In this document: positions 1 through 64,000 of the stretch, one piece after another | Layout of the letters: each line of letters opens with the position of its first letter | Numbering within the stretch: the first letter of the stretch is position 1 | Assembly (NCBI RefSeq): GCF_010669145.1 | Contig: NZ_CP048635.1 | Coordinates: 1,137,001-1,201,000 of the forward strand | DNA length: 64,000 bases | Source: Rhizobium oryzihabitans | Lineage (GTDB): Bacteria; Pseudomonadota; Alphaproteobacteria; Rhizobiales; Rhizobiaceae | Direction: 5' to 3' | Translations under genes and position numbers: made by a program | The notes under the pieces: model-generated | Databases searched by the model: none | The model's input: only the letters and a program-made list of their open reading frames with translations | What the model was told of the DNA's origin: nothing

Positions 1-797
1 CCATCTACATCTCAACGCCGCATGCCTTTCACGCCGGCTATGCCAAAGCGGCTCTGGAACATGGGCTGGATCTGCTCCTCGAAAAACCGATGTCGCTCAA
101 TTCGCATGAGGCGCGCGAAATTCTGGAGGCCCGTGAACGCGCCGGTCGCCAGGTCGTTGTCGCTTATCAGTCCTCGCTCTCGCCGCTTCTACGGCGCATG
201 CGGGAACGGGCCGATGCCGGTGAATTCGGCGCGCTGCTGGCGGTTCACGGCGAGGTCTGGGAGAATTGGCAAAGCCGCTACGGCACCAGCTGGAAGCAGG
301 TGCCAGCCCTTTCCGGAGGTGGCTTCATCTTCGACACCGGTTCGCATCTTTTTAACGCGGTCCTGCAGATGACCGGAATTGGTTATCAGAGCGTTTCCGC
401 GAGCCTCGATAACCGCGGCCGCGACTTTGAACTGGTCGGAGGCGTTTTCGCCAAATTGGAAAATGGAACGACCGTAAATCTGACTTTCTGCGGCGACACG
501 ATTCCCGGCTGTGAATCCTGCCTGACGCTCTTCTACGAAAGGGCCATTCTCCGCGTCGATATCTGGGGCAAATGGTCGGAGCTGCGCCAGGGACAGATAT
601 CCATACGTGAAACCGCCGGGGAAGACCTGAACGCTGTTCTCGAAATCTTCGCTGATACCTGCGCGGGTCGCCGCGCCAATCCATCCACCGCCGAGCGAAG
701 CCTGCATCTCGCAGAACTGTGGGATCTGATCAAGCAATCTTCGCAACATGGCGGTGAGCGTCTGACGCTGCAAACCAAGCCTGGAGACCTGAAATGA
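1..797 (+). CDS. Gfo/Idh/MocA family oxidoreductase, C-terminal part
   Basis: The frame is open from the first base (codons in phase with position 3), so the start lies upstream of the window. The first visible residues include an EKPMSLN motif, the EKP signature that follows the NAD(P)-binding Rossmann half in this family. The rest is the C-terminal alpha/beta substrate domain, with a GGGFIFDTGSHLFN segment matching the conserved G-G-hydrophobic-D-x-G-x-H stretch around the catalytic histidine. The stop overlaps the start of the following ThuA-like gene by 4 bp, so the two are co-transcribed. The family oxidises or reduces sugars, inositols or related polyols; the substrate cannot be read here. 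Confidence 0.85.
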   Translation, partial: IYISTPHAFHAGYAKAALEHGLDLLLEKPMSLNSHEAREILEARERAGRQVVVAYQSSLSPLLRRMRERADAGEFGALLAVHGEVWENWQSRYGTSWKQVPALSGGGFIFDTGSHLFNAVLQMTGIGYQSVSASLDNRGRDFELVGGVFAKLENGTTVNLTFCGDTIPGCESCLTLFYERAILRVDIWGKWSELRQGQISIRETAGEDLNAVLEIFADTCAGRRANPSTAERSLHLAELWDLIKQSSQHGGERLTLQTKPGDLK

Positions 798-1552
798 CGA
801 GACCAATCCGCATTACGATATGGAACGAGAACTGGCATGAGACCAAGCAGCCAGAAATCCGGGCGGTGTATCCGGAGGGGATACACGGCGCCATCGCAAA
901 CGGAATAGCGGCAGAAGATTTCCAGATCAGAACGGCTACCTTCTTCGACCCGGAATTCGGCCTGACCGACGAAGTTCTGGCTGAGACCGACGTGCTGTTC
1001 TGGTGGGGCCACGTGGTTCACAAGGAAATACCTGACGAACTCGTTACCCGTGTACAGAAGCGGGTTCTCGATGGCATGGGTCTCGTCGTCCTGCATTCCG
1101 GACATCATTCGAAGCTGTTTGCACGGCTCATGGGTACCTCCTGCAATCTTAGCTGGCGCGAGCATGAAGGCGGCGAGCGTGAACGGGTATGGGTTATCGA
1201 CCCCGCACATCCCATTGCACAAGGCCTGCCGGAATCCATTGTTGTTCCCCAGTCGGAAATGTACGGCGAGCCCTTCGATATCCCGCAGCCGGACCACCTG
1301 GTTTTCGTTAGTTGGGTTGAGGGCGGAGAGGTTTTTCGATCGGGTTGCTGCTATCACAGGGGACGCGGGCGCATTTTCTATTTCAGTCCCGGCCATGAAA
1401 GCTTTCCGATCTATTTCATGCCGGAAATCCATCGGGTCCTCTCCAATGCGGCCCGCTGGTGCGCATCGCCGCACGAAGATGGAACCCGTATGGTAAACAG
1501 GCATCGCCCTGTGCCGCTTGAAACAATCCGAAGCGATGAGGGGTCGCCATGA
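794..1552 (+). CDS. ThuA-like domain protein (trehalose-utilisation type)
   Basis: 252 residues with the ThuA fold (class I glutamine-amidotransferase-like). Visible are an N-terminal strand and WNE segment, a DVLFWWGH motif near residue 75, GLVVLHSGHH near residue 97, and a C-terminal RGRIFYFSPGHE stretch. ThuA proteins convert sugars or intermediates in disaccharide utilisation and usually sit beside Gfo/Idh/MocA oxidoreductases, as here (4 bp ATGA overlap with the upstream gene). It converges with the alginate-type operon, so membership of that pathway is not implied. The exact reaction is unknown. Confidence 0.85.
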   Translation: MTRPIRITIWNENWHETKQPEIRAVYPEGIHGAIANGIAAEDFQIRTATFFDPEFGLTDEVLAETDVLFWWGHVVHKEIPDELVTRVQKRVLDGMGLVVLHSGHHSKLFARLMGTSCNLSWREHEGGERERVWVIDPAHPIAQGLPESIVVPQSEMYGEPFDIPQPDHLVFVSWVEGGEVFRSGCCYHRGRGRIFYFSPGHESFPIYFMPEIHRVLSNAARWCASPHEDGTRMVNRHRPVPLETIRSDEGSP

Positions 1553-1655
1553 CGATCCGGTTCGCGATCTTCTGATCCGGTTTTAAAACAAGGTGAGGCC
1601 GGCTCTGCCGGCGATGAGCAAATCCAAAACGGCCAAGCACATCGCCTATGATCCG

Positions 1656-2903
1656 TTACCAGCGCGGCACCCGCCTTTCATAGGCTGGATCGAAGAGCTT
1701 CATATAGGCTGTATCATCGCGCTCTTTCATCGCGGTCTGATCATAAAGAGCCGCGAGTTCAGCGAGTTTCCGCCGGTCGAGCGTAACGCCAAGTCCCGGC
1801 CCTTTGGGTACATCCAGGCGACCGCCACGGAACGTGAACGGTGCGCCCTCGATCACGTCGACGCCGGTCCAGGGGTAATGTGTGTCGCAGTCGAAGCTCA
1901 GGTTCGGCGTTGCGGCGGCCACATGGATCATTGCCGCAAGGGTGATGCCGAGATGCGAGTTGGAATGCATGGAGACGCCGAGCCCCAGTGTCTCGCAGAT
2001 CTTTCCGAGATGGGTCGAGGCGCGCAGCCCGCCCCAGTAATGGTGATCGGACAGCACGATCTGCACCGCGTTTTTGCGGAAGGCAGCGGCGATCTGGTCG
2101 AATTCCAGAACGATCATATTCGTGGCGAGCGGGATAGACGTCGAGGCTGCGACCTGCGCCATCTGGTCCATGCCGATGACCGGATCCTCGAGATATTCGA
2201 GAATGTTTTCGAGCTTGCTGGCGATGTAGATCGCAGTTTCCACGGTCCAGCCGCCATTGGGATCGATCCGCAGCGGATGATTGGGAAAGACTTCCCGAAG
2301 CTTCAGCATGGTCTCGATCTCGAGATCGGGATGCAGCACGCCGCCCTTGAGCTTCAGCGACTGGAAGCCGTATGTATCGACCATCCTGCGGGCTTCGCCA
2401 ACCATCTGATCGGGTGTCAGAACCTCTCCCCATTCATCCCGGGCTTCCCCAATATGGGCCGCGAATTTGAAAAACAGATAGGCGCTGAAGGGAACGCTGG
2501 TGCGGACCGCACCGCCAAGCAGGTCTGAGACCGGCCGCCCGAGAAGCTTGCCCTGAATGTCGAGGCAGGGGACTTCGAAAGCCGAGGCGACCACGTCCGT
2601 CAGCTTGTGATCGGCCACCGCCGATTTGGCATTGATGCCGCCGCTGCCGGGCAATGCGGTGAGGACGCGCGATTTCAGCGCGTGAAGATGAAACGGATCG
2701 AGCCCGATCAGAGCGGGGGCTGCGCGTCGCAACCCATCCAGCGCCTTGATGCTTCCGTAACTTTCCCCGAGGCCGACCGTGCCGTCGTCACATATGACCT
2801 CGATGACGGTGCGCAGCGCATGGGGCTGATGCACGCCTTTACAGTTCAGCAGCGGCCTGTCGGGAATGGCGACCGGCGTGAGATGAATTTCGGCTATACG
2901 CAT
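1656..2903 (-). CDS. Enolase-superfamily dehydratase, glucarate dehydratase-like
   Basis: 415 residues starting MRIAEIHL. I chose this ATG because AAGGAG lies 7 nt upstream and it shares one base with the stop of the preceding gene (TGATG). A longer frame to 2990 has no good ribosome site. Seen: N-terminal capping domain, a KLKGG (KxK) motif, RIDPNGGW and EDPV metal-ligand segments, an ATNM asparagine, an SDHHYWGG aspartate/histidine stretch and MHSNSH on the barrel. The KxK base plus His-Asp dyad is typical of the glucarate dehydratase subgroup, which dehydrates acid sugars to keto-deoxy acids. It is the last gene of the lyase/ABC operon, so a hexuronate- or aldarate-derived substrate is likely but not proven. 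Confidence 0.85.
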   Translation of the reverse strand: MRIAEIHLTPVAIPDRPLLNCKGVHQPHALRTVIEVICDDGTVGLGESYGSIKALDGLRRAAPALIGLDPFHLHALKSRVLTALPGSGGINAKSAVADHKLTDVVASAFEVPCLDIQGKLLGRPVSDLLGGAVRTSVPFSAYLFFKFAAHIGEARDEWGEVLTPDQMVGEARRMVDTYGFQSLKLKGGVLHPDLEIETMLKLREVFPNHPLRIDPNGGWTVETAIYIASKLENILEYLEDPVIGMDQMAQVAASTSIPLATNMIVLEFDQIAAAFRKNAVQIVLSDHHYWGGLRASTHLGKICETLGLGVSMHSNSHLGITLAAMIHVAAATPNLSFDCDTHYPWTGVDVIEGAPFTFRGGRLDVPKGPGLGVTLDRRKLAELAALYDQTAMKERDDTAYMKLFDPAYERRVPRW

Positions 2904-3700
2904 CAAAAAGCTCCTTGTCGCCACCAGCCGCGCGCCGCCTTCAGCGCATCGTCCAGCGGGGGCAGTTCGGGATGCCAGTGGCGCTCCCATTCCAGACTGA
3001 GGGGGATTTGTCGTTCATCCGACTGTAAAATCGAAAGCAGGTCCGCCATGGGAAAATCACCATGGCCCGGCAATACATAGCGTCGTCGGCCATCGCTGTC
3101 CGTCGTGCTATCCTTGACGTGCAGATGGACGACATTTTGTGCGATATGCTGCCAAAGGGTTTTGAGATCGCTGCCTTTGGCCCAGGTGTGGTGGGTGTCC
3201 CACAAAATCCTGGCTGCCGGCACGCGCGCGACGAAGGCGAGAAGCTGCTCGAAGTCCGCCAGCGCGTCGTGTGTCTCGATCATCAGGTCGACATTCAGCC
3301 CGCGTGATTGTCGCAGCGCCCGCCAGTCGTCCAACAGGCGCGCTGCCAGTGTCATCTCGTCCAGTCCCACCTGTTTGCCGCCGTCGAAGATGCGCAGATA
3401 GGAAATGTCTGCGGCTTCCGCCCAGTCGATGAAAGGCTCGACGGCGGAAAGATCGGTGCTGCCGAACAGCCGAATGGACGTGTTGAGAGCGGCGACCTTG
3501 AGACCGCGTTCGGCCAGAAAGGCTGCAAATCTGGAAGGAGTGGCAAACTCGACCGTGAGCGCCGGGATCAGGTCGACCGTGCCGGACAGCGTGCGCAACT
3601 CCACATGCGCGATGCCATGTCGCTGTGCCAGATCGGCCGTTTCGTGCAGACTGAGTTCGGAGCAGCCAAGCGTTGAAAAACAATAATCGAAAGCGCTCAT
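2903..3700 (-). CDS. Sugar phosphate isomerase/epimerase-like TIM barrel protein
   Basis: 265 residues of the xylose-isomerase-like TIM barrel (AP endonuclease 2) family. Characteristic pieces are FSTLGCSELSL at the N-terminus, a HVELR strand, ETHDALAD near residue 142, a WDTHHTW segment and VVHLHVKD carrying likely metal ligands (Glu, Asp, His), then LPGHGDFP and LSLEWERHWHPEL. Family members isomerise or epimerise sugars, keto-acids or inosose. The start overlaps the upstream dehydrogenase stop by 4 bp and the stop overlaps the next gene by 1 base, so it is translated within the long minus-strand operon. Exact substrate unknown. Confidence 0.85.
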   Translation of the reverse strand: MSAFDYCFSTLGCSELSLHETADLAQRHGIAHVELRTLSGTVDLIPALTVEFATPSRFAAFLAERGLKVAALNTSIRLFGSTDLSAVEPFIDWAEAADISYLRIFDGGKQVGLDEMTLAARLLDDWRALRQSRGLNVDLMIETHDALADFEQLLAFVARVPAARILWDTHHTWAKGSDLKTLWQHIAQNVVHLHVKDSTTDSDGRRRYVLPGHGDFPMADLLSILQSDERQIPLSLEWERHWHPELPPLDDALKAARGWWRQGAF

Positions 3701-4731
3701 GCCATGCGCTCCATATCCCGTTTATGGACTGGGTGAAGCGGGGCAAGCCCTGCGACGAAACGTTCGATCTCGGTAATGGCGAGATCGGAAAGTGCCCGCA
3801 ATTCATTGCCCAGCGCCCCGGCAATGTGGGGGGTGAGCACGACATTGGGCAAATCGTAGAACGGGCTATCCGTCGGCAAGGGTTCCGGCTCCGGCGTATC
3901 GATCAGAATACGCAGCCGTCCGGAAAGCGCCTCTGCCAGCAATGCGTCGTGATCGACCAGCCAGCCCCGTGCCGTGTTGATGAAGATTGCATGATCGGCC
4001 ATCAACGCCAGTTCGCGGGCGCCAATCATGTGACGGGTTTCGGGCAGGATCGGCGCGTGCAGGGAGACCACATCGGACCAGGCGAGAAGCTTGTCGAGCT
4101 CCATTTTCGTAGCACCAAGTGCGGCCGCGTCTTCCACCGAAAGAAAGGGGTCGTAGACGGCGATCTCGAATTTTCCGCGCGCCAGCATCTCCATGACCAG
4201 CCGGCCAATCCTTGATGCGCCGACAATGCCGACTTTGCGCGAATAATTGCCGAGATAGGGCAGGCTCATCCCACGCCTGCTGCCAAAACCGCCCGTGCCG
4301 CGCTCTGCCCGATGTTCGTCTCGCAGACGAAACACATCCTTGCCGCACATGATGATTGCCGCATAGGTAAATTCGGCAACCGGAACGGCCATGGCGGATG
4401 CCGCCGTGGTGATGAGGATATCGGATGTGTCCCAGAATTCGGCGGGTGCGACGGTGCGCACCGAGGATGCGGCATAGGCAACCATCCTGAGCTTTGGCGC
4501 ACGGGCGAGGCGCGCGCGCGTCAGGGACGGCGTGCCCCAGGCGGCCAGCAGAATATCCGCCTCGGCCAGCGCCTCGGCGCCCGCTTCCGTGTCGAAATCC
4601 GTATAGGGGAAGCCGGGGATGATGTCGGTTACGGCATTCAACCGTGCCCATTCGCGCGAACCGAAAAAACCTTCGGGAAGCTCGTTGCGCATGGCGATCA
4701 ACAGCCGTGGCTTGTCTTGATATTGTCTCAT
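3697..4731 (-). CDS. D-isomer-specific 2-hydroxyacid dehydrogenase family protein
   Basis: 344 residues. The NAD-binding half carries a KVGIVGASRIGRLVMEML dinucleotide motif near residue 166. Later come an INTARGWLVDHDALL segment typical of NAD-dependent 2-hydroxyacid dehydrogenases and an LTPHIAGALG stretch containing the catalytic histidine. The usual glycine pattern GxGxxG is degenerate here (GASRIG). The enzyme probably interconverts a 2-keto acid and a 2-hydroxy acid. It overlaps its operon neighbours by 4 bp on each side (the SGNH hydrolase upstream, the isomerase downstream), consistent with processing uronate-derived keto acids. Substrate not determinable from sequence. Confidence 0.88.
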   Translation of the reverse strand: MRQYQDKPRLLIAMRNELPEGFFGSREWARLNAVTDIIPGFPYTDFDTEAGAEALAEADILLAAWGTPSLTRARLARAPKLRMVAYAASSVRTVAPAEFWDTSDILITTAASAMAVPVAEFTYAAIIMCGKDVFRLRDEHRAERGTGGFGSRRGMSLPYLGNYSRKVGIVGASRIGRLVMEMLARGKFEIAVYDPFLSVEDAAALGATKMELDKLLAWSDVVSLHAPILPETRHMIGARELALMADHAIFINTARGWLVDHDALLAEALSGRLRILIDTPEPEPLPTDSPFYDLPNVVLTPHIAGALGNELRALSDLAITEIERFVAGLAPLHPVHKRDMERMA

Positions 4732-5897
4732 GGGCGCACCGGACTTGAAAGGGGGCGAAGCTCGATACGGGCGACGTCGATTTCGATCGGTCGAGAACCG
4801 GGCCGCAGGATCACATCGAGAAAAAGCTCGGGAGGGGCTTCACCTGCCCTGAGTTTCAGGGAGGGAGTTCTAAGCGCGCCGCTCCATTGGGTGGCTGGGA
4901 AAGGAAAAAATGTGCCGTCCTCTCCACGGAAAGGCGCAAGTGCGACTGCCTCCTGCCCTTCGGCTGCCGCATCTTTCAGGCGGAGCGATATTCCGAGCAC
5001 GTCGCTATGCGCCGGCACCTCTACATCGCATATGGCCTCCACCCAGGAGCCTGTGCCCGGATGGACAAGCTGCCCGCCGAGACGGTGGCTCTGCTCACGC
5101 ATTTCCGTGACTGTCAGGGCTGAAAAATCCGATGCCAGATTGCCTGCTGGATTGTTCACCTTGTCAAAACGATCGTCTCTCGCAAGGATACGGGCTGGCG
5201 CACGCGGCACGATCGTCTGCAGATAGTTCGCAAGCAGCTTTCCGACAGCAAAGGCGCCGGTCACCGCAAAATGGGTGCCGTCGTCCGAATAACCCGGATG
5301 GGGCTCGCCGAATTCACTTTCGGGATCGACCCAGGCCGAGTTCCAGTCGAAGACATGGCAATTGGCGTGATCTGCGGCAAATTCGATGCTTTGCCGGTTG
5401 ATCCAATGCGCCTTTGCCCGCTCCGCACCGCCAGCCGGCCATTTCCCGACGCCACGGGCGAGGATCGGAAGCAGGATGACCACCTTGCCCGCGTCGAGCA
5501 AAGCCGAGACGATCCGCGCCCGGGTATCGGCAATCGTCTGGCGTGTTTCCACCATCATGTCGTTGGTGCCGGCATCGACGATGATCAGGTCGAAATCCGA
5601 TTGCAGCAGTCGCGTCAGCCGCCGTTCGATCTCGATTGCCTTCTGGCCGGAAACCCCGAAATTGAGGCCGGAAAAGAACCGGCTGACACCCGGCCGATTG
5701 CTCGGCTCCCAGCCGGGCGGCACGCCTGGATCGTGGTATACAGGGCAGCAAAGCCTGCCATGCGACAGGACCTCGGCCCAGCTCATCCAGCCGCGTGCCG
5801 ATGTGGCAAGCGAACTGGCGTCAGCAATATGGTTCTGCTGGACGAGCGAGGTGCCGAGAATGGCAATCCGGCTCGCCCTTGGTAACGATACGGACAT
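4728..5897 (-). CDS. SGNH/GDSL hydrolase family protein
   Basis: 389 residues. SGNH blocks are seen in order: ILGTSLVQQN near residue 13 (catalytic serine), LNFGVSGQ near residue 75 (glycine block), IVDAGTNDMM near residue 105 (asparagine block) and YSDDGTHF near residue 200 (Asp-x-x-His pair). A roughly 150-residue C-terminal beta-rich extension follows, whose role I do not recognise. No convincing signal peptide, so probably cytoplasmic. Such enzymes are esterases, often removing acetyl groups from carbohydrates. Its place in a lyase/importer operon suggests deacetylation of an imported uronate oligomer, since natural bacterial alginates are O-acetylated; that is inference. Confidence 0.82.
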   Translation of the reverse strand: MSVSLPRASRIAILGTSLVQQNHIADASSLATSARGWMSWAEVLSHGRLCCPVYHDPGVPPGWEPSNRPGVSRFFSGLNFGVSGQKAIEIERRLTRLLQSDFDLIIVDAGTNDMMVETRQTIADTRARIVSALLDAGKVVILLPILARGVGKWPAGGAERAKAHWINRQSIEFAADHANCHVFDWNSAWVDPESEFGEPHPGYSDDGTHFAVTGAFAVGKLLANYLQTIVPRAPARILARDDRFDKVNNPAGNLASDFSALTVTEMREQSHRLGGQLVHPGTGSWVEAICDVEVPAHSDVLGISLRLKDAAAEGQEAVALAPFRGEDGTFFPFPATQWSGALRTPSLKLRAGEAPPELFLDVILRPGSRPIEIDVARIELRPLSSPVRP

Positions 5898-5912
5898 GGT
5901 TTTACCGGGATA

Positions 5913-6662
5913 TCAGGAGAACAGGACGCCGCCATTGATGTCGTAGCAGGCGCCGGTGATATAGGCGGCATCGTCGGACGCAAGGAAAGCCACCAGACCG
6001 GCAACGTCTTCGCTCGAGCCTTCCCGCTTCAGCGATGTGGCACCCGCCACCCTTTCACGTACCTCGGGTTTGGTGAAGGTGTCATGGAAGGTGGTCGAGA
6101 TCATGCCCGGGCAGACGGCGTTGACGCGGATATTCGGGCCGACTTCCTTGGCAAGTCCGCGGGTGAAGGTCATCACGGCACCTTTGGAGGTGGCATAGGC
6201 AAGCGCACCCGGACCGCCGCCGTCACGGCCCGCCTGCGACGAGAAGGTGACGATCGCGCCGCCCTTTGCCATTTTGGGCAGTGCGGCTTTGGCTGTCAGG
6301 AATAGCGACGTCAGGTTGACGTCGAGGACCTGATGCCAGAAGGCTTCGTCCATATCCGCAATTGTCTTGCGGGCGATAAGGCCACCGGCAACATGGACGA
6401 GGCCATGGATCTCGCCGAATTTGTCTGCGGCAGCAGAAATCGCAGCCTCGACTTCGCTTGCATTTGTCAGATCCGCCTTGATTGCCAGAGCCGAACGGCC
6501 AAGCTTTTCGATTTCGGCAACCGCCGTGGCTGCACCCTCGGCCGCACCATTATAGGTGAGGACGACATTGGCGCCTTCCTGCGCAAAACGTATGGCGCAT
6601 GCGCGGCCGATATCCCGGCCTGCACCGGCGACAACAACGGTCCTGTTGGTAAAACGCTGCAT
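5913..6662 (-). CDS. SDR-family oxidoreductase, candidate DEH (uronate) reductase
   Basis: 249 residues of a classical short-chain dehydrogenase. Visible are the cofactor motif [15 protein letters not shown] near residue 9, the catalytic Ser in FSSQAGRDG, the YATSKG Tyr-x-x-x-Lys pair near residue 156, and an IRVNAVCPG strand. It lies 18 bp downstream of the PL15 lyase gene in the same operon. Known alginate pathways need an SDR that reduces 4-deoxy-L-erythro-5-hexoseulose uronate (DEH), the product released by exo-lyases, to 2-keto-3-deoxygluconate. This gene is the obvious candidate, by context only. It could equally be another sugar or keto-acid reductase. Confidence 0.87.
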
Positions 6663-6680
6663 TTGAAAAACCTCGTATGG

Positions 6681-9011
6681 TTAGAATTGCTTGGGAAGGG
6701 AGAGCTTGAAACGCTCGTCGTCGACATCGCTGAAATAGATGTCGGTCGAAAAACCCTGGTCGTCGATGAAGCTGAAGATGCGCTTCGGCTCCTTCAAACT
6801 GTAGGGCACCAGAAGGGTGACCAGCCGATGCCGGGTGGCCGCCGCAACCGTGGCGCAGACGTGATGGTGGATATCAAGACCCTCGAACTCCTTGGGATCG
6901 ATATCGGGAAAACCTTCGACGGCCGCGATCTGCGGTGTGCCGGCTGACGAGAAGACAAACTGGCCGTAAAAGCCCGCCTTTTGGCCATTGTAGCGAAAGC
7001 TCGACCTGCCGGTCTGCGGTGCCCCCGTCGTGTGGCAAAGCCATTGCAGTTCCTGGGGCTCGGAGCATTCCACCTCATCGACAATCACGAAGTAGCTGTC
7101 GTTGACAAAGTGAATTTCGCGCTCTGCCTTTAGGACCAGCGGGTTCGCGACCTGATAGGCGGCTGTCGCATCGCCGAGGATCCGGATATGTCCGGGCTTT
7201 TCCTCAACCGCGACGATGCGGCCGGCGGCGCGGCGTGCGAGCGCCTTGTCCTTTTCCGCATATTGTCCCTTGCCGCCGATCAGGATGGCGTTCTTCGACC
7301 GTGTCTGGCGTCGCCAGTTCAGATGCATCTGCGAATTGAACGCCACGTAATAACCGGACTGGATCGCCAGATCCTCGCCATGGGCATAGAGGACAAAGGC
7401 ATTCTGGTCGCCATGGCTGTGGCTTAGCGAACCATAGGGGCTGGATTTGAAGACGAATTGCAGATGCCGGTCCGGGTCGTCCATGTGTTTCTGGATGGTC
7501 GCCCAACCGATATCGTCGAAAACCGCGAGTGCGGGTAAATCGGCCGGTGAAACGGCTTCCACCTGCTGGTAGTCGTGGCGATAGACGAGATCGTCGAAGT
7601 TCAGGTCCCACCAGCCGTAATTATAGAAGGCCATTTCCGTACCCGTCGCATCGGCCTTGATGTGATCGAAATACCATTGATAGTGGCCGTTGCCGGTAAC
7701 GCCGGCAAATTGCCGAACATTGTAACCCAGCTTCAGGCCGGGAAGATCGCCAAGTGTGGAATCGTCGCCAAAGTTGGCGCGGCGGGTTCCCGGCGCCTTG
7801 GTGTAAAGCGGGAAGCGACCGGTGCTCTGGAAAAACGGCCGCTGATAGAGGTCGTAGCCGATATACGAGCGGATGAGATTGGCGGCCTCGATGAGATAGG
7901 CCATGCCGGTCATCCAGTAATGCGGCCCTTCCGCCCAGCCGCCATCGGTTCCAGCCCAGGGAGAATAGAGGGTGGCGAGGAATTCAACGGTATAATCGAG
8001 CCATTCGCCCGCCTCGTCGCTTTCGCCCTGAATCGCGATACAGGCCGGTGTCAGGACTGCCGAAAGCGAACGCACCGCGTGGCTGTCATAGGGAAATACG
8101 TGGATGCGGGCATGCGCGATGACGTGGTCGGCAACCTCCCGCGTTCGTTCGAGAAGAACCGACCGCACGGTTTCGCGCTCGTCCTCGCTCAGATGGTCGT
8201 AGAGCCAGTCATAACCCCAAGCGAGTGCGACGACGACACGGAATCCCGCCTCGTCATTATAGGCCCGGGAGGTCGCGCCTTTCGGATCCCAGCCGGCGAC
8301 GGCCAGCAGCCACTTGCGGGATGCATCGAGCAGATCGTCGCGTCCGAGCACACGGCCGGCAATCGCCAGGTGCCGGATCGCATAGATCACTTCCTGGCAG
8401 TCGATATACATTTGCCGCCAGAGCGACGCGACGCGCATATTATTGGGGTAGGGCTGTGGCTCCGGCATGACCGGCCGCTCCAGCCAGGGCTTTACCGATT
8501 TTTCGTAGAATTCGGACCAGCCGCAATGGTTGGGGTCCTTTGCCACGGCGTCCGCGAAGGCGCGCAACTGCTCGGGATTGAGCCAGAGCCTCGGATGGCT
8601 GGCATGGGCGGCGGCATGGCGCGCCTGTCTGCCGGGCAGCGGCGTTTTCGGCAGCGACGCGCCGATCTCGAAGCTGCGCACGGCGCTCCAGTTGGACTCC
8701 GGCGTTGCGGACGTCTGGTCCCACAGCGCATAACACCAGTGATAACGGCCTTCCGGCAAGGCCTCATCCGGCGTGAAGAAATTCCAGGCGAGATCTTCGA
8801 AAACGAGTGTTTTTTTGTCGGCGAAACCGGGATCGGTGGAAATGCGCAGCACGTAACGCGCGCCGTCGTCGATGTCGGGTAGCCATGAAAAGCGCGGAGG
8901 GTTCTCCGTCGGTGGTGCTTCTTCGCTCGGCTCGTAGCCAATGGTCAATGAACCCGGCCGGGGTTCATCGAGAAGTGTCTGTCTGGAGATGGCCGGGGCA
9001 GAGGGACGCAT
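6681..9011 (-). CDS. Exo-type oligoalginate lyase, polysaccharide lyase family 15 (Atu3025-like)
   Basis: 776 residues: an N-terminal beta domain (to about residue 120, DUF4962-like), an alpha/alpha barrel (about 130-430) and a C-terminal heparinase II/III-like beta-sandwich. His311 (in YDSHAVRS) and Tyr365 (in EGPHYWMTG) fall exactly at the catalytic positions I recall for the crystallised Agrobacterium enzyme Atu3025, a PL15 exo-lyase. No signal peptide is seen, which fits cytoplasmic cleavage of imported oligomers to unsaturated monouronate. It sits downstream of the ABC binding-protein gene, separated by a hairpin. Family assignment is firm; alginate as the sole substrate is inferred from the orthologue. 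Confidence 0.92.
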   Translation of the reverse strand: MRPSAPAISRQTLLDEPRPGSLTIGYEPSEEAPPTENPPRFSWLPDIDDGARYVLRISTDPGFADKKTLVFEDLAWNFFTPDEALPEGRYHWCYALWDQTSATPESNWSAVRSFEIGASLPKTPLPGRQARHAAAHASHPRLWLNPEQLRAFADAVAKDPNHCGWSEFYEKSVKPWLERPVMPEPQPYPNNMRVASLWRQMYIDCQEVIYAIRHLAIAGRVLGRDDLLDASRKWLLAVAGWDPKGATSRAYNDEAGFRVVVALAWGYDWLYDHLSEDERETVRSVLLERTREVADHVIAHARIHVFPYDSHAVRSLSAVLTPACIAIQGESDEAGEWLDYTVEFLATLYSPWAGTDGGWAEGPHYWMTGMAYLIEAANLIRSYIGYDLYQRPFFQSTGRFPLYTKAPGTRRANFGDDSTLGDLPGLKLGYNVRQFAGVTGNGHYQWYFDHIKADATGTEMAFYNYGWWDLNFDDLVYRHDYQQVEAVSPADLPALAVFDDIGWATIQKHMDDPDRHLQFVFKSSPYGSLSHSHGDQNAFVLYAHGEDLAIQSGYYVAFNSQMHLNWRRQTRSKNAILIGGKGQYAEKDKALARRAAGRIVAVEEKPGHIRILGDATAAYQVANPLVLKAEREIHFVNDSYFVIVDEVECSEPQELQWLCHTTGAPQTGRSSFRYNGQKAGFYGQFVFSSAGTPQIAAVEGFPDIDPKEFEGLDIHHHVCATVAAATRHRLVTLLVPYSLKEPKRIFSFIDDQGFSTDIYFSDVDDERFKLSLPKQF

Positions 9012-9045
9012 TGCGCTCTAACTCCTATGAAAACGGAAGGAAAAG

Positions 9046-9069
9046 GATGGCGGCGACAAAGCCGCCATC
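9046..9069 (-). terminator. Intercistronic hairpin between binding-protein and lyase genes
   Basis: A perfect 9-bp inverted repeat (gatggcggc/gccgccatc) with a 6-nt loop lies in the 71-bp gap after the ABC binding-protein stop. Read on the minus strand it is followed by CTTTTCC. It could be a partial terminator or an mRNA 3'-end stabiliser that keeps binding-protein transcript above that of the downstream enzymes. Confidence 0.6.
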
Positions 9070-9082
9070 GTGGTCGGAGGGT

Positions 9083-10651
9083 TTATTGCGCCGCCTTGTA
9101 CTGGCGGTCATAGGCCGATTGCATCATCTTGATGACCTCGTCGTAACCGAGGGCGGTGAGGCGCTTCTTGTAGGCGTCCCAACCGGTATCGACGTCCTGC
9201 GCGCCGAGAATCCAGGTCTGCTGCATCTCGGTCATGTAGGTGAGGATGCTTGGCCAGTAGCGGTCGAAGGTCGCCTTCTCCTCGGCGTTCAGGGAAACAC
9301 CCATGAATTCGTCCTTGAGGCAATTGCACTTCTTGTACATGTCGATGCCTTCGAGCGCGATCTTGTTCGTCCACTGGCGTTCATATTCGTAGTCCATCCA
9401 GTATCCGCGCGGGATCGCCGCACCGACCGCCCATAGCTGGGCATTGACCGGATCCTTGTTGTCGAGGATTTCCTTCTTGAACTGCGGCTTGCCGTCGACC
9501 ATCTCGTAGGTCAGGCCTTCGACGCCGAAATTCGACAGGATGCGGCCCTGCTGCGAGAACCAGAAATCGAAATATTTGATGGTTTCGACCGGGTGCTCAT
9601 TGGTCGCCGAAATGGCCCAGCCGACGGGCTGGACACGCAGGCGGCGGGAATCTTCGAAGCGCTGGCCGGAGACCGTCTTTGGCGGCAGCATCGGCTTCAG
9701 CGCGAAGCCGTCGATCTTCGGCGACAGGGCGTCGTTATAGGTCGAGGTACTGGCGAACCAGTCATGCGTCATGCCGCCGAGATTGTTGCCCAGAAGATAT
9801 TCACGCGAGCGGGCGCCGCGGGTGAAAATCTCCTTGTCGATCAGGCCTTCCTTGTACCACTTGGCCACATTGGAAATGCCGGTCTTGTAGTTTACCTCCG
9901 CCCAAGGGTGACGCAGCTGTCCGTCATAGACGGCAAAGTCACCATAACGTTCGGATCCGGACACGCGCGCATCCCACAGATTGATGAGGCGGACGGCATC
10001 GATTTCCTCACGGGCAAAATAAGGAACTTCATCCTTGAGGCCGTTGCCGTTCGGGTCCTTGTCGCGGAAGGCTTTGAGAACCTCATAGACTTCTTCCGGC
10101 GTTTCCGGCTGCTTGAGGCCAAGCTTGTCGAGCCAGTCCTGACGGATGAACCAGCCGCGCGAGAACTTGCCATCAGGCACATAGGGAATGAAATAAAGCT
10201 TGCCGTCCGGTCCGGAGATCGCGTTGCGGATTTCCTTGTGGCTGTCGAAGAAGGCCTTGAGGTTGGGGGCATTTTCCTCGATCAGGTCATCGAGTGGAAT
10301 GAATGCGCCCTCCAGCCCGTAACGAATGAAGTCTTCCTTCAGCCCGCCGGTGGCGTCGCCGCCGACGATATCGGGAAGGTTGCCAGAGGCGATCAGAAGG
10401 TTGAAGGCATCGCGGCTGCTGGTGGTTGCCAGCGACGCCACGTTGCGGACATGGATGTTGGTGATTTCCGCCGCCTTCTGCTCCACCGGCCATTTTTCCG
10501 AATAGACGTATTTGTCACGGAAATGGAAATGGATTGTCAGTTCTAGCGGGTCTTCGGTGATCTTGCCCGAATCCTGTGCCAATGCCGGCAAGGCCAGGGT
10601 CGCGGCTGTTATCAACGCCAGTAGGGGCGCGCCTTTTCGTAGTGCTCTCAC
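9083..10651 (-). CDS. ABC transporter solute-binding protein, AlgQ-like (oligoalginate)
   Basis: 522 residues, GTG start with GGAGGAG 5 nt upstream. A Sec signal peptide ends near residue 25 (ALPALAQ). The large family-1 binding-protein fold contains a DPNGNGLKDE loop at residues 199-208. That Asp/Asn/Asn/Asp/Glu spacing resembles the EF-hand-like calcium loop known in the Sphingomonas A1 alginate-binding proteins AlgQ1/AlgQ2, which are of similar length. It should act in the periplasm and deliver oligosaccharides to the two adjacent permeases. No lipobox cysteine is present, so it is soluble. Ligand identity rests on family and the adjacent PL15 lyase. Confidence 0.9.
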   Translation of the reverse strand: MRALRKGAPLLALITAATLALPALAQDSGKITEDPLELTIHFHFRDKYVYSEKWPVEQKAAEITNIHVRNVASLATTSSRDAFNLLIASGNLPDIVGGDATGGLKEDFIRYGLEGAFIPLDDLIEENAPNLKAFFDSHKEIRNAISGPDGKLYFIPYVPDGKFSRGWFIRQDWLDKLGLKQPETPEEVYEVLKAFRDKDPNGNGLKDEVPYFAREEIDAVRLINLWDARVSGSERYGDFAVYDGQLRHPWAEVNYKTGISNVAKWYKEGLIDKEIFTRGARSREYLLGNNLGGMTHDWFASTSTYNDALSPKIDGFALKPMLPPKTVSGQRFEDSRRLRVQPVGWAISATNEHPVETIKYFDFWFSQQGRILSNFGVEGLTYEMVDGKPQFKKEILDNKDPVNAQLWAVGAAIPRGYWMDYEYERQWTNKIALEGIDMYKKCNCLKDEFMGVSLNAEEKATFDRYWPSILTYMTEMQQTWILGAQDVDTGWDAYKKRLTALGYDEVIKMMQSAYDRQYKAAQ

Positions 10652-10672
10652 AGGTTCTCCTCCCTTGTGCTG

Positions 10673-11554
10673 CTACTCTTTCACTCCGCCCAGCAGAATT
10701 CCTTTGGTGAAATACTTCTGCGCGTAGGGGTAAATGATGAGGACGGGAATGATGGAAGCGATCATGATCGCTGACGTCACCGTCTCGAACGAATAGTGGG
10801 CGGTGAGCAGGCTCGAGGCGAATTCGTCGTTCGAATTCAGATCGACGATCACGCGCTTCAGATAGACCTGAAGCGGGATTTTCTCTTCGCCGCGCAGCAG
10901 CACCATGGCCCAGAAATAACCGTTCCAGCGCGAGACGATGCAGAACAGCGCAACGGTGACGATGGCGGGTTTGGAAAGCGGAATGAATACCTTCCACAGC
11001 AGCTGTAATTCGCTGGCGCCATCCATCTTGGCGGCTTCTTCGAAGGACTTCGGAACGGCCTCGAAGAAATTGCGCAGCAGAATGACGTTGAAGGCGTTTG
11101 CAGCAAAGCCGAGGATGATGCCGAAACGGCTGTCGAGAAGTCCGAGATCGCGCATGTTCAGAAAGAAGGGGATCATGCCGGCGTTGAACCAAAGCGTAAA
11201 CGCGATGGCGATGTTGAAGAAGGTGCGGCCGCGCAGGCGCTTGCGCGAAAGGGCGTAGGCTCCGGGGATCATGATCAGCAGGCTCATCATCGTGCCGCCG
11301 AAGGTGTAGATGAAGGTGTTGCCATAGGCGACCCAGAACATCCTGTCGGACAATACCCTGTCGTAAGCGGCAAGCGTGACATCGACCGGCCAGAAGGTGA
11401 CGCGGCCAGCGGTGACTGCGGCACCCGAAGACAGCGAGACCGACAGCACATAGATAAAGGGATAAAGCGTCGACAGGACGAAGAGGCCCAGAAGAATGGC
11501 GTTAGCCCAGCCAAAAATCCGGTCGCCGCGGGAATACAGATTGAAGTTAGCCAT
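10673..11554 (-). CDS. ABC transporter permease, AlgM2/YtcP-like
   Basis: 293 residues with about six transmembrane segments, the first at residues 16-38 (LLGLFVLSTLYPFIYVLSVS). The cytoplasmic EAA loop is seen as EEAAKMDGASELQLLWKVFIPLSKP near residues 197-221, which docks onto the ATPase. The length equals what I recall for AlgM2 of the Sphingomonas A1 alginate importer. It lies 21 bp upstream of the binding-protein start and 11 bp downstream of the partner permease, in one operon. Confidence 0.9.
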   Translation of the reverse strand: MANFNLYSRGDRIFGWANAILLGLFVLSTLYPFIYVLSVSLSSGAAVTAGRVTFWPVDVTLAAYDRVLSDRMFWVAYGNTFIYTFGGTMMSLLIMIPGAYALSRKRLRGRTFFNIAIAFTLWFNAGMIPFFLNMRDLGLLDSRFGIILGFAANAFNVILLRNFFEAVPKSFEEAAKMDGASELQLLWKVFIPLSKPAIVTVALFCIVSRWNGYFWAMVLLRGEEKIPLQVYLKRVIVDLNSNDEFASSLLTAHYSFETVTSAIMIASIIPVLIIYPYAQKYFTKGILLGGVKE

Positions 11555-11565
11555 GTTTCAGCTCC

Positions 11566-12495
11566 TCACCACAGCGATGTCGACGAGACTTTTCGGCTGA
11601 TGCGATTGGCCGAATAGACGAGAACGAAAGCGATGACGGCGTTGAACAGTCCGGCGGCCGTGGCCAGGTCATATTGGGTGCCCTGCAGGCCGGTGCGGTA
11701 GATGAAGGTGGAAACGACGTCCGCCGTCTCGTAGGTGGATGGGCGATAGAGCAGAATGATATATTCGAACCCGACCTCGACCAGATTGCCGATGCGGATG
11801 ATCAGCATGATCACGATTGTCGGCAGGATGCAGGGCAGGGTAATCCGCCACATCATCTGCCAGCGCGATGCGCCGTCAACCCGGGCGGATTCGTAAAGCG
11901 TCGGGCTCACGCCTGCGATGGCGGCGAGATAGACGATGGATTCGAAGCCTGCCTCTTTCCAGACGGACGAGCCGATGTAAATCGGACGGAACCATTCCGG
12001 CTGGGTCAGGAAGTAGATCGGCTCGAATCCAAGGCCTTTCAGCAGGAGATTGACGATGCCGATCGATGGCGACAGGAAGTTGATGACGATGCCGGCAACG
12101 ATCACCACCGAAATAAAGTGCGGCAGGTAAACGACCGTCTGCGCCCAGCGGCGGGCAACGCCACTTTGAACCTCGTTGAACATCAGGGCCAGGATGATGG
12201 GGACGGGAAAGGCGAAAATCAGGCCAAGGCCACTGATCTTGATGGTGTTCCAGAAGGAGCGCACGAACATGTCATTTTGGAAGAGTTCGACGAAATTCGC
12301 AAAACCGACCCAGGGACTTTTTTCGATGCCGCGAAAAATCGAGAAATCCTGGAATGCGATGACCAGCCCGTACATGGGTTTGTAGAGGAAGACCGCAAAC
12401 CAGATGATCATCGGCGCCAGCAGCAGGTAGAGTTGCCAGTCGCGGCGCACATCTTCCTGGAGATCATCAAGACGTTCCTGAAAACCCTGTTTCAT
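11566..12495 (-). CDS. ABC transporter permease, AlgM1/LplB-like
   Basis: 309 residues with six predicted membrane segments, beginning LYLLLAPMIIWFAVFLYKP near residue 22. The EAA loop ESARVDGASRWQMMWRITLP near residue 207 matches the LplB/AlgM1 group of sugar permeases. It overlaps the upstream ATPase gene by 4 bp and forms a heterodimer partner for the adjacent 293-residue permease. The pair should make the inner-membrane channel of an oligo-uronate importer. Confidence 0.9.
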   Translation of the reverse strand: MKQGFQERLDDLQEDVRRDWQLYLLLAPMIIWFAVFLYKPMYGLVIAFQDFSIFRGIEKSPWVGFANFVELFQNDMFVRSFWNTIKISGLGLIFAFPVPIILALMFNEVQSGVARRWAQTVVYLPHFISVVIVAGIVINFLSPSIGIVNLLLKGLGFEPIYFLTQPEWFRPIYIGSSVWKEAGFESIVYLAAIAGVSPTLYESARVDGASRWQMMWRITLPCILPTIVIMLIIRIGNLVEVGFEYIILLYRPSTYETADVVSTFIYRTGLQGTQYDLATAAGLFNAVIAFVLVYSANRISRKVSSTSLW

Positions 12496-13607
12496 GCCCG
12501 CGCTCCGCCTTTGGCTTTCAGCGACCTGCCGGTCGCTGCATCGAAGACGTGGACGCGGGTGGTATCGATGCTAAGCTGGCTGACGCCGTTGAGTGTATGA
12601 TCGCCATAGAGCGTTTCGGCCTTGGCGATAAATGGCTGGCCATCGGCGGTGCCATGCAGGAGCGCTTCCGCACCCAGCGGCTCCACGAGGTCGATGCTGC
12701 AATTTAATGTTTCACGACCCTCTTCGGTCTCTACCGACATGATTTCCGGCCGCAGGCCGAGTTTGACCGGCTGCCCTTCCGTGGCGTTCTTTGCGAAAGC
12801 TTCGGGAATGCTGAAGTGCTGGCCGGAACCGCCCGTAAGCGTAACCTTCACGCTGCCATCCCGCTTCTCGATGATCCCATCGAGAAGGTTCATCGGCGGC
12901 GAGCCTATGAAGCTTGCGACAAACGTATTTGCCGGTTCGAGGAAGACCTCCATCGGCGAGCCGACCTGTTCGATATGGCCACCATTCATGATGACGATGC
13001 GGTCGGCGAGCGTCATCGCTTCGACCTGATCATGGGTAACGTAGATGCTGGTGGCATGCATCCGCTTGTGGAGAAGCTTTATCTCGGCGCGCATATGGGT
13101 GCGCAGCTTGGCGTCGAGGTTCGAGAGCGGTTCATCGAACAGGAAGATTTTCGGCCTGCGCACGATGGCGCGGCCCATGGCGACGCGCTGACGCTGGCCG
13201 CCGGAAAGATCAGCCGGCTTGCGGGTAAGATATTCGGTGAGCCCGAGGATTTGTGCAGCTTCCGCAACCGCCTTGTCGATGACGGCTCGTTTCTCGCCCC
13301 TGACGCGCAGGCCGAAGGCGATGTTATCGGCAACGCTTAGATGCGGGTAAAGCGCGTAGTTCTGGAATACCATTGCGACGTCGCGGTCTTTCGGGGCGAT
13401 CTTATTGACCACTCGGCCGTCCATCGAAACCGTGCCGTCCGAGATGTCTTCCAGACCTGCAAGCATGCGCAGCGTGGTGGATTTTCCGCATCCCGAAGGA
13501 CCAACGAGGACAACGAATTCCTGCGGCTGTATGGAAAGATTGATACCATGGACGACTTCGAGAGCACCGTAGCGCTTGACGACATCGTTGATTTGAACTG
13601 CGGACAT
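12492..13607 (-). CDS. ABC transporter ATP-binding protein, MalK/UgpC/AlgS-type
   Basis: 371 residues. Walker A GPSGCGKST is at 37-45, Q-loop FQNYALYPH near 81, signature LSGGQRQR at 134-141 and Walker B IFLFDEP at 154-160. A C-terminal MalK-type regulatory/TOBE region runs from about 235 to 371 (MNLLDGIIE, LGLRPEIMSV). It energises the adjacent importer. The ATG has AGGAGGGGCC upstream. In the present sequence the regulator reading frame upstream runs on for 270 bp into this gene in another frame; I interpret that as a regulator frameshift rather than true overlap coding. Confidence 0.93.
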   Translation of the reverse strand: MSAVQINDVVKRYGALEVVHGINLSIQPQEFVVLVGPSGCGKSTTLRMLAGLEDISDGTVSMDGRVVNKIAPKDRDVAMVFQNYALYPHLSVADNIAFGLRVRGEKRAVIDKAVAEAAQILGLTEYLTRKPADLSGGQRQRVAMGRAIVRRPKIFLFDEPLSNLDAKLRTHMRAEIKLLHKRMHATSIYVTHDQVEAMTLADRIVIMNGGHIEQVGSPMEVFLEPANTFVASFIGSPPMNLLDGIIEKRDGSVKVTLTGGSGQHFSIPEAFAKNATEGQPVKLGLRPEIMSVETEEGRETLNCSIDLVEPLGAEALLHGTADGQPFIAKAETLYGDHTLNGVSQLSIDTTRVHVFDAATGRSLKAKGGARA

Positions 13608-14425
13608 GAAAGGCCCCTCCTCAAAAGCCTTGAATGTTCAGTCAGGCGTCTTCGCCCCCGTGAAACGCGCTTCCTCGTGACACGCGTGTTGACCTGCTCG
13701 ATGAAGGTCCAGATCTTCGGGTTCTTGGAGAGTTCTGCGATTTTGGTTTCGAGGGATCCGAGATGGCGCTGGACAGCCTCGCGTGCGGCCTCGACATCGC
13801 CCGACTCGATGGCATTCACGATCGCTTCGTGCTCTTCGATCACCTTTTCGGTGCGTCGCACTGCAAAAACGCGCTTCAGGTGGCGCATCCGGTCCATTTC
13901 GCCCTTCGCCTGATTGACGACGCTCCAGGCGCCGGGAAGGCGGGCGGCCGCAAAGATGGTGCGGTGGAACTCTTCGTCCAGCAGGAAGAAGTCCGTGAAT
14001 TCCTCGTCTTCGGCGGCGGTGCGCTGCTGGGAAATGCAGGTTTTCAGACGGGCGATATCTTCCAGCGAATGCCGCTTGGTCGCCTCGATGACGGCGCCCT
14101 CTTCCAGCTTGAACCGGATGAAGCAGGCTTCCATGTAACGCTGCACGTCGATCGGCGAGATGTAAGTGCCACCCTGCGGCACGACGGTCACAAAACCTTC
14201 TTCGGAAAGGCGAATGATCGCTTCGCGCACGGGCGTCTTGCTGACATGCAGCAGTGCCGCGATTTCCTTTTCCGACAGCGCCCGCCCCGGAAGCAGCTTC
14301 ACCTCGACAATCAGTTTGCGAAGCAAGGCATGGATCCGATTGGTCATGTTCCCCTCAGCCGGCAGGTCTTGCGGGGTGACGAGTTCGGACAGCGGCAGCG
14401 ATGGAAATTCGATGGGGTTAGACAT
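13337..14425 (-). CDS. GntR family (FCD subfamily) transcriptional regulator, apparent 3' frameshift
   Basis: The N-terminal winged helix spans about residues 25-90 (ALSEKEIAALLHVSKTPVREA, recognition helix) and an FCD all-alpha ligand domain follows to about residue 240. I start at ATG 14425 (MSNPIEF); an upstream TTG at 14437 is less likely. As read, the protein has 362 residues, and its last ~105 overlap the ATPase gene and look non-coding (Arg/Ser-rich). Removing one G from the GGGGG run (positions 13655-13659, C on the + strand) gives RKRVSRGEDA and a stop at 13642, a 260-residue protein of normal FCD length. So this is either a sequencing error or a genuine frameshift. It heads the operon and probably controls it, sensing a uronate metabolite. 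Confidence 0.85.
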   Translation of the reverse strand: MSNPIEFPSLPLSELVTPQDLPAEGNMTNRIHALLRKLIVEVKLLPGRALSEKEIAALLHVSKTPVREAIIRLSEEGFVTVVPQGGTYISPIDVQRYMEACFIRFKLEEGAVIEATKRHSLEDIARLKTCISQQRTAAEDEEFTDFFLLDEEFHRTIFAAARLPGAWSVVNQAKGEMDRMRHLKRVFAVRRTEKVIEEHEAIVNAIESGDVEAAREAVQRHLGSLETKIAELSKNPKIWTFIEQVNTRVTRKRVSRGRRRLTEHSRLLRRGLSCPQFKSTMSSSATVLSKSSMVSIFPYSRRNSLSSLVLRDAENPPRCACLQVWKTSRTARFRWTAEWSIRSPRKTATSQWYSRTTRFTRI

Positions 14426-14470
14426 ATCAATTACCAAACTGAGATATCAGATGTTGTTATGACATATCTG
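14421..14470 (-). promoter_or_regulatory. Three 20-bp-phased GA(C/G)ATATC repeats at the regulator start
   Basis: On the + strand gacatatc (14421), gagatatc (14441) and gacatatc (14461) recur at exactly 20-bp spacing, so all three face the same side of the helix. The first overlaps the GntR start codon and the other two lie in its upstream region. This is a plausible operator for autoregulation and control of the whole operon. The factor is presumed, not shown. Confidence 0.55.
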
Positions 14471-14472
14471 TT

Positions 14473-14772
14473 GTGTTTTGGTGAGTCAAGTGGCAGTTGC
14501 TGCCGATCGGTGCGAATGGGCAATGAGCTCGCCTTAGGCGCTGGAGGAGTGGATGTCTTTGTTGAAGAGCCGGCGCTCTCATGCAGCTTGAGAGGTCTGC
14601 AATGCGGGGAGCGTAAGGCTTTAACTTGCAATTGTAAGCCAACTCTCGCCCGAGCAATTTCGGGGCGAGATGCGGCTTTGCAATCAAAAGGATGGAGGCT
14701 TAGGCGCTGTACTGACGCGATTTATTGCTCGGGCCTTTGGTAACGTGCGACGATCATGCGACAGCGCGCTGC
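14473..14772. other. Intergenic region with no gene seen
   Basis: About 300 bp between the regulator's operator-like repeats and the stop of the LysR gene. Open frames here are short, lack ribosome sites and have no recognisable product. I see no terminator with a T-run. Confidence 0.5.
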
Positions 14773-15672
14773 CTATTCGAGCGCAACCATATAGGCCGGC
14801 AGCTGCTCCTCGAAGAATTTCGAAAAAGTGGCGATGCGGGGTGGCAGGGCCTGGTAGGGCGGATAATAGAGCGTCAGCCAGAGTTCCGGCGGCGCCCAGC
14901 CGCGCAAAACGTGAACGAGCCGGCCGCTGCGGAGATGTTCGGCAATGTGAAATCCCGGCAGCATGGCCACACCCGCACCATCCGCAGCCATATCAGCCAG
15001 AACCTCGCCATTATTGGCGCTGAATGCGCGGCCGGCCGCGATGCTGATGCTCGATCCGCCGTCCGAGAGCGCCCAGTTTTCCCGCCGGCTTTCACCGCTA
15101 TAGGCAAGGCAATCGTCAGGGGTTAGTTCGCCTGGATGCTCCATCTGCGCAAACCGGCTGCCCGGTGCCGCGACCAATATTCTCGGCACGGCCCTGATCT
15201 TGCGCCAGATGGTGAATTTGTCGGAGGGGGCGGACGAGATGCGGATCGCGAGATCGTAGTCGTCATCAACGATGTTGACGAGGCCGTCCGAAAGGGAAAT
15301 CTCGAAGCACATTTTCGGATATAATTCGCGGAAGCCCGAGAGGATCGGCGGCAGCACCGTCTTGCCGAGCCATGTCGGCGCACTGATCCTAAGCCGCCCT
15401 TCATCGGCCTTGTGGGCATTGCGGACATCGCGCCGCGCATTTTCGAGTGCCTCGACCGCCGGTTGAATCTGGGCGGCAAAGACGGCGCCGTCCGTCGTCA
15501 GCGACACCTGACGCGTGGTGCGGACAAACAGTTGCACACCCAGGTCATCTTCGAGCGCGGCGATGGCCCGGGTAACGGCAGCCGCCGTCATGCCCAGTTC
15601 GCGTGCCACCTGCGCGAAGTTGCGCTTTTCGGCCGCCATCAGAAACGTTTTGAGAGCTTTGTGGTCGTTCAT
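14773..15672 (-). CDS. LysR family transcriptional regulator
   Basis: 299 residues. The N-terminal helix-turn-helix (about 5-60: FAQVARELGMTAAAVTRAIAALED) is followed by a dimerisation helix and a two-lobed effector domain (RLRISAPTWLGKTVLPPIL onward). It is divergent from the VOC dioxygenase gene with a 115-bp gap holding a T-N11-A-type palindrome, the classical arrangement for a LysR regulator controlling its neighbour and itself. The effector is unknown; the neighbouring VOC dioxygenase and DoxX types suggest an aromatic or quinone-like signal, as a guess. Confidence 0.9.
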   Translation of the reverse strand: MNDHKALKTFLMAAEKRNFAQVARELGMTAAAVTRAIAALEDDLGVQLFVRTTRQVSLTTDGAVFAAQIQPAVEALENARRDVRNAHKADEGRLRISAPTWLGKTVLPPILSGFRELYPKMCFEISLSDGLVNIVDDDYDLAIRISSAPSDKFTIWRKIRAVPRILVAAPGSRFAQMEHPGELTPDDCLAYSGESRRENWALSDGGSSISIAAGRAFSANNGEVLADMAADGAGVAMLPGFHIAEHLRSGRLVHVLRGWAPPELWLTLYYPPYQALPPRIATFSKFFEEQLPAYMVALE

Positions 15673-15710
15673 TTGATTATTTCAAAATCCGCAATTCATT
15701 CGAGAAAAAT

Positions 15711-15731
15711 ATTGCAATTCCGCGATGCAAT
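15711..15731. promoter_or_regulatory. Candidate LysR operator ATTGCA-N9-TGCAAT
   Basis: A perfect 6-bp inverted repeat separated by 9 bp (T-N11-A core) lies in the divergent intergenic region, 39 bp from the LysR start and 57 bp from the dioxygenase start. Spacing and position fit a LysR recognition site. Confidence 0.6.
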
Positions 15732-15787
15732 CAAGCGGGTTAAATCTTTGTCCAGCGAAACGGACAACCAGTAGAAAGGCTCCGGCC

Positions 15788-16720
15788 ATGATCAAGGATA
15801 TCAAGGGTCTGCACCACGTCACGTCCATGGCGTCGGATGCGCGGCAGAACAACAGATTTTTCACCGAAACGCTTGGGCTTCGCCGGGTAAAGAAGACCGT
15901 CAACTTCGACGAACCCAGCGTCTATCACCTCTATTACGGTGACGAAAAGGGAACGCCGGGCACGGTGATGACCTATTTTCCCTTCGCTCAAATGATGACC
16001 GGCCGTCCAGGCGTCGGCGAAGTGGGCGAGACCCAGTTCTCCATTCCCAAGGGTGCAATTGGCTTCTGGAAAGAGCGTCTCATTGCCAAAGGCGCCACCG
16101 GCATTCAGGCCGACACGGTCTTTGGCGCCAATCGCCTGCGCTTCACCGGTCCTGACGGCGATGGCCTTGCACTAATCGAAACAGGCGATGACGCCCGTGA
16201 AGGCTGGCTCGCCGAAGGCATTTCCGAAGACAACGCCATACGCGGTTTCACCGGCGCACGCTTCAATCTGCATGATACGGCTGCGACCGAAGAACTCCTG
16301 CGTTTCATGGGATATGAGCGGACTGAGGTTGAAGGCAATGTAACGCGTTTCGTCATTCCCGGCGGTAACGGGGCAGATACGATCGATCTTGCGGCCCTGC
16401 CGAAGACCCCCTTTGCCCGTCCGGGAGCCGGCTCGGTCCACCATATCGCTTTCGCAGTCGAAAACCGCGAAAAGCAGCTCGAAGTGCGCAAGGCGCTGAT
16501 GGATACCGGCTATCAGGTCACCCCCGTCATCGACCGCGATTATTTCTGGGCGATCTATTTCCGCACGCCGGGCGGTGTCCTGTTCGAGATCGCAACCAAC
16601 GAACCCGGCTTCGACCGGGACGAGGATACCGCGCATCTGGGTGAAGCGCTCAAGCTTCCGAACCGCTACGAGCCTTTTCGCAACCAGATCGAGGCGAACC
16701 TCGCTCCCCTTGCGGCATAG
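15788..16720 (+). CDS. Ring-cleaving dioxygenase / VOC family protein (MhqO-like)
   Basis: 310 residues with two tandem vicinal-oxygen-chelate (glyoxalase) modules. The first begins IKGLHHVTSMASDARQNN; the second begins about residue 150 (RGFTGARFNLHD) and contains SVHHIAFAVEN and GVLFEIATNEPGF. Likely metal ligands are the two HH-containing strands and the Glu in LFEIAT. The ATG at 15788 is preceded by GAAAGGCTC; an upstream in-frame ATG at 15725 lies within the operator. MhqO-type enzymes act on hydroquinone-like or catecholic compounds. First gene of a plus-strand cluster divergent from the LysR regulator. Confidence 0.88.
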   Translation: MIKDIKGLHHVTSMASDARQNNRFFTETLGLRRVKKTVNFDEPSVYHLYYGDEKGTPGTVMTYFPFAQMMTGRPGVGEVGETQFSIPKGAIGFWKERLIAKGATGIQADTVFGANRLRFTGPDGDGLALIETGDDAREGWLAEGISEDNAIRGFTGARFNLHDTAATEELLRFMGYERTEVEGNVTRFVIPGGNGADTIDLAALPKTPFARPGAGSVHHIAFAVENREKQLEVRKALMDTGYQVTPVIDRDYFWAIYFRTPGGVLFEIATNEPGFDRDEDTAHLGEALKLPNRYEPFRNQIEANLAPLAA

Positions 16721-16863
16721 ACCGGGCCGCTGACCCGCATCCACTGACCGAAACAGATTTGCGCTTTTCAAGACGGCTGCCCCTGCCGGGCAGCCGACCG
16801 GCGAAGCCTTCTCAATTTCCACCGCCGCAGATCGGCAATCACCACCTGAACGGAGAACTGAAA

Positions 16864-17556
16864 ATGTCCAAGCTCGAAGTCCTTACCCCCGCCAACAGCC
16901 AGCTCATCTTCATCGACCAGCAGCCGCAGATGGCTTTCGGTGTGCAGTCGATAGACCGGCAGACACTGAAGAACAATGTCGTCGGCCTCGCAAAGGCGGC
17001 AAAGATTTTCAATATCCCGACGACCATCACCACGGTTGAAACGGAAAGCTTTTCTGGCAACACCTTTCCGGAACTGCTCACGGTCTTCCCGGAAAACGAC
17101 ATTCTCGAGCGCACCTCGATGAATTCCTGGGATGACCAGAATGTTCGCGACGCGCTGGCGAAGAATGCCGCGGCCGGCCGCAAGAAGATCGTCGTCTCCG
17201 GCCTCTGGACGGAAGTGTGCAACACCACCTTCGCGCTCTCGGCGCTCCATGATGTCGCGGACTACGAGATCTACATGGTGGCGGACGCCTCCGGCGGAAC
17301 CTCTGTCGATGCACACAAATATGCCATGGACCGCATGGTGCAGGCCGGCATCATTCCCGTCACCTGGCAGCAGGTTCTGCTTGAATGGCAGCGCGACTGG
17401 GCGCGCAAGGAAACCTACGATGCCGTCACCTCGCTCGTGAAGGAACATTCAGGCGCCTACGGCATGGGCATCGACTACGCCGTCACCCATGTCCATGGCG
17501 GTGAGGAACGCGTCAAGCATGGCAAGCGCATCGGCCCGAACCCGGCCAACAAATAA
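16864..17556 (+). CDS. Isochorismatase-like cysteine hydrolase (YcaC type)
   Basis: 230 residues. The isochorismatase fold is shown by QLIFIDQQPQMAFGV near residue 13 (catalytic Asp), a central Lys in AAGRKKIVVSG, and LWTEVCNTTFALSAL near residue 117 with the nucleophilic cysteine. The YcaC-like group hydrolyses small amides; the substrate is unknown. ATG at 16864 follows GGAGAACTGAAA. A 143-bp gap separates it from the dioxygenase; it probably shares the LysR-controlled transcript. Confidence 0.88.
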   Translation: MSKLEVLTPANSQLIFIDQQPQMAFGVQSIDRQTLKNNVVGLAKAAKIFNIPTTITTVETESFSGNTFPELLTVFPENDILERTSMNSWDDQNVRDALAKNAAAGRKKIVVSGLWTEVCNTTFALSALHDVADYEIYMVADASGGTSVDAHKYAMDRMVQAGIIPVTWQQVLLEWQRDWARKETYDAVTSLVKEHSGAYGMGIDYAVTHVHGGEERVKHGKRIGPNPANK

Positions 17557-17578
17557 GCTTTCAACCGTGCCGTGCCGG

Positions 17579-17593
17579 CTGGATGACATCCAG
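17579..17593. repeat. Short palindrome CTGGATG-a-CATCCAG
   Basis: A perfect 7-bp inverted repeat around one central base lies between the hydrolase stop and the XapX start, about 35 bp before the latter's ATG. It could be an operator or small hairpin; no T-run follows. Confidence 0.35.
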
Positions 17594-17627
17594 TCCGGTG
17601 CGGCCTTCATTGATCGAGGAGGTTTCC

Positions 17628-17918
17628 ATGAAAGTCTATCTTCTGTCCCTTGGTGCCGGTCTGCTGGTCGGCATTGTTTACAGCCTGCTCAATGTGCGTT
17701 CGCCCGCACCGCCCGTCATTGCTCTGGTCGGCCTGCTCGGCATATTGGTTGGAGAACAGATTATTCCCTTTGCAAGGACGATCATCGGCAAGGAGCCGGC
17801 CGTCGTTTCGTGGATCAACCAGATCAAGCCGCATATGTTCGGCCATTTGCCGAAGGGTAGCGAAGAGCGCACAGATCTCGCCAAGGCTGAACGGCCTGCA
17901 GACAGGGAGAGAAGCTGA
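17628..17918 (+). CDS. XapX domain-containing small membrane protein
   Basis: 96 residues starting MKVYLLSLGAG after an ideal GAGGAGG site. Two hydrophobic segments (about 5-20 and 30-50) form the XapX/DUF1427 fold, with the typical SLGAGLLVGIVYSLLNVRSPAPP start. A charged cytoplasmic tail follows. Function is unknown. XapX genes often sit next to YtcJ-type amidohydrolases, as here (stop and next start share one base). Possibly an accessory or transport component for the same compound. Confidence 0.85.
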   Translation: MKVYLLSLGAGLLVGIVYSLLNVRSPAPPVIALVGLLGILVGEQIIPFARTIIGKEPAVVSWINQIKPHMFGHLPKGSEERTDLAKAERPADRERS

Positions 17919-19855
17919 TGCCGACGCGACGCACCTTTCTCGGCGCGGCATCGAGCCTCGCCTTCCCCCATCTGTTTTCACCCGCTAGTGCGGCTGACCC
18001 CATTCAGACAGGAGCCCGTTCCATGTATCCCGATACCATCCTTCATAATGGCCGCCTGACGACACTCGATCGCGCCAACCCGAATGCAACCGCAGTCGCC
18101 ATCAAGGATGGCCTGTTCATGGAGGTGGGAACGGACACCGATGTCATGGCGCTCGCCGGACCGGAGACAAAGATCATCGACCTGAAGGGTAAGCGCGTAT
18201 TGCCGGGCCTGATCGACAACCATACCCACGTCGTTCGCGGCGGCTTGAACTTCAACATGGAACTGCGCTGGGATGGCGTGCGTTCGCTCGCAGATGCCAT
18301 GGACATGCTGAAGCGTCAGGTGGCGATCACACCCGCCCCGCAATGGGTGCGCGTCGTCGGTGGTTTTACCGAGCATCAATTTGTCGAAAAAAGACTGCCG
18401 ACCATCGAGGAAATCAATGCGGTGGCGCCCGACACGCCGGTCTTCCTGCTGCATCTTTACGACCGCGCGCTGCTGAATGGCGCAGCCCTTCGGGCCGTCG
18501 GCTACACAAGGGATACGCCGAACCCACCCGGCGGTGAGATCACTCGCGATGTGAACGGCAATCCCACGGGAATGCTGCTGGCCAAGCCGAATGCTGGCAT
18601 CCTCTATTCGACGCTCGCCAAGGGGCCGAAGCTGCCCTTCGACTATCAGGTCAATTCCACCCGCCATTTCATGCGTGAGCTGAACCGGCTGGGCGTCACC
18701 GGCGTCATCGATGCGGGCGGCGGCTTCCAGAACTACCCTGACGATTACGAGGTGATCCAGAAGCTTTCCGACGAAGGCCAGATGACCGTGCGTCTCGCCT
18801 ACAACCTCTTCACGCAGAAGCCCAAGCAGGAAAAGGAGGACTTCCTCAACTGGACCTCGTCGGTGAAATACAAACAGGGCAACGACTATTTCCGCCACAA
18901 TGGCGCAGGCGAAATGCTGGTCTTTTCCGCTGCCGATTTCGAGGACTTCCGTCAGCCGCGACCGGACATGCCACCGGAAATGGAGGGCGAACTCGAAGAG
19001 GTTGTCCGGGTTCTGGCGGAAAACCGCTGGCCCTGGCGTCTGCACGCCACCTACGACGAGACGATCTCCCGTGCTCTCGATGTCTTCGAAAAGGTCAACC
19101 GGGACATTCCGCTCGAAGGGCTGAACTGGTTCTTCGATCATGCCGAGACGATCTCTGAACGGTCGATCGACCGCATCGCGGCTCTCGGCGGCGGCATCGC
19201 GACCCAGCACCGCATGGCCTATCAGGGCGAATATTTTGTTGAGCGTTATGGTCATGGCGTTGCCGAAGCGACCCCACCGATCAAACGCATGCTTGAGAAG
19301 GGCGTCAATGTTTCGGCCGGCACGGATGCGACGCGCGTCGCCTCCTATAATCCGTGGGTTTCGCTGTTCTGGATGGTGACGGGCAAGACAGTGGGCGGCA
19401 TGCAGCTCTATCCGCGCGCCAATTGCCTCGACCGCGAGACGGCGCTGCGCATGTGGACGGAGAAGGTCACGTGGTTCTCGAACGAGGAAGGAAAAAAGGG
19501 CCGCATTGAGAAGGGCCAGTTCGCCGATCTCGTTGTGCCGGACAAGGATTATTTCTCCTGCGCCGAGGATGAAATTTCCTTCCTCACATCCGATCTGACA
19601 ATGGTTGGCGGCAGAATCGTCTATGGCGCCGGGGACTTCAAGTCGCTGGATGAAAACGACGTTCCGCCGGCCATGCCCGACTGGTCTCCCGTGCGCGCTT
19701 TCGGTGGTTACGCCGCCTGGGGCGAGCCGCAAGGGCCGGCGCTCGCTCGCTGCGCCGGACGGCGATTTCGACGTGCGGCTGTGCCAGTGATTGCGGTGTC
19801 CATGGCCACGATCATGCCGGCGCCTGGACATCCAAACTGCCGATCGCCGACTTGA
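17918..19855 (+). CDS. Tat-exported YtcJ-like amidohydrolase, 3' end frameshifted
   Basis: A twin-arginine signal peptide (PTRRTFLGAAS, cleavage near ASAA residue 26) is followed by an amidohydrolase-3 domain: DNHTHVVRGG near residue 97 (metal-binding HxH), HATYDET near 375, FDHAETISE near 403 and SAGTDATRVA near 465. From about position 19731 the frame becomes Arg-rich and stops at 19855. One frame back (bases in phase with 19897) it reads RSLRRTAISTCGCASDC, then GVHGHDHAGAW and LGCSCWAV, ending at 19899. That Cys/His-rich tail is what I expect for this family, so one base appears missing near 19731-19745. Probably a zinc-dependent periplasmic hydrolase; substrate unknown. Confidence 0.85.
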   Translation: MPTRRTFLGAASSLAFPHLFSPASAADPIQTGARSMYPDTILHNGRLTTLDRANPNATAVAIKDGLFMEVGTDTDVMALAGPETKIIDLKGKRVLPGLIDNHTHVVRGGLNFNMELRWDGVRSLADAMDMLKRQVAITPAPQWVRVVGGFTEHQFVEKRLPTIEEINAVAPDTPVFLLHLYDRALLNGAALRAVGYTRDTPNPPGGEITRDVNGNPTGMLLAKPNAGILYSTLAKGPKLPFDYQVNSTRHFMRELNRLGVTGVIDAGGGFQNYPDDYEVIQKLSDEGQMTVRLAYNLFTQKPKQEKEDFLNWTSSVKYKQGNDYFRHNGAGEMLVFSAADFEDFRQPRPDMPPEMEGELEEVVRVLAENRWPWRLHATYDETISRALDVFEKVNRDIPLEGLNWFFDHAETISERSIDRIAALGGGIATQHRMAYQGEYFVERYGHGVAEATPPIKRMLEKGVNVSAGTDATRVASYNPWVSLFWMVTGKTVGGMQLYPRANCLDRETALRMWTEKVTWFSNEEGKKGRIEKGQFADLVVPDKDYFSCAEDEISFLTSDLTMVGGRIVYGAGDFKSLDENDVPPAMPDWSPVRAFGGYAAWGEPQGPALARCAGRRFRRAAVPVIAVSMATIMPAPGHPNCRSPT

Positions 19856-19925
19856 AGGGTTTCTTCGGAGCACTGGGTTGCTCCTGCTGGGCGGTTTGAG
19901 TTTAGGCCACGAATACAAAATCCGG

Positions 19926-19953
19926 CGGGCAGCGGCTTTTCGCTGCCCGTTTT
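19926..19953 (+). terminator. Rho-independent terminator after the amidohydrolase gene
   Basis: A 9-bp perfect stem cgggcagcg/cgctgcccg with a 6-nt loop is followed directly by TTTT. It sits 27 bp after the frame-corrected stop at 19899, supporting that stop as the natural gene end. Confidence 0.75.
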
Positions 19954-19991
19954 CTGCGGTGTAACGGACAGACGGCCCCCGACGGTCTAAT

Positions 19992-20052
19992 ATTGCGTAT
20001 ATCGCAATTATATCGAAACTATTGATGCAATTGTTGGCGATAATAGTTTCGA
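19992..20052. promoter_or_regulatory. Two operator-like inverted repeats upstream of the DoxX gene
   Basis: ATTGCG-N5-CGCAAT is at 19992-20008. A longer repeat with 11-bp perfect arms (tcgaaactatt at 20013-20023, aatagtttcga at 20042-20052) and an 18-bp spacer follows. Both precede the DoxX start by 70-130 bp. The ATTGC/GCAAT elements resemble the candidate LysR site at 15711, hinting at the same regulator. Confidence 0.5.
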
Positions 20053-20120
20053 CCAATATCGCTCCATCAGATGAACGCAGCGCCGCTCGAAACGACCGGC
20101 CAGAATCACGGGAGCAAAAA

Positions 20121-20561
20121 ATGACCGATCCATCTTCAACGCTTCGCCTTCGCGGGTTTCTTGCGGATATCGTCGCCGCGCCTGCCACAAAAACGCTGGC
20201 GCTTCTGGCGCTTTGTTCGGCCTATATTCAGGGCCCGCTCACCAAGATCTTAGACTTCCCCGGCGCGATCGCCGAGATGAACCACTTCGGCCTTCATCCG
20301 GCCGCCGCGTTTGCTATCGTCGTCATCGTCTTTGAGCTCACCGCTTCCGCAATGGTGGTGTCAGGGTTCCTGCGCTGGGCCGGTGCTCTGGCATTGGCAG
20401 GCTTCACGCTTCTGGCCACTTTCATCGCTCTTCGTTTCTGGGAAATGGCGCCCGGCATGGAGCGCATGATGGCCACCAATGCCTTCTTCGAACATCTCGG
20501 CCTGGCCGGCGCCTTCATTGTCGTCGCCGCAATCGATCTCACGAAAGGGACGGGCAAATGA
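20121..20561 (+). CDS. DoxX family membrane protein
   Basis: 146 residues with four membrane helices (about 20-38, 57-78, 82-102, 118-137), typical of DoxX/DoxD-like proteins (ILDFPGAIAEMNHFGLHPAAA, FIALRFWEM). I take ATG 20121, with GGAG 6 nt upstream; an in-frame ATG at 20022 lies inside the inverted repeat. The stop overlaps the MFS gene start by 4 bp. DoxX proteins are linked to quinone/thiol redox or respiratory complexes; no precise role can be read. Confidence 0.85.
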   Translation: MTDPSSTLRLRGFLADIVAAPATKTLALLALCSAYIQGPLTKILDFPGAIAEMNHFGLHPAAAFAIVVIVFELTASAMVVSGFLRWAGALALAGFTLLATFIALRFWEMAPGMERMMATNAFFEHLGLAGAFIVVAAIDLTKGTGK

Positions 20562-22156
20562 GTGCCGCAAAATCTTCAACGAGCAGCTTTGCTCCTCTAG
20601 CACAGCCGGTCTTCGCCGTTCTTTGGGCGGCGACGGTTTTGGGAAATACCGGCAGTTTCATGCGCGATGTCGCCAGTTCCTGGCTGATGACCGATCTCTC
20701 GGCCTCGCCGGCGGCGGTCGCCATGGTTCAGGCGGCCGGAACCCTGCCGATCTTTCTGCTGGCCATCCCAGCCGGTGTGCTGACCGATATTCTCGATCGC
20801 CGCAAGTTCCTGATCGCCATCCAGCTGCTGCTGGCCTCGGTAAGCGTCAGTCTCATGGTTCTTGCGCACACTGGAATGCTGTCAGTCAGCGCCTTGATCG
20901 GGCTTACATTTCTCGGCGGTATCGGTGCGGCGCTGATGGGGCCGACATGGCAGGCCATCGTGCCGGAACTGGTGAAACGTGAGGACATTAAAAGCGCGGT
21001 CGCTCTGAATTCGCTGGGTATCAATATCGCCCGTTCCATCGGTCCTGCGGTCGGCGGCATCCTGCTCGCAGCCTTCGGTGCGGCCGTCACATATGGTGCC
21101 GATGTCGCAAGTTACTTCATCGTTATCGCGGCGCTCCTGTGGTGGCCAAGGGCGAAGAATGCCAATGATGCGCTGGCCGAAGGTTTCTTCGGCGCGTTCC
21201 GGGCAGGCCTTCGTTATACACGTGCCAGCCGTCCGCTGCATGTCGTCCTGCTGCGGGCCGCGATCTTCTTCGCTTTTGCCAGTGCCGTCTGGGCGCTTTT
21301 GCCTCTGGTTGCCCGCCAGTTGCTGGGTGGAGATGCGAGCTTTTATGGCATATTGCTGGGTGCCGTCGGTGCCGGCGCCATCGGCGGCGCGCTGATCATG
21401 CCGAAACTGCGCGCACGTTTTGATGCCGACGCCCTGCTTCTAGGGGCTGCCCTCATCACTGCGCTCGTCATGGCCGGGCTGTCGTTCGCTCCGCCCCAAT
21501 GGCTGGCCCTCATCATCCTGCTCTTCCTCGGCGGCGCTTGGATCACGGCGCTAACGACGCTGAATGGCACTGCGCAGGCCGTCCTGCCCAACTGGGTCCG
21601 CGGCCGTGGCCTTGCGGTCTATCTCACCGTCTTTAACGGCGCGATGACGGCGGGCAGCCTCGGCTGGGGTGCGGTTGGCGAAGCGGCGGGCGTGCCGGGA
21701 ACCTTGCTGATCGGCGCGGCCGGTCTGTTCGTCGCCGGTCTCGTCATGCATCGCCTGAAGTTGCCCACCGGTGATGCGGATATGGTGCCTTCCAACCATT
21801 GGCCGGAGCCGCTCATTGCCGAGCCGGTGGCCCATGACCGCGGCCCGGTTCTGATATTGATCGAATACAATGTCGAAAAACATCACCGCAGCGCATTCCT
21901 GCATGCGCTTGACGAACTCTCCCAGGAGCGTCGGCGTGATGGCGCCTATGGGTGGGGTGTGACCGAAGACTCCGCCGATCCGCAGAAGATCGTCGAATGG
22001 TTCATGGTCGAATCCTGGGCGGAGCACCTGCGCCAGCACAAGCGGGTCTCCAATGCCGATGCGGATCTCCAGGGCAAGGTACTCGCCTATCACTCGGGGC
22101 TGGAAAGACCGGTCGTGCGGCACTTCCTGACAATCAATCGTCCTGGGAAAGCTTGA
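20558..22156 (+). CDS. MFS transporter (EntS/MFS_3-like) with C-terminal ABM-like domain
   Basis: 532 residues. Residues 1-400 hold about 11-12 membrane helices of the MFS_3 group (LWAATVLGNTGSFMRDVASS start; DILDRRKFL loop between helices 2 and 3; LNSLGINIARSIGPAVGG). About 110 C-terminal residues are soluble (LILIEYNVEKHHRSAFLHAL, ESWAEHLRQHKRVSNAD) and resemble a dimeric alpha-beta barrel monooxygenase-like domain. The soluble domain could be a binding or regulatory module. Likely an efflux pump for the compound handled by the preceding enzymes. Overlaps doxX by 4 bp. Confidence 0.87.
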   Translation: MSAAKSSTSSFAPLAQPVFAVLWAATVLGNTGSFMRDVASSWLMTDLSASPAAVAMVQAAGTLPIFLLAIPAGVLTDILDRRKFLIAIQLLLASVSVSLMVLAHTGMLSVSALIGLTFLGGIGAALMGPTWQAIVPELVKREDIKSAVALNSLGINIARSIGPAVGGILLAAFGAAVTYGADVASYFIVIAALLWWPRAKNANDALAEGFFGAFRAGLRYTRASRPLHVVLLRAAIFFAFASAVWALLPLVARQLLGGDASFYGILLGAVGAGAIGGALIMPKLRARFDADALLLGAALITALVMAGLSFAPPQWLALIILLFLGGAWITALTTLNGTAQAVLPNWVRGRGLAVYLTVFNGAMTAGSLGWGAVGEAAGVPGTLLIGAAGLFVAGLVMHRLKLPTGDADMVPSNHWPEPLIAEPVAHDRGPVLILIEYNVEKHHRSAFLHALDELSQERRRDGAYGWGVTEDSADPQKIVEWFMVESWAEHLRQHKRVSNADADLQGKVLAYHSGLERPVVRHFLTINRPGKA

Positions 22157-22161
22157 ATTGG

Positions 22162-22186
22162 AAAAGGGGCCGACAGGCCCCTTTTT
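22162..22186 (+). terminator. Rho-independent terminator after the MFS gene
   Basis: A hairpin aaaaggggcc-gaca-ggcccctttt begins 5 bp after the MFS stop and ends in a T-run (CTTTTTATT). It closes the transcription unit that starts at the VOC dioxygenase or the DoxX gene. Confidence 0.85.
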
Positions 22187-22420
22187 ATTGTCTGCAGACC
22201 CCTCGTTTTCCTGTAAAAGCCGAAGGGCGAAATGCTGCAGCAGAATAATCGTCTTGATATCGCTACGTCGCCGCGGTCGATCGAGGAGGCGCGCCCCGCC
22301 CCGAGCCGTTTCTTTCTTCGGTGCGAACGAACTTGTCTCACATCCCGATGCCTATAACATCCCGGCGGCCACCGAGACTAAACTCACCACCATGACAACC
22401 GCATAAAGAGACCTGCCAGC

Positions 22421-23029
22421 ATGAATAATCAAACCCCCGTCCCGGACCAGGATGCCTGGGAGGCCTGGAGCCCTGCCGAGCTTTTCCGGCGATTGAGCAG
22501 TGTATCGCGACCCTGGTGCGTGGTTGGCGGCTGGGCGCTCGATCTCTGGCATGGGAAGAAGACACGCGAGCACGAGGATCTGGAATTCACGATTCTTCGT
22601 GCGGATCTGGACATTTTCCGGCGCGAATTGAACGATGTGGAATTTTATACCGTCAATGACGGCGTGCTCGAACGGTTGGCCGCCGACCGGGAACCGGCGA
22701 CGGAGATTTTCCAGATATGGTGTTTTGATCGTGCCGCCCTCCGCTGGCGGGTTGATATGATGATCGAGCCGGGAACGGATGAAAGCTGGGTCTATAAGAG
22801 GGAGCCGCAGATTAGCCGGCCCCGCACCGAAATGGTCTCGCGGACCGCGGGCGGGATTCCTTACCTCAACCCCGCCGCCGTGCTGCTGTTCAAGGCAAAG
22901 CACCGCCGGCCCAAGGACGAGGAAGACTTCGCATACGCCGTGCCGAAATTGCCCGCGGCGGAGCGTCGGTGGCTGCGGGATTGTCTCGAGCGCCTCCACC
23001 CGGAACACGAGTGGGCAAAGGCGCTGTAG
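22421..23029 (+). CDS. Nucleotidyltransferase-fold protein, aminoglycoside adenylyltransferase-like
   Basis: 202 residues. The pattern WCVVGGWALDLWHGKKTREHEDLE at about residues 32-55 is the minimal nucleotidyltransferase signature: Gly-Gly-Trp, then the (D/E)x(D/E) metal pair (EDLE), and a further acidic residue in WRVDMMIEP near 110. A conserved lysine segment LLFKAKHRRPKDEEDF follows near 150. The aminoglycoside 2''-adenylyltransferase-like family (ANT(2'')/LinB fold) has this layout, and many members are not resistance enzymes. Stands alone; 234 bp of apparently empty sequence lies upstream. Resistance function is not implied. Confidence 0.75.
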   Translation: MNNQTPVPDQDAWEAWSPAELFRRLSSVSRPWCVVGGWALDLWHGKKTREHEDLEFTILRADLDIFRRELNDVEFYTVNDGVLERLAADREPATEIFQIWCFDRAALRWRVDMMIEPGTDESWVYKREPQISRPRTEMVSRTAGGIPYLNPAAVLLFKAKHRRPKDEEDFAYAVPKLPAAERRWLRDCLERLHPEHEWAKAL

Positions 23030-23043
23030 GCGTCGAATTGCGC

Positions 23044-23826
23044 CTATTGCGTAATTCGGTCCAGAACGCGGCTCAAAGCCTGCTTCAGCGCGTCCGAACC
23101 GCCATTGTCGTTGAAATCGTTCAAGACCTGCTCGTTGAGCCCGCCTTTGGTGGCGAATTCGCGGCTGAGATCGATGAAGTCGGCGTCCCTGCCGGCATTC
23201 AGCGCCACTTCGGAGAGGCCGGCGAAGAGAGGTGCAAGATAGGCGCGACCTTTCTCTTCCGGCAGGCCGTTCTCAACAAGCCACTCCGTCGTGTGCTGCA
23301 TGATGCCGAAATAGGTGGCCATCAACGCGCTTGCGGCGGCGAGAAGGTCGTATTCCGCCTTTGTTTCGCATTCCACCGCATTGCCGAGCACGTTGAAGAT
23401 CGCCGCCGTATCCGTATCGGGCGGATATAGGGCAGTGACGCCTTTGCGCCGGGCAACGAAGGGCAGGGGGATCGCCTGCGTGAGGCGCACATCCGCGTCG
23501 ATCCAGTCGAGAAGGGCCTGCCGGTCTGTCGCGGCAACGACGCTTATGACCTTTTGCCCATCCCGGAATCGCAAGGCGCGGATGACCTCTTCGGCGATCT
23601 GCGGACGGATCGCTAGCATGACGGTGTCGCAGCCGTCGATGATAGCCTGATTATCGCCGGACACGATCACCTGCGGGAAATCGCTGGCAAGCCTGGCGGA
23701 GATATCTGCGCTGCGCTGGGACACCATGACATGCGGCACGGCGGCGGGCTTGCCGAGTAGGCCCCTTACCATGGCATCGGTGATCGCTCCGGTTCCGATA
23801 AAACCGATCTTTTGGGGAAGGGACAT
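23044..23826 (-). CDS. Pyrroline-5-carboxylate reductase-like oxidoreductase (ProC family)
   Basis: 260 residues. The N-terminal Rossmann motif is KIGFIGTGAITDAMVRGLL at residues 6-24. A dimerisation-domain signature region lies near 190-240 (FAGLSEVALNAGRDAD, REFATKGGLNEQ). The usual ProC catalytic consensus (PGGTT, where P5C sits) is replaced here by FATKGGLNEQ, so it may act on a different imine or be a ProC paralogue. Single gene convergent with the nucleotidyltransferase gene (14-bp gap). Confidence 0.8.
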   Translation of the reverse strand: MSLPQKIGFIGTGAITDAMVRGLLGKPAAVPHVMVSQRSADISARLASDFPQVIVSGDNQAIIDGCDTVMLAIRPQIAEEVIRALRFRDGQKVISVVAATDRQALLDWIDADVRLTQAIPLPFVARRKGVTALYPPDTDTAAIFNVLGNAVECETKAEYDLLAAASALMATYFGIMQHTTEWLVENGLPEEKGRAYLAPLFAGLSEVALNAGRDADFIDLSREFATKGGLNEQVLNDFNDNGGSDALKQALSRVLDRITQ

Positions 23827-23941
23827 GCTTGCTCCGTGCGGCGAGGGCCGAAAGATACGTCTGTCGTCTGTTTGTCACGCAATGCTAAATTTTCCACCCG
23901 GAATTGTCGACAAGGAGATGGCCGTTTTCCAGATCGATGCT

Positions 23942-24688
23942 CTAGTGCCCCGGATGCAGGGCGTCATTGAGGTACATGCAGGTCAGCATCGTGAACACAT
24001 ACGCCTGAATTGCGGCCATCAGAAACTCCAGCGCCGTGATTGCGACCGTCATGAAAAGCGGCGCGATGGCGCCGATCATGCCGAGAGCATTGACGCTCGC
24101 CAGCGACACGACAAAACCGGCAAAGACCTTCAGGGTGATGTGACCGGCAAGCATGACGGCGAACAGGCGGACGGAGTGGCTGACCGGTCGCGAAATATAG
24201 GAGATGATTTCAATCGGCACGATGATGGGCGCGAGGATTGCCGGTATTCCCGCCGGTTTGAACAGGCCGAGAAAACGGATGCCGTGTTTGAAGATGCCAT
24301 ACAGCGTGACGGTGCCGAACACCATCATCGCCAAGCCAAATGTGACGATGATCTGGCTCGTAACCGTGAAAGCGTAAGGAAACATGCCGATCATGTTCGC
24401 AAACAGAATGAACATGAAAAGCGAGAAAACGAAGGGGAAGAACCGCATTCCCTGCTCGCCGGCATTGTCACGCAGGGTCTTGGCGACGAACAGGTAAAGC
24501 ATTTCAGCACTGGATTGCCACCGGCCGGGCACGAGGCGCGCCCTGCTCGTGGCAAGCAGCAGGAACGAACTCGCCAGGGTGACGGTGAGGAACATGTATG
24601 CCGAGGCATTGGTGAAGCTGAGATCGATATCACCGATGGTAATTTCAACGAGAGGTTTGACTTCGAATTGCTCGATAGGGCCGGCCAT
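23942..24688 (-). CDS. atpB: Orphan F0F1 ATP synthase subunit a paralogue
   Basis: 248 residues starting [10 protein letters not shown], with AAGGA 8 nt upstream of ATG 24688. It has the five-helix subunit a layout and alphaproteobacterial signatures [19 protein letters not shown] and [17 protein letters not shown]. The essential arginine is present (SVRLF), but the motif reads [13 protein letters not shown] where canonical rhizobial AtpB, from memory, has SLSVRLFANMLAG: the conserved Asn after RLFA is Val and Leu is His. No other atp gene is nearby, so this is a second, isolated copy. A guanidine-II-like riboswitch and short leader ORF lie upstream. It may form an alternative F0 or act alone in ion transport. 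Confidence 0.85.
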
Positions 24689-24698
24689 GGAGGGTCCT

Positions 24699-24821
24699 TC
24701 AGTAACTTGCGGCAATGACAGGAATATGCTGATGCTCCAGGTCGCGGCTGTGCCGGACGCAGGAAGACCGCGTGTGTGGTGGAGCATCAGAAATGAGGAG
24801 GGTGTTCGCTATGTCGGTCAT
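24699..24821 (-). CDS. Putative 40-residue leader ORF between riboswitch A and atpB paralogue
   Basis: An ATG 22 nt after the second hairpin of riboswitch A opens a 40-codon frame ([17 protein letters not shown]...) with GGG-AUCAGG just upstream. Its TGA stop lies 10 nt before the atpB start and overlaps the AAGGA ribosome site. That layout would let the riboswitch control the leader and couple it to atpB. No similarity is recognised; it may simply be chance. Confidence 0.35.
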
Positions 24822-25095
24822 CCTGATCCCAAGTTTGAGAATCAGGGCCGTCCCCGGAACGTTTCAAGGCGCGGGTCGTCCCGCGCGAGCGCTTTCTAGC
24901 CAAATCGTCGGCGGGTGGCAATGGCTTTCGGGCAAATGCATCGGCGCGGGAAAGTCTGACCGCGTTGTTGGCGACAAGAATGAAGATCACGGCCGCTGAG
25001 ATCAGCGTTTTCCAGCTTGCAGTGCGCTCGTGTGCACTTCGCATGGCCGTATTCGAAATGTCTCGATAAAGCGTCTGCTGCGTTTTCCACATCAT
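24787..25095 (-). CDS. Putative small membrane protein downstream of riboswitch B
   Basis: About 102 residues ([15 protein letters not shown]...) from ATG 25095, 15 nt after riboswitch B. A single clear transmembrane helix follows ([15 protein letters not shown] at about 31-45) with a basic flank. The tail ([15 protein letters not shown]) is encoded by riboswitch A and looks less protein-like, so the natural protein may end differently. The start position relative to the hairpins matches the chaA arrangement, which supports a real gene. No family recognised. Confidence 0.45.
24843..24886 (-). ncRNA. Guanidine-II (mini-ykkC) riboswitch-like element A
   Basis: Read on the minus strand: hairpin 1 is CGCGGG-ACGA-CCCGCG (24870-24885, extendable by one pair), then a 13-nt linker, then hairpin 2 CGGGG-ACGG-CCCUG (24843-24856, one G-U pair). 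Tandem short hairpins with ACGR tetraloops are the hallmark of guanidine-II riboswitches, where each loop contributes to guanidinium binding and the loops kiss. It precedes the atpB paralogue by about 155 nt, with a leader ORF between. Confidence 0.82.
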
Positions 25096-25110
25096 GAATC
25101 TCACGATTGT

Positions 25111-25154
25111 GGGGTCGTCCCCGTGTGGGTTTGCAGAGCGCGGGTCGTCCCGCG
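25111..25154 (-). ncRNA. Guanidine-II (mini-ykkC) riboswitch-like element B
   Basis: Minus strand: hairpin 1 CGCGGG-ACGA-CCCGCG (25139-25154), a 16-nt linker, hairpin 2 GGGG-ACGA-CCCC (25111-25122). It begins 13 nt after the chaA stop and ends 15 nt before the small membrane-protein ATG, so it is intercistronic and could give that ORF separate control. Both loops fit ACGR exactly. Confidence 0.85.
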
Positions 25155-25167
25155 ATGCCGGACGTTC

Positions 25168-26328
25168 TCAGGCCGTAAACAGGAGCAGCCCAAAGATTGC
25201 AAACAGCATCAGATGCAGCAGCCCCTGCACCGCAGATGTCCGCCGGCCAAGATATGTCAGGGTCGTCAGCGCGATGGTCAGCGCAAAGAGGATGGTTTCC
25301 GTGGGCGAAATTCCGAAGATCACCATTTTGCCGGACAGGAGGCCGACCGTTAGAACCGCCGGCACGGTCAGCCCGACAGTCGAGACGAATGCCCCAAGGC
25401 ACAGGTTGATTGCCCGTTGCGTCTCGTTTTTCAGCGCAGCCTTCACGGCCGTGATCGATTCCGGCGTGAAGACGATGATCGCGATGAGCACGCCGCCAAC
25501 CGCAACGGGAGCACCGGCCCGGGCGACGCCAAAATCGATGACGATGGCAAGGTCGTGCGCGAGCAGCACGATCGGTAACATCAACCCGATCAGCATCGCC
25601 GAGTGAACGATGTTCTTTTTGCGGGCTCCGCCACCCGTCGCAATATCGGCCTCTGGGGCCGGGCGAGCAATTGGCTCCGCCAGCCGGATCGACATCCGTC
25701 CCGGCGCGGGCTGCATGAAATGGCTGCGGTAACGGCCCATCTGAAGCACGAGGAAACCGCCGTAGACAATCACGGTTACGACCGAAACTACAATGGCCTG
25801 GAGAGCGGTGAACGTGCCATCGGCAGCCGGCAGCGTATTCGGAACCAGAAGCGCGACACCGGCCAATACGACCGTCATTGCGATGAAGGAGACGGCACCC
25901 GGCGCATTATATTCCTGCTCGCCATACCGTATCGCGCCCGCAAGCAGGCAGATACCCGTCACGAGGTTGAGGATGATCATCATCACGGCGAATATGGAAT
26001 CTCTTCCGATCGTCGGGGCCTCGTTTGGCCCGAGCATCACGGCGGCAATCAGGATCACCTCGATTGCAACGATCGACAGGGTGAGAATGAGCGTTCCGTA
26101 GGGTTCGCCCAACTGATGGGCCAGTTCATCGGCTTCTTTCACAACCCCGAAAGCCGCCATCAGAATGGTGGCGAAGAGAACGAGAAAGCAGGATATTGCA
26201 ACTGTCGGGGTCATATCCGGCGAAAGCCACGACGTCCCGGCGGACTGAAAAACCACGACGACCAGCCAAGCCACGACGAGTTTGGGCCAGGCGCCCCGGA
26301 TAAATGATGGAGATTTTGTATCTGACAT
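25168..26328 (-). CDS. chaA: Calcium/cation:proton antiporter (ChaA-like)
   Basis: 386 residues with about 11 membrane helices in two homologous halves. The CaCA exchanger motifs carry the transport glutamates: EADELAHQLGEPYGTLILTLSIVAIE near residue 63 and FTPESITAVKAALKNETQRAINLCLGA near 286. A charged central loop (about 205-235) separates the halves. I chose ATG 26328 because GAGG sits 7-8 nt upstream, right after riboswitch C; an ATG at 26343 touches the hairpin and has no site. E. coli ChaA exports Ca2+, Na+ and K+. With a guanidine-II-type leader, guanidinium export is an attractive hypothesis. Confidence 0.9.
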   Translation of the reverse strand: MSDTKSPSFIRGAWPKLVVAWLVVVVFQSAGTSWLSPDMTPTVAISCFLVLFATILMAAFGVVKEADELAHQLGEPYGTLILTLSIVAIEVILIAAVMLGPNEAPTIGRDSIFAVMMIILNLVTGICLLAGAIRYGEQEYNAPGAVSFIAMTVVLAGVALLVPNTLPAADGTFTALQAIVVSVVTVIVYGGFLVLQMGRYRSHFMQPAPGRMSIRLAEPIARPAPEADIATGGGARKKNIVHSAMLIGLMLPIVLLAHDLAIVIDFGVARAGAPVAVGGVLIAIIVFTPESITAVKAALKNETQRAINLCLGAFVSTVGLTVPAVLTVGLLSGKMVIFGISPTETILFALTIALTTLTYLGRRTSAVQGLLHLMLFAIFGLLLFTA

Positions 26329-26345
26329 TGCAGGCGACCTCATCT

Positions 26346-26387
26346 GGGGTCGTCCCCGGCAATCTGTCGCATTCGGGTCGTCCCGAA
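26346..26387 (-). ncRNA. Guanidine-II (mini-ykkC) riboswitch-like element C (chaA leader)
   Basis: Minus strand: hairpin 1 UUCGGG-ACGA-CCCGAA (26372-26387), a 14-nt linker, hairpin 2 GGGG-ACGA-CCCC (26346-26357). The chaA ribosome site (GAGG) follows almost immediately and the ATG is 17 nt beyond hairpin 2. This suggests translational control, with ligand-bound kissing hairpins freeing the ribosome site. Confidence 0.88.
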
Positions 26388-26498
26388 CGAAGCTTCGTCA
26401 AGCAGTTGCGGCTAGCGATATCATGACAGGGTTCTTGAAGGCAATGGTGCTGGAATGCCTACCTTGAAGATCTGTGCCGCTGATGATAGCACACTTCC

Positions 26499-26542
26499 GT
26501 GCAGGACGACCTGCGCCATCCGGATCAAGAGGGGACGGCCCC
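26499..26542 (+). ncRNA. Guanidine-II (mini-ykkC) riboswitch-like element D
   Basis: Plus strand: hairpin 1 GCAGG-ACGA-CCUGC (26501-26514, extendable by G-U and G-C pairs to 26499-26516), a 14-nt linker, hairpin 2 GGGG-ACGG-CCCC (26531-26542). It is divergent from element C (111 bp apart) and points at the leader ORF and mnhF. Stem sequence differs from A-C while the ACGR loops are kept: covariation within one window. Confidence 0.87.
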
Positions 26543-26570
26543 GTGTGTAGAGAACACGAGGAGCAAAGCC

Positions 26571-26630
26571 ATGATCCCTTGCAATTACCCTGAGCAGATT
26601 TGTCTTTTTTCTCCCGCGCGACCGCATTGA
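26571..26630 (+). CDS. Putative 19-residue leader peptide before mnhF-like gene
   Basis: ATG 26571 has an excellent ACGAGGAG site 7 nt upstream and lies 28 nt after riboswitch D. The frame reads MIPCNYPEQICLFSPARPH and stops at 26630, 3 bp before a GTG and 12 bp before the ATG of the mnhF-like gene, whose own site is weak. Translational coupling is likely. No homologue recognised. Confidence 0.5.
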   Translation: MIPCNYPEQICLFSPARPH

Positions 26631-26642
26631 GCGGTGCCGGCG

Positions 26643-26927
26643 ATGTTGAGTTCGGATATCATTTACTGGTCGACCACCTTTGCGCAGGGAATGCTTCTAC
26701 TTTCCATGGCGCTCGTCACATATCGCCTGATCAAGGGGCCACGGGCGCAGGATCGCGTCATGGCTGTCGACACGATCTACAATCTGGCAATATTGCAGGC
26801 CTTGGTGCTGGCGATCAAAACCGGAAACGCCCTCTATCTCCCCTTTATTCTCATCCTTGCAATTCTCGGCTTCGTTTCGACAGTCGCGCTCGCAAAGTTT
26901 CTGATGCGAGGGGAAGTGATCGAGTGA
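26643..26927 (+). CDS. Orphan monovalent cation/H+ antiporter subunit F (MnhF/PhaF-like)
   Basis: 94 residues with three membrane helices (about 8-25, 36-55, 62-83). Signature stretches are SMALVTYRLIKGPRAQDRVMAVDTIYNLA and GFVSTVALAKFL. MnhF/PhaF is normally one of six or seven subunits of Mrp-type Na+(K+)/H+ antiporters, but no other Mrp gene is present here. Start is ATG 26643 or GTG 26634. Riboswitch D plus a leader ORF precede it, so it belongs to the same putative guanidine-responsive set as chaA and the atpB paralogue. Confidence 0.85.
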   Translation: MLSSDIIYWSTTFAQGMLLLSMALVTYRLIKGPRAQDRVMAVDTIYNLAILQALVLAIKTGNALYLPFILILAILGFVSTVALAKFLMRGEVIE

Positions 26928-27001
26928 TGAGGCAGTAGACGGTTTCAGCTCAAGATCGACAAGTCGCTGGAAGAATTGGTCAAATTGCCGGCGCGGAAAA
27001 T

Positions 27002-27039
27002 GTAGCGATGCAAAATCCCTGTCGATTTCGCATCGCTAC
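27002..27039. repeat. Inverted repeat GTAGCGATGC / GCATCGCTAC
   Basis: Perfect 10-bp arms with an 18-bp spacer lie between the convergent mnhF-like and FAD-monooxygenase genes. It could act as a terminator-like hairpin for either side, although no strong T-run follows. Confidence 0.45.
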
Positions 27040-27068
27040 GCAATGCCAGTTCCTGCTTCAGCTGAACG

Positions 27069-28604
27069 TCAAATTTCACCGAACCATCGGGCCGCTACCT
27101 CCGCGATTTCCGCCTCGTCAGGAATGGACTCCGTGGCCCAGGCGACGATGCCGTCGGGTCGCACCAGAACAGCGCTCAATCCCAACCGGTCTTCGACATC
27201 GCCTGCGACATAGGCGATCCGTCCATTCCAGCGATGCGCCAGCGCTTCAAGGGATGCGTCCGAGGCAAAGTTCAAAAGCAGACCGCTTCCTTCCCTCAGA
27301 AGTTCTCCGGTCCTCCTCCCGTCTGCCAGTTTGAAATCAGGAACGCTGCGGCCGACAAGCGGATGTTCGCCGCCAAGCTCATAGCGGATGGAAACGCCCC
27401 ATACGCGTTCGGCGAAGTATGTCGCGCCATCACGGGTCTCGATGAGATCGCGAATGATGGCTGCGAGCGCCCGAGTACTCCGGCTTGGGCGCATGAGTGC
27501 AACCTGGGCACGCGACCAGTCAAGGATCTGTGCGCCCAATGGGTGCCGTTCGCTCGTATAGCTGTCCAGCAATCCGTCCGGTGCATCGCCACGGATCGTC
27601 GCTGCAAGCTTCCAGCCGAGATTGATCGCATCGCCCAGCCCGAGATTGAGCCCCTGCCCACCGAGCGGAGAGTGGATATGCGCGGCATCGCCCGCCAGCA
27701 ATACACGGCCTCTCCGATAGGTCGTGGCCTGATAGGCGCGGTCCGTCCAGGTGGTTGCGATGTGAAGGCTTGAGACTGTGACGTCGGTGCCGGAAACATG
27801 CCGCAGCACGGCCTGCACATGCTCACGCGTGATCGGCTGGGTTCGGTGAAACCGGCCGCCATCAAAATCGACCATCGCGATGGTTCCGGGTTTTTGATAG
27901 GTGTACATGCCGGTCGGCGTGTAGTGGCGGCCGGAAGTGAGTTTTTCCGCATCCGCCATGTCGACCTCGACGGAATAGCCCGTGAATTCGGGATCGGTGC
28001 CAACGAAATCGAAACCGCCAGCCTTGCGCACGGTGCTGCGGCCGCCATCGCAGCCAACGAGCCACCGCCCATGAAATGTCTCGCCGCCGGCGCGAATGGT
28101 CAAGGCCTCCTCCGACTGCTCGAAGCCCTCAACACCGGCGCCACGCCTGATCTCGGCTCCCATTGCGGTTGCTCGTTTTTCCAGAACGGCTTCGATTTCT
28201 TCCATGCTGGAAGCCAGGGTGACGGGTGTCGAATCCGCAAGGCGATAGGCCCATTTCGAAATGTCGATATTGTCGTGGAAGAACTGAATGCCGGCGAAGT
28301 GGCCGCCCGGCCGGCGCTGCTGATGCATCCAGTGTGCGGCCGATTGGCCGGTGCTCGATTGCTCTTTCGCGCGCTGCCGTTCGGTAAGCTCATCCAGCAG
28401 GCCGCGCCGGTCAAAGCTTTCGATCGTGGGTGCGGAAAGACCGCGCATGCCGAAGGGAAGTTGCTTTAGCGGCGAGTAAGGGTCCGACCCCTGCTCCAGC
28501 ACCAGCACCGAGAGGTTTGCGAGACACAGCTCGCAGGCGAGAAACAGGCCGACCGGACCGGCACCGGCAATGACAACATCGTAAGTCTCTGGGGTATTTG
28601 ACAT
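27069..28604 (-). CDS. FAD-dependent aromatic-ring monooxygenase (PheA/TfdB family)
   Basis: 511 residues. An N-terminal FAD GxGxxG motif (YDVVIAGAGPVGLFLACEL, residues 8-26), a WLVGCDGGRSTVRK DG motif near 173, and a GRVLLAGDAAHIHSPLGGQGLNLGLGDAINL GD motif near 290. A thioredoxin-like C-terminal domain follows (about 400-511). It hydroxylates phenolic or polyketide-type aromatics using NAD(P)H and O2; substrate unknown. I start at ATG 28604 with AAGAGCAG upstream; an in-frame ATG at 28715 adds an unrelated-looking extension. Confidence 0.9.
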   Translation of the reverse strand: MSNTPETYDVVIAGAGPVGLFLACELCLANLSVLVLEQGSDPYSPLKQLPFGMRGLSAPTIESFDRRGLLDELTERQRAKEQSSTGQSAAHWMHQQRRPGGHFAGIQFFHDNIDISKWAYRLADSTPVTLASSMEEIEAVLEKRATAMGAEIRRGAGVEGFEQSEEALTIRAGGETFHGRWLVGCDGGRSTVRKAGGFDFVGTDPEFTGYSVEVDMADAEKLTSGRHYTPTGMYTYQKPGTIAMVDFDGGRFHRTQPITREHVQAVLRHVSGTDVTVSSLHIATTWTDRAYQATTYRRGRVLLAGDAAHIHSPLGGQGLNLGLGDAINLGWKLAATIRGDAPDGLLDSYTSERHPLGAQILDWSRAQVALMRPSRSTRALAAIIRDLIETRDGATYFAERVWGVSIRYELGGEHPLVGRSVPDFKLADGRRTGELLREGSGLLLNFASDASLEALAHRWNGRIAYVAGDVEDRLGLSAVLVRPDGIVAWATESIPDEAEIAEVAARWFGEI

Positions 28605-28859
28605 GAACTGCTCTTTTGGGTCGTTCGACCGGAGCGGCTCGTCGTTTTTGAGAACCACACGGACGAACAATTTGACGCCTGAACAGCGTCGTTGTTCGTC
28701 GTGGGACTCATGCACGGAGCATGGACAGAGCTTTCGTTTCCGAAAGGACTTGGGCTAGACCACACCAAGTCGTGCCTTTTTCGACGCTTTTCTATAGCGC
28801 CGCAGCGATCGCCCGGCAAGTCAAATCCGGTTTCCCGGCAGTTCGGCAATTCTCATTGC

Positions 28860-29714
28860 TCACAATGTCGGCCGATGCTCCCGGAAAGCGGCGGCGAGCG
28901 TGCGCAGCGCCTCGCGGGATCTGCTGTCGGTCAGGGTCGAGAACATGATGATCTCGGTGGAAGGCAGCGCCGGCAGGCCGAAACGCTGGCTGACCTCGAC
29001 AGTGCCGGGCGGCGCCAGACGGCAGGAAAAAGCAGAAATGGCGAGACCGGCCGAAACGGCCGCGGTCACCATCGAGGAGGTGCCGCCAAGAAAGACTTCC
29101 GTCCAGGCGATGGCGGCGGAGTCGAGCGCGCGGGCGGCGATGTCGCGCACGCCGCAGGCGGGCGAAAGTGCCGCCAGACGCAACGGCTCGCCCTGACGAT
29201 GCTCGAACTGCGGGGCTGCGAACCAGCCGAAATGCTCTGGCCCGAGTACTTCGCCATCCCGCCTGTCATCCTCGCGCCGGATGATCGCGGCGTCGATCTC
29301 GCCGCGGTCGAAGGCATCCAGCAGCGTGCGGGAATTGTCCATCCGCACCTCAATCGTCAGTCCGGGATCATGCGCGTTGAGCCGCGCCAGCAGCGTTGGC
29401 ACTTCCGGGCCGGCAACATGGGCGGAGATGCCAAGGCCAAAGCGTCGGCGCGTGGAAAAAAGCCCGGCCATGGCGCGATCATGCGCGGCGAGGAATTCGC
29501 GCGCGGGTGCGAGAAATACGGCGCCCTGCGCAGACAGCCTCACCGAGCGCGGTGTCCGTTCGAGGAGCCGCTGGCCGAGCCGGTCTTCAAGCCGCTTCAG
29601 CCTGACACTGATGGCGCCCTGTGTGGTTCCGAGCGTTTCGGCCGCACGGGTGAAGCTCTGCAGATCGGCGATGGTGACGAAAGCCTGGACGGCATCCACA
29701 TCCAGCGTGGTCAT
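28860..29714 (-). CDS. LysR family transcriptional regulator
   Basis: 284 residues from ATG 29714 (MTTLDVDAVQAF). Helix-turn-helix at about 7-60 (QSFTRAAETLGTTQGAISVRLKRLEDRLG), then an effector domain (GLGISAHVAGPEVP onward). An upstream in-frame start would extend into the divergent promoter region. Its 165-bp intergenic region with the MFS efflux gene is the expected LysR control region, so that transporter is the probable target. Confidence 0.9.
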   Translation of the reverse strand: MTTLDVDAVQAFVTIADLQSFTRAAETLGTTQGAISVRLKRLEDRLGQRLLERTPRSVRLSAQGAVFLAPAREFLAAHDRAMAGLFSTRRRFGLGISAHVAGPEVPTLLARLNAHDPGLTIEVRMDNSRTLLDAFDRGEIDAAIIRREDDRRDGEVLGPEHFGWFAAPQFEHRQGEPLRLAALSPACGVRDIAARALDSAAIAWTEVFLGGTSSMVTAAVSAGLAISAFSCRLAPPGTVEVSQRFGLPALPSTEIIMFSTLTDSRSREALRTLAAAFREHRPTL

Positions 29715-29879
29715 GGCAATGATCCAAATTTGTTGTCTCTGAAATATCCAATCATCCAATTCAGTTATGGTCAAGCTTTCACTAGTTTGCCTTCGACATT
29801 GCAACATATCGACCGCAGCGAGCGCACCCCGTCATGCCCGGATTTACCGCCGCGGTCTGAACCACGAAAGGCTGAAGAA

Positions 29880-31400
29880 GTGACCCTTGCCGTTACCGCC
29901 CCAACCGCCAGCAGAAGCGCGCTTGCGCTTGCTGCCGTCTGTCTTTCCGCGCTGATGTTCGGACTGGAAATCTCCAGCGTGCCGGCAATCCTGCCGACGC
30001 TCGAACAGGTTCTGCATGCGGATTTCCGGCAGCTTCAGTGGATCATGAACGCCTATACGATCGGCGTGACGATGGTGCTGATGGCAACCGGCGCGCTGGC
30101 CGACCGCTTCGGCCGCAAACGGGTCTTCATCGGAAGCATCGTTGCTTTCTCGCTTTCCTCACTCGCCTGCGGAATGACGGAAAGTGTGGCGGTGCTGATT
30201 GGCGCGCGCTTTCTTCAGGGCTTAAGCGGCGGGGCGATGCTGGTGTGCCAGATCGCCATCCTGTCCCATCAATTCCGCACGGCGCGCGAGCGTGGCATGG
30301 CGTTTGGCTGGTGGGGCATTGTTTCCGGCGTGGGGCTGGGCTTCGGCCCGATCATCGGCGGCGCCATTGTTGCCCTGTGGAGCTGGGAATGGGTCTTCCT
30401 CGTTCACGTGGCGCTCGGCATCGTCACATTGCTGCTTGCCATGGGCGGTGTGAAGGAATCGCACGACCCGGAGGCGACACGCCTTGATCTTGCGGGCATT
30501 GCGACGCTCTCTGCTGCCGTGTTCTGCCTCGCCTTTTTCATCACCCAGGGACCGGAACTCGGATTTGCCAGCCCAGGGGCGCTTTTGATCCTTGGTGTTG
30601 CGGCTGCGAGTTTCATCGCCTTTGTCATCGTCGAAAAGCTCACGCCAAGGCCGATGTTCGATTTCTCCGTGTTTCGCATCCGGCCTTTTTCCGGCGCGAT
30701 CATCGGCTCAGCGGCGATGAACATCAGTTTCTGGCCGTTCATGATTTATCTGCCGATCTGGTTTCAGGCGGGTCTAGGGTATGACAGTGTCACCGCCGGT
30801 CTCGGTCTGCTCGCCTATACGCTGCCCGCACTGGTCGTGCCGCCGCTGGCGGAGCGCCTGTCGTTGCGTTATCAACCCCGCCTTGTCGTCCCGGCCGGGC
30901 TGTTCACCATCGGTCTCGGTTTCATGCTGATGAAGCTCGGCAGCGATGCCGCAAATGCGAGCTGGCTGACCATGTTGCCCGGCTGCATTCTGTCCGGTGT
31001 CGGGCTTGGCCTTACCAACACGCCGGTGACCAACACGACCACGGGTGCGGTCCCCGCTGCCCGTTCCGGCATGGCCTCCGGCATCGACATGAGCGCCAGA
31101 ATGATCTCGCTTGCCATCAACATCCCGATCATGGGTTTTATTCTGGTCGAGGGTGTCTGGTCTTCGCTTCAGGCGAATTTGCCGTCCGGCATGGATGCTT
31201 ACGACCTGCGTTCGCTCGCGGAGAAGATTGCGGCGGGAACAGCGGGATCGTCGGCAGAACATGTTTCTGACGTGCTCGTCCATCAGGCGCTGGCCGACGG
31301 TTTCGGTCTGGTCATGCTCTATGCCGGCATCAGTGTCTGGCTGCTGGCTGCTCTCAGCTTCGTGGTTTTCGGCCCGGCGCGAAAGCCTGTCCACGTTTAG
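29880..31400 (+). CDS. MFS drug:H+ antiporter, DHA2 (EmrB/QacA)-like
   Basis: 506 residues from GTG 29880, preceded by GAAAGGCTGAAGAA; the frame is open upstream but antisense to the LysR gene. About 13-14 membrane helices. Motif A ADRFGRKRVFIGS lies between helices 2 and 3 (near residue 75) and motif C GIVSGVGLGFGPIIGG in helix 5 (near 145), both typical of drug exporters. Divergent from the LysR regulator that probably controls it. Substrate unknown. Confidence 0.9.
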   Translation: MTLAVTAPTASRSALALAAVCLSALMFGLEISSVPAILPTLEQVLHADFRQLQWIMNAYTIGVTMVLMATGALADRFGRKRVFIGSIVAFSLSSLACGMTESVAVLIGARFLQGLSGGAMLVCQIAILSHQFRTARERGMAFGWWGIVSGVGLGFGPIIGGAIVALWSWEWVFLVHVALGIVTLLLAMGGVKESHDPEATRLDLAGIATLSAAVFCLAFFITQGPELGFASPGALLILGVAAASFIAFVIVEKLTPRPMFDFSVFRIRPFSGAIIGSAAMNISFWPFMIYLPIWFQAGLGYDSVTAGLGLLAYTLPALVVPPLAERLSLRYQPRLVVPAGLFTIGLGFMLMKLGSDAANASWLTMLPGCILSGVGLGLTNTPVTNTTTGAVPAARSGMASGIDMSARMISLAINIPIMGFILVEGVWSSLQANLPSGMDAYDLRSLAEKIAAGTAGSSAEHVSDVLVHQALADGFGLVMLYAGISVWLLAALSFVVFGPARKPVHV

Positions 31401-31491
31401 GGGGGTGATCGGGCACGATACGTCAGGCGTTTTCAAAACCTGCAATTCTGCTTCGGGCCCGGCGGCCAGACTATTGTGGGAATATGATATC

Positions 31492-31535
31492 GCACACACC
31501 CGTTCCGGTTCCTTTTGGACCTCACGGGTGTGTGC
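31492..31535. terminator. Hairpin between convergent MFS and copper-operon ends
   Basis: A 12-bp perfect inverted repeat (gcacacacccgt/acgggtgtgtgc, 20-nt loop) lies 90 bp after the MFS stop and 15 bp after the CusF-like gene on the other strand. Probably a two-way terminator, although no long T-run is seen. Confidence 0.55.
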
Positions 31536-31549
31536 AGGCTGTGGAGGCT

Positions 31550-31834
31550 TTATTTCACCTGGGCGACGACCAGCTTGCCGTCCGCACGTTCGGCGACGAA
31601 CTCAATGTTCGCGCCTTCCTTGAGCTTGGCGAGCAGGGCATCGTCCTTGACGCGGAACACCATCGTCATGGCCGGCATGTCGAGGTTCTTCAGTTCCTCA
31701 TGGATGATGGTGACTTTCTTGGCGGCGGCGTCGAGCTTCTTCACCGTGCCCTTGGTGAACTCCTGTGCAAATGCGCCGAAGGGAGCGGCAAGCAGGAACG
31801 CTGCTGCAACGGAGATTCTAACGATTGTCTTCAT
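31550..31834 (-). CDS. CusF-like periplasmic copper-binding protein
   Basis: 94 residues with a Sec signal peptide ending near FGAFAQ (residue 24), then a small OB-fold. The copper-site pattern is VTIIHEELKNLDMPAMTMVF, giving one His and two or three Met ligands spaced as in CusF (minus its tryptophan). It would bind Cu(I)/Ag(I) in the periplasm and hand it to export proteins. Last gene of the six-gene minus-strand copper operon, 24 bp after the cupredoxin gene. Confidence 0.9.
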   Translation of the reverse strand: MKTIVRISVAAAFLLAAPFGAFAQEFTKGTVKKLDAAAKKVTIIHEELKNLDMPAMTMVFRVKDDALLAKLKEGANIEFVAERADGKLVVAQVK

Positions 31835-31858
31835 GGTCAGATTCCTTTGGTGAATGGG

Positions 31859-32335
31859 TTACTTTGCCGAAACTTTGAGATCGCCGCGCATGCCGGCCTC
31901 GTAATGCCCGGGCTTCAGGCAGGCGAATTCGAACATGCCGTCATTGGTGAACTTCCAGATGATTTCGCCGCTTTCGCCCGGTGCGAGGCTGATCGCGTTC
32001 GGATTGTCGTGTTCCATCTCCGGGGCCTTTTCCATGGCGGCCTTGTGCTCCAGATTGGCGCTCTGTTCATCGAGAATGAATTCATGATCGAGCTCGCCGA
32101 CATTCTTCACGGCAAAACGCACGGTCTTGCCCTTCTTGAATTCGAACTTGGCGGGGGTGAACAGCATCTTGCCGTCAGGTGTTTCCTTCATCGTCACCTG
32201 TATGGTCTGCGTTACCTTGGATTTGTCACCGGGTTCGCCGATCGCCATCGCTTCGTGGCCACCGCCGTGGGTGCCGGAGGCGAAGGCGGGCGTGGCAAGA
32301 GCGGTGAGAAGCAGTGCAAGTTTCAGTCTGGTCAT
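31859..32335 (-). CDS. Periplasmic cupredoxin-family copper protein
   Basis: 158 residues: a signal peptide to about residue 19 (ATPAFASG), a His-rich segment (GTHGGGHEAM), then a plastocyanin/azurin-like beta-barrel. Type-1 copper ligands are visible as His in GELDHEFI and Cys-x4-His-x4-Met in FACLKPGHYEAGM near the C-terminus. A probable periplasmic copper carrier or electron partner for the multicopper oxidase encoded just upstream in the operon. Confidence 0.9.
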   Translation of the reverse strand: MTRLKLALLLTALATPAFASGTHGGGHEAMAIGEPGDKSKVTQTIQVTMKETPDGKMLFTPAKFEFKKGKTVRFAVKNVGELDHEFILDEQSANLEHKAAMEKAPEMEHDNPNAISLAPGESGEIIWKFTNDGMFEFACLKPGHYEAGMRGDLKVSAK

Positions 32336-32374
32336 TGCTTGGTTTCCTTGGTTTTGTGGGGGTGGTCTGCACGA

Positions 32375-33724
32375 TCAGCCGTGTTTCATCGGTTTCGGCG
32401 TGATCTGTGTTTTGGGATCATTGGTCTTTTCGGTCGCCGGCACGTCGCCGGTCCATTCCCAGGCCTGGGTTCCGGGCGGGTTTTCGTACCAGCCGGGATC
32501 TGAGTAATCGCTGGCGGAGATGCCTTCGCGGACCTTCACCACGGAGAACATGCCGCCCATCTCGATTGGGCCATGCGGACCCCAGCCGGTCATCATGGGA
32601 ACGGTGTTCTCAGGGATTTCCATTTCCATGGCGCCCATATCGGCCATGCCGGCGGTACCCATCGGCATATATTCCGGCCGGACCTTGCGGATCTTTTCGG
32701 TGACGGTTTTCTTGTCGACGCCGATGAAGGTCGGGACGTCATGCCCCATGGCGTTCATCGTATGATGCGACTTGTGGCAATGGATCGCCCAGTCGCCGAC
32801 ATATTTGGCGTCGAATTCATAGGCCCGCATCGCGCCGACGGGGATGTCGATGCTCACTTCCGGCCACCGCGCCTCGGGCCTCACCCAGCCGCCATCGGTG
32901 CAGGTCACCTCAAAATCGTAGCCATGCATGTGGATCGGATGGTTTGTCATGGTCAGGTTGCCGACGCGCACGCGCACCCGGTCGTCCTTGGAAACCACCA
33001 GCGGATCGATGCCCGGAAACACCCGGCTGTTCCATGACCACAGATTGAAATCCGTCATCGTCATGATTTTCGGCACATAGGAGCCGGGGTTGATGTCATA
33101 GGCGTTGATCAGGAACACGAAGTCGCGATCAACCGGCATGAATGTCGGATCCTTCGGATGGATGACGAAGAAGCCCATCATGCCCATCGCCATCTGGACC
33201 ATTTCGTCCGAATGCGGGTGGTACATGAAGGTACCCGATTTCACGAGATCGAACTCGTAAACGAAGGTCTTGCCGACGGGGATATGCGGCTGTGACAGGC
33301 CGCCGACGCCGTCCATGCCTGATGGCAGGATCATGCCGTGCCAGTGGATCGTCGTATGTTCCGGCAGCTTGTTGGTCACGAAAATGCGCACCCGGTCGCC
33401 TTCGACGGCCTCGATGGTCGGGCCGGGAGACTGGCCGTTATAGCCCCAGAGGCGGGCGGTCATGCCCTCCGCCATTTCGCGTTCCACCGGCTCGGCGACA
33501 AGGTGGAATTCCTTGACGCCGTTGTTCATCCGGAAGGGCAGGGTCCAGCCATTGAGGGTGACGACCGGGTTGTAATCGGGACCGGTGGTTGGCTTGACCG
33601 GCGCCTGGGTCGCCGCCGTTTCCATCACGGCCGCTTCCGGCAGGCTGCTATTCGATGTCTTTGCCCAGGCCGCCGTGGAGACCATTGCGGCGCCGACACC
33701 CAGAAAGTTTCTTCTATTGAACAT
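32375..33724 (-). CDS. Multicopper oxidase (CopA/CueO-like)
   Basis: 449 residues starting MFNRRNFLG at ATG 33724 (AAAGGA upstream); a TTG at 33742 is less likely. An RR-containing, Tat-like signal peptide is present. Copper motifs run in order: TTIHWHGMI and FMYHPHSDEM (types 2/3), NHPIHMHGYDF and WAIHCHKSHHTMNAMG (type 1 Cys plus His). The C-terminus is Met-rich (MPMGTAGMADMGAMEMEIP), which often binds Cu(I). Oxidises Cu(I) in the periplasm for tolerance. It starts 15 bp after the TolC-like gene ends. Confidence 0.92.
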   Translation of the reverse strand: MFNRRNFLGVGAAMVSTAAWAKTSNSSLPEAAVMETAATQAPVKPTTGPDYNPVVTLNGWTLPFRMNNGVKEFHLVAEPVEREMAEGMTARLWGYNGQSPGPTIEAVEGDRVRIFVTNKLPEHTTIHWHGMILPSGMDGVGGLSQPHIPVGKTFVYEFDLVKSGTFMYHPHSDEMVQMAMGMMGFFVIHPKDPTFMPVDRDFVFLINAYDINPGSYVPKIMTMTDFNLWSWNSRVFPGIDPLVVSKDDRVRVRVGNLTMTNHPIHMHGYDFEVTCTDGGWVRPEARWPEVSIDIPVGAMRAYEFDAKYVGDWAIHCHKSHHTMNAMGHDVPTFIGVDKKTVTEKIRKVRPEYMPMGTAGMADMGAMEMEIPENTVPMMTGWGPHGPIEMGGMFSVVKVREGISASDYSDPGWYENPPGTQAWEWTGDVPATEKTNDPKTQITPKPMKHG

Positions 33725-33738
33725 GGCCGTTTCCTTTC

Positions 33739-35199
33739 TCAATGTCCGCCACCGCCGCCACCAGCGGCGGCAACTTCTGTTTCTGCCCCTGCCGTAGCCG
33801 CGCCACCGCCATAGATGGCGGGAGCGAGGCCGGCTTCCGCGAGCCAGAAGTCGCGTTTGGCATTGATGGCGAGCAGGTTCGAGTTGACCTTTTCGCGGCT
33901 GTCGGCGAGCAGTTCGAAGGTGTTGGTGAGCATGCCGTTATAGGTGAGCAGCGACTCTTCCTCGATCTTCGTTCGCAGCGGCACCACGCTGTTGCGATAG
34001 TGCCGGGCGATGTCGTAGTTCGAGCGATAGGCCTGATAGGCCGAGCGGGCTTCGGAGCGGACATTGACCGCCTTCTCCGCCAGCAGATTTGCCGCGCGCA
34101 TATAGGCAAGTTCGGATTCCCGCATTCTCGCCCGGCCGGAATCGAAGATCGGAATGACGAATTCCAGTTCGGCATTGCCCGTCGTCTGCTTGTTTATGGC
34201 GTCCTCATCGCGCTCGCGTTCGGTTTCAAAACCGGAACGAAGTTCGAGATCGGTGACATATCGGGTGGCCTCGGTGAGCTTGAACGACCGGGCGGTCGAT
34301 TCCAGATCGAGTTTGGCGATCTGCAAATCCACGCGGCGCTGCAGCGCCTCGGCCTCGATCATGTCGCGTTTGGCCAGATCCTTCGGAAGTTGCGGCAGGC
34401 GGTTGGGGATGGTGTATTCGATGTCTCCTCCCCACAGTCCCATCAGCCTTGTCAGTTCCTCCTTCGCAAGGCGGGCCTCAAGCCGCGCCTTGGCGATCTG
34501 GCCTGTCAGCTCGGCATAAAAGACCTGTTCGCGGGCCTGGCCTTCCTTGTTGAGCGAGCCCGCCTCACCAAGCTTCTTGGCAAGTTCCGAGGCGGCATCC
34601 GCCGCAGCCTGCGCCTGAGCCAGCTGGCCAACATTTTCCCAGGCCGCAACGGCGGTGATCCAGGCGCGACGGGTATCTGCCGCAAGCTGCAGCGTCTTCA
34701 GCGCGGCGGCGAGTTGGGCTTTGCGGAAGCCGGTATCAGCAATTTCGACATTCTGTTTGAGGGTTGCCAGCGCCAGAATATTGGTGACGATTACACCCTC
34801 GATCGCCTTGTAGGCCCTGAGCCCCGGAGTGCCGATGCCCGTCAGCCCGATACCGACCCTCGGATTGACCAGCATGGTCGATTGCCAGGCGGTTGCGGCA
34901 GACTCACCGAGATCCGTATAGGCCGCCTGAAGGCCTTTATTGTTGAGCAGTGCGACCTGAACCGCCGTCTCGACATCGATGGTCTTCGCTGACATCAGCG
35001 ATTTGACGCGGGTTGCGGTTGCCTGCGCCTCGGCCCGGTTCTGTATCCAGACCGTCTGCTTGCCGGTCGCTTCGGATGTTTTGGCCGAGACGGTGGTGAA
35101 GCCCGCATTCTTCGAGGAGTACTCGGCGGCCGTGACACAGCCGCCGAGAATGGCGGGGAAGGAAAGGGCGGCCGCGAGTTTGAATAGGCGTATTGTCAT
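33739..35199 (-). CDS. TolC-family outer-membrane efflux lipoprotein
   Basis: 486 residues. The lipoprotein signal has lipobox LGGC near residue 18-21. Two outer-membrane-efflux repeats follow, with long coiled helices (KTIDVETAVQVALLNNKGLQAAYTDLGES; SEARSAYQAYRSNYDIARHYRNSVVPL). The C-terminus ends in a glycine run and His. No RND or membrane-fusion partner is encoded beside it, so it may pair with components elsewhere or serve copper export only. Overlaps the small lipoprotein gene by 4 bp. Confidence 0.88.
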   Translation of the reverse strand: MTIRLFKLAAALSFPAILGGCVTAAEYSSKNAGFTTVSAKTSEATGKQTVWIQNRAEAQATATRVKSLMSAKTIDVETAVQVALLNNKGLQAAYTDLGESAATAWQSTMLVNPRVGIGLTGIGTPGLRAYKAIEGVIVTNILALATLKQNVEIADTGFRKAQLAAALKTLQLAADTRRAWITAVAAWENVGQLAQAQAAADAASELAKKLGEAGSLNKEGQAREQVFYAELTGQIAKARLEARLAKEELTRLMGLWGGDIEYTIPNRLPQLPKDLAKRDMIEAEALQRRVDLQIAKLDLESTARSFKLTEATRYVTDLELRSGFETERERDEDAINKQTTGNAELEFVIPIFDSGRARMRESELAYMRAANLLAEKAVNVRSEARSAYQAYRSNYDIARHYRNSVVPLRTKIEEESLLTYNGMLTNTFELLADSREKVNSNLLAINAKRDFWLAEAGLAPAIYGGGAATAGAETEVAAAGGGGGGH

Positions 35200-35426
35200 G
35201 ATGCGTCTCCTTTCGGAGCCTGCGCATCGTTCTGGTTACGCCAGGGCTTCGGATCCGCCGGCGCGCGGTGGGTATAACCCGTGACCGGCGTTTGATAACG
35301 GATGGGTGCGACGCCGAGCGACGGGTTCGCCGCGTCTTCATACGAGGCAGCCTCGTTCATTGACGATGTGGCTGTGCAGCCGCCCAGAAGCAGGGGCGCT
35401 GCCACCACGATGTAAATAGGATTCAT
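35196..35426 (-). CDS. Small lipoprotein of the copper operon
   Basis: 76 residues with a signal and lipobox LLGGC at about residues 13-17, followed by a short, Pro-rich, disordered-looking tail (IRYQTPVTGYTHRAPADPKPWRNQND). The stop overlaps the TolC-like gene start by 4 bp, so they are co-translated. Function unknown; position suggests a role with the outer-membrane component. Confidence 0.8.
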   Translation of the reverse strand: MNPIYIVVAAPLLLGGCTATSSMNEAASYEDAANPSLGVAPIRYQTPVTGYTHRAPADPKPWRNQNDAQAPKGDAS

Positions 35427-35513
35427 GGTAATGTCCGAACAGGAGATGTAACGGCGCGACGGCGCTAAAGCCGCTCACGCACGGTCATTGCCCAGAAGGC
35501 GGGCCTTGCCTGT

Positions 35514-35924
35514 TCAGATATTCGGTGGACGGTGAAGGAGCGGGATCTCGCCCACGGCCTTGCTGTCGTCGAGGAAGGAACGGATGGAATTGACGACGGG
35601 TTTGCCCAGCGCATCATGAGCGATCAGCACGGCCATGCCGAGACAGAAATCGCCGCAACATTCCGGCTTGACCGGCTTTTTAACGCCGCTGTCATGCTCT
35701 GCCGCATCCATCTTGTGATGATCATCGGACGCCATGGCCGAACCACCGTGGCTCTTCATCGCGCCATGATCCATCTTGACCGATTGGTCATGCGGCATTC
35801 CCGCAGCGTCTGGGCCATGCATTGCGGCATTGACGGTGGAAACGCTGTAACCCGCCAGTGACAGTATCATCACCAGTCTAAACAGCAGTGCCGTCAATTT
35901 CGATGTTTGCAACATCTTACGCAT
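35514..35924 (-). CDS. Met/His-rich, DUF2946-like periplasmic protein, first gene of copper operon
   Basis: 136 residues. A hydrophobic N-terminus (LLFRLVMILSLAGYSVSTVNA, cleavage near 33) is followed by a Met/His/Asp-rich stretch (MHGPDAAGMPHDQSVKMDHG, HHKMDAAEHD), then PECCGDFCLGMAV with three cysteines and a C-terminal RPP. Composition suggests periplasmic Cu binding or buffering. It is the promoter-proximal gene of the operon running down to the CusF-like gene. Confidence 0.78.
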   Translation of the reverse strand: MRKMLQTSKLTALLFRLVMILSLAGYSVSTVNAAMHGPDAAGMPHDQSVKMDHGAMKSHGGSAMASDDHHKMDAAEHDSGVKKPVKPECCGDFCLGMAVLIAHDALGKPVVNSIRSFLDDSKAVGEIPLLHRPPNI

Positions 35925-36013
35925 GGACAGTAGAAGAGCCGTAGTTCTCGAATTTTGTCAATGGGTATCACTCATAACCATCGACAAATACCGTGCCCTC
36001 CGGTTCCGCAACC

Positions 36014-36943
36014 TCACGTCGTCTCCATGAAGGCATCATCGAGAATGAGGAGCTTGCGCGCCTGCATGCGGGCATATTCCTCGTAAAAGCCCTGGGATAT
36101 CCAGAGCGCCGAGCGACCCCGCCTTCCGCTCCAGCCGATGCCGCCGATCAGTTCGGCCGCGTCAAGCTTGCGGGCGACATGGGTGCGGGTCAGGCAGAGC
36201 GGTTTTGCCAGTTCCGATACCGTTTTTACATCTGTCAGGTGCCTGCCCTGTTCGGTCGGTTTTTCCCAGTCAATCCCTGCGATCAGGCGGTCCATCAGCA
36301 ACCCGCCGGCATCGAACCAGTTGAAGATGATGGAAAGCGGGCCCGGGCAACGTACCTCCGGATTGGAAAGCAGCGCGTCCGCCACACGCGGATGGATGTG
36401 TGCGAGCATGGTTTGAGATTGCTTGATGAACCTTGAGGCCCTGAACCCCTCGTCGATGAGGTCCAGTGCCTGAAAATGCACATCGTACCATTGGGCAAGC
36501 ATTGCCAGTGTCAGCGGTGAAGGCGTTACCCCATCGGTCTCCTGTCCGCTGGCTTTCACCTCAATTGTCAGCCCGCGTTTCAGCGCCTCTTTGAAAAAGG
36601 CATAAGCGACATCGTCGCTGGCGAGGCCATGGCGCAATGCGAGGCGGCCGAAATCTTCCCGAGTCAGGGCAGGTTCCCCCGCTCCGTTCGTGCAGGTATC
36701 GCGCTTTTGAAAATAGAGCGCCAACAGCGCGTGGCAAAGCAGCCGGCTCTGGCGTGTGGCGAAAAGCCCGGTCAGCTCGGGCGAGCCTTCGTAGAGGGTA
36801 ATGAAACTTCCCGACAGCAGACGCAGCGCGGCGGCAAAACACTCCGTTCGAATCAGCCGCTCGATTTCGCTGGGCGGCGGGCTGCGGCGAAATGCGGTGA
36901 CATCCGGCAGCCCGGAAATCGCGAAATCGAAAAAATTGGTCAT
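36014..36943 (-). CDS. Unrecognised protein with possible C-terminal winged helix
   Basis: 309 residues from ATG 36943 (MTNFFDFAISG); a longer frame to 36979 has no better start. Mostly helical. The last ~90 residues (TVSELAKPLCLTRTHVARKLDAAELIGGIGW, then GRRGRSALWIS) read like a winged helix-turn-helix, so it may be a DNA-binding regulator. The N-terminal 200 residues match no family I know. It follows the AraC/GNAT pair in the same direction with a 97-bp gap. Confidence 0.7.
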   Translation of the reverse strand: MTNFFDFAISGLPDVTAFRRSPPPSEIERLIRTECFAAALRLLSGSFITLYEGSPELTGLFATRQSRLLCHALLALYFQKRDTCTNGAGEPALTREDFGRLALRHGLASDDVAYAFFKEALKRGLTIEVKASGQETDGVTPSPLTLAMLAQWYDVHFQALDLIDEGFRASRFIKQSQTMLAHIHPRVADALLSNPEVRCPGPLSIIFNWFDAGGLLMDRLIAGIDWEKPTEQGRHLTDVKTVSELAKPLCLTRTHVARKLDAAELIGGIGWSGRRGRSALWISQGFYEEYARMQARKLLILDDAFMETT

Positions 36944-37040
36944 GGGAAGCGCTCCTCGAATTGCCGGCCTGGACTGCACGATCCATGGGCTTTACAGAGG
37001 TGATGATGAGGCGTCTTCTCATTGCGCGCAGAGGCGAATT

Positions 37041-37940
37041 TTATGCCGTCGGCAGGCGGATCGTGCGGACTTCGCCGGGCGCCATGCCATAGGTGCGGCT
37101 GAACACCCGGTAGAAGGTGGCGAGGCTGTCAAAGCCGCAGCCATAGGCGATCTGCGTTATTGGCAAAGCGGGAAATTCCAGCAGCAGGCGTTTCGCTTCC
37201 TCTATCCGCATGGAGGACAGTGTCCGCGAAAACGAAAGTTCCGCGCCCTCGAAAACGACGTGCAGCTGCCGAAGCGAAATGCCGAGCTCCCTTGCCACCG
37301 TGGCAGGCGTCAGGTTCTGCCTTGATTTCTTGCGCATCATGATGTCCTGGGCCGCATAACAAAGTCCGGTGCGGAGTGCGGCTCGCACTTCCGGCATGGC
37401 GGGCGAAAGGCGTCCGCGCGCCGTCATGGCAAGCCGCGCGACATGCGCCACATCACGAGCGGGATCGATGAGCCTGCCATGCTCGGCGTTCAGCGCATTA
37501 AAGAGCGCCCGAAACGGCCGGGAAAATGCGGTATTGTCGCCATAACGCGTCGCAAACAGGTCATCGGCCGTCTGGCCAAGCATGAGCTCGTCGTCGACGG
37601 GGATCTTGAGCATCTTATAGTGAAAATCCGCCTCGCCGCCCGGTATCGCGTCATAGGGCAAATCCGAATAGTTGATGGTGATGTCTCCGCCGCTGACGGA
37701 ATGGACCCGGTCTCTGCCTGCATGCAGGAGCCCAGACCCTGTCACCTGCAGGCCGATGCAGAGGCTGTTGCCGGCAATGCGGGCGATATCGGCCTGCGTG
37801 CGGTTGACCCGATAGGAGGAAGCGCGCATCTCACTCACGACGGCGCCGGCAATGGCGCGCGCCTGAAACGAACCCTTGAAGCTGTGGCGACGATCCGGCG
37901 CAAGCTCGATCGTCACGCCGAACAGGCTTTTGCCGCGCAC
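37041..37940 (-). CDS. AraC family transcriptional regulator (AraC_binding_2 type), start uncertain
   Basis: 299 residues from the first canonical start, GTG 37940. The C-terminal AraC DNA-binding domain is at about 195-295 (LTPATVARELGISLRQLHVVFE; ITQIAYGCGFDSLATFYRVFSRTYGMAPGE). The N-terminus of the binding domain clearly continues upstream in frame (NTIIRFATEDFLPEHRFDQWRE, a family-typical W-R-E), yet no ATG/GTG/TTG exists before the previous gene's stop at 38046. An ACG at 38009 lies 5 nt after an ideal AGGAGG, so the natural start is probably this ACG (mutated or rare start), giving 322 residues. Ligand unknown. Confidence 0.87.
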   Translation of the reverse strand: MRGKSLFGVTIELAPDRRHSFKGSFQARAIAGAVVSEMRASSYRVNRTQADIARIAGNSLCIGLQVTGSGLLHAGRDRVHSVSGGDITINYSDLPYDAIPGGEADFHYKMLKIPVDDELMLGQTADDLFATRYGDNTAFSRPFRALFNALNAEHGRLIDPARDVAHVARLAMTARGRLSPAMPEVRAALRTGLCYAAQDIMMRKKSRQNLTPATVARELGISLRQLHVVFEGAELSFSRTLSSMRIEEAKRLLLEFPALPITQIAYGCGFDSLATFYRVFSRTYGMAPGEVRTIRLPTA

Positions 37941-38045
37941 TTCGCGCCATTGATCGAAGCGGTGCTCGGGCAGAAAATCCTCGGTTGCGAAGCGGATGAT
38001 GGTGTTCGTGACGTCCTCCTCCCCGATGATCCCGGCCCCGGCGGC

Positions 38046-38492
38046 TTATTTTTCCGTCGCGCGAAATTGCAGATGAACGAGTGGGTAGGGCCGTCCCTGC
38101 CCGTCGAGATCGGAACGTCCCGTCGGTTCGAAACCGAGCTTGCGATAAAAGCCCATGGCCTGCGCATTCTGTTCGTTGACATCGGTGGTCAGCGCCGGAT
38201 GCGCTGCGAGCGCCGCCTGCACGAGCGCGCTTCCGATCCCTTTGCCATGATGGCCCGGATCGATGAAAAGCGCCTCCATATGCCCTTCATGCAGAAACAT
38301 GAAGCCAATCGGCTGATCCGACGCATCGACCGCGAGTGTCAAAGGGACCTGCGGAAGAAAAGCCTTAACTTCGTCCTCGATTGCGATGCGATCTTCGGCG
38401 CGAAGGAAACCATGGGTGGCGTCAACGGCCTTGCGCCATATCTCAAGGATGCGGCCCGTGTCGCGAGTGTCGGAAGTGCGAAGTGTAATCAT
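38046..38492 (-). CDS. GNAT family N-acetyltransferase (YjaB-like)
   Basis: 148 residues. A complete GNAT fold: N-terminal ITLRTSDTRDTGRILEIW, beta4 HMEALFIDPGHHGKGIGSALV at about 69-90 containing the acetyl-CoA pyrophosphate loop (HGKGIG), and FYRKLGFEPTGR near 118. Probably acetylates a small molecule or protein; substrate unknown. Its stop is separated from the AGGAGG of the AraC gene by about 22 bp, so the two are one unit. Confidence 0.88.
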   Translation of the reverse strand: MITLRTSDTRDTGRILEIWRKAVDATHGFLRAEDRIAIEDEVKAFLPQVPLTLAVDASDQPIGFMFLHEGHMEALFIDPGHHGKGIGSALVQAALAAHPALTTDVNEQNAQAMGFYRKLGFEPTGRSDLDGQGRPYPLVHLQFRATEK

Positions 38493-38654
38493 GGCTTTCC
38501 CTTAGCAATTACCGGCTTTTCGCGCCATGGGGGTGATTCTGATCTTTCTCAAAAAGTGTTTTTTCATCTGCTGAATTACCCTTCGAAGCCCGGCGATTTG
38601 GCTGCGCATATTCCCTTCGATTTCTGAGGCCGACAATTTTCGCGAAAAAAGCAC

Positions 38655-38704
38655 TTGCAAAAGACGCGTTAAAAAAAATAGATAAAAAGGAGTTCTATCT
38701 ATTT
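38655..38704 (+). promoter_or_regulatory. bio operon promoter with degenerate BioR-like operator
   Basis: A candidate sigma-70-type promoter has -35 TTGCAA (38655-38660), a 17-bp spacer and -10 ATAGAT (38678-38683). A perfect inverted repeat aaatagata (38676-38684) / tatctattt (38696-38704) overlaps the -10 box. Each arm is close to the BioR consensus TTATMKATAA known from alphaproteobacterial biotin genes (about 8 of 10 and 7 of 10 matches). Start codon is at 38727. Repression by BioR is inferred. Confidence 0.6.
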
Positions 38705-38726
38705 ATTTTAATCGAAAGACCGCCAA

Positions 38727-39746
38727 ATGGATCAGATTGTCGCGCAAATGGAGCCGGATATGGTGTCGACTCCCGTCATTGAAGCGGATACGTCATTCGC
38801 AGCAGCAAAAATTATCTATAATTTACCATTTAACGATCTCCTCTTCCGCGCTCAGCAGGCGCATCGCCGTCATTTCGATGCCAATGCCATTCAGATGAGC
38901 CGGCTTTTATCCATCAAGACTGGCGGCTGCCCGGAGGATTGCAGCTATTGCAGCCAGTCCGCCCGAAATCCGACGGGTCTGAAGGCCTCCAAGTTGATGG
39001 AGGTGGAGCGGGTGCTGGCCGAGGCGCGCAAGGCGAAGGAGGGCGGGGCGACGCGTTATTGCATGGGGGCGGCATGGCGCAATCCCAAGGAGCGCGACAT
39101 GGAAGCGGTGGTGGCCATGGTCGAAGGCGTCAAGGCGCTCGGCATGGAAACCTGCATGACGCTCGGCATGCTGACGCCGGAACAGTCCGAACGGCTCGCC
39201 GATGCCGGGCTCGATTATTACAATCACAATGTCGACACGTCGGAGCGGTTCTATTCGCAGATCATCACCACCCGCACCTTCGAGGACCGGCTGGAAACGC
39301 TCGCCAATGTCCGTGATGCCGGCATAAAGGTCTGCGCAGGCGGCATTCTCGGCATGGGGGAGACGGTTGATGACCGTATTTCGATGCTGGTGACGCTCGC
39401 CAATCTGCCGGTCCCGCCGGAAAGCGTGCCGATCAATATGCTGATCCCGATCCCCGGCTCGAAGCTTGCCAATGCCGATCCGGTCGACCCGATCGATTTC
39501 GTCCGCACCATTGCGCTTGCGCGCATCCTGATGCCAACGTCGCATGTGCGACTTTCCGCCGGGCGCACGGAAATGAGCGATGAGACGCAGGCGCTCTGTT
39601 TCCTGGCCGGGGCCAATTCCATCTTCATTGGCGAGACGCTGCTGACGGCGGATAATCCGGGTGAGGATCACGATACGGCGCTGTTCCGGCGGCTGGGTCT
39701 GAAGCCTATGGAATTGCAGCCTGCGGAGGCGGGAGGGTGCCGGTGA
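38727..39746 (+). CDS. bioB: Biotin synthase
   Basis: 339 residues. The radical-SAM CxxxCxxC cluster is at Cys68, Cys72, Cys75 ([12 protein letters not shown]). Further BioB landmarks are [13 protein letters not shown] near 165, [10 protein letters not shown] near 202, the NMLIPIPGS stretch and [12 protein letters not shown] near 273, whose Arg is near the [2Fe-2S] site. It inserts sulfur into dethiobiotin, the last step of biotin synthesis. First gene of bioBFDAZ. The N-terminus (first ~30 residues) is a lineage-specific extension. Confidence 0.97.
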
Positions 39747-40885
39747 CCGTTTCGGCGCTCTCTCCCTATGAGACGAAGCTCGCTGGCCTGCGACGCAAAT
39801 CGCGGCTGCGCGCGCTCTCCCCTCAGGAGGGGATCGACTTCACCTCCAACGATTATCTGGGGCTTGCCGATGCGCCCCGGCTGAAGGCAGCGATTGCCGC
39901 CGCGATCGACCGGGGTGTGCCCGTCGGAGCCGGTGGCTCGCGGCTGCTGCGCGGTAACCATCCGGAACATGAGGCGCTTGAAGCGGAGGCGGCGATGTTC
40001 TTCGGTTCCGAAAGAACGATCTATTTCGGCAGCGGATTTGCCGCCAATGTCGCGCTTTTCTCTGCCTTGCCGCTTCGGGACGATCTCGTGCTTCACGATG
40101 AACTGATCCATGCCAGCGTGCATGATGGCATTGCGGCGGGCAAGGCGAATGCGGTCGCCGTGTCGCATAATCAGGTCGAGGCATTTGAGCGGGAAATAAA
40201 CCGCTGGCGACAGGCGGGCGGCAAAGGTCGACCGTGGATCGCGGTGGAAAGCCTTTATTCCATGGATGGAGATTGCGCGCCGCTTGCGGCCCTTGCCGAT
40301 CTCGCCCGGAAACACGAAGGCGTCCTTGTCGTCGACGAGGCCCATGCCACCGGCGTGTTTGGCCCCGGCGGGCGTGGCTTTGCTGCGGAACTGGAAGGCC
40401 GGGACAATGTGGTGGCGCTGCATACCTGCGGCAAGGCACTTGGCCTCTCCGGCGCGCTTTTGAGCCTGCCTGCGATTCTTGCCGATTATCTCACCAACCG
40501 AGCCCGCGGTTTCATCTATTCGACCGCCCCGTCGCCGCTGATGGCGGCGGCGATGCGGGAGGCCTTGCGGATCGTCACCGACGAATCCTGGCGGCGCACG
40601 CGGCTGAAAGAGTTGATGAACTTTGCCGGCGAACAATTGCATGCCCGGCTTGGTATGGCACCCAGCGGCTCGCAGATCTTGCCGGTGATGATAGGTGACA
40701 ATGCCCGTGCGATGCGGATTGCCGCGTGTATGCGGGATGGCGGTTTCGACGTCAGGGCAATCCGCCCGCCGACGGTGCCGGAAGGCACGGCGCGCCTGCG
40801 CATCTCCATCACGCTCAATGTCGATGAGAACCAGATCGCCGCCATGATCGGGCGGCTTGCCCTGGCTATGGAGGAGGAACGATGA
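39743..40885 (+). CDS. bioF: 8-amino-7-oxononanoate synthase
   Basis: 380 residues from GTG 39743, which overlaps the bioB stop (GTGA) and has GGGAGG 7 nt upstream; a GTG at 39737 is too close to that site. PLP fold type I, with catalytic lysine K231 in [23 protein letters not shown] near 196 and SNDYLGL near 35. It condenses pimeloyl-ACP with alanine. The stop overlaps bioD by 4 bp. Confidence 0.96.
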
Positions 40886-41520
40886 GCCCTCGTTTCGTCG
40901 TTTCCGGCACCGATACGGGTATCGGCAAGACGATTTTTTCCGCCGCGCTCACCCATGCCCTGCAGGCATATTACTGGAAACCGGTGCAATCCGGTCTCGA
41001 TGAAGAGACCGATAGCGAAGTGGTGGCACGGCTGGGCGGCGCGTACCGCGCAAGTATCCTGCCGGAAGCCTATCGGTTGAAAATGCCGGCCTCACCGCAT
41101 CTTTCGGCCCGACTTGAAAACGTGACGATCGATCCCGAACGTCTGATTCCGCCGGAAACGGACGGGCCGCTGGTGATCGAAGGCGCGGGCGGTCTGCTGG
41201 TGCCGCTGACCGACAAATTGCTGTTCGCCGATATTTTCGCCCGCTGGAGAATTCCGCTGATCCTGTGCGCCAGAACTTCACTCGGCACCATCAACCACAC
41301 GCTGCTGTCGCTTGAGGCCCTGCGGCAAAGGGCAATTCCGGTCCACGGTGTGGTTTTCATCGGCGACGAAAACCGGGAAAACCAGCGCATCATCGCCGAT
41401 ATTGGCGGTGTGCGCTCACTTGGCCGGATGCCGCACCTGCCGGAGATGAGCGCCAAGACGCTCCACCAGACATTCGCCCAACAATTCGATCGCGCTGATT
41501 TTCTGGAGGTGCCGGCATGA
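40882..41520 (+). CDS. bioD: Dethiobiotin synthetase
   Basis: 212 residues. The P-loop [10 protein letters not shown] is at 8-17, [16 protein letters not shown] near 31 contains the substrate lysine, and [12 protein letters not shown] near 96 is the second conserved glycine-rich motif. ATP-dependent closure of the ureido ring of 7,8-diaminopelargonate. Overlaps both bioF and bioA by 4 bp. Confidence 0.96.
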
Positions 41521-42812
41521 GCCGTTCCCCTGTCTGGCATCCTTTCACCCAGCATGGGCTGGAACCGCCGATGAAACGCATCGTCTCGGCGGAAGGCGCC
41601 TTTCTGGTCGATGAGGATGGCAAGCGGCTGTTCGATGCCATTTCGTCCTGGTGGGTCATCACCCACGGCCACCGGCACCCGGCGATCATGGCAGCCATTC
41701 GCGCCGCGACCGAGGCATTCGACCAGATCATCTTCGCCGAATTCTCGCATGAACCGGCAGAAACGCTGGCGAAAGGGCTGATCGAACGCGCGCCTGCCGG
41801 GTTGGATCATGTGTTTTATTCCGATAGCGGCTCGACCTCTGTGGAAGTGGCGCTGAAAATGGCGCTCGGTTATTTTCACAATCGCGAGGAAAAGCGCGAC
41901 CGCATCGTGGTCATGGAGCACGGCTATCATGGGGATACGATCGGCACCATGTCGACGGGTGAGCGCGGCGTGTTCAATGCCGCTTATGAAGCGCTGCTTT
42001 TTGGTGTCGACCGGCTCGCTTTTCCAGAACATGGCCGCGAGCAGGAGACGCTCGACATGTTCGAGAGTTACTGCCGTTCGGGCCGCATTGCCGCCCTGCT
42101 CATCGAGCCGCTGGTTCTCGGCTCCGGTGGCATGAAGATTTACGGCGCGGAGGTTCTGACCGGGCTGAAGCAGATCGCCGAACGTTACGGCTGCCTGCTC
42201 ATAGCCGATGAGGTGATGACGGGCTGGGGCAGAACGGGAACCATCTTCGCCTGTGAACAGGCCGGGATTTCACCGGATATTCTGTGCACTTCCAAGGGGC
42301 TTACCGGCGGTTCGCTGCCGCTTGCGGCAACGCTGTGCAGCGGCGGCATCTTCGACGCGCATTTTTCAACCGATCGCCGCAAGACGTTTTTCCATTCAAG
42401 TTCCTACACCGCCAACCCGATCGCCTGCGCCGCCGCCGTTGCCAATCTGCAGGTCTGGCGCGATGAGCCTGTAGCGCAGCGCATCGGGCAACTGCAAGAA
42501 GCCCTGCAAAACAACCTCGGGCGTTTTGCGGGGGACAGGCGTTTCACCAATATTCGCCAGGCGGGAACCATAGCGGCGCTCGACCTCGCGGTGCCCTCCG
42601 GCGGTTATCTCGCCGAGGCCGGCCCGCGCATGCGGAAACTGTTCCGGGAGCGTGGGCTCATCATCCGCCCGCTAGGCAACGTCATCTATCTGATGCCGCC
42701 CTATTGCACGACGGCGCAGGACCTGACCCACGTCTTCGACGCCATTGATGAAGTGGCCGCGATCGTAACCGAGGCCATGCCGGCAAATTCTCGTGTCGCC
42801 GGGATCGCGTAA
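41517..42812 (+). CDS. bioA: Adenosylmethionine-8-amino-7-oxononanoate aminotransferase
   Basis: 431 residues. Fold-type I aminotransferase class III: the PLP lysine is K260 ([10 protein letters not shown]), with Asp231 in [14 protein letters not shown] and the BioA-specific [13 protein letters not shown] substrate loop near residue 43. Transfers the SAM amino group to 8-amino-7-oxononanoate. Followed by bioZ after a 43-bp gap. Ends typically ([15 protein letters not shown]). Confidence 0.96.
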
Positions 42813-42855
42813 GCCGGACAGCCGCATTTTTCAAGAATTTCCGAAAGGCCTGACA

Positions 42856-43842
42856 ATGCAGACACGTTCTTCCCGCATGGCCGGTTTCGGACATGCCGTC
42901 CCGGCGCGATGTGTCGGCAATGCCGAGATTGAGACGCGTCTTGGGCTGGAAGCGGGCTGGATCGAGCGGCGGACAGGCATCCGGACACGCTATTGGGCCG
43001 AAGAGGGCGACACGTTAAGCGGCCTTGCGGCAAGAGCCGGGCGCATGGCGCTGGAGGACGCGAAACTTGGCTCTGAGGACATCGCCCTGACATTGCTGGC
43101 GACGTCAACTCCAGACCACCTTCTGCCGCCTTCCGCACCATTGCTTGCCCATCAGCTGGGCCTGACACGCTCCGGCGCAATCGATCTGGCCGGTGCCTGC
43201 TCCGGTTTTCTTTATGCGCTCACCCTTGCGGATGGTTTTGTCCGCACCCACGGCCGCGCGGTACTCGTCGTCGCCGCCAATATTTTAAGCCGCCGCATCA
43301 ATCCGGCGGAAAGGGCGAGCGCGGTTCTGTTCGCCGATGCCGCCGGGGCCGTCGTGCTTGCCCCGTGCCGGGACGCGCAACGCGGACTTCTCTCCGCCGA
43401 TCTCGTTTCTGATGGCAGCGGTTACGACCTTATCCAGATAGCGGCCGGCGGCAGCAGCCAGCCTTTTTCCGCTGGGATGCCCTCCGAAGATGCCCTGATG
43501 ACGATGCGGGATGGCCGGGAAGTCTTCTCCCGCGCCGTAGCCATGATGACGCAGACTTCACAGCAGGTGCTGCAACAGGCTGGAATTGAAGCAGCCAGTA
43601 TCGACCGTTTCGTTCCGCATCAGGCCAATGCACGCATGTTCGACGCTGTCTGCGGCAATCTCGGCATTGACCGGCAAAAGACGGTGCGTACGGTCGAGAC
43701 TTTCGGTAATTCGTCCGCTGCCACCATTCCGCTTTCGCTTTCGGTTGCCAATGCTGAAAGACGCTTTGTTGAGGGAGAGACGCTGTTATTGACTGCGGCA
43801 GGGGCGGGCCTGACCGGAGGTGCAGTGATTTATCAAGTTTAA
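42856..43842 (+). CDS. bioZ: Beta-ketoacyl-ACP synthase III homologue of biotin synthesis
   Basis: 328 residues from ATG 42856 (GAAAGG upstream; a longer frame to 42793 overlaps bioA). KAS III catalytic triad Cys115 (LAGACSGF), His255 (VPHQANARM) and Asn285 (GNSSAATIP). In alphaproteobacteria BioZ is reported to condense glutaryl-CoA with malonyl-ACP to start pimeloyl-ACP synthesis, replacing BioC/BioH; its position at the end of bioBFDA fits that role. FabH-like function in general fatty-acid synthesis is less likely given the context. Confidence 0.93.
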
Positions 43843-43947
43843 GCCAACTCAAAAAACGACAGGCCGCATCGCGTGAACGGGGCTGCGCATGTCATTGCGG
43901 CCCCGCTGCTTTTCGTCATAGTCTCAAAGCAAACCGGGAGGCTGCTA

Positions 43948-44142
43948 TTGAACCTCGATGAAAAAGAACATGATGCAACACAGCCAAGACGCCCAATCTG
44001 GCCGTGGCTGCTGCTGGCGGTTCTGACGCTTTTGGCCATTTACGCCTATACAGAAGTGACAGCGATGATCGATGACACCGTCAGGCTCTGGAACGACCTC
44101 GTGCAACTATTCTGGTGGATCGTCCCGGACCAGCCGTCATAA
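43948..44142 (+). CDS. Small single-span membrane protein
   Basis: 64 residues if it starts at TTG 43948, which has an ideal GGGAGG 6 nt upstream; a GTG at 43873 would add 25 residues without a site. After a charged N-terminus (LDEKEHDATQPRRP) comes one transmembrane helix (WPWLLLAVLTLLAIYAYTEV) and an amphipathic Trp-rich tail ending WWIVPDQPS. No family recognised. Confidence 0.6.
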   Translation: MNLDEKEHDATQPRRPIWPWLLLAVLTLLAIYAYTEVTAMIDDTVRLWNDLVQLFWWIVPDQPS

Positions 44143-44208
44143 TGCGCAATACCGGATATTTCGGCACTTCGGCCTGTCTAATTTCTTGATTTGATCGATG
44201 AAGAAGAT

Positions 44209-44282
44209 TGGCTGGGGAACCTGGATTCGAACCAAGATTAACGGAGTCAGAGTCCGTCGTTCTACCATTGAACTATTCCCCA
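44209..44282 (-). tRNA. tRNA-Gln (CTG)
   Basis: 74 nt including an encoded CCA. On the minus strand the acceptor stem is TGGGGAA/TTCCCCA with the U1-A72 pair typical of tRNA-Gln. The D-arm contains AATGGTAGAA, the anticodon stem-loop is ACGGA-CTCTGAC-TCCGT (anticodon CTG), and the T-arm has TTCGAAT. Confidence 0.95.
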
Positions 44283-44406
44283 AAAGCCCGAAGCGCGTTG
44301 CCGCGTTCGCTTTGGTGGGTCGTCATATAGATGATTTATTGCGCCGCGCAAGTCGAAAAAATCGAAAAATGCGTTTTCACCCGCTCTTTTGTGCTTCGTC
44401 TGTTGA

Positions 44407-44844
44407 TTACAGCCGCGCGCGGGTGGAGCGTGGGGTGGAGAGCAAAATGCTTGTCTCGCTGCCGGTGATGCCGGGCACGAGGCGGATGCGGCGCAGCACC
44501 GCGTCGAAATCGCTGAGCGTCGCGGCGTTGAGTTCTACGATCAGATCCCAGCGCCCATTGGTGGTGTGGATCTCGGATATTTCCGGGAAGCCGCCAAGCG
44601 TGCGGATGACGCGGTCCGTCACATGGCCTTCAATCTCGATCATCATGATGCCGCGGATTGCTGCCTCCACGGCATCGGCGCGCAGAATGACGGTGTAACC
44701 GATGATGGTGCCGTCATTTTCCATTTTTTCGATATGCGACCGCACCGTCGCGCGCGAAGTCGCCGTCTCGATCGCCAGATCGGAAATGCTGCGTCTGCCA
44801 TTGTGCCGCAAAAGGGTCACGAGCCGTTCGTCGAGAATATCCAT
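44407..44844 (-). CDS. Lrp/AsnC family transcriptional regulator
   Basis: 145 residues. The N-terminal helix-turn-helix (LDERLVTLLRHNGRRSISDLA, SRATVRSHIEKMENDG at about 3-45) is followed by an RAM/AsnC effector domain with GFPEISEIHTTNGRWDLIVEL near 85-105. Divergent from the arginase gene (128-bp gap), so it probably activates arginine/ornithine catabolism in response to an amino acid. Confidence 0.9.
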   Translation of the reverse strand: MDILDERLVTLLRHNGRRSISDLAIETATSRATVRSHIEKMENDGTIIGYTVILRADAVEAAIRGIMMIEIEGHVTDRVIRTLGGFPEISEIHTTNGRWDLIVELNAATLSDFDAVLRRIRLVPGITGSETSILLSTPRSTRARL

Positions 44845-44972
44845 ACATAGCCATTCTGAGAAATAGATTTTACCAAACTGATAGCCTTCTTCGATAAGAT
44901 TGCCAATATTTGATGTTCATTCCGCCATGTCTCTGTGGTCTATTGAGGGTCGATTGAAAAGCGAGGGTTCAA

Positions 44973-45893
44973 ATGGATATCAGGCTGATCGGTGCGCCGT
45001 TGCAAATCGGTGCCGGGCAATTGGGATGTGAGATGGGGCCGAGTGCCTATCGCATCGCCGGTCTCACGCGCGCTCTCGAAGATCTGGGCCATCGCGTGGT
45101 TGATACCGGCAATGTGACGCCAGCGCCGCTAAAGGAATTTTCCCACCCCAATCCAGCGGTGCATCACCTCGCTGAGACTGTGGCCTGGACCGAGGCGCTG
45201 ACGGACGCCGCCTATCGCGAGAGCGCTTCGGCCGTGCCGATCTTTCTTGGTGGCGACCATGCGATTTCGGCCGGAACGGTCGCCGGCATGGCGCGCCGGG
45301 TGGCCGAAAGCGGCCGTCCGTTTTTCGTGCTCTGGCTCGATGCCCATACTGATTGTCACACGCTGGAAACGACGCGCAGCGGCAATCTGCATGGTACGCC
45401 GGTCGCCTATTTCAGCGGCCGCGACGGGTTTGCGGGTTATTTCCCACCTTTGTCCCATGCGGTTCCCGAAGAAAATATCGGCATGATCGGTATCCGCAGC
45501 GTTGATCCGGCCGAGAGGGCGGCGCTGGAAAAAAGCGGCATCACCGTTCACGATATGCGCTCCATAGACGAACATGGCGTGGCCGTGCTGTTGCGTGCAT
45601 TCCTGGCGAAGGTGCAGGCGGCAAACGGCCTGTTGCATGTCAGTCTCGACGTCGATTTCCTTGAGCCTTCGATTGCGCCCGCGGTCGGCACCACGGTTCC
45701 TGGGGGCGCGACATTCCGTGAGGCGCATCTGGTGATGGAAATGCTGCATGATAGCGGGCTGGTGTGCAGTCTCGATCTGGTGGAGCTCAATCCATTCCTC
45801 GACGAGCGCGGCAGGACCGCAACCCTGATGGTCGATCTCGCGGCCAGCCTCATGGGCAAGCGGGTCATGGACCGCCCCACGCGGGCCGGCTGA
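44973..45893 (+). CDS. rocF: Arginase
   Basis: 306 residues. Ureohydrolase manganese motifs: FLGGDHAIS near residue 91, WLDAHTDCHT near 127-135, and VSLDVDFLEPS near 225. QIGAGQLGCEMGPSAYRIAG near the N-terminus and the AxGTTVPGG loop match bacterial arginases rather than agmatinases. Hydrolyses arginine to ornithine and urea. Followed by ornithine cyclodeaminase after 13 bp, giving a two-step arginine-to-proline route. Confidence 0.93.
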   Translation: MDIRLIGAPLQIGAGQLGCEMGPSAYRIAGLTRALEDLGHRVVDTGNVTPAPLKEFSHPNPAVHHLAETVAWTEALTDAAYRESASAVPIFLGGDHAISAGTVAGMARRVAESGRPFFVLWLDAHTDCHTLETTRSGNLHGTPVAYFSGRDGFAGYFPPLSHAVPEENIGMIGIRSVDPAERAALEKSGITVHDMRSIDEHGVAVLLRAFLAKVQAANGLLHVSLDVDFLEPSIAPAVGTTVPGGATFREAHLVMEMLHDSGLVCSLDLVELNPFLDERGRTATLMVDLAASLMGKRVMDRPTRAG

Positions 45894-45906
45894 AAGGGAT
45901 GATCCG

Positions 45907-46962
45907 ATGACGGTAATACCGAACCTCAATATCGTGCCTTTCGTCAGCGTCGATCACATGATGAAACTCGTGCTTCGGGTGGGGATAGATACGTTCCTGC
46001 GTGAGCTTGCCGATGTGGTGGAGGAAGATTTCCGCCGCTGGGAAAGCTTCGACAAGACGCCACGTATCGCCTCGCATTCCAAGGAGGGCGTCATCGAGTT
46101 GATGCCCACCAGTGACGGGACGCTTTATGGCTTCAAATATGTCAACGGCCATCCGAAAAACATGAAGGAAGGCCGCCAGACGGTGACGGCATTCGGCGTG
46201 CTTTCCGATGTCGGCAACGGTTATCCGCTGCTTCTGACCGAAATGACGATCCTGACGGCGCTGCGCACCGCCGCCACCTCCGCCGTCGCTGCAAAATATC
46301 TCGCCCGTAAAAATGCCCGCTCGATGGCCATTATCGGCAATGGTGCGCAGAGCGAGTTTCAGGCGCGCGCCTTCAAGGCCATTCTTGGCGTCGATACGGT
46401 GCGGCTTTTCGATATCGACCGCTCGGCCAGTGAAAAATGCGCCCGCAATCTTGCCGGGCAGGGCTTCACCATCGAGATTTGCGATAGCGCGCAAAGCGCG
46501 GTGGAAGGTGCCGATATCATCACCACCGTCACGGCCGACAAGCAATATGCAACGATTCTCACCGACAACATGGTTGGTCCCGGCATTCACATCAATGCCG
46601 TCGGCGGCGATTGTCCCGGCAAGACGGAATTACACCGGGATATTCTGCTGCGATCGGATATTTTCGTCGAATACCCGCCGCAGACGCGCATCGAAGGCGA
46701 AATCCAGCAATTGCCGGCGGACTATCCCGTTACCGAGCTTTGGCAGGTCATGACCGGGGAAAAACAGGGGCGGGTAAGCGACAGGCAGATCACGCTCTTC
46801 GACAGCGTCGGTTTTGCGACCGAGGATTTTTCGGCGCTGCGTTATGTGCGCTCGAAACTGGCAGCGACCGGGCTTTATACCGAGCTTGACTTGCTGGCCG
46901 ATCCGGACGAGCCGCGCGACCTGTTCGGAATGCTGCTGCGTTGCGAGGCGGCTCTCGTCTGA
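45907..46962 (+). CDS. ocd: Ornithine cyclodeaminase
   Basis: 351 residues. NAD-binding Rossmann motif SMAIIGNGAQSEFQARAF near residue 139 and substrate-site stretches FKYVNGHPKNMKEGRQTV near 76-93 and HINAVGGDCPGKTEL near 231. Converts ornithine to proline plus ammonia. The ATG has AGGGATGAT upstream. Pairs with arginase under the divergent Lrp regulator. Its length and NGHP/GGDCPGK motifs match true OCDs rather than mu-crystallin-like relatives. Confidence 0.94.
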   Translation: MTVIPNLNIVPFVSVDHMMKLVLRVGIDTFLRELADVVEEDFRRWESFDKTPRIASHSKEGVIELMPTSDGTLYGFKYVNGHPKNMKEGRQTVTAFGVLSDVGNGYPLLLTEMTILTALRTAATSAVAAKYLARKNARSMAIIGNGAQSEFQARAFKAILGVDTVRLFDIDRSASEKCARNLAGQGFTIEICDSAQSAVEGADIITTVTADKQYATILTDNMVGPGIHINAVGGDCPGKTELHRDILLRSDIFVEYPPQTRIEGEIQQLPADYPVTELWQVMTGEKQGRVSDRQITLFDSVGFATEDFSALRYVRSKLAATGLYTELDLLADPDEPRDLFGMLLRCEAALV

Positions 46963-46984
46963 GGGTTGTCCGGCGCGGATGACG

Positions 46985-47926
46985 TTAGTCCGCCTGCCGG
47001 CGTTCCTTCCGGCCGACCACATGTTCGCGCCAGATGGTGAAGAGACCGGCGGCAATCACGATCGCTGCGCCCAGAACCATATTCGACGTCACGACCTCGC
47101 CATAGACGGTGACGCCGATGATGGAGACAAGCACCAGCTGGTAATAGGAAAAGGGCTGTACCGAGGCTGCATCCGCCAGTTCGAATGCCTTGATCAGACA
47201 ATAATGGCCGCTCATGCCGGTAATGCAGAGCGCCAGCATCCATCCCCAATCCTGCGGTGCGATGCTTACCCAGTAAAACGGGCCGACCAGCGTCAGTGCT
47301 GCCGCACCGGCCACGCCGGTATAAAAAAAACTCGTCATCGCTGAGTCGCGCTTGCTGCCGAGGCGGGTCAGGACGCTATAAAGCGCAAGCATGAAGACGG
47401 CGACAAAGGTGATCAGCAGGCTGTTGTCGAAACCCTCGCCATCCGGCTTCAGGATGACGAGAACGCCGATGAAGCCGACGAAAATGGCGCACCAGCGCCG
47501 CCAGCCCACATGTTCTCCCAGCAATGGCACCGAAAGAGCCGCAACGATCAGCGGGGCGGAGGCGAGGATGGAATGGCTGTGCGCCAGCCCGACAACGGCA
47601 AAGGTGAAGATGGAAAAAACGATCTGAACGGCAAGCAGGACGCCGCGGCTTATTTGCAGCCACGGACGGTTGGCCATGACGGCGCCACGGATGCCGCCAG
47701 AAGATCTTGCAGCCATCAGCAGAACGAAGACGGCGAAGGCCCAATATCGCAGCATGGCGACGAAGACGGGCGGATAGAAGGTGCCCAGGTGTTTCGATAT
47801 GCCATCCTGCGCCGCAAAGATCGTGAAGGCGACAAGCGCATAAAGATAACCGGTCTTGTGAGATGGCATAAGAAACCGTCGGGATGTTGCCGGCGAAATC
47901 GGCGTGAATGAGGTGATAGCCGCCAT
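46985..47926 (-). CDS. DMT/EamA family transporter
   Basis: 313 residues with ten membrane helices in two EamA halves (first near 27-44 GYLYALVAFTIFAAQDGISK; second near 168-300). The inter-helix pattern PLLGEHVGWRRW and the helix-10 VYGEVVT glutamate are typical. Probably exports an amino acid or other small metabolite; proximity to arginine catabolism is suggestive only. Start may be ATG 47926 or 47869; neither has a good ribosome site. Converges with ocd. Confidence 0.88.
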   Translation of the reverse strand: MAAITSFTPISPATSRRFLMPSHKTGYLYALVAFTIFAAQDGISKHLGTFYPPVFVAMLRYWAFAVFVLLMAARSSGGIRGAVMANRPWLQISRGVLLAVQIVFSIFTFAVVGLAHSHSILASAPLIVAALSVPLLGEHVGWRRWCAIFVGFIGVLVILKPDGEGFDNSLLITFVAVFMLALYSVLTRLGSKRDSAMTSFFYTGVAGAAALTLVGPFYWVSIAPQDWGWMLALCITGMSGHYCLIKAFELADAASVQPFSYYQLVLVSIIGVTVYGEVVTSNMVLGAAIVIAAGLFTIWREHVVGRKERRQAD

Positions 47927-48101
47927 ATGTTACGGCCGCATCTTGTCAGACAACCTTATTTTCCGAATGGCTGCTATGCAAGTGCGGTGGCTGCTTTTTC
48001 AAGGCAGGCTGCTGGCTGGATGTGTCGTCGTGTCAGAGGATTCATAGCCTATGATCGCCGGCTGCCGCCCGTGATTGGGCTTTTCCCGACAACCTCCGCT
48101 C

Positions 48102-48176
48102 CGTCATCCTCGGGCTTGACCAGAGGATCCATAAACGTCGAAACCCTGGACCCTCGGGTCAAGCCCGAGGGTGACG
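48102..48176. repeat. RIME-like intergenic palindrome
   Basis: Arms of 20 bp (48102-48121 and 48157-48176) match 19 of 20 when one is inverted; the core is CCTCGGGCTTGACC / GGTCAAGCCCGAGG with a 35-bp middle. This resembles rhizobial intergenic mosaic elements found in many copies. It lies in the 375-bp gap between the DMT and inositol dehydrogenase genes; the rest of that gap shows no gene. Confidence 0.7.
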
Positions 48177-48301
48177 TTGAGACTGGCGAAACAGTGCCGC
48201 CGCCATTGGCGGGGACCTGGTAAAATGTGCTGTCCGCCGTCAGCGATTGCGCGGCGGACAGGATGTTCAGAATGCGCTGCGCGAACGCAGTTCGGCAGCC
48301 T

Positions 48302-49294
48302 TCAGCCGATCGTCACGGCCGTCTTCGAAGTCGCGGATTTCAGCGCGGCGTCAGCCAGTTTCAACGCGATCAGGCCGTCCTTGATGGAGGGTGCCGGTGC
48401 GACATTGTTTTCGATGCTATCGATGAAAGCGGTGATTTCCGCAGCATAGGCTGCCGTATAACGCGTCATGAAGAAATCATGCAGCGGCGGACGGGTGTAG
48501 CCTTCGGCATTGGCGATTTCGATGGAGACAGGCCGCTGGTTTTCAGCCGCTGCCGAACCGAGCGAACCATGCACCTCGATACGCTGGTCGTAACCATAGG
48601 TCGCGCGCCGCGAATTCGAGATGATCGCCTGCCTGCCGCTCTTCGTCGTCAGGATGATGCTGGCGCTGTCGAAATCGCCAAGTGCACCAATCTCGGGATT
48701 GACGAGAACGGAACCTGTTGCGAACACGCTTTCCACTTCCTCACCGAGCAGGTAGCGGGCCATGTCGAAATCATGAATGGTCATGTCACGGAAAATACCG
48801 CCGGAAACCTTGATATATTCGGCAGGCGGCGGGCCGGGATCGCGGCTGGTAATGGTCACCATTTCAACCTTGCCGATGCGGCCATCTTCGATTGCCTTGT
48901 GCACGGCCTGGAAATGCGGATCGAAACGCCGGTTGAAACCGAGCATCACCTTCGCGCCGGTTTCTTCAACCACCTTGGCGCAGGCTTCCGCGCGGGCAAC
49001 ATCCAGATCAACGGGCTTTTCGCAGAAGATGGCCTTGCCGGCGCGGGCGAAACGCTCGATCAGATCGGCATGGGTGTTTGTCGGCGTGCAGATGATGACG
49101 GCGTCGATCGTCTTGTCGGCCAGAACCTCGTCGATCGTGCTGACCTTGCACTGCGCTTCGCGGGCGATTGCTTCCGCAGCACCGGCCATGGCGTCCACGA
49201 CGGCAACCAGCTTCGCGCGGCTGTCGGTGGTAATCGCCTTGGCGTGGACCTTGCCGATCCGTCCAGCGCCGAGCAGTGCCAATTTCGTAACCAT
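48302..49294 (-). CDS. idhA: myo-Inositol 2-dehydrogenase
   Basis: 330 residues of the Gfo/Idh/MocA family. N-terminal LALLGAGRIGKVHAKAI (residues 5-21), CEKPVDLD near 95, GFNRRFDPHF near 127 (inositol-type), and GIFRDMTIHDFDMARYLLGE near 165 with the catalytic Asp/His. It oxidises myo-inositol to scyllo-inosose, the first step of inositol catabolism, and the rhizobial idhA reading is supported by the IolR-type operator upstream. Single gene here; other iol genes are not in the window. Confidence 0.93.
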   Translation of the reverse strand: MVTKLALLGAGRIGKVHAKAITTDSRAKLVAVVDAMAGAAEAIAREAQCKVSTIDEVLADKTIDAVIICTPTNTHADLIERFARAGKAIFCEKPVDLDVARAEACAKVVEETGAKVMLGFNRRFDPHFQAVHKAIEDGRIGKVEMVTITSRDPGPPPAEYIKVSGGIFRDMTIHDFDMARYLLGEEVESVFATGSVLVNPEIGALGDFDSASIILTTKSGRQAIISNSRRATYGYDQRIEVHGSLGSAAAENQRPVSIEIANAEGYTRPPLHDFFMTRYTAAYAAEITAFIDSIENNVAPAPSIKDGLIALKLADAALKSATSKTAVTIG

Positions 49295-49366
49295 CTTTCC
49301 TCCGGTTCCTCACACCCGTCCCTCACTCCCGGAAAGACAGAATATGAACGCAAACAATGTTTCGAT

Positions 49367-49384
49367 ATGGAATATATGTTCCAT
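49367..49384. promoter_or_regulatory. IolR-type operator GGAA-N6-TTCC upstream of idhA
   Basis: ATGGAA-N6-TTCCAT, a perfect 6-bp inverted repeat, lies 73 bp upstream of the idhA start. It contains the GGAA-N6-TTCC core reported for the IolR repressor of Sinorhizobium meliloti inositol genes. Repression relieved by an inositol intermediate is therefore likely. Confidence 0.75.
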
Positions 49385-49527
49385 TTTGCTAGATCGACAT
49401 CGGAGGCGTGTCAAGCGTTTTGACGATGGTCGAGACGACCGAAATCATTCCGCGACAGGCTGCCCGCCACGGGTGGTCTGTCGCGGTGAAAAAACAAAAC
49501 GTGAGGCGTTGAAGGCCGGTGGGGCAA

Positions 49528-50778
49528 TCAGTCGGTGGTAGACGCCGTAACCGTATTTTGGGGAAGCGCATAAACCTCGACCGGGGTTTCAAGGCCGCGC
49601 AGCAGCCATGGCCCTAGATTTTCCAGCTTGTCCCGATATCCGGCCATACGGACGAAGTCCTCGGAAAAAAGCACGCTGCGGCCGGTTTCCTTCGTCAGGG
49701 TTTCAAGCCGCGAGGCGATGTTCACGGCGGGGCCGATGACGGTGAAATCGAGACGGGTTTTTGAGCCGATATTGCCGTACATGACATCGCCGACATGGAC
49801 GCCGATGCCGTAGCCCAGAGGATCGTGGCCCTTCTGGCAATTGATTTCATTAAGCGCGACGAGGCTTTTCTGCGCGCTGGCAATGGCTTTCAGCAGGTTT
49901 TCACAGGCCTTCGGATCGCTGAGCGGAAAAACCGCCAGCAGCCCGTCGCCCATGAATTTCAGGATTTCCCCGCCGAACTCCTCGATCGGATCGCACATGG
50001 CGTCGAAATAACCGTTCAGAAGTTCGATGACGTCGTCGCGCGGCCAGAGGTCGGAAATATGGGTAAAGTTGCGCAGGTCGCAGATCAGGATCGCCGCGCC
50101 CACCGTCATGCCGCTGCCGCGCGTCGTTGCGCCATTGAGGATTTTTTCGCCCGCATGGGGACCCACATAGGTCTCCAGCAGCGTGCGCGTCATGCGGTTC
50201 TTCAGGCGTATTTCGCTCACCAGCGCGAGCGCCGGCAGCAGGTTTTTCAAGGCGAGAATTTCCGCTTCCGTAAAGCCGCCCGCCCGGTCGCTGGAAAATG
50301 TCGCGACATGGCGCTTGCCGAACGTATGTTCGATGGGCCACGCCAGATAATCCGTCAATCCGTCGGCTCGCAACTCCTCATAGATCGTGTAGCCGGTTTC
50401 ATCGTCTCCCTCATCATCCAGGCGGAGGCGAATCTCTGTGGCCCCCTGATGGATGTCATTGATGGGGCTGTTCAGATATTCCGGCGTACTTTCCGAGCCA
50501 TAGCCATAGGTGGCGATGTCGGCGGACGACATGCCGGCTTTCCACAAAATCCGTGCGCCAAGCCATTGCGGATGACGAATGCGGAAAGCGAGCACGCCGC
50601 GGGCGACGGAAACGCCGCTTGCCCGCAACCTGCTGCAAAGCTCGACGAAAATCTCGTCGATAAAACGCTCATCCTTCGTGCCGGTGATGAGCCAGTCGAG
50701 AATTTCCGTTTTCTCCGCCGGCCATAATTCATCCAAAGCTGAAGAAACCCGTTCTTCGGTGTCGAGATTAAATGTCAT
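49528..50778 (-). CDS. Class III adenylate/guanylate cyclase
   Basis: 416 residues. An N-terminal sensory region of about 200 residues (AFRIRHPQWLGARILW onward; similar to cyclase-associated GAF-like domains) precedes a class III catalytic domain at about 225-400. Metal aspartates lie in ILICDLRNFTHISD and KFMGDGLLAVFP; the transition-state Asn/Arg are in GPAVNIASRLETLT. The substrate-specifying position reads LDFTVIG (Asp/Thr type as in many adenylate cyclases). No transmembrane helix, so soluble. Signal unknown. Confidence 0.9.
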   Translation of the reverse strand: MTFNLDTEERVSSALDELWPAEKTEILDWLITGTKDERFIDEIFVELCSRLRASGVSVARGVLAFRIRHPQWLGARILWKAGMSSADIATYGYGSESTPEYLNSPINDIHQGATEIRLRLDDEGDDETGYTIYEELRADGLTDYLAWPIEHTFGKRHVATFSSDRAGGFTEAEILALKNLLPALALVSEIRLKNRMTRTLLETYVGPHAGEKILNGATTRGSGMTVGAAILICDLRNFTHISDLWPRDDVIELLNGYFDAMCDPIEEFGGEILKFMGDGLLAVFPLSDPKACENLLKAIASAQKSLVALNEINCQKGHDPLGYGIGVHVGDVMYGNIGSKTRLDFTVIGPAVNIASRLETLTKETGRSVLFSEDFVRMAGYRDKLENLGPWLLRGLETPVEVYALPQNTVTASTTD

Positions 50779-50981
50779 GGCAGGATTCCGGAGGTTGTTG
50801 CTGCTCTCGTGCGGGCGGGCCAGATGCGGAGCATGGCCCGTGCGGACAACATGTGGTGCCGGGTAACGGAAATGTTAAGAGAGCGATCCGGAAAATGTTC
50901 GCAACGGCTGCCAATGCTCAGCCGCGCGCGCCGCCCGGATGTTTGTGTGAACATCGTCCCCGGCGGCGCTGAAAGTTGCTG

Positions 50982-51000
50982 TGATCGTTCTGAACGATCA
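50982..51000. repeat. 19-bp palindrome TGATCGTTC-T-GAACGATCA
   Basis: Perfect 9-bp arms around one base; the right arm ends on the stop codon of the small XRE regulator. It could be an operator read by that regulator or a compact hairpin terminator; no T-run follows on either strand. Confidence 0.5.
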
Positions 51001-51228
51001 GATTACGGTTTCTACGGGAATATGCAGGGCGGCGGCAACACGCCTGATGCGGAGCGGATCGCTGTCCGTGCCGTCTTCCAGGGCGCGAATTTCGCTGGTT
51101 GTCAGGCCGCAGGTTATTGCAAGCTGCTCGACGGTATAACCGGCGAGATTGCGAGCGGTCAAAACCTTTCTGGCAAAAGGAGCATCTGTTTCTTGATCTG
51201 AATCGGGTTGTGAGACTGAAATTGTCAT
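50998..51228 (-). CDS. Small XRE-like helix-turn-helix protein
   Basis: About 76 residues from ATG 51228 (MTISVSQPD), with GAGGGAG 8 nt upstream; ATGs at 51234 and 51243 are possible but overlap that site. The helix-turn-helix is at about 27-70 (LAGYTVEQLAITCGLTTSEIRALEDGTD), similar to Cro/C1-type regulators. Likely a regulator; target unknown. A palindrome touches its stop codon. Confidence 0.75.
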   Translation of the reverse strand: MTISVSQPDSDQETDAPFARKVLTARNLAGYTVEQLAITCGLTTSEIRALEDGTDSDPLRIRRVAAALHIPVETVI

Positions 51229-51481
51229 TTGCATCTCCCTCATGATGGACACTTTAATGCGGGCGGCAGAAAAAAGTTGCCGGACCGAATGCGACCGCGT
51301 TGCCGGAGAATAAGTTGGTGCTGCAACGCAGCGAGGAACATAGACGCTTCGTCCACCTACGCAATAGTTAAATTTTGTTAAGATTCGTGATCGCCGCATT
51401 CCCGAGGCATTTTTCAGTTATAAAAAGGGGCGGATAAAACGTGTGTTTGCCGTGTCACGCAGGCCTTTAAGGGTGGCTGGC

Positions 51482-52597
51482 CTACAGCATGCCCCAGGCG
51501 CGGAAACGGCCACGACCGGTAACTTCCCGCAATTCCAGCTGATTGGCGAGCCCGATTGCGCCCTGTGGCGTGGTGCCGAGTTCCTTGACGATCATCGCCG
51601 CCGAGACCACCGGCCGGGAGACCACAAGCTCCACCAGTTCGGGCAGACGCGAGGAAGATCGCCGGCCAACCAGCTTGCGCATCATGCGCTCGCGCGCATG
51701 GGTCAGCCTGTCATGTTCCTTCATGCTGGCGAATGCTGCTTCATAAAAGCTGTCGAGAAGGGCGAGGAGGCGCTGCGTCTGGTTTCTGGCGTGCCGCCGC
51801 TCGCGTGGAACGGCGCGAAGACCGGTGCTGAGCGCCGGCAGATGATCGGGAGAAACAGCTCCGTCGCGCAGAAAAGCCGCCGCCAGCAGCCTGCCCAGCC
51901 AGGGACTGCGCTGCAGGACCTCGATCATGTTCCAGGCATCCAGCAGGATTGCGGTGCGCAGGATCGTCGGCAGTTTCTCCGTCTGGCTGTGGACCTGCCG
52001 CCATTCCTTCAGCCTTTCCTCCTCATCCCAGTCGGGATCGTTGACCATCGGATGGGCCTCTTCCCGATGTGCCGCAGGCGCAGGCGTCGTGCCGGCGGTG
52101 ATGGCGCTCAGCGTTGCGGCGCTTCGCGCCAGCAACGCATCCAGCTCAGAAAAAGCCCCGTCCAGCGGCGTCTCTCCATCCGTTTCCGCCTCTTCGCTGT
52201 TGGATTGAGCGACCGCTTTACTCGCAAATGCCGTCTCGTCGGCGGCAATTGCCATCTTGCCGCGCAGGCGGGAAAGACCCTGCGCGGTGAAGGCCCAGCC
52301 GGTCGCATTGGAAAATATCAGTCGCCTCGAGCGCAGGATGCGGTGCGCCGCCGTCATCTCGTGGGTTGGCACCCGCACGTCCATATGGGCGTCATGTAGG
52401 ACCAGATCTTCCATATGGACGAGTTCGCCATCCACCCACATGGATGAAATGGCATCGGTAAAATCCTGTCTTTCGATGAAGCCTTGTTTCATCGGCGAGC
52501 GGCTGATCCGCTCGTCCAGCCGCGCCAGTGCTTCGCCCGCGCGGGCGGCGGGTATGAGAAGCTTTTCGATCTGGACGTCGGATATATCGTAAATCAT
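51482..52597 (-). CDS. DUF1612/HTH protein (RHE_PE00001-like family)
   Basis: 371 residues. An N-terminal and central alpha-helical DUF1612-like region (GEALARLDERISRSPMKQGF, DFTDAISSMWVDGELVHMEDLVLHDA near 45-70) is followed by an acidic linker and a C-terminal helix-turn-helix (VVSAAMIVKELGTTPQGAIGLANQLELREVTGRGR at about 325-360). This layout is familiar from rhizobial genomes and plasmids. Its role is unknown; DNA binding is inferred from the C-terminus. Confidence 0.85.
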   Translation of the reverse strand: MIYDISDVQIEKLLIPAARAGEALARLDERISRSPMKQGFIERQDFTDAISSMWVDGELVHMEDLVLHDAHMDVRVPTHEMTAAHRILRSRRLIFSNATGWAFTAQGLSRLRGKMAIAADETAFASKAVAQSNSEEAETDGETPLDGAFSELDALLARSAATLSAITAGTTPAPAAHREEAHPMVNDPDWDEEERLKEWRQVHSQTEKLPTILRTAILLDAWNMIEVLQRSPWLGRLLAAAFLRDGAVSPDHLPALSTGLRAVPRERRHARNQTQRLLALLDSFYEAAFASMKEHDRLTHARERMMRKLVGRRSSSRLPELVELVVSRPVVSAAMIVKELGTTPQGAIGLANQLELREVTGRGRFRAWGML

Positions 52598-52746
52598 TGA
52601 TATTTTTTAGTTTGAGCAAAGGCGGGTGACAAGATTGATAACAGGTCTCTGGTTTTGCTGTCGCGGCATCGGCTTTAAAACATGCCGAACTTCACAGTAC
52701 CCGAACACCAAAAATCGCGATAATATCCACCCCTATCGTCATTACG

Positions 52747-52795
52747 CCCGTCATATTGCGATGCGGCATAAGCTTGCGCATTGCAATATGACGGG
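52747..52795. promoter_or_regulatory. 49-bp near-perfect palindrome upstream of the MHS transporter
   Basis: Arms of 19 bp (52747-52765 and 52777-52795) match 18 of 19 as an inverted repeat: CCCGTCATATTGC outer part, ATGCG inner part, 11-bp centre. It ends 85 bp before the transporter start. Such a large AT-containing palindrome fits a dimeric operator pair or a cruciform/hairpin. No regulator gene is adjacent, unless the DUF1612/HTH protein on the other side reads it. Confidence 0.65.
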
Positions 52796-52880
52796 TATAT
52801 ACCCCCACCGAGAGCGACAAATTATCACACCTTCCTTTCGCCCTTCCATCTCCCAGACGAAGATGAATTGGAGTTAAACC

Positions 52881-54194
52881 GTGAATATTATGGCAAATGG
52901 TCCTGCCACGGCACCGGACCAGAAAACCCGTTTGAAATCCATTATCGGCGGATCTGCGGGCAACCTCGTTGAATGGTACGACTGGTACGTCTATTCGGCC
53001 TTCACCCTTTATTTCGCGCCGGTGTTTTTCCCTTCCGGAAACCAGACCGCCGAATTGTTGAGCGCAGCTGCCGTTTTTGCCGTCGGATTTCTGATGCGCC
53101 CCATCGGCGCATGGTTCATGGGAACCTATGCCGACCGCAAGGGCCGCAAGGCCGGCCTGACACTGTCGGTCACGCTGATGTGTCTCGGCTCGCTGCTGAT
53201 TGCCATCACCCCCGGCCATGACGCGATCGGCATCGCAGCCCCTGCCATTCTGGTTTTCGCCCGTCTTCTGCAGGGCATCAGTGTCGGTGGCGAATATGGC
53301 GCGAGCGCGACTTACCTCAGTGAAATGGCTGGCAAGAACCGCCGAGGCTTCTTCTCCAGCTTCCAGTATGTGACGCTGATTTCCGGTCAGCTTCTGGCGC
53401 TGGCGGTGCTTCTGGTGCTGCAGCGGGTTTTGACGCCGGAACAGCTCAGCGCCTGGGGCTGGCGCATCCCCTTCTTCATCGGTGGCCTTCTTGCGATTGC
53501 GGTGTTTTATATCCGTCGTGGCCTTGTCGAGACGCAGTCCTTCGAAAATGCCAAGGCGGGTGAGGCGGACAAGCCGAAATCCAGCGGATGGGCGCTGTTC
53601 AAGCATTATCCGAGGGAAGCGATGATGGTCATGGCGCTGACATCAGGCGGCACGCTCGCCTTTTACGCCTACACGACCTATCTGCAGAAATTCCTCGTCA
53701 ATACGTCCGGCTTCAGCAAGGAAAGTGCGACCGAAATCACCACGGCAGCCCTCTTCGTCTTCATGCTGTGCCAGCCGATCGCCGGTGCGCTCTCCGACAA
53801 GGTCGGTCGCAAGCCGCTGATGGTGGGCTTCGGCATTCTCGGCACGCTGTTCACCTATCTGATCTTCAGCACGCTGGCGACGACGACCGATCCGATCATG
53901 GCTTTCGCTCTCGTTCTGGTCGGCCTGTTGATCGTCACCGGCTACACCTCCATCAATGCGGTGGTGAAGGCGGAGATGTTCCCCGCCCATATCCGCGCGC
54001 TCGGTGTGGCTTTGCCCTATGCGTTGGCGAACACCATATTCGGTGGAACGGCGGAATTTGTGGCGCTGAAGTTCAAGCAGATCGGCCACGAAAACTGGTT
54101 CTTCTGGTATGTGACGATCATGATCGCGCTGTCGCTGGTGGTTTATGTGAAGATGCGCGATACGCGCGATCACAGCCATATCCACGAGGATTGA
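52881..54194 (+). CDS. MHS-family MFS transporter (KgtP-like, dicarboxylate/alpha-ketoglutarate type)
   Basis: 437 residues from GTG 52881 with GGAG 8 nt upstream (ATG 52890 is too far). Twelve membrane helices. Family signatures: SIIGGSAGNLVEWYDWYVYSAF near 21, MRPIGAWFMGTYADRKGRK near 73 (motif A), and LLQGISVGGEYGASATYLSEMA near 133. MHS permeases import organic acids such as alpha-ketoglutarate, citrate or shikimate with protons. Single gene, closed by a strong terminator. Confidence 0.92.
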   Translation: MNIMANGPATAPDQKTRLKSIIGGSAGNLVEWYDWYVYSAFTLYFAPVFFPSGNQTAELLSAAAVFAVGFLMRPIGAWFMGTYADRKGRKAGLTLSVTLMCLGSLLIAITPGHDAIGIAAPAILVFARLLQGISVGGEYGASATYLSEMAGKNRRGFFSSFQYVTLISGQLLALAVLLVLQRVLTPEQLSAWGWRIPFFIGGLLAIAVFYIRRGLVETQSFENAKAGEADKPKSSGWALFKHYPREAMMVMALTSGGTLAFYAYTTYLQKFLVNTSGFSKESATEITTAALFVFMLCQPIAGALSDKVGRKPLMVGFGILGTLFTYLIFSTLATTTDPIMAFALVLVGLLIVTGYTSINAVVKAEMFPAHIRALGVALPYALANTIFGGTAEFVALKFKQIGHENWFFWYVTIMIALSLVVYVKMRDTRDHSHIHED

Positions 54195-54212
54195 GCCCTC
54201 CAATCCAGACGA

Positions 54213-54245
54213 AAAAAGCCCCGCCAATCCTGGCGGGGCTTTTTG
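54213..54245. terminator. Bidirectional terminator
   Basis: The hairpin aaaaagccccgcca-atcc-tggcggggcttttt sits between the MHS transporter stop and the convergent histidine-kinase gene. A-run on one side and T-run on the other make it functional on both strands. Confidence 0.92.
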
Positions 54246-54257
54246 TTTTCAGCGCAT

Positions 54258-55595
54258 TCAGGCGGCTTCGACCGGAAGAACGATGCGGGCTTCGAACCCG
54301 TCCTGTCTGCCCGGTGCCGGAGAGGAGAGCACCAGCTCTCCGCCCGTTTGCTCCACCAGGCTCTTGACGATGGCAAGGCCAAGCCCGGTGCCATCCGCTT
54401 TGGTCGGGCCTCGGGCAAAACGTGTCGTCAGTTTCGGCAGGAGCGCCCTGTCGATTGCCGGTCCGGAATTGATGACGCGGATCGTCCCGTCCCCTTCGGC
54501 GAATATCTGTACCGGGCTTCCCGCCGGGCTGTGGATCAGGGCGTTTTCCAGAAGGTTGCGGATGATGATGCCGAAGCCATCCGCGCCGATCTTGCAATTC
54601 ATGCCGCCTTCGCAGCGATTGGTGAAGCGGATGCGGGATGTGCCGATCGCCGTCCTGCTCATGTCGTCGATGACTAGTTCGAGCACGGGGATAAGATCGC
54701 TCGTGGTGTCGGTCACGCCGATCCTTGCTTCGGCGCGTGACATCTGAAGAAGTTTTTCGGCAAGATGGCCGAGGTGCTGCAGGGATTTTTCGATATTTTC
54801 CACGCGCGGGGCAAGTTCCGGTGGAATATCGGCACGCAGCCGCTGCGCCTGCGCCAGCGCCCCGGCAATGGGGGTGCGCAATTCATGGGCGCTGTTGGCG
54901 GTAAATTCCCGCTCCGCCTCGATTGCCGATCGCAGCCGTCCGAGAAGGAGATTGACCGAACGGGCGATGGGATGGAGTTCGGCCGGAAAGGGCTGTGTTT
55001 CCAGCGGTGCAAGATTGCCGCCGTCCTTTCTGCCGATCTCGTCGCGAAGGGTCTGTATCGGCTGCAGGGTTCTGCGCACGACGACGATGACGGCGAAGAT
55101 GCTGGCGGGGATGAGGATGAGGACGGGCAGCAAAAGCGCGCTGCCGGCTTCTTCTATCGCCTCGCGCCGGTTGGCAAAGGCATCGGCGACCTGAAGGAAA
55201 TATTCCCCGTCCGGTGTCGCTACCGTATAGATGCGTTGCGTGGCCGTTTCGGAAAAGCCGGGTTCGAGCGAGACCTCGAAAGGCTCCGTCGAACTGTCAT
55301 GCGAATGCAGCACGACCTGTCCCTCCCGGTCGCGCACCTGATAGGTGAGATATTCGGCACCTTCCGCCGAGGGGTTGAGCTTTCGCGAGGCGGGGGCCGT
55401 GTTGTTTTCCCTGAGGTCGTCGGCCAGAAGCGGCAGCAGCCTTTCGGCCGTTTCCTGCACGCCTGCATCGAAAATTTCGGCGAACTCGTCCTGCATCACC
55501 ATGACGCCCAGCCCGCAGGCGAGAAGCCAGGATATGGCAACGACGCTGGTCAGCGCCGTCACGAGCTTGCGGGTCATGCTGGTCGGTCTGGCCAT
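54258..55595 (-). CDS. Two-component sensor histidine kinase (PmrB/BasS-like position)
   Basis: 445 residues. TM1 is at about 11-34, a periplasmic sensor domain at about 35-150, TM2 at about 153-175 (ALLLPVLILIPASIFAVIVVV), then HAMP, an H-box NSAHELRTPIAGALAQ near 238, an N-box NLLENALIHSP near 350 and a G-box ADGTGLGLAIVKSLVEQTGG near 403. It phosphorylates the response regulator encoded 38 bp upstream. The eptA-regulator-kinase order mirrors enterobacterial eptA-basRS, so control of lipid A modification is likely. Confidence 0.92.
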   Translation of the reverse strand: MARPTSMTRKLVTALTSVVAISWLLACGLGVMVMQDEFAEIFDAGVQETAERLLPLLADDLRENNTAPASRKLNPSAEGAEYLTYQVRDREGQVVLHSHDSSTEPFEVSLEPGFSETATQRIYTVATPDGEYFLQVADAFANRREAIEEAGSALLLPVLILIPASIFAVIVVVRRTLQPIQTLRDEIGRKDGGNLAPLETQPFPAELHPIARSVNLLLGRLRSAIEAEREFTANSAHELRTPIAGALAQAQRLRADIPPELAPRVENIEKSLQHLGHLAEKLLQMSRAEARIGVTDTTSDLIPVLELVIDDMSRTAIGTSRIRFTNRCEGGMNCKIGADGFGIIIRNLLENALIHSPAGSPVQIFAEGDGTIRVINSGPAIDRALLPKLTTRFARGPTKADGTGLGLAIVKSLVEQTGGELVLSSPAPGRQDGFEARIVLPVEAA

Positions 55596-55633
55596 CTATG
55601 CCTACTTGTAATTCTGTCTATCTGCCATTCTGT

Positions 55634-56287
55634 CTATCTGATCGTGTAGCCGACACCGCGCACGGTCTCGACGCGGTCATGACCGATTTTCTTGCGCAGC
55701 CGGCTGATATAGACCTCGACCGTGTTGCTTTCTATTTCGGCGCCGAATTCGTAAAGCGTGTCATGCAGCTGCGCTTTCGAGACGACGGCGCCGGGGTACT
55801 CGACCAGTTTTTCGAGAACCGCCCATTCCCGGGCGCTGAGCGTCTGCGCCGTTCCATCGACGGTGATATTGCGCGCCACCTGGTTGATTTCGATACCGGG
55901 CAAGCGAATGACCGGGGCCGAGCGACCTTCGTAACGCCGCGAGACCGCCAGCATGCGCGCCGAAAGCTCGTTGAGATCGAAGGGTTTGACCAGATAGTCG
56001 TCGGCGCCGGCATTCAGTCCGGCAATCCGGTCCGACACCTGGTCGTGCGCCGTCAGAATGATCACCGGCGTCGCATCGTCGCGGTTGCGCAGGTCCTGCA
56101 AAAGGGTGATACCCTCGCCGTCGGGTAAGCGCATGTCGAGCAGGATCAGGCCATAGGCCATGGTCCGCGTCGCTGCCGTGGCGTCGCCCAGCGTCTTGAA
56201 CCAGTCGACAGCGTGTCCCGCCGCCGCCACATGGTCTCTCAGCGCCTCTCCCAGAACATGATCGTCTTCAACAAGCAGAACCCGCAA
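55634..56287 (-). CDS. OmpR-family response regulator (PmrA/BasR-like)
   Basis: 217 residues from TTG 56287, preceded by AAAGGAG with 5 nt spacing. Receiver domain with acidic pocket VEDD near 6-9, phospho-acceptor Asp51 (LILLDMRLPD), Lys in YLVKPFDL near 101, and a winged-helix effector domain at about 130-215 (LSAREWAVLEKL, SNTVEVYISRLRKKIG, VRGVGYTIR). Partner of the downstream kinase; its gene follows eptA by 65 bp. Confidence 0.93.
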   Translation of the reverse strand: MRVLLVEDDHVLGEALRDHVAAAGHAVDWFKTLGDATAATRTMAYGLILLDMRLPDGEGITLLQDLRNRDDATPVIILTAHDQVSDRIAGLNAGADDYLVKPFDLNELSARMLAVSRRYEGRSAPVIRLPGIEINQVARNITVDGTAQTLSAREWAVLEKLVEYPGAVVSKAQLHDTLYEFGAEIESNTVEVYISRLRKKIGHDRVETVRGVGYTIR

Positions 56288-56352
56288 GACAACTCCTTTA
56301 TCGCGTCGTCCTGCGTATCGCTTTCACGGGATATGCGTCAAGCACTGTCTGT

Positions 56353-58029
56353 TCAGCTGCTCTGACGCTGGGTGCAACCACCGAAGACGTCCAGCGAGGG
56401 ATCGTAGACGGAGGTGGAGACGTTCATCATGCCAAGGATGCTGTGGAAATAATTGTCGTGGGAGCGTCCGCCCTGGGCTGCGCTCTTTGCAAGGCAGGCA
56501 CGGTCAAGGCCCATGGATTTGGCAAAATCATCGTCGAACCAGACGAGGAAGGGCACGTGGGTCTGCTGGTCAGGCGCCAGGAGATAGGGCGCGCCGTGCA
56601 GATAGACGCCGTTTTCGCCAAGCGATTCACCATGGTCCGAGGCGTAGATCATGCCGGTTGCCAGCTTGTCGGAGCGCGCTTTCAGCTTGTCGATCACGGT
56701 CGACAGGAAATGGTCGGTGTAGAGAAGCGTGTTGTCGTAGGAATTGACGATCTCGGCGTCGGTGCAATTGCCAAGTTCGGCGGTCCGGCAGTCAGGGGTG
56801 AATTTCCGGAATTCGTCAGTGTAGCGAAGATAGTAGGTCGGCCCGTGGCTGCCCATCTGGTGCAGTACGATGACGCTGTCCTTCGTGACGTTGTTAAGCC
56901 AGGCGTCGAGCTTGTCGAAGAAGATGTCATCGCGGCATTCTCCGCCGGTGCAGAAGCGGCTGTCATTGGTGGAGGGCAGGTCGAAATAGGGAATGCGGTC
57001 GGCGACGTTCTTGCTGCCGGTATTGTTGTCCAGCCATGTCGCACTGACACCGGCGTGGACGAGGACGTCCATGACGTTTTCGTTGGCGAGCGCCTTGCTA
57101 TGGCTGTATTCCGAACGCGGGAACTTCGAGAACATGCAGGGAATGGACATCGCCGTTGCGGTGCCGCAGCTGGTGGTATTCGGGAAATAGATCACGTCGC
57201 GTTTGGCAAGTTCCGGATTGGTATCACGCCCATAACCGTTGAGCGCAAAGTTTGCGGCGCGCGCGGTCTCGCCCGCCACGATGACGGTGATGCGCGGCTT
57301 GTGGACGCCGCCTGCTGCTGGAAGAACCTTCGCATCCTTGCCGATGGGGCTGACCTGTATGTCCGCTTCTTTTCCGGCCTGCGTGAAATAATGAACGGTG
57401 GACATGATCGGCGACAGGGGATTGACGCTTTTGACGATGTCCTTGTGCTGGCGGATGGCGGTGGTGAAGGTCTTGGAATTCGCAAAGCTGATGATGCCGA
57501 CGATGGTGAGGCAGATCAGGATGCTGATGGTGTTCCACAGAAGCTTTTCGAGGATCGGGCGATGCCTGACGCGGACAGCGACGATGACGAGCGACGGTAC
57601 CAGCCCGTAGATGGCGAGATGCCAGAAAAGGCCAGGTGTCATCAGATTGCCCGCTTCCGCCGGCGTCGTTTCCATGGCGTTGCGGATCATGTCGCTGTCG
57701 ATGACGATGCCGTAGCGGTCAATGAACCAGGAGGACGCTGCCGCCGCGAAGACAAGGAAGATCAGGAATGGCTTGATGAGGTATTTGGCGGAAAAAATCG
57801 TGATGAGGGCGCCAAAAAGTGCGGCCATCGCAACATAAAGTGAGACGATGGCGACAGGATAGGCGGAAAGATAGGTGTGAACCTTCGACCACAAGGTCTG
57901 GTTGGTGAAAAACAGCAGATAGGCAGCCGTCAGCAGGCTGAGCGGCACGCTGCCGATTTCCGGACGATAAGTTTCAGTTCCTGTCGCTTTCGCGGTAAAA
58001 AGAGCCACTGTCAGTTCCACCAGATCCAT
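56353..58029 (-). CDS. eptA: Lipid A phosphoethanolamine transferase
   Basis: 558 residues from ATG 58029; an ATG at 58110 adds a Cys/Pro-rich stretch unlike the family. Five N-terminal membrane helices (to about residue 185) are followed by a periplasmic sulfatase-like domain. Zinc and catalytic residues: Glu254 in VAGETARAANFALNGYGRDTNP, nucleophile Thr near 290 in NTTSCGTATAMSIPCMFS, and SDHGESLGENGVYLHG near 465. Transfers phosphoethanolamine to lipid A, lowering negative charge and giving cationic-peptide (polymyxin) tolerance. Operon with the two-component pair. Confidence 0.92.
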   Translation of the reverse strand: MDLVELTVALFTAKATGTETYRPEIGSVPLSLLTAAYLLFFTNQTLWSKVHTYLSAYPVAIVSLYVAMAALFGALITIFSAKYLIKPFLIFLVFAAAASSWFIDRYGIVIDSDMIRNAMETTPAEAGNLMTPGLFWHLAIYGLVPSLVIVAVRVRHRPILEKLLWNTISILICLTIVGIISFANSKTFTTAIRQHKDIVKSVNPLSPIMSTVHYFTQAGKEADIQVSPIGKDAKVLPAAGGVHKPRITVIVAGETARAANFALNGYGRDTNPELAKRDVIYFPNTTSCGTATAMSIPCMFSKFPRSEYSHSKALANENVMDVLVHAGVSATWLDNNTGSKNVADRIPYFDLPSTNDSRFCTGGECRDDIFFDKLDAWLNNVTKDSVIVLHQMGSHGPTYYLRYTDEFRKFTPDCRTAELGNCTDAEIVNSYDNTLLYTDHFLSTVIDKLKARSDKLATGMIYASDHGESLGENGVYLHGAPYLLAPDQQTHVPFLVWFDDDFAKSMGLDRACLAKSAAQGGRSHDNYFHSILGMMNVSTSVYDPSLDVFGGCTQRQSS

Positions 58030-58217
58030 ATGTGCCGGTGGGAGCGAGGAACATGCGGGAACACCCGTATTCCAGCTGCCACATCGGCCGATTGATGGCG
58101 GATGCGTCATTTAGCTGACATCAACCTGAAAGCTTTGTCATGAAAGTGTCACACTTTGCGGTGTCACCCCGGATGGCAGCATTTCAAATCGATGGTCAGA
58201 TAGCGGCATGATATCAT

Positions 58218-58481
58218 TTAATTCAGTCCGACGATGCCCGTTGCGGTGGTGCGCGTTAAAAATACTCGCGTTGCCCGAACCGGCAGCAGGCTGCCCGCGG
58301 GCAGGTTCTGGAAGGTCACCGTCGCCCCGGAAAGCAGGGTGAGGCAAAGCTGCCCGCCATTGCCGACATAAATAGCGCGTGTCGGGGAAGGAAGCAGGTT
58401 CGTATCATCCGGAACGATGTCGAAACCATGGGACGCCGGTGATTCCAGGCCGGCGGCATAGTGTGTGTAAATCTCAGCCAT
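58218..58481 (-). CDS. GTA-type head spike base protein (RCAP_Rcc01079 family)
   Basis: 87 residues. The pattern HYAAGLESPASHGFDIVPDDTNLLPSPTRAIYVGNGG, then LLSGATVTFQNLPAGSLLPVRATRVF and TGIVGLN, matches the small beta-rich spike base proteins linked to the Rhodobacter gene transfer agent (rcc01079, ghsA). ATG 58481 follows GGGAGACAGCA. No other capsid or GTA gene is near, so this is a stand-alone copy of either GTA or prophage origin. Confidence 0.8.
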   Translation of the reverse strand: MAEIYTHYAAGLESPASHGFDIVPDDTNLLPSPTRAIYVGNGGQLCLTLLSGATVTFQNLPAGSLLPVRATRVFLTRTTATGIVGLN

Positions 58482-58742
58482 TGCTGTCTCCCGTAAAACA
58501 AATCCGCCCTGATTATGCAGCCATGCGGGCGGGTGGGTAAAAGCGGGAACGATGGATACCTTGCGGCGTTTCGATGCCGCACCCGTCTTGTACGGGGAGG
58601 CGGATATTATGTGTGTCTTCTCACGCGGTTGGCCGCTCCGGCCATATCGTCACCCGCGTAGGCCAAATTGGCGGTGAGGGATTTTCATCCACGGGATCGC
58701 GAAGCGGCTAGATATTCGCCGGCTGGGCGAGCGCTTCGCGCC

Positions 58743-59714
58743 TCAGTTCCGGGTGTGAAGAATGAAGGCTCTGACGGCGGGAGAGGCTTCGGTTTTCCGG
58801 TGGGCGATGGCGAGGTCCGAGGTTGCCGAGCTTGCCGCAAGCGGCACATAACGCACGCCCGGAAGCCGTAGGCAATCGAGCGAGCGGGGCACCAGCGCAA
58901 CGCCGAGGCCGATGGCCACCATGCTGGCAATGGTGGTGTAGTCCCGGCCCTCCGGGCTGATGACGGGCTTGAACCCTGCTTCGTTGCAGGCCTCGATCGT
59001 ATTGTAATGAAAGCCGACATCCGGTGGCTGTCGCGGGGTGATGAAGGTTTCTGCGGCGAGGTTCTTGAGATCGATCTGCAAAGCAAAGGCCAGCGGATGA
59101 TTTTCCGGCAGCGCGGCCATCAGCGGTTCGCGCAGGACCACATGCATCGCAACGCCTTCCGGGATGGGCGCGGGCGGGCGGATGAAGGCGAAATCCAGAT
59201 TGCCGTCGGCGATCTTGGCCAATTGCAGCCGCATCTCCATTTCGATGAGCTGCAATTCCACATCGGGATGGGAGGCGCGGAAACTGGCGATCGACTGAAT
59301 GAGCAGCCCGGAATAGGCGGCGGACGCCACATAGCCGATGGAGATGCGGCCGGTTTCCCCACGGTCGACGCGCTTCAGCGCCGCAAGCGTCGCTTCGGCA
59401 TTGGCAAGGATTTTCCGGGCGTCCTCATAGAGAAGCTGGCCGGGGGTGGTCAGTTTCACTGACCGGCGCGTCCGGTCCAAGAGCGGCATGCCGACAATAT
59501 CCTCCAGCGCCATGATCTGCTGGCTCAGTCCCGGCTGGGCAATGCCGAGGCGGGCGGCGGCGCGCTCGAAATTGTGTTCATCCACCAGCACGGTGAAATA
59601 GCGCAGATGTCGCAATTCGAATGTTTCCGCCCGGCTTGCCGGTTTCCTGCCCATCTTCGTGGCCTTTTTAGCAGATTTGAATAATTCCAAGCTATTATCG
59701 GCCGGCATTTTCAT
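58743..59714 (-). CDS. LysR family transcriptional regulator
   Basis: About 323 residues from ATG 59714; an ATG at 59654 (MGRKPASRAE, AAAAAGG upstream) is also plausible and gives 303. DNA-binding domain at about 38-95 (HNFERAAARLGIAQPGLSQQIMALEDIVG), then an effector domain resembling the CbnR/BenM-like group (RISIGYVASAAYSGLL, LREPLMAALPENHPLA). Divergent from the TonB receptor gene with a 130-bp gap; whether it controls siderophore uptake is unknown. Confidence 0.88.
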   Translation of the reverse strand: MKMPADNSLELFKSAKKATKMGRKPASRAETFELRHLRYFTVLVDEHNFERAAARLGIAQPGLSQQIMALEDIVGMPLLDRTRRSVKLTTPGQLLYEDARKILANAEATLAALKRVDRGETGRISIGYVASAAYSGLLIQSIASFRASHPDVELQLIEMEMRLQLAKIADGNLDFAFIRPPAPIPEGVAMHVVLREPLMAALPENHPLAFALQIDLKNLAAETFITPRQPPDVGFHYNTIEACNEAGFKPVISPEGRDYTTIASMVAIGLGVALVPRSLDCLRLPGVRYVPLAASSATSDLAIAHRKTEASPAVRAFILHTRN

Positions 59715-59845
59715 AATCAATACTTCTGAAAAAAACCGGCTTCGCTTATTGGATCAAAATCTACACCTTGCGTAATAAGATGAGTTAAATTCTCCAGAAA
59801 AATATCCGCCCTTGTGGCGGCGCGGGTTGATAAAGGGTCTTGTCG

Positions 59846-61978
59846 GTGCAGGGAAAAACCAAACACATTTCCATTCTGGCGGGCGGTTGCGCCGCCATTG
59901 CCTATGTGGCGTTTTTGTCCCCGGGCATTGCCCTTGCGCAGGAGGCCGGCACCACGGTGCTGCAGACCATTACCGTGGACGGCGTAAAAAAGCAGGATCC
60001 CAAGGCCCCGGTAAAGGGCTATGTGGCGAAAACCAGCGCCAGCGCCACCAAGACGGGCAGGTCCCTGATCGAGACACCGCAGTCGGTGTCCGTCATCACA
60101 AAAGACCAGATGGATGCACAGAACGTCCGCAATCTCAGCGAGGCGCTGAATTATGTTCCCGGCGTCGTTGCGCAGCCGTCAGGTCCCGATCCGCGTTTCG
60201 ATGCGCCGCGTATTCGCGGGTTTGCAGGAAACCAGCTGCAATTTCTCAACGGCCTTCGGCTGATGCGCACGGCGGGTGCGCCCTCGTACGAGGTCTACGG
60301 TCTGGAGCGTGTGGAGGTCATTCGCGGGCCGGCTTCCGTGCTTTATGGCCAGGGCAATCCCGGCGGCCTCATCAATCTCATCAGCAAGCGGCCAACCTTC
60401 GAGCGTTTCGGCGAAGTGGGCGCGCAGATCGGCAGCTTCGACTACTACCAGTCGATGTTCGATATTGGCGGGCCGGTGGCGGATAGTGACAGCCTTGCCT
60501 ATCGCCTGACCGGGGTTGCCCGCAACGCCCACGCCCAGACGGACAATCTGCAGAACGACCGTTATTTCATCGCGCCGGCACTCACATGGCAACCCGATGA
60601 AGACACGAAGCTGACGGTACTTGCTTCCTATCAGCACGATAATCCGAGCTCGCCCTCCGGCCTTCCGCCGGCGCTCACCTTTTCCCGCCCGGGCAACATG
60701 CTGGACCGCAGCTTTTATGTCGGTGATCCATCGTTCGATACGTCAAACCGCAAGTTCACCAATATTGGCTACGAATTCGAGCACCGTTTCGACGAGACCT
60801 TCACCTTCCGGCAGAATGCGCGTTATTCCAATTTCGACTGGTCCTACCGGGCGCTTGGCATGTCCTCGACCAATAGCGGCATGATCGGCAATCTCATCCG
60901 CCGCAATGCGACGTTCCAGGACGAGCTGCTGAACACGTTCAACATCGACAACAGCCTCCAGGCCGATTTTTCGACGGGTCCGGTTGATCATACCCTGCTT
61001 GTTGGGCTGGATTATCGCTATTTCGACAATAACGTAAAAACAGAATTCTGGGCGGCAACGCCGCTTGATCCCGTCAATCCGGTCTATGGCGGGCCGATCA
61101 GCCTGACCTCGCGCACGCTTTATGCCGATGTGAAAACCGACATATCCCAGATCGGCCTTTATGCGCAGGACGAGATTTCCTACGAAAACTGGCGGGTTAC
61201 GGCCGGCCTGCGGCAGGATTGGGCCAGCACCAGCGGCACCACCTTCAACGGCACCACCTATCGTTCGCTCGACAAGGATGACCACAAGCTCACGGGCCGC
61301 GTCGGCGTCAGCTATCTCTTCGATGGCGGCATTGCGCCCTATGTCAGTTACGCGACCTCCTTCGAACCGGTGCCGCAGCCGGCTGTCGGCGATGCGCCGA
61401 AGCCCACCACCGGCGAACAGTGGGAAGCGGGCATCAAATATCAGCCCGAAGGCTTTGACGGTTTCTTCTCGGCGGCGATCTACGATCTGAAGCAGAAGAA
61501 CGTGACAACGACTGTCGGCGGCGTGACGCAGCAGATGGACGAGGCGCATGTGAAGGGCGTCGAGCTTGAAGGTGTCGCAAGCCTGGCCGACGGGCTCGAC
61601 CTGCGTGCGGCCTATACCTACATGGACAGCGAAGTTTCCGGCCGCGTGAACAATGGCAGGGAGCTGGACAACACGCCGCGCCATTCCGCCAGCCTATGGC
61701 TCGATTATACCTTCGCGGAGGATACGGCGCTTGAGGGCTTCGGCATCGGCGGCGGTGTTCGCTATGTCGGCGAGCGTTACGGCGATGCCGCCAATGCCTT
61801 TGAAATGAAGGGGCTTACCCTTCTCGATCTCGGCGTTCATTACGAGAAGAACGGCTACCGCGCCTCGCTTCTCGTGCAAAACTTGACTGATAAAGAATAT
61901 ATTTCTAGTTGCTCCACTTTCGGATGCTATTACGGTGACGGAAGAACCGTTATGGGCAAGCTGACCTACCGGTGGTGA
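59846..61978 (+). CDS. TonB-dependent ferric-siderophore receptor (FhuA/FoxA-like)
   Basis: About 710 residues. GTG 59846 is favoured (AAAGGG 9 nt upstream); TTG 59840 is too close. Signal peptide to about residue 33 (GIALAQ), then a TonB-box-like segment (TVLQTITVDG), a plug domain at about 75-180 (ETPQSVSVITKDQMDAQN, VEVIRGPASVLYGQGNPGGLINLISKRP) and a 22-stranded barrel ending YGDGRTVMGKLTYRW with C-terminal aromatic Trp. Imports a hydroxamate-type ferric siderophore, as judged from family. First gene of an uptake operon. Confidence 0.93.
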   Translation: MQGKTKHISILAGGCAAIAYVAFLSPGIALAQEAGTTVLQTITVDGVKKQDPKAPVKGYVAKTSASATKTGRSLIETPQSVSVITKDQMDAQNVRNLSEALNYVPGVVAQPSGPDPRFDAPRIRGFAGNQLQFLNGLRLMRTAGAPSYEVYGLERVEVIRGPASVLYGQGNPGGLINLISKRPTFERFGEVGAQIGSFDYYQSMFDIGGPVADSDSLAYRLTGVARNAHAQTDNLQNDRYFIAPALTWQPDEDTKLTVLASYQHDNPSSPSGLPPALTFSRPGNMLDRSFYVGDPSFDTSNRKFTNIGYEFEHRFDETFTFRQNARYSNFDWSYRALGMSSTNSGMIGNLIRRNATFQDELLNTFNIDNSLQADFSTGPVDHTLLVGLDYRYFDNNVKTEFWAATPLDPVNPVYGGPISLTSRTLYADVKTDISQIGLYAQDEISYENWRVTAGLRQDWASTSGTTFNGTTYRSLDKDDHKLTGRVGVSYLFDGGIAPYVSYATSFEPVPQPAVGDAPKPTTGEQWEAGIKYQPEGFDGFFSAAIYDLKQKNVTTTVGGVTQQMDEAHVKGVELEGVASLADGLDLRAAYTYMDSEVSGRVNNGRELDNTPRHSASLWLDYTFAEDTALEGFGIGGGVRYVGERYGDAANAFEMKGLTLLDLGVHYEKNGYRASLLVQNLTDKEYISSCSTFGCYYGDGRTVMGKLTYRW

Positions 61979-62004
61979 CCCACATCAAGTGAAGCAGCAG
62001 GGGC

Positions 62005-62907
62005 ATGAAGCGTAAGGATCGATGGATGTCGCCCCTCTGGGGGCGGCGGGAATTTTTGGGCCTGCTTGCCGCTTCGGCGCTTGCTGGCAAGGCGCGGGCG
62101 GCGGTGACGCCGCGCATCGCCGCAATCGACTGGGCCATGCTGGAAACATCCGTGGCGCTCGGCGTCATGCCGGTTGCCGCAACGGAACTCATCCAGTTCA
62201 GGGCAGGTGCCGTCGAACCTGAAATTCCGGAAACCGTTGCCGATCTTGGTCTGAGGGGTGCGCCGAATTTCGAACTGCTGCAGCTCACCCGACCGAACCT
62301 CATTCTCATTTCGCCTTTCTACACGCGCTACACCGGTCGGCTGGAGGCCATAGCGCCGGTGTTTTCGCTGCCTTTCTACGTGAAAGGCGAGCCGCCGTTT
62401 GAAAAGGCGCTGGCCGCTGTCTCGGCACTCGGCGAAAAGCTCGGGCGGACTGAAGAGGCGCGAAAGGTTCTGGAAGAAACGAACCATGCGCTGCAAGCCA
62501 TGCGGACGCGCCTCGAAGCCTTTGCGGCAAGGCCGACCTATGTGATCAATATCGGCGACTCCAGGCATTTCCGCGCTTTTGGCGCAGACAGCATGTTTGG
62601 TGATGTCCTTGGCCGGCTGGGGCTGACCAATGCCTGGGCGAACCGTTCGCAATTCACCTTCGCAGCGCCTGTCCCGCTCGAAAATCTTGCCGGCTCAGCT
62701 GATGCCCGCATCGTCATCGTCTCGGATATTCCAGTCGAGGCCCGCGAGAGCCTGCGCAACAGCGCCATCTGGCGCGCGCTTCCAGCCGTGCGGGAAAATC
62801 GCGTGGTGACGCTCGGCAATGTGGCCCCCTATGGCGGCATCACGGCGGCCATGCGTTTTGCGCGGCTTCTGACCGAGGCCCTGACGACGCGGGGAGAAGC
62901 ACTGTGA
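62005..62907 (+). CDS. Iron-siderophore ABC transporter substrate-binding protein (FhuD-like)
   Basis: 300 residues. A twin-arginine-like signal (WGRREFLGLLAASALAGKARAA, cleavage near residue 33) is followed by the class III binding-protein fold with a long backbone helix: AAIDWAMLETSVALGVMPVAA, LQLTRPNLILISPFYT and FGDVLGRLGLTNAW. FhuD-type proteins bind ferric hydroxamates in the periplasm. It lies 26 bp after the receptor gene and overlaps the permease gene by 4 bp. Confidence 0.92.
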   Translation: MKRKDRWMSPLWGRREFLGLLAASALAGKARAAVTPRIAAIDWAMLETSVALGVMPVAATELIQFRAGAVEPEIPETVADLGLRGAPNFELLQLTRPNLILISPFYTRYTGRLEAIAPVFSLPFYVKGEPPFEKALAAVSALGEKLGRTEEARKVLEETNHALQAMRTRLEAFAARPTYVINIGDSRHFRAFGADSMFGDVLGRLGLTNAWANRSQFTFAAPVPLENLAGSADARIVIVSDIPVEARESLRNSAIWRALPAVRENRVVTLGNVAPYGGITAAMRFARLLTEALTTRGEAL

Positions 62908-64000
62908 CAGCACGGCCTCTCCAGTTTCTCTTCGGGATCGTCTTTCTTCTGGCCTGTGGTCTTTCCCTGCATGCCGGGCTGTTGCGGCTGCCCTTTGGTG
63001 CATGGCCAAGCCTGCCATTCGATGCCGCGACCATGTCGATGGATCAGGTCATTTTCGCCTTCAGCCTGATGCCGCGTGTGGCGGTCGCCATTCTGGCGGG
63101 CGCGATGCTGGGTTTGTCGGGCGCGCTTTTCCAGCAATTGCTGCGCAATCCGATTGCCGATCCCTCCACGCTCGGCATTTCCGCAGGTGCGCAACTGGCG
63201 ATCGTCATCGCAACCCTGTTCTTTCCCGCGGTGCTGGATGGAAACCGCGCATTGGTGGCGCTTGGCGGTGGTGCCGCTGCGGCCTGTGTGGTGTTTCTTC
63301 TCGGCTGGCGGCGCTCCTTCGAGCCGGTGACCATGGTGGTGTCAGGGCTTCTGGTCGGCATCACTGCTGCCTCCGTTTCCGCCGCGTTGACGCTTGCGCA
63401 GGGCGAATATCTGATGTCGCTCGTCGTCTGGAACGGCGGTTCGCTCAGCCAGCAGGACTGGTCGAATGCGTTTCTGCTTGCCGCTCAACTTCTCGCGGGC
63501 CTTGTTCTCACCGGGTTGCTGATAAGGCCACTGACGGTTCTCGGCCTTGGTGATTCCGGTGCGCGTTCGCTTGGCGTCTCGCTGTTTTCAATCAGGCTGG
63601 CGGTGGCCGCCGTCGCGGTCATGCTGGCGGCCTTCGTTGCTGCTGCGGTCGGCCTTGTCAGTTTTATCGGCCTTGCAGCACCTGCGCTTACCCGGGCGCT
63701 CGGCGTGCGTCGGGCATCCTCCGTACTGTTCGTTTCGCCGCTTCTGGGCGGTCTGCTGCTCTGGTGCTGCGATGGTCTCGTGCAGCTTCTGGCGAGTACG
63801 ACGGCTGAAGTTTTCCCGACTGGTGCGGTGACCGCTCTTATCGGCGGACCGCTGCTTCTGTGGCTGCTGCCGAAAATCCGGCCGACCGATGTGCATCGCG
63901 CCGAAGGTGTGGACCCTGCGACAAGACGCCGGCTTGCGACCCTTCTGCCAGTGCTTGTCATCATGGCCGGGCTGGTTTTTGCCGCGCTCGCCATCGGCAA
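62904..64000 (+). CDS. Iron-siderophore ABC permease (FhuB-like), truncated by window end
   Basis: GTG 62904 overlaps the preceding stop (GTGA). 365 codons are visible and the frame is still open at 64000. The first FecCD unit is complete, with about nine helices: MPRVAVAILAGAMLGLSGALFQQLLRNPIADPSTLGISAG near residue 53 and GLVSFIGLAAPALTRALGVR near 250. Sequence continuing past about residue 310 (KIRPTDVHRAEGVDPATRRR) starts a second unit, as in the fused, double-length FhuB. Translocates the ferric siderophore across the inner membrane. Confidence 0.92.
   Translation, partial: MTARPLQFLFGIVFLLACGLSLHAGLLRLPFGAWPSLPFDAATMSMDQVIFAFSLMPRVAVAILAGAMLGLSGALFQQLLRNPIADPSTLGISAGAQLAIVIATLFFPAVLDGNRALVALGGGAAAACVVFLLGWRRSFEPVTMVVSGLLVGITAASVSAALTLAQGEYLMSLVVWNGGSLSQQDWSNAFLLAAQLLAGLVLTGLLIRPLTVLGLGDSGARSLGVSLFSIRLAVAAVAVMLAAFVAAAVGLVSFIGLAAPALTRALGVRRASSVLFVSPLLGGLLLWCCDGLVQLLASTTAEVFPTGAVTALIGGPLLLWLLPKIRPTDVHRAEGVDPATRRRLATLLPVLVIMAGLVFAALAIG

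Follow-up and report, generated by a model that had tools for sequence, protein, structure and literature searches.

The window analysed here, a stretch of 64,000 nucleotides of Rhizobium oryzihabitans DNA, contains four candidate guanidine-II riboswitches within 1.7 kb. In order of transcription, the minus strand carries a riboswitch, the gene of a CaCA antiporter, a second riboswitch, the gene of a small protein, a third riboswitch, a leader ORF and finally the gene of AtpB2, a solo paralogue of subunit a of the F0 ATP synthase. On the plus strand, and divergent from this series, lie a fourth riboswitch, a leader ORF and a solo mrpF gene. The features are:

23942..24688, minus strand: AtpB2, solo paralogue of F0 ATP-synthase subunit a, 248 aa, signature His171/Arg174/Val178 (NF004482, PF00119)
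24699..24821, minus strand: 40-codon leader ORF between riboswitch and atpB2, its stop 10 nt before the atpB2 ATG (24688)
24787..25095, minus strand: small protein with one hydrophobic helix (alignment of 6 loci)
24843..24887, minus strand: Guanidine-II (RF01068) before the leader ORF and atpB2, 38.8 bits (53.6 bits with the purpose-built model R1)
25110..25156, minus strand: Guanidine-II (RF01068) before the small membrane protein, 40.9 bits
25168..26328, minus strand: cation/H+ antiporter of the CaCA superfamily, ChaA-like (PF01699, 74.7 bits, cut-off 24.9)
26345..26389, minus strand: Guanidine-II (RF01068) before the CaCA antiporter, 40.3 bits
26498..26542, plus strand: Guanidine-II (RF01068) before the leader ORF and mrpF, divergent from the other three, 35.2 bits
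26571..26630, plus strand: 19-codon leader ORF between riboswitch and mrpF, its stop just before mrpF (read from the sequence)
26634..26927, plus strand: solo paralogue of MrpF/PhaF, subunit F of a monovalent cation/H+ antiporter (PF04066, 60.2 bits; NF004812, 105.9 bits, cut-off 93)

The elements were sought by cmscan with all 4227 families of Rfam 15, where RF01068 has a curated cut-off of 32 bits. A preliminary description had proposed four guanidine-II-like riboswitches at this place, and all four indeed pass the covariance model (35.2 to 40.9 bits), at coordinates that agree with the earlier ones to two or three bases; the 64-kb window holds no other match to RF01068. A plain rule scan (two ACGR hairpins with stems of at least 4 pairs, summing to at least 9, and a linker of 3 to 40 nt) returned exactly 4 hairpin pairs, compared to 0.075 on average over 40 re-samplings with an order-1 Markov model. 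A laxer version (stems of 3, sum of 8) returned 6 pairs, two of them unrelated, vs. 0.325 in the re-samplings. The loops are all ACGA or ACGG, as had been described (ACGA/ACGA in two elements and ACGA/ACGG in the other two), but the linkers measure 12 to 16 nt in the scan rather than 13 to 16 nt. Each element was also said to lie 15 to 28 nt before an ATG. This ATG is present in all four cases; in two of them, however, it opens just a short leader ORF (24821 and 26571).

The observation that the stems vary while the loops stay fixed extends far outside the window. Among 69 distinct relatives, 10 of 14 pairs show two-sided change, and the stem covariation score is 0.433 vs. 0.121 in shuffled alignments; since the rows were preselected as paired, cells that are 100% paired carry no weight and the variety of pair types is the informative part. 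It might be argued that these are not riboswitches but hairpin repeats, mobile or arisen by chance, given the shortness of the conserved GGGACGACCC core and the close spacing of the four copies. However, the whole 5.86-Mb genome has just five RF01068 matches, the fifth on another contig, the covariation affects both sides of the stems and the elements stand upstream of the same genes across genera. Chance hairpins were rejected on the grounds of genome-wide scarcity and covariation, and repeats of either kind are an extremely improbable source of these elements.

No SMR exporter or guanidine-degrading enzyme follows any element within the window, in agreement with the preliminary description; the F0 subunit-a paralogue, the small protein, the CaCA antiporter and MrpF occupy these places instead. 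AtpB2 passes the family models NF004482 (360.5 bits, cut-off 225) and TIGR01131 (226.1 bits, cut-off 102.6) and scores 214 bits with PF00119, for which the longer ORF was used. It is 99% identical to the AtpB2 of Agrobacterium genomosp. 13. The ordinary atpB of the genome, 64% identical to AtpB2, lies on another contig (C1:1408138) in the atp operon, flanked by atpI-like and c/b-like ORFs. AtpB2, in contrast, stands outside the atp operon, with neither atpE nor atpF beside it in the ORF list of the window.

The antiporter scores best among NCBIfam models with ChaA (NF007895), at 179 bits under an equivalog cut-off of 505, and is assigned here to PF01699 only; a single distant homologue (32% identity) is encoded elsewhere in the genome. 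The solo MrpF has three other copies in the genome (55, 40 and 35% identity), whose adjoining ORFs look Mrp/Pha-like by eye. No further Mrp-like ORF was found beside the solo MrpF among the listed ORFs of the window, and it is not in an mrp/pha operon. An acidic position in the last helix is proline in all six switch-linked MrpF sequences vs. glutamate or aspartate in the genome's three other copies. The small protein matches no Pfam or NCBIfam family, and about its first 56 residues are conserved in the alignment of 6 loci. Its frame runs on through the AtpB2 riboswitch (24843-24887) in the window strain and at loci L035, L037 and L038, and terminates before the end of this riboswitch at L040 and L056; ribosomes translating the frame might disturb the AtpB2 switch. 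The pyrroline-5-carboxylate reductase gene (23044-23826) was considered as a further member of the unit and rejected: it has no switch and lies near AtpB2 in only 3 of 80 loci (L035, L036 and L037). Still further along, an ORF on the plus strand (22421-23029) weakly matches PF10706 (26.4 bits, cut-off 21), a family that is of the nucleotidyltransferase type and takes its name from aminoglycoside adenylyltransferase.

Relatives were obtained by a search for AtpB2 loci, of which the best 80 of 158 were analysed. Model R1 was made from 72 elements, with 48 of the 80 loci contributing their AtpB2-side element. With this model, 76 of these best 80 of 158 loci show an upstream element at AtpB2, as do 28 of the 32 that played no part in model building, some of which are near-copies of loci that did. 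The remaining four (L051, L096, L099 and L103) have no convincing element: with the filters off, nothing appeared at L096, L099 and L103, and L051 gave one weak match (18 bits) about 760 nt upstream. When RF01068 itself was applied to the 11 loci missed by the plain scan, two upstream elements passed (L044 and L058) and nine stayed below the cut-off.

The genus provides an independent test of the link between AtpB2 and the switch, with RF01068 and AtpB2 sought in the same 39 genomes and their positions matched by hand. AtpB2 occurs in 12 of these genomes and has an RF01068 match just upstream in 12/12. The ordinary atpB occurs in 39/39 genomes, with RF01068 nearby in 0/39, and model R1 found no element at 29 ordinary atpB loci. 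All four switches are present in only 8 of the 39 genomes, the mrpF-side switch being below the cut-off in two of the eight. At the level of the order, two lineages (G240 and G245) have both the AtpB2 signature and an upstream switch. At least 26 of 249 order genomes have two or more subunit-a matches among the matches listed; a wider form of the signature pattern, applied to order genomes with at least two such matches among those listed, picked out two of 25 besides our own genome (again G240 and G245), or three including our own. A narrow form, which misses the Ala variant, picked out our own genome only among 240 genomes of the class, and a 6.5-kb query of a plasmid collection returned no record covering 80% of it. 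Judged from these comparisons, the AtpB2-switch link is nearly constant and no local oddity. At the level of sequence, guanidine regulation of AtpB2 is well supported.

The AtpB2 proteins themselves are strongly constrained. Across the 81 sequences, from the 80 loci and the window, the residue is invariant at 68 positions. At 63 of these the genome's ordinary copy has the same residue, and the idea of a pseudogene was discarded on these grounds. The five invariant positions unlike the ordinary copy are F124, L142, H171, V178 and M224. H171 lies three residues before and V178 four residues after the essential arginine, on one face of the helix. His171 and Val178 occur together in 81/81 AtpB2, vs. 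Leu and Asn in 29/29 ordinary copies (the best-scoring among the matches listed in the order genomes, plus our own), and AtpB2 forms a single clade with a support of 100/100 in a tree using 72 of 112 rows. Arg174, His183, Glu221 and Gln228, i.e. the essential arginine and the half-channel residues, are retained in 81/81 AtpB2; we take them to be the counterparts of E. coli R210, E219, H245 and Q252, respectively.

The value of His171 as a unique mark is weakened by the subunit a of Paracoccus (5dn6), which has the histidine and keeps the asparagine. Asparagine is found in all four subunit-a chains shown from solved structures; it is usual but not universal in subunit a, and the place of E. coli N214 is valine in 81/81 AtpB2. 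According to excerpts of two papers, Asn214 of E. coli adjoins the leading c-ring carboxylate and the guanidinium group of the arginine and passes on the incoming proton, and an N214L mutant has shifted pKa values and a motor that still works (PMC8754430, PMC6377231). Natural replacements of this asparagine by hydrophobic residues or glycine are described for Toxoplasma and Thermus (excerpts of PMC8754430).

These residues also bear on the idea of independent roles for AtpB2, the CaCA protein and MrpF, away from their parent complexes, as carriers or channels for guanidinium or other cations, AtpB2 being part of an exporter beside Gdx. Known targets of this switch class are mostly transporters (excerpts of PMC12186494), and every recognisable switch-linked product in the window is a membrane cation/proton protein. 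However, the 63 of 68 invariant positions shared with the ordinary copy include all polar residues examined except the asparagine, which points to use of AtpB2 with a c-ring. Subunit a is not known to have transport activity on its own. A carrier function for these proteins is, in our opinion, distinctly unlikely.

Folded as RNA alone, the four window leaders are predicted to form P1 and to open P2, the 3' arm of which would pair with the downstream start region (z -1.7 to -3.4). In a set of 107 leaders, this pairing has an average probability of 0.64 vs. 0.23 with re-sampled tails, and it is above the leader's own control in 91/107. The predicted probability exceeds 0.5 in 54 of 66 AtpB2 leaders; in the window leaders it is 0.94, 0.80 and 0.64, and 0.43 in the fourth. 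The prediction fails for the switches located after AtpB2, on the Gdx side (0.38 vs. 0.30, with 9/21 above 0.5); at L040 and L056, the switch before the antiporter has a predicted downstream pairing of 0.00. The predicted arrangement matches the translational ON mechanism with anti-Shine-Dalgarno pairing presented in excerpts of PMC7544219 and PMC13064478. Each gene of the locus would possess its own translational ON switch. In the absence of guanidinium, the 3' arm of P2 would pair with the downstream Shine-Dalgarno and start region; in its presence, P1 and P2 would be held together and the start site freed, either directly or via a short coupled leader ORF.

The leader ORF before atpB2 has equivalents in relatives. 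Of 47 loci where the spacer is long, 42 have an ORF that opens 8 to 54 nt past the switch and ends no more than 40 nt from the atpB2 start, compared to 15.9 (sd 3.0, maximum 23) in 100 sets of re-sampled spacers. This excess suggests that translation of the leader ORF is probably coupled to that of atpB2. A specific leader peptide was also considered; the leader ORFs share no conserved sequence across genera by eye, and coupling is the better guess. The atpB2 leader ORF of the window also contains an inverted repeat at 24727-24790 (GATGCTCC...GGAGCATC); it is imperfect at L035 and therefore probably not a conserved element.

A Gdx-type SMR gene follows AtpB2 directly on its 3' side, on the same strand and within about 330 nt, in 29 of the 80 loci. 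The gap between the two genes holds a further element in 24 of these 29, two of them weak (E about 0.04), and the Gdx copy of L060 scores 131 bits with the SugE model (cut-off 126). The antiporter lies upstream of AtpB2 in 10/80 loci, with its own element in 10/10; MrpF is present at 5/80 AtpB2 loci (element in 5/5) and the small protein at 6/80 (element in 5). Elsewhere in the genus, Guanidine-II elements at 22 loci inspected by eye precede genes for PACE-type efflux (16), DUF1989 (4) and AtpB2 (2), the PACE and DUF1989 assignments being profile-tested on L003 and L028 only. The fifth element of our genome (C1:494958-495007, L003) precedes by 20 nt an efflux gene of the PACE family (NF033664, 134 bits, cut-off 80; PF05232); the literature searched yielded no case of guanidine-controlled PACE. 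The single SMR gene found in this genome (L194, C1 near 2837466) follows a TetR-like ORF and has no switch. Its product looks un-Gdx-like by eye, and the genome may thus rely on PACE and the module of the window against guanidinium.

The distribution of these neighbours is relevant to a reading in which the locus is a general ion or pH stress module and guanidinium is merely a signal, e.g. of plant tissue. Plant enzymes release guanidine (excerpts of PMC11018352), and Na+-I riboswitches, which precede Na+ antiporter and Na+ ATP-synthase genes, are a precedent for ion-sensing switches before genes of these two types (excerpts of PMC9971707). The likeness is that of a cation-sensing RNA governing ATP-synthase and antiporter genes; RNA and ion are different, and whole synthase gene sets are controlled in that case (same excerpts) vs. 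one spare subunit here. AtpB2 and Gdx are also found together in lineages that lack the antiporters, in keeping with a role directed at guanidinium itself, and a general stress module strikes us as very unlikely.

We tentatively favor, at a confidence just short of even, the explanation that the locus is a guanidine-induced regulon in which a translationally switched AtpB2 replaces the ordinary proton channel under guanidinium. Guanidinium is able to mimic arginine side chains and to displace them, and at about 26 mM it inhibits bovine mitochondrial complex I; biguanides inhibit ATP synthase, while metformin and buformin left ATP synthesis uninhibited (all from excerpts of PMC4148174). No report of guanidinium itself inhibiting F1F0 was found in the literature searched. 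From the role of Asn214 and the displacement of arginine by guanidinium, we infer that the ordinary channel could be a target of guanidinium and AtpB2 a tolerant substitute. AtpB2 would take the place of ordinary subunit a beside the existing c-ring and F1, giving an ATP synthase whose proton channel tolerates guanidinium, a mimic of that channel's essential arginine. No c-subunit gene of its own lies near AtpB2, and use of the ordinary c-ring is therefore assumed. In the Agrobacterium version of the locus, the antiporter, MrpF and the small protein would serve ion and proton balance under guanidinium stress. The more specific notion of target replacement, with a riboswitch-induced, guanidinium-proof isoform of the F0 channel and, in Agrobacterium-type genomes, an extension to a Mrp/Pha subunit (the solo MrpF), is possible but more doubtful.

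The main rival is that AtpB2, again within the ATP synthase, slows or re-tunes proton flow and thereby saves the proton motive force for H+-coupled exporters (Gdx or PACE, and antiporters) under guanidinium. Val replaces Asn at the place where, in E. coli, the N214L mutation shifts the pKa of a protonation step (excerpts of PMC8754430), Gdx exchanges one guanidinium out for two protons (excerpts of PMC12186494) and AtpB2 adjoins Gdx in the 29 loci mentioned above. The antiporters of the window, in contrast, consume proton motive force and would be needless for saving it, and nothing here tells such a brake apart from tolerance. We consider it unlikely, though a reading to be taken seriously.

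The switch itself is a plain member of its family, with tandem ACGR hairpins, a linker, a place before start sites, a predicted release of the Shine-Dalgarno sequence and a score above the RF01068 cut-off; the regulated gene and its conserved pairing with the switch are the new part. Compared to the usual RF01068 cases, an F0 subunit-a paralogue, a CaCA antiporter and MrpF would be controlled here, by four switches in 1.7 kb, and in 2/4 cases in the window a leader ORF intervenes between switch and gene. Gdx (SugE-type SMR) systems are under the same switch class and Gdx is a frequent neighbour of AtpB2 in relatives, but it is absent from the window. AtpB2 has in common with AtpB the family models and the essential arginine and half-channel His/Glu/Gln; it differs in being solo and outside the atp operon, in forming its own clade and in the Leu-to-His and Asn-to-Val changes beside the arginine. 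A guanidine switch linked with an ATP-synthase subunit was not found in the full-text literature searched, a scope that leaves aside most subscription papers and the founding 2017 paper of the class.

The persistence of the AtpB2-switch pairing in many relatives suggests that cells may exchange a component of their machinery besides pumping guanidine out. If an ATP-synthase subunit is indeed under such conserved control, guanidine would elicit a response of a second kind, the arginine-containing proton channel would emerge as a probable target of guanidinium in the cell, and the stator channel would provide an example of an inducible isoform. If this is true, bacteria meet guanidinium by replacing its target as well as by export and breakdown. 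It should be noted that the L096 record among the relatives is named Bacillus subtilis SK6B4, while the neighbours of its AtpB2 locus resemble Pseudochrobactrum; it is probably a mislabelled or mixed assembly.
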